From positions 1 to 26,780 of IMG/VR virus record IMGVR_UViG_3300030106_002434: a stretch of DNA of 26,780 bases, one strand, 5' to 3'. Below, one piece after another: positions 1 through 26,780 of this stretch. Under the pieces are notes generated by a model, which had not been told where the DNA came from, did not search any database, and saw only the letters and a list, made by a program, of their open reading frames with translations. The stretch is from a virus. The number at the start of each line of letters is the position of its first letter. Positions within the stretch are counted from its first letter, which is position 1. A program made the translations under genes and the position numbers.

Positions 1-2
1 CC

Positions 3-95
3 GCCCCATTATTTGGGTTCGGTGATGAAGACATCCTTGAAATGTGGGTGCTGCTGCAAGAACTCAGGGTTGCACCAAGCAACAACCAAGCGTAA
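3..95 (+). CDS. C-terminal end of an unidentified upstream gene (partial)
   Basis: An open frame enters from the left edge and runs 30 codons to a TAA. The residues read APLFGFGDEDILEMWV and onwards to a polar end, PSNNQA. The composition is protein-like and the frame lies 38 bases upstream of the next gene on the same strand, so it is probably the end of a real gene in the same operon. Too little is present to name a family. Confidence 0.5.
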   Translation, partial: APLFGFGDEDILEMWVLLQELRVAPSNNQA

Positions 96-98
96 CAT
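70..98 (+). promoter_or_regulatory. Weak sigma70-like promoter candidate upstream of ardC
   Basis: TTGCAC (70-75) and TAACAT (93-98) are separated by exactly 17 bases. Each hexamer departs from consensus at two or more positions, and the -10 overlaps the stop codon of the upstream partial gene. It would start a transcript about 30 bases before ardC. By eye it could be chance. Confidence 0.25.
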
Positions 99-114
99 TT
101 AAACCATAACTACT

Positions 115-136
115 AACCAATAAGGAACAACCCATG
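115..136 (+). promoter_or_regulatory. Shared translation leader, copy 1 (before ardC)
   Basis: AACCAATAAGGA followed closely by AACCCATG precedes the ardC start. Nearly the same leader, with AAGGAG in place of AAGGAA, precedes the gene at 4361. The AAGGA is the ribosome-binding site and the ATG at 134 is the start. Both copies lie at starts not coupled to a preceding stop, so this looks like a reused initiation cassette. Confidence 0.4.
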
Positions 137-1045
137 AAAAAAGAACTCAAAAAGCAGATCGTTGACCAGATCATTGAGATAGTCGGCGAAGGCGGATCGT
201 TTCAAGCAGGATTCTCCACGCTAACCGCGATGCCAACCAACGCGCTCACGGGCGAAAAGTACCGTGGATTCAACGCCTTTTGGCTGGGCTTCTTTGGATG
301 CACCAAGGTGGCTACGCTCAAGCAGTGGGCACAACTGGGCTACAACTGCGCCGGACTGGGTGAGAAGGGCAAGAACGTGGGCATCAGAATCACCAAAGGG
401 TTCAATCTGTACGACAAAGAAGAACAGCCCGATGGTTCCATCCAGAAGAAATACAAGGGCAAAGGCTTTGGTTCCGCCATCGTCTACCGAGCCGAGGACG
501 TTGCCTCTTTCGAGGACGGGTCACCTTACCCGATAGAAGTGCCTGAGATGATTGATACCACCGAGCGTAACGCCAAGGTGGACGCATTCATTGTCAACTA
601 TCACGAAGCTACCGGCGTGAAGCTTACCCGCAATCCCGTGGGCGGTGCCTTCTACCAACCTTCCACAGACACAATCAACATGCCGATGCCGGAGCAGTTC
701 AACGACACACCCACCAGCACCGCCACCGAGAACATGTACAGCACACACCTTCACGAGGCGGGTCACTCAACGGGACACAAGTCACGGCTCAATCGACTGG
801 GAGACAAGAGTAAGCGCGGGTATGCCTACGAGGAACTCATTGCAGAGCTGACGGCAGCGATGCTCTGCGTGGAGTTGGGCGTTACCAACGAAGCGCGAGA
901 AGATCACGGCCACTACGTTGCGTCATGGTTAACCGCACTTGGCAACGATGTGGACTACATCTTCAAGGCCGCAGCCGAAGCACAGAGGGCGGTGGATTAC
1001 ATCATCAAGGCCCAACCTGAGAACCAAACCGAGGAGGCCGCATAG
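134..1045 (+). CDS. ardC: ArdC-type antirestriction protein (ssDNA-binding domain plus zincin metallopeptidase)
   Basis: The 303-residue product has the two-part ArdC layout. The N-terminal part (about 1-130) carries the aromatic/glycine pattern of the ArdC ssDNA-binding domain, including EKYRGFNAFWL near 41-51. The C-terminal part is a zincin with HEAGH at 207-211 and a second helix EELIAE at 233-238 supplying the likely third zinc ligand, so the catalytic residues are intact. ArdC proteins of plasmids and phages protect incoming DNA from type I and other restriction enzymes. Length is normal for the family. The ATG follows AAGGAA by 7 bases. It leads a plus-strand block of small overlapping genes and a DNA methyltransferase, which fits an early anti-host role. 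The family call is firm. The antirestriction role in this phage is inferred. Confidence 0.9.
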   Translation: MKKELKKQIVDQIIEIVGEGGSFQAGFSTLTAMPTNALTGEKYRGFNAFWLGFFGCTKVATLKQWAQLGYNCAGLGEKGKNVGIRITKGFNLYDKEEQPDGSIQKKYKGKGFGSAIVYRAEDVASFEDGSPYPIEVPEMIDTTERNAKVDAFIVNYHEATGVKLTRNPVGGAFYQPSTDTINMPMPEQFNDTPTSTATENMYSTHLHEAGHSTGHKSRLNRLGDKSKRGYAYEELIAELTAAMLCVELGVTNEAREDHGHYVASWLTALGNDVDYIFKAAAEAQRAVDYIIKAQPENQTEEAA

Positions 1046-1064
1046 CGGCCCATAGGAGCAACCA

Positions 1065-1232
1065 ATGACACACGAACATCTAACCCCAGTATGGGATGGC
1101 TTTTGCCGGATGAGGTCTTTGCCTCGCCTATCTGCCGATGAACTATTCGCGCAGGATTATCTGTCAGAAAGCGAACGTGCTTTTGTAGGCATGTTCATCA
1201 AGCTCTGGGAGACAGCGGAGGACACGGAATGA
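1065..1232 (+). CDS. Small hypothetical protein, 55 residues
   Basis: ATG follows AGGAGC by a few bases and the frame runs 55 codons. The peptide has a coherent amphipathic character (LPRLSADELFAQDYLSESER, then a hydrophobic helix AFVGMFIKLWE). It starts 19 bases after ardC and its TGA overlaps the next ATG as ATGA, which implies translational coupling. I recognise no family. Reality is supported by the ribosome-binding site and the coupled overlap. Confidence 0.6.
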   Translation: MTHEHLTPVWDGFCRMRSLPRLSADELFAQDYLSESERAFVGMFIKLWETAEDTE

Positions 1233-1396
1233 TCACGAATGATTTTTTGGTAAACAACCTTTTAGAAATCGACCAAAGACTGGCGGATGAGAGTGATTAC
1301 GAAAGCAACCTGAGACCAAAGATCAAAGAGATCTTGGATTTTCTTGTCGAAACTGCAATGAATTTGGAGATGGTAAATGACGAACCCAAGCGATAA
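1229..1396 (+). CDS. Small hypothetical protein, 55 residues
   Basis: It starts within the ATGA shared with the previous stop and ends 20 bases into the next gene. The sequence is acidic and helical (NNLLEIDQRLADESDYESN, then IKEILDFLVETAMNLEMV), as in small single-helix-bundle phage proteins. No recognisable family. It belongs to the chain of coupled small genes after ardC. Confidence 0.6.
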   Translation: MITNDFLVNNLLEIDQRLADESDYESNLRPKIKEILDFLVETAMNLEMVNDEPKR

Positions 1397-1712
1397 GACT
1401 GACCTTCACCTGATTGTCGAAGGGATAGAAGACATTTGGGAGTCGTGGGTCAAGGCCAGCGAGGAGGTGATCGAAATCGAGACCAGCTACAAAGCATTCT
1501 GCTCTGCTACAAAGAAGGCGTTGATGGACGCTGGCGCAACCGCGACCAAGGCAGAGGCACATGTGCAAGCCGACGTTGAGTGGGCCGATAAGTACCGCGA
1601 ACTCCAACTGGCTAGGTTGAAGGTGCAGAAGACGCTGAAGCTGATGGAGATCAAGCGGATGGAGTTTGAGGCAGAGCGTACCAACCAAGCCAACCTGAGG
1701 CAGATCCAATGA
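1377..1712 (+). CDS. Hypothetical helical phage protein, 111 residues
   Basis: The product is almost entirely predicted helix. An acidic first third (EGIEDIWESWVKASEEVIEI) is followed by a charged coiled-coil-like second half (residues about 55-105: AEAHVQADVEWADKYRELQ, QKTLKLMEIKRMEFEAERTNQ). It resembles small helical proteins common in phage early or recombination regions, but I cannot name a function. It overlaps the previous gene by 20 bases and its stop overlaps the next ATG (ATGA). Confidence 0.75.
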   Translation: MTNPSDKTDLHLIVEGIEDIWESWVKASEEVIEIETSYKAFCSATKKALMDAGATATKAEAHVQADVEWADKYRELQLARLKVQKTLKLMEIKRMEFEAERTNQANLRQIQ

Positions 1713-1948
1713 GCGAGAAGTTTATCCATGACGTGCGGGAAAAAGTGATCAAGATGGAGAAGATCAGCGAAATCCAGGAGACCCTACAAAACATGGCAAC
1801 CTTGATGGTTGGCTATCCCGATGCGAGCGAGGAGCAAAGCAAGCGATGGCTCGACACTTTAAACATCTGCCGGATCGAACTTAGGCGACGGCATCCCGCA
1901 GGGAATGTACATCTTTCGCCAAAGAAGGGAGTGATCAGCAATGATTGA
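1709..1948 (+). CDS. Hypothetical protein, 79 residues
   Basis: The frame opens in an ATGA overlap with the previous gene and ends 8 bases into the next. The N-terminal two thirds look helical (IHDVREKVIKMEKISEIQET), and the C-terminal tail is basic and disordered-looking (IELRRRHPAGNVHLSPKKG). No family recognised. Tight coupling on both sides supports it. Confidence 0.65.
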   Translation: MSEKFIHDVREKVIKMEKISEIQETLQNMATLMVGYPDASEEQSKRWLDTLNICRIELRRRHPAGNVHLSPKKGVISND

Positions 1949-2264
1949 TGAAGAATGGATCAAGGAATACGAGAAGGCGGTAGCAGAGGTTCATCGCAAG
2001 CTCAATGTCTGTGAGAAAGAACTCGTGATGTACTTTGTTAGAACGGATGTCGATCAGCTTGGATCGAAAGATTGGTGGGCAAAAGAGGTTCAAACAAGGC
2101 TGCTCCACGTCATCCAAAGGGACATCGGGCTGTTGGCTAAAGGTGTCCATAAATATCGCGGATGGCGAGAGCGAATCGCTAGGATGGAGCTAGAAGGTAA
2201 GCTAGAGGGCAATGATCTCAACAGCGATAGCCTGCTGGTATACGGTCAATACAAAATATATTAA
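1941..2264 (+). CDS. Hypothetical protein, 107 residues
   Basis: A helical, strongly charged product (EEWIKEYEKAVAEVHRKLNV) with a tryptophan-rich middle (GSKDWWAKEVQTRLLHVIQR). It overlaps its upstream neighbour by 8 bases. Its TAA sits at the edge of the AAGGAGG ribosome-binding site of the next gene. No motif suggests a function. Confidence 0.7.
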   Translation: MIDEEWIKEYEKAVAEVHRKLNVCEKELVMYFVRTDVDQLGSKDWWAKEVQTRLLHVIQRDIGLLAKGVHKYRGWRERIARMELEGKLEGNDLNSDSLLVYGQYKIY

Positions 2265-2278
2265 GGAGGACTAACACA

Positions 2279-2560
2279 TTGAAAGGGAGAAACCATTTCG
2301 CGGATCTCGAAAAAGAGGTACGCGAGTATTTATCTGACGATGATCTTCGCACGCAAGTGCTTGAAGAATTAGCTCAAAACATTTTGAGAAAAATGGTGGA
2401 GATGCACAGTTACAGTAACGGGCCTGGGCTTGTGAGTCCAGCGCCGAAAAGCTCTGTGTCCTTCACTGGCGCGATAGTTAAAGGCGTTGCCAGCACAATC
2501 GCCGAGGAGTTGGGGAAGCATGCCGAGGAACGTCCTGCGCCCAAAAAAGCAGATAGCTAG
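2279..2560 (+). CDS. Hypothetical protein, 93 residues, TTG start
   Basis: The start is TTG at 2279, chosen because a strong AAGGAGG (2263-2269) lies 9 bases upstream and no in-frame ATG is better placed. The N-terminal half is an acidic helix (LEKEVREYLSDDDLRTQVLE). The C-terminal half alternates Gly/Ser/Ala with a short hydrophobic stretch (FTGAIVKGVASTIAEELGK) and ends in a charged tail. No family recognised. Confidence 0.65.
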   Translation: MKGRNHFADLEKEVREYLSDDDLRTQVLEELAQNILRKMVEMHSYSNGPGLVSPAPKSSVSFTGAIVKGVASTIAEELGKHAEERPAPKKADS

Positions 2561-2592
2561 TTATGAATAGAAAGGCGCAAGGAGTCGGGAGA

Positions 2593-2874
2593 ATGGTAAT
2601 GCAGATCGATAAGAATGTGCCGCTGCCAGATGAGAAGCGTGGCAGCAATCAATACAAAACCAAGTTCTCACACCTAAGCAAGATTATCGAAACGTGGGAG
2701 GTGGGCGACAGCGTGGCCTTTAAGTTTCACATAAAGAAATTTAAGAGCCAATCACGAACCTCGTTTTCGGCTGAAGCTATCGCTCTCAAAAACAAGGCAA
2801 AGGCGGTTGGGCAAAAAACATCGCAGCGCGTTATGGCTGATGAAGGCGTGATTCGAGTGTGGAGGGTGGAATGA
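2593..2874 (+). CDS. Small phage protein of the 'IDKNVPLP ... RVWRV' type, 93 residues
   Basis: I place the start at ATG 2593 because AAGGAG (2579-2584) lies 8 bases upstream. An earlier in-frame ATG at 2563 has no ribosome-binding site. The product opens with MVMQIDKNVPLPDEKRG, has a central GDSVAFKF strand, a segment SAEAIALKNKAKAVGQK and a C-terminal GVIRVWRV strand. This arrangement is common in small phage and plasmid proteins of unknown function. A relative lies at 8615-8947. Its TGA overlaps the methyltransferase start. Confidence 0.7.
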   Translation: MVMQIDKNVPLPDEKRGSNQYKTKFSHLSKIIETWEVGDSVAFKFHIKKFKSQSRTSFSAEAIALKNKAKAVGQKTSQRVMADEGVIRVWRVE

Positions 2875-3947
2875 TGAGAGTGCTGGATCTATTCAGTGGG
2901 ATAGGTGGGTTCTCATTGGGGCTGGAAGCTGCCGGTATGGAGACTGTCGCCTTCTGTGAGAAGGATTCATTCTGCCGCAAGGTGCTGGCCCAGCACTGGC
3001 CTAACGTGCCCGTACACAAAGATATAAGGGATTTAGATGGACAAGCATATCGGGGAACAGTTGACGTTGTTTGCGGAGGATTCCCATGTCAGCCCTTCTC
3101 AGTCGCAGGACTACGACAAGGGCAGGACGATGACCGTCACCTCTGGCCTGAGATGCTTAGAGTTATACGAGAATGTCAGCCCCGCTGGGTCATTGGCGAG
3201 AACGTTTCTGGGTTCATCCGAATGGCACTCGACGATGTGTGCGCTGATCTGGAGCGCGAAGGCTACGAAGTCAGGACGTTTGTACTACCAGCTTGTGCCG
3301 TCGATGCTCGCCACCGACGAGACCGAGTCTGGATTGTGGGCTACACCGGCAGCGAGTACCGGCGGCGGGATACCGATGGACGCAGAAGCCAAGGGGTGGA
3401 AGTGGGAGGGCTCCTACTGGAGGAGGCCGGACGGCTCGAAGTTTCAGACTCAGTTGATCGATCAAGCGCGGATGTGGCGCACCCCGATGAACTCGGACTG
3501 GAAGAACATGGACACCGCGAACCAACTCAGCCTGTCAAAGCAGGTCAAAGACCCCGCTCTGTGGCCCACACCAACAGTCAACGGGAACTACAACGCGAAG
3601 GGAGCCAGCCAGAAATCGGGGGATGGTCTGGCAACGGCAGTGAGAAAGGCCGGAATGTTCCCGACCCCCACGACCAGGGACTACAAAGGCGGCAGGAAAG
3701 CCGAGACACTCGAGGCCAAGGGCAGACTACCAACCAACAGTCTCCCAGACTTGGTGAATTCTCAAGCGGGGGAGACTGGCCCCCTGAACCCGCCCTTCCT
3801 CGAATGGCTCATGGGGTTTCCCATCGGGTGGACAGAGTTAAAACCCTAGGCAACAGCGTTGTCCCAAGGCTTGTGGAAGTGATTGGAAAAATAGTTGTAT
3901 CATTGGACGAGAGTTATGGTACATTGGACGAACAAACAGAAAACTAA
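2871..3947 (+). CDS. dcm-like: C5-cytosine DNA methyltransferase
   Basis: A 358-residue DNA (cytosine-5) methyltransferase transferring methyl from SAM to cytosine. Visible motifs are I (DLFSGIGG, 6-13, SAM binding), IV (PCQPFS with nucleophile Cys73), VI (ENV, 110-112), VIII (RHRRDRVWIVG, 147-157) and X (GNSVVP, about 327-332). The start is ATG 2871, sharing bases with the previous stop, with GGAGG at 2861-2865. An ATG at 2874 is equally possible. Between motifs VIII and X (residues about 158-310) the frame is hydrophilic and low in hydrophobics, with repeated V-(A/P)-(H/D)-(T/P) units such as SVAHTNSQREL and NVPDPHDQGLQRR, unlike an ordinary folded recognition domain. A second open frame overlaps this region. 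The likely role is self-protection of phage DNA from restriction. The target sequence cannot be read from here. Confidence 0.92.
   Translation: MMRVLDLFSGIGGFSLGLEAAGMETVAFCEKDSFCRKVLAQHWPNVPVHKDIRDLDGQAYRGTVDVVCGGFPCQPFSVAGLRQGQDDDRHLWPEMLRVIRECQPRWVIGENVSGFIRMALDDVCADLEREGYEVRTFVLPACAVDARHRRDRVWIVGYTGSEYRRRDTDGRRSQGVEVGGLLLEEAGRLEVSDSVDRSSADVAHPDELGLEEHGHREPTQPVKAGQRPRSVAHTNSQRELQREGSQPEIGGWSGNGSEKGRNVPDPHDQGLQRRQESRDTRGQGQTTNQQSPRLGEFSSGGDWPPEPALPRMAHGVSHRVDRVKTLGNSVVPRLVEVIGKIVVSLDESYGTLDEQTEN
3037..3849 (+). CDS. Overprinted frame inside the methyltransferase gene, 270 residues
   Basis: An uninterrupted 270-codon frame lies +1 to the methyltransferase and wholly within it. ATG 3037 has AAGGGA (3026-3031) 5 bases upstream. 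The product starts MDKHIGEQLTLFAEDSHVS, then MTVTSGLRCLELYE and SSEWHSTMCALIWSAKAT. It then has four [LM][WF]xTP units (LWATP, MWRTP, LWPTP, MFPTP; two followed by SDWKN or RDYKG) and ends NPPFLEWLMGFPIGWTELKP. I recognise this layout from phage and bacterial proteins usually deposited as hypothetical or methyltransferase-associated. The EWLMGFPIGW end resembles motif IX of C5 methyltransferases (RLQGFPDDW-like). Its composition is more protein-like than that of the methyltransferase frame over the same bases. Whether it is translated alone, by frameshift or not at all is open. Confidence 0.55.
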   Translation: MDKHIGEQLTLFAEDSHVSPSQSQDYDKGRTMTVTSGLRCLELYENVSPAGSLARTFLGSSEWHSTMCALIWSAKATKSGRLYYQLVPSMLATDETESGLWATPAASTGGGIPMDAEAKGWKWEGSYWRRPDGSKFQTQLIDQARMWRTPMNSDWKNMDTANQLSLSKQVKDPALWPTPTVNGNYNAKGASQKSGDGLATAVRKAGMFPTPTTRDYKGGRKAETLEAKGRLPTNSLPDLVNSQAGETGPLNPPFLEWLMGFPIGWTELKP

Positions 3948-3958
3948 TAGGAGTCCCT

Positions 3959-4336
3959 ATGGAATGGCACAAAAAAACTGAAGATCAGTACGAAGCATTT
4001 ATGACTGTGATGGCTGGCGGCGACAATGAGAACGAAGCCAGTTTGACTGTGGACGAGTGGTTCACCATTACGACGGTGCTTCGTGATTTTTTAGAAGTGA
4101 TTACGTTTGAGAAAACCGTCGAAGATCTAGAGGCAGAGTGCTACGACGACGAAAGTGTCGAGCTACTTGAGAAGGTACTGAAAAAGATCGAGAAGGTGGA
4201 GGAGTTCGACGCCAGCCCTATCTATGTTTCGGAGCTAGATATGCGCCGAATTCAGTCTGGTAAAGAGTCTTTCGTTGAATTCCTTGACAGAAAGAAAAAT
4301 GAAAAAGCTAGGCAAGAAGCCACAACATCTAACTAA
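3959..4336 (+). CDS. Acidic hypothetical protein, 125 residues
   Basis: ATG follows an AGGAG by about 7 bases, 11 bases after the methyltransferase stop. The product is rich in Glu and Asp and mostly helical (EKTVEDLEAECYDDESVELL, LEKVLKKIEKVEEFD), with a basic C-terminal tail (DRKKNEKARQEA). Strong net acidity is a feature of DNA-mimic and anti-host proteins but is not evidence of one. No family recognised. Confidence 0.7.
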   Translation: MEWHKKTEDQYEAFMTVMAGGDNENEASLTVDEWFTITTVLRDFLEVITFEKTVEDLEAECYDDESVELLEKVLKKIEKVEEFDASPIYVSELDMRRIQSGKESFVEFLDRKKNEKARQEATTSN

Positions 4337-4342
4337 TCTCAA

Positions 4343-4363
4343 AACCAATAAGGAGAACCCATG
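4343..4363 (+). promoter_or_regulatory. Shared translation leader, copy 2
   Basis: ACCAATAAGGAG followed by AACCCATG matches the leader before ardC (115-136), apart from one inserted base and A for G in the ribosome-binding site. It immediately precedes the gene at 4361. Confidence 0.4.
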
Positions 4364-4750
4364 AGAACGGAAACAAAGAACGAACTGCGTCAGCAATTGA
4401 ACAATGCGCTGGCAACAAATAGAAGGCTGGAGAAAGAGATTTCTCTGATTCAGGAGTTCGATATGCCAGAGCGGCTGTACCTATCGGTGAGTCAAGTTTG
4501 CGATATTCTTGATACGATCCATCATGCTCATCTGTCTTTGCGAGACGATGCGAGCAACCAAGAGGGCGACAGTCAAAAGCTATCGGATGATTCGTTGGTA
4601 GCCATTTACCAGAAAGAATGTCGGCTGAATGATTTGATGCAAAGAATCAAAGATCAGTGTAGATCTAACTATGAATTTAGTTCCCCGCTTCAAACGCATG
4701 CGGCGGTCCCTCCGACCGATGATGAATCTTTGGAGATAGCAAATGACTAG
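4361..4750 (+). CDS. Hypothetical protein with N-terminal coiled coil, 129 residues
   Basis: Starts 5 bases after AAGGAG. Residues 1-35 form a likely coiled coil (ELRQQLNNALATNRRLEKEI). A second helical part (VSQVCDILDTIHHAHLSLRD) and a polar, probably flexible C-terminus follow. It overlaps the next gene by 8 bases. Function unknown. Confidence 0.7.
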   Translation: MRTETKNELRQQLNNALATNRRLEKEISLIQEFDMPERLYLSVSQVCDILDTIHHAHLSLRDDASNQEGDSQKLSDDSLVAIYQKECRLNDLMQRIKDQCRSNYEFSSPLQTHAAVPPTDDESLEIAND

Positions 4751-4955
4751 TGCTGTAGACGAAAGGTTATACGAGGTAACCCTCACCCAGTCTGAAGTGG
4801 ATTTGCTACAGCGTTTAATGAAAGCATCCGCGGACGATCCAAGACTTCACGGCACCATCGGCACTTGCTTTTGGTTTCACGGTATCTTAGAAGAGGATAA
4901 CAAGCACTTCAAAGATACTTGGACTGCCCTCCAAGCGAAAGTGGAGGATCTCTGA
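4743..4955 (+). CDS. Hypothetical protein, 70 residues
   Basis: It overlaps its upstream neighbour by 8 bases. Its TGA shares its last base with the ATG of the next gene (TGATG). It opens with a strand-like YEVTLTQSEVDLLQRLM, the style of small phage proteins in which a beta strand precedes a helix. No family recognised. Confidence 0.65.
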   Translation: MTSAVDERLYEVTLTQSEVDLLQRLMKASADDPRLHGTIGTCFWFHGILEEDNKHFKDTWTALQAKVEDL

Positions 4956-5194
4956 TGACTGTTATGGCTGAGATGGAGGCGATGAAAAACTTGGCAGACG
5001 AGATACTAGGCAAGCTGACAGAGGGCATCAAAGACGCGCAGAGATATGAGGTCACCGTTTTCTACACGCACAATGAGAAGCTGCGCCATATGTCGTACAA
5101 AGACCTCACACTAGGCGACATCAGCACACTGCCAGAAGTTTTGTCTGGGGATGTTGAGTCTATGACGGTTCGTAAGATGAGGAAACTTTTATAG
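4955..5194 (+). CDS. Hypothetical protein, 79 residues, last gene of the early plus-strand block
   Basis: The start is ATG 4955, 7 bases after GGAGG (4943-4947) and in TGATG overlap with the preceding stop. An ATG 12 codons earlier would lie deep in the previous gene without a ribosome-binding site. The product has a helical N-terminus (MAEMEAMKNLADEILGKLTE) and a strand YEVTVFYTHNEKLRHMSYKD. Its stop codon lies at the edge of the first intergenic inverted repeat, so the mRNA would run directly into that structure. Confidence 0.65.
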   Translation: MTVMAEMEAMKNLADEILGKLTEGIKDAQRYEVTVFYTHNEKLRHMSYKDLTLGDISTLPEVLSGDVESMTVRKMRKLL

Positions 5195-5261
5195 GAATGA
5201 GCCGCTTGGGACGCCAGGCGACCGGCAGCGTCAGGTGGAGGACATCGCCATGTCCATTCCT
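5193..5261 (+). ncRNA. Candidate structured RNA: three-helix fold after the early operon
   Basis: By eye the plus strand folds into an outer helix AGGAATG (5193-5199) with CATTCCT (5255-5261), an inner hairpin GACGC (5210-5214) with GCGTC (5228-5232), and a second hairpin GACAT (5241-5245), loop CGCC, ATGTC (5250-5254). The last stem abuts the closing strand of the outer helix, giving a compact three-way arrangement of perfect pairs. There is no U-rich tail, so it is not a standard terminator. No known RNA family is recognised. It is a structural prediction without alignment support. Confidence 0.35.
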
Positions 5262-5272
5262 TATGAGAAATA

Positions 5273-5327
5273 GGAGCGATGATCGGAGGCGGCAGTCTGA
5301 AATCACTCTTAATCGCTCCAACTGCCG
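5273..5327 (+). ncRNA. Candidate H-type RNA pseudoknot
   Basis: GGAGCGAT (5273-5280) is perfectly complementary to ATCGCTCC (5312-5319). CGGCAGT (5290-5296) is perfectly complementary to ACTGCCG (5321-5327). The two helices (8 and 7 pairs) interleave, with loops of 9, 15 and 1 bases, which is the geometry of an H-type pseudoknot. The first helix would bury AGGAG (5272-5276) and the ATG at 5279 of a tiny frame. It lies in the convergent gap 11 bases after the three-helix element. The same complementarity exists on the minus strand, so the transcribed strand is uncertain. Confidence 0.35.
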
Positions 5328-5330
5328 GAT

Positions 5331-5432
5331 TTAACCTGAGATCAGATAAAGGACAAACGCAAACCCATACAGCGAAGCAACGACGCCAAGCCCAATCAGG
5401 ACGCCAGTCTTAACTTCATTATCAATTTTCAC
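5331..5432 (-). CDS. Putative 33-residue single-pass membrane peptide, GTG start
   Basis: Minus-strand frame from GTG (5432-5430) to TAA (5333-5331). The peptide has a short charged head (MKIDNEVKTG, GTG read as Met) followed by a clean hydrophobic segment of about 20 residues, ending SG. AAGGGA lies about 4 bases upstream of the GTG. It would be the last gene of the minus-strand primase block, about 150 bases after its neighbour. It is too short for a normal holin and could be a small membrane regulator. Its length makes chance possible, but the hydrophobic pattern is unusually coherent. Confidence 0.35.
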   Translation of the reverse strand: MKIDNEVKTGVLIGLGVVASLYGFAFVLYLISG

Positions 5433-5449
5433 TTGATCCCTTTGGAGTG

Positions 5450-5496
5450 AACCCTACCCGCCAACCAACTGGAGAATGCTTTTGACGGGCAGGGTT
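5450..5496. repeat. Inverted repeat, 10 of 11 pairs
   Basis: AACCCTACCCG (5450-5460) pairs with CGGGCAGGGTT (5486-5496) with one mismatch across a 25-base loop. On the minus strand it would be a hairpin in the leader of the putative membrane peptide, ending about 17 bases before its GTG. It lacks a T-tract, so intrinsic termination is unlikely. Confidence 0.4.
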
Positions 5497-5504
5497 CTGG
5501 GAGG

Positions 5505-5539
5505 TTGTCGGAAAAGTTAAGGAGATAAATCGCCGACAA
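5505..5539. repeat. Inverted repeat, 7 perfect pairs
   Basis: TTGTCGG (5505-5511) and CCGACAA (5533-5539) flank a 21-base AT-rich spacer containing AAGGAG. This is a short symmetric element just downstream of the minus-strand gene ending at 5585. It could be half-sites of an operator or a weak hairpin. Nothing else is seen in 5540-5584. Confidence 0.3.
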
Positions 5540-5584
5540 GCCAAGAATCTCAAACGCCTTTGGATTATGCAAGACCCCAGCGGA

Positions 5585-6055
5585 CTAAGTTAGGTACGCT
5601 TGATCGATAGCGTTAAATGCTTTTCGGAACACGTCTAAATCTTCATCGTGGATAGGATAGTCCTTCGCAACAGTGACGCAAACCTTAACCGCATCATCCT
5701 CACCAACCGCCTCCTCAACGCAGAGAGAAACGTCTCTAAGCTTCATTAGGCCAGATGTAAACATGCTTGGTGGCTTGCCGCCCGTCATCCCAGATAGCGC
5801 CGAAGTGTGGTCAACTGTTTTTACAAAGACACCTGCATCTACAAAAATTTGTAGAAGATACTCTGCCGCTTTGTGCTGGGCAACAGTGATCTGACTTTTG
5901 AGCAGCACCTTGTCTATGTGCAACTGATCAGTGACCCTTGCGCGAAACGAGCCGTCCTCAGACTCCTCTAACTGCACGTCATACTGATCATGGAGACCCT
6001 TATTGCCAACGTCATTGATTGGTTCATTACCAGTCCCAGTCGCTTTTCGTTTCAT
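5585..6055 (-). CDS. Hypothetical phage protein, 156 residues
   Basis: Start ATG 6055, about 7 bases after AAGGGGAT, overlapping the end of the primase-helicase gene by 29 bases, so the two are co-translated. The N-terminus is basic and disordered (KRKATGTGNEP). A helical middle (ITVAQHKAAEYLLQIFVDAG) and a C-terminal helix (DLDVFRKAFNAIDQAY) follow. The layout vaguely recalls uncharacterised phage helix-turn-helix-like proteins, but I cannot confirm a family. Position suggests a replication accessory role. Confidence 0.7.
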   Translation of the reverse strand: MKRKATGTGNEPINDVGNKGLHDQYDVQLEESEDGSFRARVTDQLHIDKVLLKSQITVAQHKAAEYLLQIFVDAGVFVKTVDHTSALSGMTGGKPPSMFTSGLMKLRDVSLCVEEAVGEDDAVKVCVTVAKDYPIHDEDLDVFRKAFNAIDQAYLT

Positions 6056-7790
6056 GGTAATCCCCTTGGCTGGTTGATTTTATCTCAGAAACTTCTGGTT
6101 CTATCACACGATCTTGATACCGCCCAGTGACTGGATCATAAGTTAAAGATGCTTGCCCCACTGTACCGACCCATTTGAACCTGCACTTCCAGGAGTGAAC
6201 CTCAATATGCTCCTCTGCACGGTGCACGGTAATCCCGCAATCTGCTTTCGCAAACCAAGCGGCGGAGCCTGAGATGTGATTGCCGTTGGGTATGGGCATC
6301 ACGCCTGAATCGTTAGCTCGCATCTTTGCTGGATGCGCGATAAACCAGATGTGAAGGTCATGGCTCCTAGCAAACTGAACCATACGAGTGAGCATATCCG
6401 ATATCGCTTGATGTTCTTTGTCAGTGTTGCCTTGGGAGATATAATTGTAGGGATCAATCACCAACCCCCTGCACCCTAGCCGCATGACTGCCATCTTGGT
6501 GCGGTCTATAATATTGTCGATTGTCGCCGCTTCGCTGTCCTTGCTTTCCAAGAAAGCAAAGTGGTTGTTGACCCACGCACTCGCGTCAGCGAGTTCCTCT
6601 TTCGACATTCGCTCATGCAGCCCCTGAAAGAAGGGTTTCCTAGCATGCTTCTCCGCGAGCTTGATAATATGCATCGGCGGCGGGTTCTCGAAAGAGCAGA
6701 TAGCAAACTTCCACTGATGCTGCTCCGCAAGATTGACTAGAACCGCGTCTATAAACTCTGACTTGCCTGATCCAGGCTGACCAGTGACCACCGTTAGCTG
6801 GCCCTGTAAGACCGTGTAAAGGCCGTCTAAGCAACTGAACCCCGTGCTAAGGCCACCCATCAAACCCTTGTCATAGAGAAAACTAACGTCTTCTGCGTAG
6901 TCTTTTGCCTGATATACGCCAACCAGTGGAGTCGGTACTGGCTCCTCCACCGCACGGCACAGTTCTTCAGGGCCATGCTTCTGCAAGAACTCGTTGGCAT
7001 CTTTGCAGTCTTCCGGCAGTTCTAGGTGGTAGCACTTTGCTCTGCCCACGCGCCGCATGATCTCTTCACCCAGAGCCTCGCCTGGTTCATCATCATCCAT
7101 TGCCAAAATGATTCTTTCAGCAGACTCAAGGACAGATTTTGATTTCCATAGGTAAGCGAACTTTCTGTCCTCGCTGGGATCTACCCGCCGATTGCTAACC
7201 CTGTGTGGTGCCCCATTCGGTACACTAACGACAACAGTATCAGGGGATCGTTCTATCGCTGAAACAATCGCTAGGCAATCGCATTCGCCCTCAGTGATGA
7301 TAATAGTTTTGGTCTTCTTTTCGTCGGCATGCTCGATGCCCCACAACGTGCCTGCGCTGCCATCTTGAATAAAGTGTTTGCCTTCGACGGACCGCCATTT
7401 GATAGCCTCGTTATCTCCATAAACGAAGCCAACAGCACTGTGCTCGCCTGCGCCGCCGAAGTATTTGGTGCTAGCGACTACCTGATAGCCTTTAACCAGA
7501 TCGGGATCTATCCCTCTGTTGCGTAGGAATGCATCAGCAAGTGCTTTGTCTGATTGTTTGGGCAGGCTGATTGCTTTCACGGGTGCCTTGACGGGTATGT
7601 CCCAATCGTTTTTGGCACTCACCTTGCCTGACATCGTGCAATGCCAGCACTGATATAGGAAAGCATCAGCGTCTTGGTGGACGCTCAGTGTTTTTTCATG
7701 CTTCTTTTTCCTGTCCGGCGAGCAGACGGGGCAAATGTGTCTCCCAACTCCATTAGATTTTATCCAATATTCTAAGTCTTCTTGGTTCAA
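6027..7790 (-). CDS. T7 gp4/Twinkle-type bifunctional DNA primase-helicase
   Basis: A 587-residue replicative primase-helicase, the normal size for T7 gp4. Domains in order: an N-terminal zinc finger (C20, C23, C48, C51; CPVC and CWHC), a TOPRIM primase core (TEGECD near 166-171, DDDEPG from 232), a linker, and a RecA/DnaB-like helicase with Walker A GQPGSGKS (337-344) and a Walker B-like GLVIDPYNY. Catalytic elements look intact. The product should prime Okazaki fragments and unwind the fork. The start is TTG at 7790 with AAGGAG just upstream. A two-codon ATGCTTTGA overlaps that TTG. It sits on the minus strand between RusA-side genes and a small co-translated gene. Confidence 0.93.
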   Translation of the reverse strand: MNQEDLEYWIKSNGVGRHICPVCSPDRKKKHEKTLSVHQDADAFLYQCWHCTMSGKVSAKNDWDIPVKAPVKAISLPKQSDKALADAFLRNRGIDPDLVKGYQVVASTKYFGGAGEHSAVGFVYGDNEAIKWRSVEGKHFIQDGSAGTLWGIEHADEKKTKTIIITEGECDCLAIVSAIERSPDTVVVSVPNGAPHRVSNRRVDPSEDRKFAYLWKSKSVLESAERIILAMDDDEPGEALGEEIMRRVGRAKCYHLELPEDCKDANEFLQKHGPEELCRAVEEPVPTPLVGVYQAKDYAEDVSFLYDKGLMGGLSTGFSCLDGLYTVLQGQLTVVTGQPGSGKSEFIDAVLVNLAEQHQWKFAICSFENPPPMHIIKLAEKHARKPFFQGLHERMSKEELADASAWVNNHFAFLESKDSEAATIDNIIDRTKMAVMRLGCRGLVIDPYNYISQGNTDKEHQAISDMLTRMVQFARSHDLHIWFIAHPAKMRANDSGVMPIPNGNHISGSAAWFAKADCGITVHRAEEHIEVHSWKCRFKWVGTVGQASLTYDPVTGRYQDRVIEPEVSEIKSTSQGDYHETKSDWDW

Positions 7791-7866
7791 AGCATTCTCC
7801 TTGCGAACCGTTGAAAAAAATGATATTTATTTGAGGACGTACTCCACGAAGGCCAGCCCCCCAAAC
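7791..7866 (-). promoter_or_regulatory. Intergenic control region before the primase-helicase
   Basis: A 76-base gap in an otherwise overlapping block. On the minus strand it contains an AT-rich run (AAATAAATATCAT, then seven T) ahead of the ribosome-binding site. It also holds one copy of a 12-base repeat and most of a perfect 17-base palindrome. A regulated start or a processing site for primase expression is plausible. No convincing -35/-10 pair is seen. Confidence 0.35.
7833..7844. repeat. 12-base direct repeat, copy 1
   Basis: GAGGACGTACTC, also found at 7880-7891. Five of its six symmetric base pairs match, so each copy is itself a near-palindrome, as in dimeric-protein binding sites. 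This copy is intergenic. Confidence 0.45.
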
Positions 7867-7877
7867 TTAAAGTTTGG
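7861..7877. repeat. Perfect 17-base palindrome
   Basis: CCAAACTT A AAGTTTGG has 8-base arms around one central base. It contains the stop codon of the minus-strand gene ending at 7867 and lies between the two 12-base direct repeats. It could be a hairpin at the 3' end of that gene or a symmetric protein site. Confidence 0.45.
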
Positions 7878-8193
7878 TAGAGGACGTACTCAGAGAACGT
7901 TCGCAAAGAGCAGCAAACTTCCTTGAAGCCTCCTTGGCTGCTGCTCTCCTCCTTGGGCCAACGTCCTCTTTTAAAGCAAACCTCGCTAATGATTTAATTT
8001 CTGAATCATCAATATTGAGGATGTCTGTGAAGGTTTTTAGCGTGTTGCCCATCAAGAACTGAGCAGACTCCAGCCTGATATCGGCATCTGAGTTACTCAA
8101 ATCTCGAAAAGACAAAGAGACTATCGCCTTTGCCGCCTCAAACGAGTGGCTCAACGGTGATCTCTGCCCTTGGGTTCTTTTTGTCGAGCGCAT
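7867..8193 (-). CDS. Hypothetical phage protein, 108 residues
   Basis: The frame overlaps the end of rusA by 56 bases. The N-terminal 15 residues are basic and may not be translated: a TTG 16 codons in, at LSHSFEAAKAIVS, is an alternative start near the rusA stop. The body is helical (DIRLESAQFLMGNTLKTFTD, then ILNIDDSEIKSLARFALKED). This recalls small proteins near phage replication genes with an 'FL ... L.ID...I' pattern. The C-terminus is Arg/Ala-rich then Ser/Thr-rich. Function unknown. Position suggests replication or recombination. Confidence 0.65.
   Translation of the reverse strand: MRSTKRTQGQRSPLSHSFEAAKAIVSLSFRDLSNSDADIRLESAQFLMGNTLKTFTDILNIDDSEIKSLARFALKEDVGPRRRAAAKEASRKFAALCERSLSTSSTKL
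7880..7891. repeat. 12-base direct repeat, copy 2
   Basis: Identical to 7833-7844, with 47 bases between starts. This copy lies within the last codons of the minus-strand gene ending at 7867. Two identical near-palindromic sites about four and a half helical turns apart, flanking another palindrome, resemble a repressor or activator site pair. Confidence 0.45.
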
Positions 8194-8494
8194 GATAGAT
8201 ATGTTTCTCCTTAACTTGTCGGTCGTTTCGATACGCGAAGCCCTCTAAGCAATCTAAAATCACAGACTCATCAAGATCTGGTCTGCGTGTGCGATAGTAG
8301 ATTGTTATCGTGACTTTCACGTCCTCCTGCATTAGTTCATCCAGCTTTGGGCACTGCTTCTCAAAAGCTTTGACGTAATCAATTGCCTTCTGGCTTTTGA
8401 TGAACCTAGCTCTCCCCGCAATCGTGACCATCCTGCGCGAATTTGCTTTCGATGCAGGCTCACCCATGATTGTGGTATGAAAGATGTTGTGCAT
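8138..8494 (-). CDS. rusA: RusA-family Holliday junction resolvase
   Basis: The 118-residue product has the RusA pattern: a first strand leading into MGEPASKANSRRM, then VKVTITIYYRTRRPDLDESV and LDCLEGFAYRNDRQVKEKHI. The clustered aspartates (RRPDLDE, LDCLEG, YRNDRQV) match the catalytic and metal-binding acidic residues of the family. It would resolve recombination intermediates before packaging. I place the start at ATG 8494 because the first strand begins there. A TTG at 8521 is also open. Neither has a good ribosome-binding site, so initiation may be near-leaderless. It heads the minus-strand block, divergent from the recombination block. Confidence 0.85.
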   Translation of the reverse strand: MHNIFHTTIMGEPASKANSRRMVTIAGRARFIKSQKAIDYVKAFEKQCPKLDELMQEDVKVTITIYYRTRRPDLDESVILDCLEGFAYRNDRQVKEKHIYHALDKKNPRAEITVEPLV

Positions 8495-8515
8495 GGTATC
8501 GCTGGTCGTTATACT
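8487..8515 (+). promoter_or_regulatory. Sigma70-like promoter for the rightward recombination block
   Basis: TTGTGC (8487-8492) and TATACT (8510-8515) are separated by exactly 17 bases. The -10 is one base from consensus. A transcript would start near 8522 and reach the AGGAG ribosome-binding site before ATG 8539. Reading the same bases on the minus strand gives GTATAAC, a possible overlapping -10 for rusA. The gap between divergent genes is the expected place for such a promoter. Confidence 0.5.
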
Positions 8516-8538
8516 TCGCAAGCCAACAGGAGAAAACG

Positions 8539-8892
8539 ATGAGCAAGATAGGAGATTTTGTGATCGATCAAGAGGATCGCGGTTTCGCGGTCTATAATGA
8601 GAGAGATAGGAGCTATGACTTTAGAAATCAAAAAGAACGTGGACATGCAACTGCGAGAACCAAGGGAGTCAATCCCAACCATACCGTGGGATCAAATGTT
8701 TTACAAAGACGCATACGACATCCCCGTAACCGAGGACTCTTTAAAACGGAAGTCCGACGCAATCCGATCAGCCTACAAACGATATCTCGTAAAGGCGGAG
8801 AATCCGCCGCAAAGAGAGTTCTTTATCGGCAAGCAATACGTCGATCACGAATTGGTCGTGCGCGTATATTGCAAAAAAGGCCCGATGCGTGA
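8539..8892 (+). CDS. Uncertain ORF with strong start signals, overlapped by 8615-8947
   Basis: ATG 8539 has AGGAG 7 bases upstream and lies just after the promoter candidate. The first 28 codons read like a genuine small phage protein (MSKIGDFVIDQEDRGFAVYN). From about 8620 the frame becomes arginine-rich and shadow-like, while the +1 frame carries a much more protein-like product. Possible explanations are a short gene that lost its stop, a frameshift joining the two frames, or a leader that couples translation into the next gene. Confidence 0.35.
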   Translation: MSKIGDFVIDQEDRGFAVYNERDRSYDFRNQKERGHATARTKGVNPNHTVGSNVLQRRIRHPRNRGLFKTEVRRNPISLQTISRKGGESAAKRVLYRQAIRRSRIGRARILQKRPDA

Positions 8893-8947
8893 AGATAACG
8901 AACAATCACAATCTGGCTGCACCTATAGTCAAGGCTCTGAGTCGTGA
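8615..8947 (+). CDS. Small phage protein related in layout to 2593-2874, 110 residues
   Basis: Start ATG 8615 directly after an AGGAG at short spacing. An ATG at 8597 is possible but has no ribosome-binding site. The product opens MTLEIKKNVDMQLREPRESI and has a helical middle (LKRKSDAIRSAYKRYLVKAE) and a strand HELVVRVYCKKG. This mirrors the IDKNVP ... VIRVWRV layout of the protein at 2593. The last 20 residues overlap the exonuclease gene and look disordered. Function unknown. Confidence 0.6.
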   Translation: MTLEIKKNVDMQLREPRESIPTIPWDQMFYKDAYDIPVTEDSLKRKSDAIRSAYKRYLVKAENPPQREFFIGKQYVDHELVVRVYCKKGPMREDNEQSQSGCTYSQGSES

Positions 8948-9749
8948 TGACTACACCCGTGGGAATAGCCACAGATCCGTAACTCAACTGATTGACTCAC
9001 CTCGAGTACGCATACTCAGAGAAAGACACTGGGATTCTTTGGAAGAAGACATCAGTGAAAAGCTCTGGAGTGTACTTGGCACTGCGGTGCATAAGGTCTT
9101 TGAAGATCACTCCGGCGAGGATGTAATCAGTGAAGAGCGGCTGTTTGTCGAAGTCGATGGCTGGGTGATATCGGGGGCGATAGATCTGCAAGATGCAGAT
9201 GGCCCTAGTGATTACAAATGCACGTCGGTGTGGGCAGTCATCCACGAAAAGGTTGAGTGGGAATATCAACTCAACGCCTACGCATGGTTGATGAGACATG
9301 CCAAGGGTGTCCATTCCAAGAAGCTGAGCATCATTGCGGTGATGCGGGACTGGAACCGGCGGCAGGCGGAATCAAGCAATGACTACCCCCAGGCACCAAT
9401 CGCTACATTAGACATACCTATGTGGAGTGATGAAGAGCAAGACGCTTTCATGGATCACAGGATAGGACTGCACAAAGATGCTGAGTTCCGCAACCTTGTG
9501 GACGAACGGCTACCTGATTGCACCGACGAAGAACGATGGACTAAGCCATCAACCTACGCGGTTAAGAAGGGTACGAACAAACGTGCGTTACGGGTATTCG
9601 ATTCACAAGATGAAGCACAGTCTTACATCGAACAAAACGAACTGGATAACAAGCACCATATCGAACACAGACTGGGTGAATACACAAGGTGTGCCGGTAA
9701 CTGGTGTCGGGTCGCGGAGTTTTGTGATCAGTGGCAGGAAACCGCATGA
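8889..9749 (+). CDS. Cas4/RecB-like PD-(D/E)XK exonuclease with Fe-S cysteines
   Basis: A 286-residue nuclease. Visible elements are GTAVH (64-68, RecB-family GxxxH motif), SGAIDL with Asp99, DYK at 108-110 (the core D-x-K) and EYQLNAYAWL with Gln127 (the QxxxY motif). Four cysteines (211, 268, 273, 279) are arranged as in Cas4/AddB-type iron-sulphur nucleases: one before a long insert and three near the C-terminus. It would resect DNA ends for the annealing protein encoded downstream. The start is GTG 8889 with an AAGG about 8 bases upstream. It overlaps both neighbours, which are on the same strand. Confidence 0.87.
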   Translation: MKITNNHNLAAPIVKALSRDDYTRGNSHRSVTQLIDSPRVRILRERHWDSLEEDISEKLWSVLGTAVHKVFEDHSGEDVISEERLFVEVDGWVISGAIDLQDADGPSDYKCTSVWAVIHEKVEWEYQLNAYAWLMRHAKGVHSKKLSIIAVMRDWNRRQAESSNDYPQAPIATLDIPMWSDEEQDAFMDHRIGLHKDAEFRNLVDERLPDCTDEERWTKPSTYAVKKGTNKRALRVFDSQDEAQSYIEQNELDNKHHIEHRLGEYTRCAGNWCRVAEFCDQWQETA

Positions 9750-9988
9750 CCGATCCCGATCAAAAGTTTGAAGAACGAGTCAAAGCCTGGGGGAAAAACA
9801 ATCCTTGGTTTACGAATCCAGAAACAGATCTGGAGTTGGAAATGGCAATAGATGCCGCGAATCTCCATACGCAGATTACCGAAGCGCATGGCGTTCCAAC
9901 CACCGAGCAAGGCGTGAATCAGTACCTAGGTTTGATTGATGCAGGCATGCGTAAGGCGTACCCAGAATATGATTGGAAAAACAAATGA
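9746..9988 (+). CDS. Hypothetical protein, 80 residues
   Basis: ATG 9746 overlaps the exonuclease TGA (ATGA) and has AGGA 7 bases upstream. A GTG five codons earlier is a weaker choice. The sequence EERVKAWGKNNPWFTNPETD, and the end AGMRKAYPEYDWK, echo an 'NPWF ... M...PEY' pattern seen in several phage proteins of unknown function. It is placed within the recombination block. Confidence 0.65.
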   Translation: MTDPDQKFEERVKAWGKNNPWFTNPETDLELEMAIDAANLHTQITEAHGVPTTEQGVNQYLGLIDAGMRKAYPEYDWKNK

Positions 9989-10272
9989 TTGAAACCGACA
10001 AGACTGTCTTCGAGAAGATGGTGGGAATTTGGAGTATCACTCAGATACCGCAACTAAAAATGGTGCCTCATGCAGGCAAGGTGACATTTACTTGGGCAAA
10101 AGGCCCGATAGTGGAGATGGAGTTCAAGATGTTTGATTCCCTCGAACCACTAGAACTTGTCACATTCATCGAATTTGAAATAGGACGGGAGTACGGGATC
10201 AACGCGAAGAAGTTTCGTTGCGATCTATCAGGATACTTGGTGCACCCGTTCTCAAGCCAAAGGAGTGGCTAA
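9985..10272 (+). CDS. Hypothetical protein, 95 residues
   Basis: ATG 9985 overlaps the preceding TGA (ATGA). The product is a mix of strands and a helix (GKVTFTWAKGPIVEMEFKMF, then PLELVTFIEFEIGREYG), likely a small alpha/beta fold. Its last codons lie over the ribosome-binding site of the next gene. No family recognised. Confidence 0.65.
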   Translation: MIETDKTVFEKMVGIWSITQIPQLKMVPHAGKVTFTWAKGPIVEMEFKMFDSLEPLELVTFIEFEIGREYGINAKKFRCDLSGYLVHPFSSQRSG

Positions 10273-10273
10273 C

Positions 10274-10951
10274 ATGGCGAAAAACGACGTACCTAAGAAG
10301 GTAATTGAAGTACTCAAGGAGATAGGGCTGACCCCACAACAAGCGGGATGGGATTGTCATGGCACCTATGTCCTGTTGCACAAAGCTCTGGAGAAGGTGG
10401 CTGCACACCGCAAGATAGAGTTCGATGCGCCCCAGATACTGACAGCAAACGTCTCAGCGAAAGAGGTGGTGGTGCTGGTGACAGGGCGCATGGGTGAGCT
10501 GTCCGAATGGAGCATCGGTGAGGCAGCGCCTTACAACAACAAGAACAACTATCCATTTGCGATGGCAGAGAAGCGAGCCAAGGATCGAGTGATCCTAAAA
10601 TTAGTCGGACTGCACGGTGATGCATACAGCCAAGCTGAAGCTGATGAGTTTCAAGAAAGTATGCCCGATCACGTTACCGCTCAACCACAAAGCGAACCAG
10701 AACCAGTAGCACCAGAACCTGCGCCACAAAAGATCGAAAGTCTGGATTGGACTGAGCAGCAAGCGAAGTTTTTCTGCAAGACCTGCATAAAAAATCTGCG
10801 GGACAATACAACTATCGATGGCTTGAAGAGCCATTGGCACAGTTTCCAAGCAGAAATAACCACAGTGCAGTCACACTATCCCGAAATGTTTGAAGAACTG
10901 AAGGCGGCGTTTACCGCCAAAAGAAAAGCCATAGAAGAAGGAGCAAATTGA
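10274..10951 (+). CDS. Putative single-strand DNA annealing protein (recombinase)
   Basis: ATG 10274 is preferred over GTG 10265 because AAAGGAG lies about 9 bases upstream of the ATG. The 225-residue product has an N-terminal half with alternating strands (PQILTANVSAKEVVVLVTGR) and the signature YPFAMAEKRAKDRVILKLVG (93-112). It then runs DAYSQAEADEF, a Pro/Glu-rich linker (about 135-155) and a helical C-terminal domain. The AEKRAxxRxILxL segment occurs in phage proteins I associate with Rad52/Sak-like or RecT-like annealing proteins. The setting, between an exonuclease and an SSB-like protein, strongly suggests that role. The fold assignment itself is inferred. Confidence 0.55.
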   Translation: MAKNDVPKKVIEVLKEIGLTPQQAGWDCHGTYVLLHKALEKVAAHRKIEFDAPQILTANVSAKEVVVLVTGRMGELSEWSIGEAAPYNNKNNYPFAMAEKRAKDRVILKLVGLHGDAYSQAEADEFQESMPDHVTAQPQSEPEPVAPEPAPQKIESLDWTEQQAKFFCKTCIKNLRDNTTIDGLKSHWHSFQAEITTVQSHYPEMFEELKAAFTAKRKAIEEGAN

Positions 10952-11283
10952 TGGCGGATTATGGAAGCGAAAAGAGCAAGGGAGGCTTGTTCATCAACGA
11001 TAAAAGGGAGACCCCAAGGCATCCGTACTGGAGGGGGCCACTTAACATAACGGCAGCGCAAGGCAGACTTTTGGTGCAGCACTTCAAAGCTGGTGCCGAG
11101 ACCGTAGAAGTCAGGCTTGCCGGATGGAAGAATCAAAACGAGAACGGCGATTATATCGGTCTGCAGTTGGAAGTGGAGAAGCCAAGAGATAAGCAGGCAG
11201 TACCCACGCCTCCACCGCCGCCCCCTCCACCACCTCCAGCGCCCACAGGCTTTGATGATTTTGAAGATGATATCCCCTTCTAA
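10951..11283 (+). CDS. SSB-like single-stranded DNA-binding protein with polyproline linker
   Basis: ATG 10951 overlaps the previous stop (TGATG) and has AAGGAG about 8 bases upstream. The 110-residue product begins GGLFINDKRETPRHPYWRGP, like small phage and plasmid OB-type proteins. It continues with strands (AETVEVRLAGWK, YIGLQLEVEKP), a run of ten prolines, and an acidic tip ending DDFEDDIPF. The D-D-I-P-F end copies the C-terminal tip by which bacterial SSB recruits replication and repair proteins. The linker is unusually rigid for an SSB. The expected role is to coat single strands made by the exonuclease. Confidence 0.75.
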   Translation: MADYGSEKSKGGLFINDKRETPRHPYWRGPLNITAAQGRLLVQHFKAGAETVEVRLAGWKNQNENGDYIGLQLEVEKPRDKQAVPTPPPPPPPPPPAPTGFDDFEDDIPF

Positions 11284-11635
11284 ACATCAAGACAGTCGGC
11301 ACGATGAGATGCGCGAGCAGTGCCAGGCGTTCCACAACGCACACCCAGAGGTGTGGAAGCTGTTCGTGCATTTCACCTTTACGATGATACGCAAGGGTTA
11401 CCCGAACTATAGCGTCAACGCTATCTTCGAGCGTATCCGATGGGAGAAAGATCAAGGTGGTGATGGGATTAGTCAGTTCAAGCTGAACAACAACTACCGT
11501 GCTTTCTACGCCCGTCGGTTTATGCGGATGTATCCAAAGCATGATGGGTTTTTTAGAACGCGAGAACTCAAGAGTGTAGATCGACCGGCGACAGAGCTAC
11601 CAGAACTAACACCGAGTTACTTTGAAAATGGATAA
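11267..11635 (+). CDS. Conserved phage protein of unknown function, 122 residues
   Basis: I place the start at ATG 11267, 17 bases before the SSB-like gene ends. The open frame extends further upstream, but those codons merely shadow that gene. The core (FHNAHPEVWKLFVHFTFTMI, NYSVNAIFERIRWEK, FKLNNNYRAFYARRFM, DGFFRTREL) is a pattern I recognise from many phage genomes as a conserved hypothetical, often among recombination genes. Many aromatic and basic residues suggest nucleic-acid contact, but this is unproven. Confidence 0.75.
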   Translation: MISPSKHQDSRHDEMREQCQAFHNAHPEVWKLFVHFTFTMIRKGYPNYSVNAIFERIRWEKDQGGDGISQFKLNNNYRAFYARRFMRMYPKHDGFFRTRELKSVDRPATELPELTPSYFENG

Positions 11636-11783
11636 CTGGCACATGAAATGCTTGGACTGCAATCGTAAAGGTTATCTTCGAGATTTCCCGAAGAAGTGTC
11701 CGTCATGCGGCTCTGGGTCACTGCTGATTACAGATCTGAGGTTTAGAAAAAGGGAGCAAGAGGACAAGAAATGCGAATCGTGA
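11628..11783 (+). CDS. Zinc-ribbon peptide, 51 residues
   Basis: ATG 11628 overlaps the preceding stop by 8 bases. Two knuckles, CLDC and CPSC, separated by about 15 residues, make a minimal zinc ribbon. A basic tail (LRFRKREQEDKK) follows, as in small DNA- or RNA-binding phage peptides. The stop lies 13 bases inside the next gene. Partner and target unknown. Confidence 0.6.
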   Translation: MDNWHMKCLDCNRKGYLRDFPKKCPSCGSGSLLITDLRFRKREQEDKKCES

Positions 11784-11956
11784 CGTGGATTATTCTGTTG
11801 GCGGCAACGGTGCTGGCGCACTCGCACGTCCATCAGTGGCGTTTGGTTGACCAGTACATCAACAAAGATGGCGACACTGTGTGCTCTTGGTTATGCGACT
11901 ACACTGGGCTTGAATACAGGATAGAGACAGTCGGCTGCTGGAATCCCAACGATTAG
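11771..11956 (+). CDS. Small exported protein, 61 residues
   Basis: An N-terminal hydrophobic stretch (MRIVTWIILLAATVLAHS) looks like a signal peptide with possible cleavage near residue 17-18, or a membrane anchor. The mature part has three cysteines and several aromatics (VDQYINKDGDTVCSWLCDY, ETVGCW), as expected for a periplasmic protein. It could act at the envelope, for example in superinfection exclusion, but nothing proves it. Its TAG abuts the stop codon of the convergent giant gene with no bases between. Confidence 0.6.
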   Translation: MRIVTWIILLAATVLAHSHVHQWRLVDQYINKDGDTVCSWLCDYTGLEYRIETVGCWNPND

Positions 11957-14900
11957 TTATTTCGTTCTGCCTACTCTTTCATCGTACAGCTTATTAAATT
12001 TATCGTATTGTAGCTGGATGTCGTCGTACATCTGCTCTTCTATCCTAGCAGCCCTTAATGCTGCTTGTGGATATTTAGCAGCAAGCTGTCGGGCTGAACT
12101 TCGTTGACGCCTAAGATCCCTAATCTTCTTCTCTGCTCTCTCTAGAGCCTTATCCATTGCTAAAAAATCTTTGTTCTCAGCACGATAAGCTATTCTCTCG
12201 CTACCTCTCAAATCATCTAATCGATCTAGCTTTTGTCTGACTCGTTGCCGACGCTCGTAGTAATCCGATACGCTTTCTTGTTCTGTCGGCTCGCCTTTTA
12301 TTCTTCTCAAGAAAGGTATCTCTCTAAGTTCTAACTCTTCTCCTTTACGCCATTTATCGAATGCATCAAGGTTTCTCAAACCAAACGTGCCAGCCCCGCC
12401 GAACAAGAACTCAGTGTAATGTTCCAGCGTATCTGGGGATATATCAATAAAGCCAGGCTCTCTTGGGTTGCCATCTGAAAGAGCGTTAAGTTTTTCAGCA
12501 ACAAACTTGAATGGCGCTCTAGTGTTATTCATATGCATTTGTGAGTCCGGCAGATCTGTGCCGAACCCTATGTTTTCTCTAAAAATTGGAGAGCCAAAGA
12601 AGTTTTCGTTAGATCCTATTTCAAGTCCTGGCTGCATAATCGTGGGAAATAATGAGTTAGGGCCAAAACCTATTGGAGAGAACGATCCTAAGAAAGAACT
12701 GGTGACACTAGCCGCTCCATCAGACTGTGACATGGTGCCGTTGAGAACATCGTGTGCTACTTGCCCAAAAACATGGAACGTGTTGTAGCCGTATGGTAAG
12801 GGTATCGTGTAGTAATACTGCTTTTCATCTTTGTACTCTTTACCGTCTTTATCTAGGTATGTGTTCCTAGCACCTTGCTCTGGTGGCACTGTTGGGTCAG
12901 CCATGATGACCATGTTTCTTTCTTTGACGTAAGCCGGTATCTCCGAGTAGTACGATCTGCCTGTCCTAGGATTTTCTTCGCTCTCCTCCTCTGCTTTCAT
13001 CGCAGTCAAAGCACCCAAAGCGATCAAGCCACCCACGGCACCTTGTTTGATTCTGCTTGCTTCACTACTAAATGGATTGCCTTTAGGGCCAAACAACCCT
13101 CTAGCAAAGTTGGCGGTGCCTTGAACGCTGGCATTAAAGAATAAGTACAAAGAGTTTAGGAAGTCGCCTGCCATTCCCTTGCGATTGAAGTTGATTGTGA
13201 GATTCTTGGCTAAGCTTGCCGCTCGCTTAACGGCTTGGTCCCTAGGCACCCCAGCGTTCAGTAGTTCATCCCGTGACGCTTTGAATGTGGCAAACCTTAC
13301 AGCGTTTTCAACAGCATCGTTCACATCTTCAACGAACCTTAAAACCTCCTGAAAACGCTTCTGTGTTGTCCCTAGCAGAGTTCCGTTTGCCATATCAATC
13401 ATAGATTTGATTGACTTGACTTGATCTTCTGGAGGTCTTGAGTGGAACCAGTCAGCCTTCGCTCCCGCCTGAACGTACTCAACGAAGTCTGCTTTATCTT
13501 TGCTAGATATGCCGGTAACAAAATCTGTGAGACGGCCCGTCTTTTCGTCGTATCTTCTCAAGCCTTTGTAGAACACACCCATAGAAGGGATTACATCTTT
13601 CAACACTTTGTTTACTAATGCTTGATCTTTGGCCTTACCAGAAGACATATCCTGTTCTCCAAGGATATTGAAGATCGCGGTCTGCACGTCTTTGGTGAAG
13701 TTGCCTATAACAAACTCTGGGTTCAATGATGTGTTCACCATCGATAACCAGCGATTAACGATGCCAAACTTTTGCAGTAATTTATCTACTGTACCAATAT
13801 CCATCGATACGACTGCATCGCGCATCCTAGGGTCGTTCAATTCGACGTAAACTTGCTGACCGTCAACCTTCACACCTATCAAGTCTTTATCCATGATTGG
13901 CGACAGAAAGTCTTTTTTGACTGTTATTAGTTGGAGAAAGTCTTTCCTATCCATACCCTCTGGTATCTCTGAAAACTTTCTGCCTTGTAGCTCTGGGTCT
14001 TTGCCTACATAAGTGAATTTTTTCTCAAACCCTCTAGACATTCTTGGGTCTTCTGGGGAGATAACGCGCCAGAAAGCATCATCAGGCGCTGCCTTAATCA
14101 GATTGACTAGCCTCTGGCCGAACTCTTTGTTCTTGATCGATCTAGCAATGGCTCTCTCGGCATTGAGAAGTATATGTCCAAGCGGTGATTGGGCGGCAGA
14201 CTCTCTGCCCATAGCTCTGAGAGTCTCTTTGCCTTTTGTGCTGAGTCCTGCATTGACGATAATTGATTCAGCGTAATCATCTTCAATATCTTTACCCCTA
14301 AGAGGGGCATAGTATTTATACGAATCCATGATCACATCAGCGTTTTCTCTGGATATAAGCCCACCAGCAACTGTGGTGTTCATTGTCTCTCTGACTATCT
14401 GATCTACGTCATTTGCTATATCAAGAAACTTTTTTGCTCTAGCATTGCCGCCACTCCATGTGCCAGTCTCATCGTTCCAGTCAAGGTCGTATCTTGTTTT
14501 CATACGCTGCTTGACGAAACTATCTGTAAGAGGATCGCCAGATTTCAGCGTACCAGATCCTGGATTCTTTTCAGGGTCGCGCTGAGGGTCTCGCAAAGAT
14601 ATTGTTTTGTTGCGCTCGATTGCATGCCGTAGGATTAAAAACTCATCGATTTCATCCAAATCAAGCTTTAGCTTTGCAATCTTGTTCGCTAGGGGCTTCT
14701 TTCTGTTTTCGACAAACTCTCTTGATGCGAATCCTATTTTGCCTGGTATGCTTTCTTCACCTCGGTACGGAGAGAACTCTTCTGGTAACGCTCTCAATCC
14801 GAGACTTTTGCGATAGTCTTCGACTTGCTTCTCAACATTTTTGTAGCCGACAAGCTTGTCTTGTATTTGGTAGATGAACCTATTGCCCAAGCTATGGCTG

Positions 14901-17900
14901 TTAGACTGGATGGATAACGGCGTTGCACCGTCTAATATCTCTTGTTGAACTACCGCTTTTTGAAGTTCTGGATCTTGATCGGCGGCGTGTCTTATTGAAC
15001 CCTCTTGATTCCGTTCTGAGAATCTATCTGCTGCCCTTTGGCTTTCTTCGATTCTTGCAGCGAGTATTTGCGTATTAGGCGTTGCATCGCTAGGTTGCCT
15101 GCCAGCATCGCGTCTTTCTCTAGCATCTTGGAGTTTTCGTTCTGTGATTTCTGATATGGTTTCATTTGTCGAAGCTCCTTGATAACCAGCTTGCTTGGCT
15201 GCGTTAATCATATAAAACCATCGCATCGCTTGCAAAGACGCTGGATCGTTAGCTTTGCCAGAGACCTTGTCATATTCCTCTTTAAAAATTTTAGAGAAAT
15301 CTTGAAAAAGGGTATCTTCATCTACTGTTATCGGGACGCCTGTGTTCTTCTCGAACAACCCCTCAAAATAACTCCGTATGAATCGCGATTCCCACACATC
15401 AATCGTGGTGTATCGAGAGTCTCCAGTTAGATTTAAGGTGTAAGAACCTATCTTCTTACCGAAGATAAACATCCTTGGGATTAGTTCATCTTGTCCTGTG
15501 GCCTCCTTAACCAAGGACTTAATCGCGCCCATAGTTCCAACGTTACCCTTGTAGCCCATCGCACGATTAAACTCATGCAACTCTTTTACAGGGACACCCT
15601 CTCGTAAGTAGTCAACAGCCGCCTGCACGGGATTAGGTTCATTCGAGAACTGTTTCACAAGGCTATCAAAGACCTTGAGAGACATAGCTTTAGTGGGCGC
15701 AGTGGTGCCCGATATTTGGAACGGTGAGCTTGCTACAATACGATTGCCTTTAGGGCTAAGACCCAACTCAATGTCATCAAGGTTTCCCTTTTTGATATAC
15801 AGATCCAAAACGTTCAAAGCATCGCCAACGTTAGCCGACAGGACTGTAGCTGGTGACGTGAGTCCGTTAGCCACCTGATAGTACAGCATGTCATCTTCTG
15901 AAATAGAGCCGTATTCTCTTTCTAATGCTGCCTTGATCGCCCTCATGTCCTCTGCATAGTAATCGGCGTACTTTGGGTTTTGAGACACAAAGGTTTGCAC
16001 ATCTCTAATGGCACGTTTGGCAGCAGTTCTTACGTTTGCAGGGTCTGTGGTGCCTTTGATCTCCGCCATGACTTTAGGCCAGAACGTACCGAAGAACTCC
16101 TCCTCAACGGCAGAGTTATAGTCTGCATATTTTGTTTTCGCTCTTTCAACTAGGCTTTCTATTGGAGTAGTAGAGGGTCTTCTGGCAAAAGAAGGAGCTT
16201 CCTCTATGAGTTCTTCAGCAGTCTTTGGTGGCTCGCCTTCAACAGGCGCTGCTTTATCTAGATCCTCGTCTATCGCTCTGCCCACACCCCTTTCAGGGAC
16301 GGCACCTAACAGACGCTCTGTAGAGCGTAGAGTTCTGACACGACCTCTTTCTCTTGCGCCGATCTCACCAGACTCTAGTCTGTTGACTATATCCTCAAAG
16401 CTTTGAAAGCCAGTGCCTCGCAAGGCGTTACCAGTGCGCTCTATAAACTGATACATCCTGTTGACCATGGCCCTTGGCTTACCTGTCACCAATGCTCTGT
16501 CTTTACGCATGTATCTAATTAGTTCCGCAACCGCTTCTTCCATTTGACCAACTGGCGTCAAATCTCTATATCTTTTTTGAGCGTTGTTGAAGAAAGTTTC
16601 GTTACCAGTGCCCGGAAATATCTTATTCTTTGCAGCTTTCTCTAACAGACTCCACTCTGCATCTGTCCATAGATCCATCTCTCTCAACGCATGGACTATT
16701 TCGTGATCAAGTATTTCAGTTAGTGCGGCTTCTCTGGCCTCTGGAGTTTCGTCTCTAGCTATCTGATTTGCTCTATCAATCGCTAGAAACGTAGTCTTTG
16801 GCCCTCTGTTATAGTAACCAAGAGCCTGTGCAATCCTTTCGGTTTCTTTTGGTTCGCCGGTCAGGATAAGTTGTTGATCGCGTGTGACGGGGCCGAACTT
16901 CAAAACGTCAAGGACTCGAAGCTTTATGTCATCAAGACCCAAACCTGTCAGTCTTTGCTGCAAATTATATTCGAGTTGCCTTGCTTGATCAGAGGGGTCT
17001 TCCTCTGTGTAAGGTTCTGTTGTAAAGACTGGAGCAGGTTCTGGAGACGGAAGCGCCTCTAGCTCCTTAGTTGTACCGTCTGGATTTATAAGACCAGAAT
17101 CTAGTAACGCTTTACGCAGCCCCCTAGCTGTTATGTCTAGACGCCGCTCGTCTATGCGCTCCGAAATAAAGTCCCGTATATTTTCTATAGAGCCATCGGC
17201 TGTTGATCTGACATGGTCTAACGTTTGATTGTAGAGCTTGCGGGTGTATGGTTTTGGCCTGAAATCAGGCATAGATACTGGAGCATCACCTTGCACAACC
17301 GGCAACCTACTTAGTTCTGAAACGAGAACTAATCTCTGAGACGGTGACATGTTGGAAACTTCTGACTCGTTGACTATCTGCTCGAAGGCATACTTCATCG
17401 CAGGAGAATCAACGTCGGTGATAATGTTCTTTGATTCTAGAACATTTTTTATAGCCGCTTTGGTAGAGATATCATCTTTATACTCTGCTCTGCTTCGAGC
17501 GATTTCTGCGCCCACAGTACCAAAGTCTGTTATCTGATCAGTAGGTGATGTTTCTTTGATACCAGCCATGACATCAAAGACTCTAGGATAGTTATCGCCC
17601 AAAGCTTCCTTAGCCTCTATCAAAGAAAACTCATCTTTTTCAGGCAAGCCTTTCTTTCTACGCTCGAAGTTTATTTGCTGGGCTACTGTTAAATTAGAAA
17701 GAGGTTTGTAAAGCTTTTCCCCACGATCTGTAAGGGGTGGTACGCCATACTGCTGCTGATGTATAGAGTCAATCGACATACCTTCAACATACTGCGAGCC
17801 AAAACCAGTGGTTGTTTTACCGGCCTCGTTCAAGACCTCGGCGGTGATAGATCTGTTTTCTGGTCTGACCAATTTATGACCAGTCATAAATAGTGATGCA

Positions 17901-19588
17901 GATTGCTCTGGCGTATAGATATCTGGGGAAAGATCAAGCGCATCTATGACTGCATTAGTCACGTTGCGATTGATAAGTTCTTGATTTAGGTTGGATGCGA
18001 AGTGCGCGGCAGACTCGTATTCTCTTGCTGGGGTGCCGTACTCTTGGCCTGTTACCGTGTGAACAACCTTATATTGAACCAGAGGCACTTCTTCATATTT
18101 TTCTGTTCGTGGGTTGATTATCCCCTCTACAACCTCTTCAGACACCACATCGAACGTTCCAGCATCAGGGAAAACGCCGTCTTTTTGTGAAGCATCTCTG
18201 GCTATTTGAGAGGCGTAGGCTTTGCCCACCCTCTTATTGTATTCTGTGTCAGTAGACTCCCCGTAGCGTAGCGTTATGTCATCAAGTCTTTGTGTTGATA
18301 CAAAAGGTTTACCACCTCGGACAGACTCACCTATTGCCTCAATCTGCTCTTCTCTAGTCGGCCTTTGTCCAGCCTCTCTCTCTTGCTCGTATTCGAACTC
18401 TCTACCTAAGCGAGCTTCTATCTCTGCTTCACGCCTAGCTCTGTCGGCCTCTTCATAGTATCTATCGCGCTGTTGCTCTTCTTGCTCTCGTATTTGGAGT
18501 TCTTTTTCCTCTAAGGCTTGGCGCATCGCTTTATTGCGTCTGTTAGCAACGCCAACACTTACGCCGTCAAAAAGCGCACCGGCACCGAAACCAACAGTCA
18601 GATCGTCCCAGAGACTATCGCCAACCTCTATCGAATCGTCATAGAATCCGGCTTGAATCATGTCTTGAAGCAAGCTATTAACTGCTTCTTGTGTGGCTTC
18701 TATAGCTCCCGTCTTCAATGCGCTTGTTACACGCTCTGTGCCGGTAAGAACGCGAGACATTTCTTTCTGCAATCGTAGTTGCTGGTTAAGTGCTTGAGTT
18801 GCAGCTATCTCATCACCAGCTTCTTTCGCTTGCTGCTTAATCTTTTCTAGTTCTTCGTATTTTTGCCTAGGTTCTTTGATCCCTCTTATCTTCTTGAGAA
18901 CAGCTAAAGGTGCTATAGCCTCAAGTGTTCCGACACCAGCGCCCAGTAGTATTGCGTTGTCGGCAGTGTCTTGATCAACCTCTATGCCTTTGGCTCTTGA
19001 TGCAGCGATTCTTTGCTGTTGATCATCTCCACCAAAGCCAGCGCCAGTAGCTGTAACTGCGGTTGTTCCAGCAACGCCTCTTGCCGCTACTCCAGCACCA
19101 AGTCTGCCAGCCAATCCGGCAGCGCCTAAACCTGGCAAAGCGAAAGAGGATAAAGATCCTAACGCTTCGCTTAGCTTTACTGCGTAAGAATCTCTATAGG
19201 CATCACCAATACCTATGGAATCATCTATTGCTCTCTTACCTTCGTTTGCAAGACGGATAAGCTCGTTGTCTTCTCCGCTGTCGATAAGATCATCGAAGCC
19301 TAGCTTGTTGGTCGCTGAGTCTGCCACCGCTGCCAACCCTGCACCGGCACCCAGTAAGCCTTTGCCAAAACCACGGGCGACACCTTTACCCAATTCTGGA
19401 GCCAGACCCAGCGCATAGTCTGTTGTGCTCATCTCCTCAAATGCTGGGTTTACACCGAGCCTCTGAAAAAACTCATCACGATCCATCTGATCCGAGTAGT
19501 ACCTTTCATATATACCCGTAGCAAGATCATAGTCTGACAACTCGTCGTACTTTGGGTATTTTCGACGGATTTCTTCTAACTTTGACAA
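11957..19588 (-). CDS. Giant phage polyvalent (ejection) protein with zincin and LPD38-like domains
   Basis: A 2543-residue protein occupying 28% of the window. In order: an N-terminal helical motif (IRRKYPKYDELSDYDLATG), a Gly/Ala-rich hydrophobic region (about 65-230), charged coiled coils (about 240-420), and a zincin-like metallopeptidase with HEIVH at 962-966 followed by EEAVAEL. Then come a region around 1370-1400 (MFIFGKKIGSYTLNL, TTIDVWESRFIRSY) shared with polyvalent proteins, an LPD38-type domain from about 1930 (NPEFVIGNFTKDVQTAIF) through LYLFFNASVQGTANF near 2150, and a basic coiled-coil end. Such proteins are packaged and injected with phage or plasmid DNA and act in entry and counter-defence. 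The start is TTG 19588, chosen to keep the N-terminal motif. No strong ribosome-binding site is seen. Confidence 0.8.
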   Translation of the reverse strand: MSKLEEIRRKYPKYDELSDYDLATGIYERYYSDQMDRDEFFQRLGVNPAFEEMSTTDYALGLAPELGKGVARGFGKGLLGAGAGLAAVADSATNKLGFDDLIDSGEDNELIRLANEGKRAIDDSIGIGDAYRDSYAVKLSEALGSLSSFALPGLGAAGLAGRLGAGVAARGVAGTTAVTATGAGFGGDDQQQRIAASRAKGIEVDQDTADNAILLGAGVGTLEAIAPLAVLKKIRGIKEPRQKYEELEKIKQQAKEAGDEIAATQALNQQLRLQKEMSRVLTGTERVTSALKTGAIEATQEAVNSLLQDMIQAGFYDDSIEVGDSLWDDLTVGFGAGALFDGVSVGVANRRNKAMRQALEEKELQIREQEEQQRDRYYEEADRARREAEIEARLGREFEYEQEREAGQRPTREEQIEAIGESVRGGKPFVSTQRLDDITLRYGESTDTEYNKRVGKAYASQIARDASQKDGVFPDAGTFDVVSEEVVEGIINPRTEKYEEVPLVQYKVVHTVTGQEYGTPAREYESAAHFASNLNQELINRNVTNAVIDALDLSPDIYTPEQSASLFMTGHKLVRPENRSITAEVLNEAGKTTTGFGSQYVEGMSIDSIHQQQYGVPPLTDRGEKLYKPLSNLTVAQQINFERRKKGLPEKDEFSLIEAKEALGDNYPRVFDVMAGIKETSPTDQITDFGTVGAEIARSRAEYKDDISTKAAIKNVLESKNIITDVDSPAMKYAFEQIVNESEVSNMSPSQRLVLVSELSRLPVVQGDAPVSMPDFRPKPYTRKLYNQTLDHVRSTADGSIENIRDFISERIDERRLDITARGLRKALLDSGLINPDGTTKELEALPSPEPAPVFTTEPYTEEDPSDQARQLEYNLQQRLTGLGLDDIKLRVLDVLKFGPVTRDQQLILTGEPKETERIAQALGYYNRGPKTTFLAIDRANQIARDETPEAREAALTEILDHEIVHALREMDLWTDAEWSLLEKAAKNKIFPGTGNETFFNNAQKRYRDLTPVGQMEEAVAELIRYMRKDRALVTGKPRAMVNRMYQFIERTGNALRGTGFQSFEDIVNRLESGEIGARERGRVRTLRSTERLLGAVPERGVGRAIDEDLDKAAPVEGEPPKTAEELIEEAPSFARRPSTTPIESLVERAKTKYADYNSAVEEEFFGTFWPKVMAEIKGTTDPANVRTAAKRAIRDVQTFVSQNPKYADYYAEDMRAIKAALEREYGSISEDDMLYYQVANGLTSPATVLSANVGDALNVLDLYIKKGNLDDIELGLSPKGNRIVASSPFQISGTTAPTKAMSLKVFDSLVKQFSNEPNPVQAAVDYLREGVPVKELHEFNRAMGYKGNVGTMGAIKSLVKEATGQDELIPRMFIFGKKIGSYTLNLTGDSRYTTIDVWESRFIRSYFEGLFEKNTGVPITVDEDTLFQDFSKIFKEEYDKVSGKANDPASLQAMRWFYMINAAKQAGYQGASTNETISEITERKLQDARERRDAGRQPSDATPNTQILAARIEESQRAADRFSERNQEGSIRHAADQDPELQKAVVQQEILDGATPLSIQSNSHSLGNRFIYQIQDKLVGYKNVEKQVEDYRKSLGLRALPEEFSPYRGEESIPGKIGFASREFVENRKKPLANKIAKLKLDLDEIDEFLILRHAIERNKTISLRDPQRDPEKNPGSGTLKSGDPLTDSFVKQRMKTRYDLDWNDETGTWSGGNARAKKFLDIANDVDQIVRETMNTTVAGGLISRENADVIMDSYKYYAPLRGKDIEDDYAESIIVNAGLSTKGKETLRAMGRESAAQSPLGHILLNAERAIARSIKNKEFGQRLVNLIKAAPDDAFWRVISPEDPRMSRGFEKKFTYVGKDPELQGRKFSEIPEGMDRKDFLQLITVKKDFLSPIMDKDLIGVKVDGQQVYVELNDPRMRDAVVSMDIGTVDKLLQKFGIVNRWLSMVNTSLNPEFVIGNFTKDVQTAIFNILGEQDMSSGKAKDQALVNKVLKDVIPSMGVFYKGLRRYDEKTGRLTDFVTGISSKDKADFVEYVQAGAKADWFHSRPPEDQVKSIKSMIDMANGTLLGTTQKRFQEVLRFVEDVNDAVENAVRFATFKASRDELLNAGVPRDQAVKRAASLAKNLTINFNRKGMAGDFLNSLYLFFNASVQGTANFARGLFGPKGNPFSSEASRIKQGAVGGLIALGALTAMKAEEESEENPRTGRSYYSEIPAYVKERNMVIMADPTVPPEQGARNTYLDKDGKEYKDEKQYYYTIPLPYGYNTFHVFGQVAHDVLNGTMSQSDGAASVTSSFLGSFSPIGFGPNSLFPTIMQPGLEIGSNENFFGSPIFRENIGFGTDLPDSQMHMNNTRAPFKFVAEKLNALSDGNPREPGFIDISPDTLEHYTEFLFGGAGTFGLRNLDAFDKWRKGEELELREIPFLRRIKGEPTEQESVSDYYERRQRVRQKLDRLDDLRGSERIAYRAENKDFLAMDKALERAEKKIRDLRRQRSSARQLAAKYPQAALRAARIEEQMYDDIQLQYDKFNKLYDERVGRTK

Positions 19589-19599
19589 TTGACTAAAGC

Positions 19600-21564
19600 C
19601 TAGTTGAATAACCCAAGAGGATCGGGTGATGTTTCCGTAGCTGTTTGAGTCTGCTGCGTCCCACCTGAAGGCTTCTCTTGCACGGTAGTATCTGCGCCGT
19701 CACCGATACCTAAAGTGCCCATCAACTCTCTAGCAAAATTTGCTATTTCTGCGGGAGTTGCTTCAGGTTTATTCATCACATACTCCTCAAGTTGATCTTT
19801 AATTACATCTTCAAACAAGGCCAATTCTTGACGATCCATCCTAATTTGTTCTTGATCCTGAAGATCTTGATACCTTTGCGCTGCAACCATTTGTGTTAGC
19901 CTATCGATTGCAAACTTTCTGTCCTTCTCTGTGCCTGCAACTTTGGCTTGAGCTGCGGCTGTTTCTATTGAAACCAGAGATTGAGCAGCTTGTGCATCCA
20001 TTCCAGCAGCGGTTAGCTCTCTTTGTCTATCATCGCTATACGCCTTAATCATCAAGTCGTTAGCCCTTTCTTGAGCGCGTGTCTTCGCTGTCTCTGATTG
20101 TATGCCTAGGCTCATCCTCGCTTCTTGTTGAGCCATCTGCATGCGTCTTGCAAGTTGCTCCTCGGCAGAAGCCTCTCTACGCGCATCTTTCTTTATTTCG
20201 GCAGCAGTTTTTCCTGCTCTGGATATACCGCCAGCAAGATCACCACCAGCGATACCGGCACCTAACTGTATAAGTGCTTGAGCACCAGCCTCCTTCCTTG
20301 CCTCTTCTCGTAGTTTTTTCGCTCTTGTTTCTTGATCTTGCACTAAAGAAGTATAATCCGGCATGAACTTCATGAAGTCTGGCGTGTAGGTATTAACTAG
20401 ATCTTTATAATTTGCTTGAGAACTACGAAGGGTTTGTGCCGCCTGTCCGATTCCAGCCGCTGCGGTTCTTGCTGCGGATAAGTCTAGCTCTGGCAACTTA
20501 TCTTGACCTGCAGTTTGCATCTGACTAAGCACTGAACCGTAAACATTCTTGGGATCTATCGAGACCCCAGACGGACTGTCTTTGGTATCGCCACCTGCGT
20601 CTGGGGCAGTGACCGCATCAACCAAATCTTTATCTACTTGTGTAGGGGTTAACTTGCTGGCATCTATGATAGACGCCTGCGTACCCGGAGGGTTAGTTTG
20701 ACGTTCTGATAGTTCCACAAGCTCTTGCGCTCGCTCACGGACGAAGCGACCGATTGGCTCATCAACTTGAAGTCCAGGATATCTTACGCCTCGCATCGTC
20801 TTAGGCGTTGAGTCCACTACATTTCTAAAACCACCAATGTTCTGATCGTACATTTCCTGAGTAAAAGGCGTGGGTGCAGGTTGTTGCGGCTCACCGAAGA
20901 CTTGTTGTAAAGCATCAAACGCTCTGTTTCCGGGTCGAACGATGTCGGTCAAAGGGATGTTCTCAATAACAGTGCCAACGCCCTGTTTATTAGGCGGTAA
21001 AACCTCCGACGTAGGAGTGGTCGCAACACTTCTCAAAGATGTCTCGCCAGCCGTGTTGTAATACATATTGTTAAGCTGAGCTAAGATGTCTTCCATAGTG
21101 ACGCCTTGATCCTTCAGTGCCTGAAGGTATCGCATCCTTTCGTCAACGTAAGCCAAACGCTCTGGATTGTTTTCATATTCTTCTGACGTTATTGGGGTGG
21201 GTTCCCCTTTTCTGCCTTCAAAACTCAAGAATGGCACATCTTGACCAGCAGCCATTCGGACTGCGCCACCTTCAAACATACCCATAACAGGCTGTTCCGT
21301 AGGCATAGGCTGCTGCATACCCATCATTGCTGCCTGCATCTGTGGCTCTGGTGGTGCCATTGCAGCTATACCCTCTTGAACTACTTGATCCTTCACTGTG
21401 CCCTGAGGCTGTCTTTCCTGAAACCGTTTACGCATATCAGATCGGCGCTGTATCTCAGATACAACAAGGAACTGAGGTAATTGGCCTGATGGCATCTGCG
21501 CCTCTCGCTGTAAGGCTTGATCAGGCAAGCCTTTGATCATGTCTTCGATTTCTAAGATGTTCAT
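19600..21564 (-). CDS. Putative internal virion protein, 654 residues
   Basis: Start ATG in a TAATG overlap with the preceding gene. The N-terminus is Met/Gln/Pro-rich (MAPPEPQMQAAMMGMQQPMP), followed by MFEGGAVRMAAG and a mixed region. From about residue 370 the protein is long alanine/glutamine-rich helix (EEARKEAGAQALIQLGAGIA, EEQLARRMQMAQQEARMS), and it ends in a low-complexity Thr/Gln tail. Similar proteins lie next to giant polyvalent proteins in podovirus-like genomes and are thought to be ejected into the host envelope. The assignment is by composition and position. Confidence 0.6.
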   Translation of the reverse strand: MNILEIEDMIKGLPDQALQREAQMPSGQLPQFLVVSEIQRRSDMRKRFQERQPQGTVKDQVVQEGIAAMAPPEPQMQAAMMGMQQPMPTEQPVMGMFEGGAVRMAAGQDVPFLSFEGRKGEPTPITSEEYENNPERLAYVDERMRYLQALKDQGVTMEDILAQLNNMYYNTAGETSLRSVATTPTSEVLPPNKQGVGTVIENIPLTDIVRPGNRAFDALQQVFGEPQQPAPTPFTQEMYDQNIGGFRNVVDSTPKTMRGVRYPGLQVDEPIGRFVRERAQELVELSERQTNPPGTQASIIDASKLTPTQVDKDLVDAVTAPDAGGDTKDSPSGVSIDPKNVYGSVLSQMQTAGQDKLPELDLSAARTAAAGIGQAAQTLRSSQANYKDLVNTYTPDFMKFMPDYTSLVQDQETRAKKLREEARKEAGAQALIQLGAGIAGGDLAGGISRAGKTAAEIKKDARREASAEEQLARRMQMAQQEARMSLGIQSETAKTRAQERANDLMIKAYSDDRQRELTAAGMDAQAAQSLVSIETAAAQAKVAGTEKDRKFAIDRLTQMVAAQRYQDLQDQEQIRMDRQELALFEDVIKDQLEEYVMNKPEATPAEIANFARELMGTLGIGDGADTTVQEKPSGGTQQTQTATETSPDPLGLFN

Positions 21565-23597
21565 TAGCCGCCTCGCAATGCGTTATACAGACCTACGCCG
21601 CCGATACCTGCACCCAGTAGCTGTTGGGTTTCGCTAGGCCCACCGAATGTGGCAGTGGTTGTTCCTGGTGTGACGGGCAGTCCTTGTAATAACTGGCTGA
21701 AGAATCCGAGTTGCTCTCTTGGGAACGCTTGCTGGCGCAGGAAGTCTTGATAGCCAAGATCAAGGCCACGCTGCTGTAGCTCTCGCTGTATCTGTCCCGC
21801 TGCCTGCAAGTTACGCAGACGATCAAAAGCCATACGCTGCTCGTCGGTGCCAAGCTGGCCCAGCAATCTAGCAGCATCAAGTTGCTGACCTCTGGTGGCG
21901 CGATCTGCCTCCAGACCAGCAAGACCCAGCCTAGCTCTGGTCTCTTCAAGCTGCGCTTGCTCTTGACGTGCTCGCATACGCGCTTCGTTTTCTGCTTGGT
22001 TGACACGCTCTTGTAGCTCTTGTGCGCTGAGTCCAAGACGTGCAGCCTCTTGCCTTGCGCCTTCTCTGGCTTGGAACACCGCACGATCCTCTTGCTGCTG
22101 AGCCAAACGCAACTGTTGATTCTGAGCAAAGGCATCTTGTTGGAATCGCTCTTGCGCTTGTCTGGCTGCATCAGTCTGCTGTTGTGCAGACAATCCTAGC
22201 TGAGCCGCTTGCTGACGTGCTTGTTCGCCAGCTTGGAACGCTCGCAGATTGATCTCTTCCTGTTGTACTGACGCCTGAAGCTGCTGACCTACCGCACTTT
22301 GTCTGAACTGCTCTTGTGCTTGCCTTGCGGCCTCTTCTTGCTGTTGTGCAGTCATGCCCATCTCGGCTGCACGCTGTCTTGCTTGTTCCGAGGCTTGGAA
22401 TGCCTGCTGCTCAAACTGCTCGCGTTGTGCAGCGACATCTGCGGTTTGACCAAATGCAGATTGCCTAAACTGCTCTTCAGCTTGCCGTGCTGCATCAGCT
22501 TGTTGCTGAGCGGTCATACCCATCTCAGCAGCCCTTTGCCTAGCCTGCTCGCCAGTCTGGAACGCTTGCTGCCTGAACTGCTCTGCTTGTTGTGCTGCTC
22601 GTTCTCGCTGCTCTGATGCGGTCAGACCAAACTGAGCTTCTTGCAGCCTAGCGGCTCGATCAGCCTCGAATGCTTGTTGTGCTTGCTCAAACGCAGCCTG
22701 ACCACCGCGAGCTTGTATGTCAGCCAACTGTTGGCCCAAGTTACGCTCACGCTCTGCCTGCATGATTGCTTCCCGATACCCACCAAGACCGCCAGCCTGT
22801 GCTGCTTGTTGAGATATATCAGCAGCCTGTATGTCAGACTGACGCTGCACTTCTCGCTTTTCTATATCCGTCACCAACTGTTGGTACGGATTCATGTAAG
22901 ACTCTAGCGTTGCAGGGTCAGCAAGGGTGCCTGCTTGGAATCCCGGCCCTAAATCAACTTGTCCCGTGTATTCGGACTGAATATCTCTTGCTTGATACAA
23001 AGGATCGAACTGCCCTGCTTGATAACCGGCATCTAAAGATCCGACATCAAATCCTGACTGACGTTCCCGTGCCATATAACTAGGATCGAATATGCCAGCT
23101 TGATATTCTGACGCCATAGGCTGAGTTATCTGTCCGGCAGCGAAATCCCCCGCCTGATACCCTGGATCAAACTGACCGGCTTGGTATCCAACACCACGCT
23201 GACCAGCACGGAACCCTTGGCCCAGAAACCCTGCACCGTAACCGCTATCTATGTCTCCAGCCCTGTAGCCAGAAAATTGTGTCGGCGGTCTAAACCCTTG
23301 AGCAATACCTGCACCTGCACCGATGTCTTGGAAGCCCACACCTGTAGCAATGTCTGACGCAGCCCTGATCTGCTCTGGTGTACCGGCTTGCGCTATCTCA
23401 GCCATGCCCTGCATACCTGCTTGCTCGAATGGCGAGAACTCTGCTAGGCGCTGACCTGGAAAGGTTTCGTAAGGACGTGTCGATTCATATACGGTTCTGC
23501 CCAGAAGCTCTTCATAAAAAGGCTGAGCGTATTCTGGTAGATTTGTTTGTGTTACGACGCTTTCTTGTACGCCGCCACCGCCACTACTCTTGCCCAT
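21564..23597 (-). CDS. Repeat-rich internal virion or tail protein, 677 residues
   Basis: Start ATG 23597, directly after the previous stop, with GAGAGGAG upstream. Three regions are visible. The N-terminal 85 residues start GKSSGGGGVQESVVTQT and contain EYAQPFYEELLGRTVYES. Residues about 85-225 are a Gly/Tyr/Gln repeat (GYQAGQFD-like units) ending at YMNPYQQLVTDIEKREVQRQ, a motif I recognise from phage virion proteins. The C-terminal two thirds are Gln/Ala/Arg-rich helix with an 18-residue period and five 36- or 54-residue repeats. It is nearly free of Cys. A rod-like ejection or tape-measure-like role is inferred. Confidence 0.65.
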   Translation of the reverse strand: MGKSSGGGGVQESVVTQTNLPEYAQPFYEELLGRTVYESTRPYETFPGQRLAEFSPFEQAGMQGMAEIAQAGTPEQIRAASDIATGVGFQDIGAGAGIAQGFRPPTQFSGYRAGDIDSGYGAGFLGQGFRAGQRGVGYQAGQFDPGYQAGDFAAGQITQPMASEYQAGIFDPSYMARERQSGFDVGSLDAGYQAGQFDPLYQARDIQSEYTGQVDLGPGFQAGTLADPATLESYMNPYQQLVTDIEKREVQRQSDIQAADISQQAAQAGGLGGYREAIMQAERERNLGQQLADIQARGGQAAFEQAQQAFEADRAARLQEAQFGLTASEQRERAAQQAEQFRQQAFQTGEQARQRAAEMGMTAQQQADAARQAEEQFRQSAFGQTADVAAQREQFEQQAFQASEQARQRAAEMGMTAQQQEEAARQAQEQFRQSAVGQQLQASVQQEEINLRAFQAGEQARQQAAQLGLSAQQQTDAARQAQERFQQDAFAQNQQLRLAQQQEDRAVFQAREGARQEAARLGLSAQELQERVNQAENEARMRARQEQAQLEETRARLGLAGLEADRATRGQQLDAARLLGQLGTDEQRMAFDRLRNLQAAGQIQRELQQRGLDLGYQDFLRQQAFPREQLGFFSQLLQGLPVTPGTTTATFGGPSETQQLLGAGIGGVGLYNALRGG
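22029..22625 (-). repeat. In-frame helical repeats with 162- and 108-base periods
   Basis: The motif (M/L)(T/S)A(Q/S) after AAEMG- or AARLG-like residues recurs with its first codon ending at 22625, 22517, 22355, 22193 and 22031. The spacings are 108, 162, 162 and 162 bases, that is 36, 54, 54 and 54 residues, all multiples of 18. Within a 54-residue unit, three 18-residue segments resemble each other (for example FRQSAFGQTADVAAQREQ and FEQQAFQASEQARQRAAE). Codons differ between copies, so the repeats are kept by protein selection and are not recent duplications. Confidence 0.8.
22920..23290 (-). repeat. Short Gly/Tyr/Gln peptide repeats, about 9 residues each
   Basis: About ten units of the form x-G-(Y/F)-(Q/R)-A-G-x-(F/I/L)-D follow each other, for example VGYQAGQFD, PGYQAGDFA, EYQAGIFD, SGFDVGSLD and AGYQAGQFD. 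Regular glycine spacing with alternating aromatics suggests stacked turns or a beta-solenoid-like segment. The DNA units have diverged at synonymous positions. Confidence 0.7.
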
Positions 23598-24104
23598 CTA
23601 CAAACTCCTCTCGTATACGACATACGATCTGCTGAAGTCATCTTGCTCTAACCACTTCCAAAAGCCCATACGGGCAGTGGCTTCTATTCCTGTGCAGTCA
23701 TTGTCTCTGCCAAAATCTTTGAACTTTTCTAGCATGTCCCAGACCCAATCATTGAATCGATCACCGCCTAGAAACTGCACCGCAATCATGCGCTTTTCTG
23801 GATACTGCAATATCTCTGTAGTACCGACACCATCGATGTTGTTCTCAGCATCAAACGAAAGCCAAAGCTGTTGATTACCGTTGAGTATTGATGCGTACAA
23901 GAACTCCATGTTCCATCTGCCGTGTGAACGCTTAATAGCTCTAGCAAGCTGCTCTCTGACATCAGGCCACAAACTGTTTAGATAGTTGGGGGGCACCATC
24001 GTTATCGTGTGTGTGATCTCTCTAGGCGCATCCTTGCGGCAAACCTTTGGCTCTCTGGATAGGTCTTTGATCTTGCTTTCATCAAACTCTAAGAGGCTGT
24101 TCAT
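23598..24104 (-). CDS. GNAT-fold-like virion-associated protein, 168 residues
   Basis: ATG 24104 overlaps the preceding TGA (ATGA), with GGAG about 10 bases upstream. The middle and C-terminus follow the acetyltransferase order of strands and helices: WLSFDAENNIDGVGTTEILQ, then RMIAVQFLGG, then DMLEKFKDFGRDNDCTGIEA, then MGFWKWLEQDDFSRSYVVYE. The acetyl-CoA loop is not clear, so it may be catalytically dead. GNAT-like proteins between virion genes are known in T7-like and marine podoviruses (gp13-like position). A structural or ejection role is more likely than an enzymatic one. Confidence 0.6.
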   Translation of the reverse strand: MNSLLEFDESKIKDLSREPKVCRKDAPREITHTITMVPPNYLNSLWPDVREQLARAIKRSHGRWNMEFLYASILNGNQQLWLSFDAENNIDGVGTTEILQYPEKRMIAVQFLGGDRFNDWVWDMLEKFKDFGRDNDCTGIEATARMGFWKWLEQDDFSRSYVVYERSL

Positions 24105-26002
24105 GCAGGCAATGCTCCTCCTGCCATAGCACCGAGAGGTGCAGGCTGTTTGGTAGTGCCAGTGCGCTCTTGCCGTACTCGATCCATCATGCCCTCTAAC
24201 TCTTTGACACCAGAGTTAGTGTCACCATCGCCAATGCCAGATACCACATCAGCAGGCACGATGAACTCACCGGGAGATACAGCAACTGGCTGGGAGTCAC
24301 CGATCATACCTTGCACTTGATCGTCCATGCCTTTGCCTGCACCTTCAATCATGCCTTCTTTCTGAGAGTTGGGCACCACAGATTCTAGTACCTGTGATCG
24401 CAGCATCTGGAAAGCCTCAGACCCGAACTCATCTATGAATCGATTAATGACGGCCTCTGACTCTTCCTCAGACAATCGACCAAGCAACGCCATGGAAACC
24501 TGCTCTATCAAGCGCATTGCTGCTTGTTGATTCATCTCTGTTCCGCCACCTTCCTGCATTCTTGCGGCGTATTGATTGCCGTAGGTAGCATCCATGATGT
24601 CATCGAAATAGTCCTGATCTCTTTCTTGCTCTGCCTCATACTCATCAACTATTTTTTGAGCAGCTTTGCGTTTTCTTGTAGAAAGAGTCCGTCTGTTAGC
24701 AATCTCCATAGCCTCTTCAACTCTAGGAGGTAAAGATCTTGCGCCACCCATACCACCAGCTTTACCGACGCTGCCGATTCCTTGCAGTAAAACGGGGTCT
24801 ATTTGTGGTGTGGTGCCCGGAGTCCCTGGTGTTGGCACACCTGTCTGATCTGATGTCACGAAAGGACTCTTGAAGTAACTAATCTCAGGATCGAACCCTG
24901 GCCTATAATTCGCAGGCAACTCGCTAGGCGTTTTTACTGGGCCGCGCAAGCTTGCTTGCCTTGCGACAATCTGTGCTGGTTGTAGAGCGCGACGGATGTT
25001 GGCGTCCTCTATGTCGCCGCCTCTTCTCATCTGCATAGGCTCTCTGCCCATCATCTGCAACTCGTTGTATCGGCGCTGAAAGTCAGCAGGATCAACGGAT
25101 GTGATACCGCCACCTTGCATCCCATAATTCATGCCATAGTCAGACGCCACTTGTCCTGTTGCAGTGGTCAGTATGTCTCTTGACCGTCTTAGATCTTCTT
25201 CTCTGTCAGCAGCCCTTCTACCGAACATACGATCACGCTCGTCTTGAGCAGCCATCGCCGCACGTTGGCCTTCGCCTATAGCGATGGGCGCTGCTGCCGC
25301 CGGACTCAGAAGACCTTTACCTGTAGCTTGTAAACCCTCAATCAATCCTTGTTCTTTTGGGACACCAGCAAAAGTTGGGCCTTTCACTTGACCGCGCAAA
25401 GTATCTAACGGACTTGCGGTAGCGGCCCCTTTTTGAATCTCAGCCAAAGTGTCTATCGCTGCTTCTTTCGCACCAACTTGTGGAAGCTGAGCTAATTGTT
25501 CGGCTGTAAGTGTGCCCTCAGCACCTATCTGTGCTGCAGAAGCCGCTGCGTCTGCCGCTTTTGTTGCATCTGCCGCTGCTTTAGCTGCTTGATCAACACC
25601 AGAAAGAGCTTTCGCTCCAGCCTCGAAAGCCTTGCCAAGACCGAAGCCTGTAAGCCCAGAGACCAAACCTTCTTTTAAATCTCCAGTTACCGCTGTGGTG
25701 GCGAGACCAGAACCAATAGCACTCGCTAAAGCTGTTTTACCCGCCAAAATTCCACCCGTTCCCGCGAGAAGTGAAGATCCTGCAAGACTACCTAGCAGTG
25801 GAGCTAGAAAGGGCAAGAACGCTTCAGGCTGCCCCGTCATCGGGTTGGTTGTAAGCTGCCCTGTGGGCGACAGAGAGGCGATACCAGCCACTTCTATCGG
25901 ATTCATGTGAACCATCATGCTGTCGCCGTATCGGCCTTGCTGGGCCATCTGGTCAGCCATGGCCTGCATAGGCGGTTGAGGCATTGGGTTTTGATACATC
26001 AT
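24101..26002 (-). CDS. Phage virion protein with a C-terminal 'SPGEFIVPADVV' motif, 633 residues
   Basis: I start it at ATG 26002, in a TAATG overlap with the preceding gene and with GGAG upstream. The open frame extends 28 codons further, but only as a shadow of that gene. Residues about 1-30 are Met/Pro/Gln-rich. A Gly/Ala/Leu-rich hydrophobic stretch follows (from AFLPFLAPLLGSLAGSSLLA), then Ala-rich helices, a charged region (MFGRRAADREEDLRRSRDIL) and a C-terminus with VSPGEFIVPADVVSGIGDGD leading to MMDRVRQERTG. That last motif recurs in structural proteins of aquatic phages. The hydrophobic region suggests membrane interaction during DNA entry. Confidence 0.65.
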   Translation of the reverse strand: MMYQNPMPQPPMQAMADQMAQQGRYGDSMMVHMNPIEVAGIASLSPTGQLTTNPMTGQPEAFLPFLAPLLGSLAGSSLLAGTGGILAGKTALASAIGSGLATTAVTGDLKEGLVSGLTGFGLGKAFEAGAKALSGVDQAAKAAADATKAADAAASAAQIGAEGTLTAEQLAQLPQVGAKEAAIDTLAEIQKGAATASPLDTLRGQVKGPTFAGVPKEQGLIEGLQATGKGLLSPAAAAPIAIGEGQRAAMAAQDERDRMFGRRAADREEDLRRSRDILTTATGQVASDYGMNYGMQGGGITSVDPADFQRRYNELQMMGREPMQMRRGGDIEDANIRRALQPAQIVARQASLRGPVKTPSELPANYRPGFDPEISYFKSPFVTSDQTGVPTPGTPGTTPQIDPVLLQGIGSVGKAGGMGGARSLPPRVEEAMEIANRRTLSTRKRKAAQKIVDEYEAEQERDQDYFDDIMDATYGNQYAARMQEGGGTEMNQQAAMRLIEQVSMALLGRLSEEESEAVINRFIDEFGSEAFQMLRSQVLESVVPNSQKEGMIEGAGKGMDDQVQGMIGDSQPVAVSPGEFIVPADVVSGIGDGDTNSGVKELEGMMDRVRQERTGTTKQPAPLGAMAGGALPA

Positions 26003-26331
26003 TAGCTCGTCTCCACTCCAAAGAGGTTGAAGCTCACGTTGGCTGCGCTTGCGTAAACCTTGACTACATCCGTTTGCGACAGGCATATGCCAATGACCAC
26101 AGTTCTACTGGTGGTTGCTGCCAAGTCTTCATCGAAAAATATAAACTGCTTATCATCTGCTGACGCACCGCCAACATGAATACTGACACGAAAGGTGATG
26201 GCTGATCCGCTTCTGTTGCAGATCACCAAGGAACTGACTGTTGTTTGTGTAAGATCTGGTGCCGTATACAAAGTCGTTGTAGTGGTTGCGCTAACATCAA
26301 CCTGACCCAAAACCTTGATGACATCTGTCAC
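26002..26331 (-). CDS. Small beta-rich phage structural protein, 109 residues
   Basis: GTG 26331 overlaps the previous TGA (GTGA). The product is nearly all strand-forming and Thr/Val/Ser-rich (VLGQVDVSATTTTTLYTAPD, SSLVICNRSGSAITFRVSIH, VVKVYASAANVSFNLFGVE). This is a pattern I recognise from small beta-sandwich proteins in phage tail regions, which could be decoration, adaptor or fibre-associated proteins. Exact role unknown. Confidence 0.65.
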   Translation of the reverse strand: MTDVIKVLGQVDVSATTTTTLYTAPDLTQTTVSSLVICNRSGSAITFRVSIHVGGASADDKQFIFFDEDLAATTSRTVVIGICLSQTDVVKVYASAANVSFNLFGVETS

Positions 26332-26522
26332 GATGCACCCATCAATAAGAACTGGAACCGACGCATAGCAAGAGATCCTGACTTATCGCCCTGAGTTTTT
26401 GCTAGTTCTACATCGTTTTCTATAAGATCCAATGCTTGCTCTAACGTCCGTCGAGTGATTGCCTCGTTAGCTACATCATACTCTGGTGCAGGCACTGGCA
26501 GTGGATTCTGTCTTGTCGCCAT
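26328..26522 (-). CDS. Small hypothetical protein of the virion block, 64 residues
   Basis: ATG 26522 overlaps the preceding stop as TAATG. A proline-rich start (RQNPLPVPAPEYDVANEA) leads into a helix (RTLEQALDLIENDVELAKTQ). Similar short proteins sit between the tail protein and beta-sandwich genes of related phages. It could be an assembly chaperone or a small structural part. Confidence 0.6.
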   Translation of the reverse strand: MATRQNPLPVPAPEYDVANEAITRRTLEQALDLIENDVELAKTQGDKSGSLAMRRFQFLLMGAS

Positions 26523-26780
26523 TACCGTCTACCGTCCTGTCGCATGTCGAATCGCAAATCACCCAGACGCCAACCAAAGCCAGCGCCAGAACTTTCTACC
26601 CGTACCACAGCGTGCCGTGCGCGAGTCCTGATGTTGGACTGTGTGGTACTAGATGTGACTGTCGCCGTAGCTTGCGTTGTCGGGGTCTCTAGCGGGAAGT
26701 TACTGCCTTTGATCGTGAAATCTACAGACGCATCAGAGGTCGATCCGCTGAACTTAAAGTCAGGCACGATGCGGCTGATC
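26522..26780 (-). CDS. C-terminal end of a P22 gp10-like tail stabilisation / tubular protein (partial)
   Basis: The frame is open through the window edge (residues ISRI precede the GTG at 26767), so the visible 86 codons are the end of a longer gene. The end RTRARHAVVRVESSGAGFGW, then RLGDLRFDMRQDGRR, is the typical close of phage stabilisation or tail tubular proteins of the P22 gp10 / T7 gp12 type, where a beta strand plus GWRLG and DxRxDGRR recur. It would be part of the tail below the portal. Confidence 0.65.
   Translation of the reverse strand, partial: ISRIVPDFKFSGSTSDASVDFTIKGSNFPLETPTTQATATVTSSTTQSNIRTRARHAVVRVESSGAGFGWRLGDLRFDMRQDGRR

Follow-up and report, generated by a model that had tools for sequence, protein, structure and literature searches.

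The convergent gap and the RNA that lies in it

The window, that is, the whole stretch of DNA analysed here, comprises 26780 bases of a 34952-base virus record, and the RNA described below lies in the gap that separates its convergent gene units. On the plus strand, genes extend as far as 5194; on the minus strand, they run from 6055 down to 5585 and then leftwards from 7790, encoding a 156-aa protein and a DnaB_C/Toprim primase-helicase. The last gene on the plus side (4955–5194, 79 codons from the ATG at 4955) is an early gene without a Pfam match (4958–5194); the RNA starts 6 nt after the end of its stop codon, which is immediately followed, as judged by eye, by a second in-frame stop (TAG GAA TGA). 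Around this copy of the RNA, neither a promoter nor a terminator is conspicuous. The early region also holds a plus-strand gene at 134–1045, whose product combines an ArdC N-terminal domain with a zincin-like metallopeptidase domain (anti-restriction type), and a C5-cytosine methylase gene at 2859–3947 (+), inside which a second open frame of 270 codons (3037–3849, +) is kept in the related loci L001, L002, and L005. Among the leftward genes, a single 2543-codon frame (11957–19588, −) encodes a giant protein. When 69 viral loci were gathered via protein homology to the primase-helicase, blastn aligned L001, L002, L003, and partly L005 with the window across the convergent gap, and the interval from the upstream stop codon to 5329 was well conserved, L005 included.

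The structured RNA occupies 5201–5328 on the plus strand (model match 5190–5329) and is composed of two pseudoknots, formed by the helices P0, P1, P2, and P3/P3b together with the long-range pairing PK. The counts given below for representatives refer to 27 sequences of less than 80% identity, drawn from 99 complete members of both sets of sequences that we collected. P0 is a 4-bp hairpin, in which GGCG (5217–5220) pairs with CGUC (5229–5232), and its 8-nt loop consists of a single A (5221), invariant in 27/27 representatives, and the 5′ strand of P1. This arrangement, with all four P0 pairs, is found in 27/27 representatives in four letter combinations, the variants being GGCC/GGUC (L011), GGUG/CAUC (L012 and L018), and GGUG/CGUC. 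The 7-bp helix P1 then pairs the P0 loop (CCGGCAG, 5222–5228) with the extreme 3′ end of the RNA (CUGCCGG, 5322–5328), every pair being kept in 27/27 sequences of the alignment A3 introduced below, so that a compact H-type pseudoknot results, the linker A between P0 and P1 constituting its one-nucleotide loop 1. Such a geometry, in which one nucleotide spans 7 base pairs, is standard for H-type pseudoknots whose helices stack coaxially.

The third loop of this pseudoknot contains the remainder of the molecule. The P2 hairpin (GGACAU-CGCC-AUGUCC, 5240–5255) has a counterpart in the same interval in 27/27 representatives, with varying letters and length, a count made without a shuffle control. 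It is followed by an unpaired purine-rich strand, GAGAAAUA (5265–5272), which reads GAGAAAYA or nearly so in most representatives, although the second-set members were selected by a pattern fixing GAGA...AG. P3 (5273–5280 with 5312–5319) has a loop with G as its first and A as its last letter in 27/27 representatives, and P3b (GGAG, 5285–5288, with CUCU, 5306–5309) is a short helix at a nearly constant position in 27/27, again counted without a shuffle control. Finally, the P3b loop is paired with the extreme 5′ end of the RNA through PK, formed between the core 5201–5205 of the strand GCCGC(TT) (5201–5207) and GCGGC (5289–5293); an extended PK would overlap 5287–5288 of P3b. Since PK binds the 5′ end and P1 binds the 3′ end, both ends of the RNA are tied in.

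Covariation and the first pseudoknot proposal

The evidence for this fold comes from sequences that share its layout but not its letters. Scans with a 19-base core, then with a looser 3′ motif, and then with a third pattern extended the collection, and 27 sequences were aligned as A3; the core and 3′ motif scans led to unrelated phages with the same layout and other helix letters. In A3, 405/405 cells of P1 and P3 are paired and 102 of them are doubly changed; none of 500 shuffles equals this, and pairing falls to 20–51% when the partners are slid by 1–3 columns. The covariance model R1 was built from A3 and a second model, R2, from A4, an alignment of 44 matches whose sources were chosen as loci already judged members; the model E-values rest on a shortened calibration. 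R1 scores the window copy, one of its own training members, at 106.1 bits (E 2.2e-21), and it detected 7 further loci (E 3.9e-11 to 8.2e-4) in 72 sources, consisting of 65 protein relatives fetched irrespective of the RNA and 7 others. Relatives gathered solely by protein homology carry the RNA too, a further search of 58 sources giving 4 matches below 1e-3. In the loci found with R1, positions invariant in A3 vary as well, and P1 takes such forms as GCGUGGG/CCCACGC in L010 and GUGGUGG/CCACCAC in L020. In A4, from which the same-copy contigs L070, L072, L073, L075–L077, and L155 were kept out, every P1 pair is kept in 43/43 complete members, and all 7 pairs occur in more than one letter combination.

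The second set was collected with a pattern that fixed only AGGCGA(7)CGTCAG and GAGA...AG, so that P1, P3, and PK were unconstrained. R2 was given 81 new loci among the matches listed; 57 matched, all with E ≤ 2.9e-11, and the other 24 gave no match at E ≤ 0.1; L372, on the contig of L051, was omitted from this scoring. The 41 distinct sequences among the matches listed (A5) have 608/609 P1 and P3 cells paired, 182 of them doubly changed, and again 0/500 shuffles match this pairing. For P3 by itself, the value is 99.7%, as compared with 100% in A3. Four loci, L013, L014, L023, and L030, are members by score that stand outside A4 and A5. In all, the aligned set comprises at least 101 matches to the models from viral contigs; 99 with a complete 3′ end were used for drawing the representatives, and two were left out.

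PK is also backed by compensatory change. A complementary pair of strands lies at the fixed place, in different letters, in 27/27 representatives, although it is short in L384 (4 bp), L332 (5 bp), and L071 (5 bp). The mean score is 17.07 within members versus 11.95 between members, and 0 of 20000 permutations reach 17.07; a first cross-member control had been weak (16.7 versus 14.8), as it set near-identical members against one another. In P3, L012, L018, and L020 have a few cells that are U-U or U-C; a single U-U cell occurs in L344. When read on the plus strand, the 27 representatives contain 12 G-U cells and 0 A-C cells, a bias that a plus-strand RNA would show, and the plus strand is therefore most likely the RNA. 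With compensatory changes thus seen in P1, P3, and PK, we have very little doubt that a new RNA family is at hand and that its fold is the one given here, which is supported well enough for structure solution and functional tests.

An earlier note on this DNA, made from the letters of the window, had proposed a smaller H-type pseudoknot with two interleaved helices, which would hide a ribosome-binding site and the ATG of a 44-codon frame. Both helices are indeed perfect in the window, the first pairing GGAGCGAT (5273–5280) with ATCGCTCC (5312–5319) and the second CGGCAGT (5290–5296) with ACTGCCG (5321–5327). A perfect interleaved pair of 8 and 7 bp within 60 nt, however, arises at least once in 20 of 100 dinucleotide-shuffled windows (mean 0.5), where the window itself scores 5 with overlapping placements unmerged, so that the letters alone prove nothing. 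The first helix is real and is identical to P3: all of its cells are paired in A3 (n = 27), and 6 of its 8 pairs show double changes. The second helix is absent from relatives. It pairs in only 41.3% of the A3 cells versus 100% for the first, five of its seven pairs deviate through broken cells only, L002 (about 94% identical) already lacks one pair, and among the 27 representatives the window alone retains all 7 letters. Its strands have other partners, 5322–5328 pairing with 5222–5228 in P1 and 5289–5293 with 5201–5205 in PK, and compensatory change backs both of these pairings and none backs the proposed one. Hence the RNA does contain pseudoknots, but not the interleaved pair that had been suggested, whereas the suspected continuity with a three-helix element just upstream was right in substance, the real RNA spanning approximately 5201–5328, about 130 nt.

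The translational role assigned to the element fared no better. AGGAG is not conserved, GGAGCGAT being replaced by GAAGTGAT, GGTCGCTT, GAGTAGAT, and others in relatives, and the ATG within P3 is TTG or GTG in many members. The invariant letters at this site, at the top of P3, form a U-A pair with a G-A mismatch after it, as would fit a structure rather than a start codon. The 44-codon frame shrinks to 20 codons in L003, to 6 in L078, and to a single codon (ATG TAG) in L005, and a coding role was rejected on the basis of these breaks. Taken together with the better, covarying partners of both strands, these findings leave almost no credence for a pseudoknot masking the start of a 44-codon gene. 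The frame overlaps a conserved 33-codon frame on the opposite strand (5331–5432, −), which encodes a small membrane-like protein (VKIDNEVKTGVLIGLGVVASLYGFAFVLYLISG) and is kept in L001, L002, and L003.

Distribution and relation to known RNAs

The carriers are many uncultured tailed phages belonging to several otherwise unrelated lineages, with one copy per record in every record that carries the RNA, including one in the 34952-base record of the window. It is present in 15 of the 69 loci found through protein homology, many of the others not reaching the likely place, and in 22 more whole records, all with a related primase, there were 2 matches at E ≤ 1, both of about 12 bits and taken as chance. 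From this patchy distribution we infer an accessory module that is gained and lost by phages, the membership of at least 101 matches being a lower bound. Among named phages, blastn of four members returned nothing or chance matches of 22–29 bases, blastn of a wider stretch of the window and tblastn of two neighbouring proteins returned none, and R2 found nothing in four cultured phages whose primases are distant. Plasmids searched with one member gave none. Among 80 listed loci in bacterial genome contigs, none exceeded 22.8 bits, a value taken as chance because the loci had been picked by a pattern within the model; and no match came from sampling 385 genomes of one class and 369 of another, which is weak evidence of absence because only 8 candidates were scored per genome.

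A 2017 study reportedly proposed 224 candidate RNAs, with which the RNA was compared by way of Rfam. At the gathering threshold, none of the 4227 families of Rfam 15 matches over the RNA in the window and 18 member loci, and a permissive search with three members produced chance-level matches only. GOLLD and ROOL are large, ornate phage-associated noncoding RNAs with an elaborate fold of several hundred bases, unlike the present RNA of about 120–180 bases. The RNA is likewise not described in the literature searched, including the consulted passages of PMC2864571, PMC12197685, and PMC8040213. The closest account in the literature searched is that of the STAXI motif, which, as far as the consulted part goes, is a pseudoknot in 2–3 tandem copies near ssb, integrase, and antirestriction genes (PMC2864571); members of the new family similarly lie near ssb-like and integrase genes, and the window contains an ArdC-like gene, but the new RNA is present in one copy and has five helices plus PK, and the Rfam searches of the window and members gave no STAXI match. 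The manA and wcaG RNAs, which covariation revealed in marine phages, are structured RNAs in the 5′ UTRs of metabolic genes according to the same source (PMC2864571), in contrast to the new RNA, which follows the stop codons of early genes with no fixed gene behind it and has no Rfam match to either. The RNA appears to belong to an elaborately folded class not described before, which gene callers would miss and no catalogued RNA family covers.

Neighbouring genes and possible function

The most regular feature of the surroundings is on the 5′ side. A frame of 45 codons or more on the same strand ends no more than 12 nt from the first base of PK in 20 of the 27 representatives, compared with fractions of 0.118 for random positions and 0.143 for positions outside long frames in the same loci. 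The genes concerned are unrelated, including the 79-codon gene of the window, ssb-like genes, an HNH-like gene (by eye), a SNF2 helicase gene, an HTH gene, and others; the small upstream proteins ending in DDIPF are presumed to be ssb-like from that ending, and the one that was tested has no Pfam match. By eye, TAnnAT stands six bases before the RNA in L102, L106, L157, L167, and their allies, other classes being without it. In L087 a second in-frame stop follows about 15 codons on, and inspection by eye gave no common slippery heptamer and no consistent sign of readthrough or frameshifting where the preceding gene stops. The 3′ side is equally varied, with an integrase gene, an HTH gene, an HD-domain gene, a methylase-like frame that resembles by eye the cytosine methylase of the window, a convergent gene, or no same-strand gene at all. 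In L113 and L097, near-identical long hairpins (GACAGAAAGCGCAAAAGGGTTGC...TTTTCTGTC) are repeated within 120 bases behind the RNA.

The start of the RNA at the stop codon of the gene before it makes transcription as part of an early (replication) operon very probable, as far as gene arrangement can tell, and since its neighbours on either side lack any relation to one another or are missing, it would serve none of them in particular. We propose that it works autonomously as a structured RNA and that, in the course of infection, it is most likely released or acts in trans on some host or phage component. For the statement as a whole, namely, a new family with the fold described, transcribed from early operons, autonomous and trans-acting, and gained and lost as a module, we estimate a probability of roughly 55%. 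The action in trans, judged from the sequences, is put forward tentatively.

Its closest rival is a cis-acting 3′ element at the ends of early mRNAs, residing in the 3′-UTR, where it would block 3′-to-5′ exonucleases or mark an mRNA cut, stabilising the early message and never working in trans. Such an element would agree just as well with the close spacing behind the upstream stop codon, would also account for both RNA ends being tied in helices, and would require no particular neighbour. On the other hand, an ordinary hairpin would suffice for this purpose, the unpaired purine strand together with the invariant A and G-A positions suggests a more specific task, and the RNA in L071, L334, and L012 sits 30–120 nt from the visible upstream frame. 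We regard cis action at the 3′ end as the less probable of the two.

It appears unlikely that the RNA is a self-cleaving ribozyme whose role would be to trim early mRNAs, cutting perhaps immediately 5′ of the PK strand in the way of HDV-like ribozymes. The attraction of this reading lies in the small size, double pseudoknot, conserved core, unrelated neighbours, and single copy of the RNA, in the lack of any visible upstream sequence requirement, and in the presence of a type II hammerhead ribozyme on the contig of one member (L131, 353–419, +; 41.7 bits, gathering threshold 37). HDV-like ribozymes have a nested double pseudoknot of P1, P2, P3, P1.1, and P4 with a catalytic C in J4/2, and, against this layout, the strand order PK 5′, P1 5′, PK 3′, P1 3′ matches that of HDV P1 and P2, both RNAs interleaving two long helices, a strand of which lies at either end of the molecule. 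However, P0 and P3/P3b have no counterpart in HDV, the PK 3′ strand is enclosed in a hairpin loop, and the Rfam searches gave no ribozyme over the RNA; membership in the HDV-like class was rejected on the basis of helix order and of this lack of a match. The order likewise differs from that of the hammerhead, twister, and pistol ribozymes, and no cleavage site is evident.

Control of the gene behind the RNA, as by a riboswitch or leader, could be considered for those members in which a same-strand frame starts 13–60 nt behind, about one-third of the 36 tabulated loci, and cis regulation is possible there. As an account of the family, it is most improbable, since the next gene is convergent in the window and in L005, L011, L020, L012, L013, L030, L051, L097, and L384, the genes behind the RNA are unrelated, and no common terminator and, by eye, no common ribosome-binding site that might act as an expression platform is recognised; a riboswitch or 5′-leader membership was rejected on the first two of these grounds. 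Also very improbable is a DNA-level element between convergent units, such as an origin, attachment site, or bidirectional terminator, which the convergent gap of the window and the phage integrase gene behind the L071 copy (with a similar-looking frame in L334) might recall, but which explains neither the tolerance of G-U pairs in the plus reading only nor a pseudoknot pairing across 90 nt, and which many copies outside convergent gaps contradict.

Within the trans-acting reading that we prefer, we speculate that the RNA may disarm a host factor early in infection; one way would be to act as a decoy for a defence or decay enzyme that depends on RNA. This idea, which has a small chance of being correct, draws on the patchy, early, and autonomous character of an RNA found beside unrelated genes and on the presence of the ArdC-like and cytosine methylase genes in the early region of the window; if true, the RNA would be a counter-defence module swapped among phages in the same manner as anti-restriction genes. 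Adenovirus VA RNA is a viral decoy RNA, and as a compact early viral RNA without a coding role it may be comparable in principle.

A second conserved hairpin is found in the window at 5454–5500 (GAACCCT.CCCG ... GGAGAATGCTTT ... CGGG.AGGGTTC), the loop of which has the same 12 bases, on the opposite strand, as a segment of the primase-helicase ribosome-binding region near 7792. As the loop repeats this region, a leftward transcript would end in a loop antisense to its own primase ribosome-binding site. The hairpin and the repeat are both present in the window, L001, L002, L003, and L005, and in L005 the same change occurs at the hairpin loop and at the primase ribosome-binding site (GGAGGATGCTTT).
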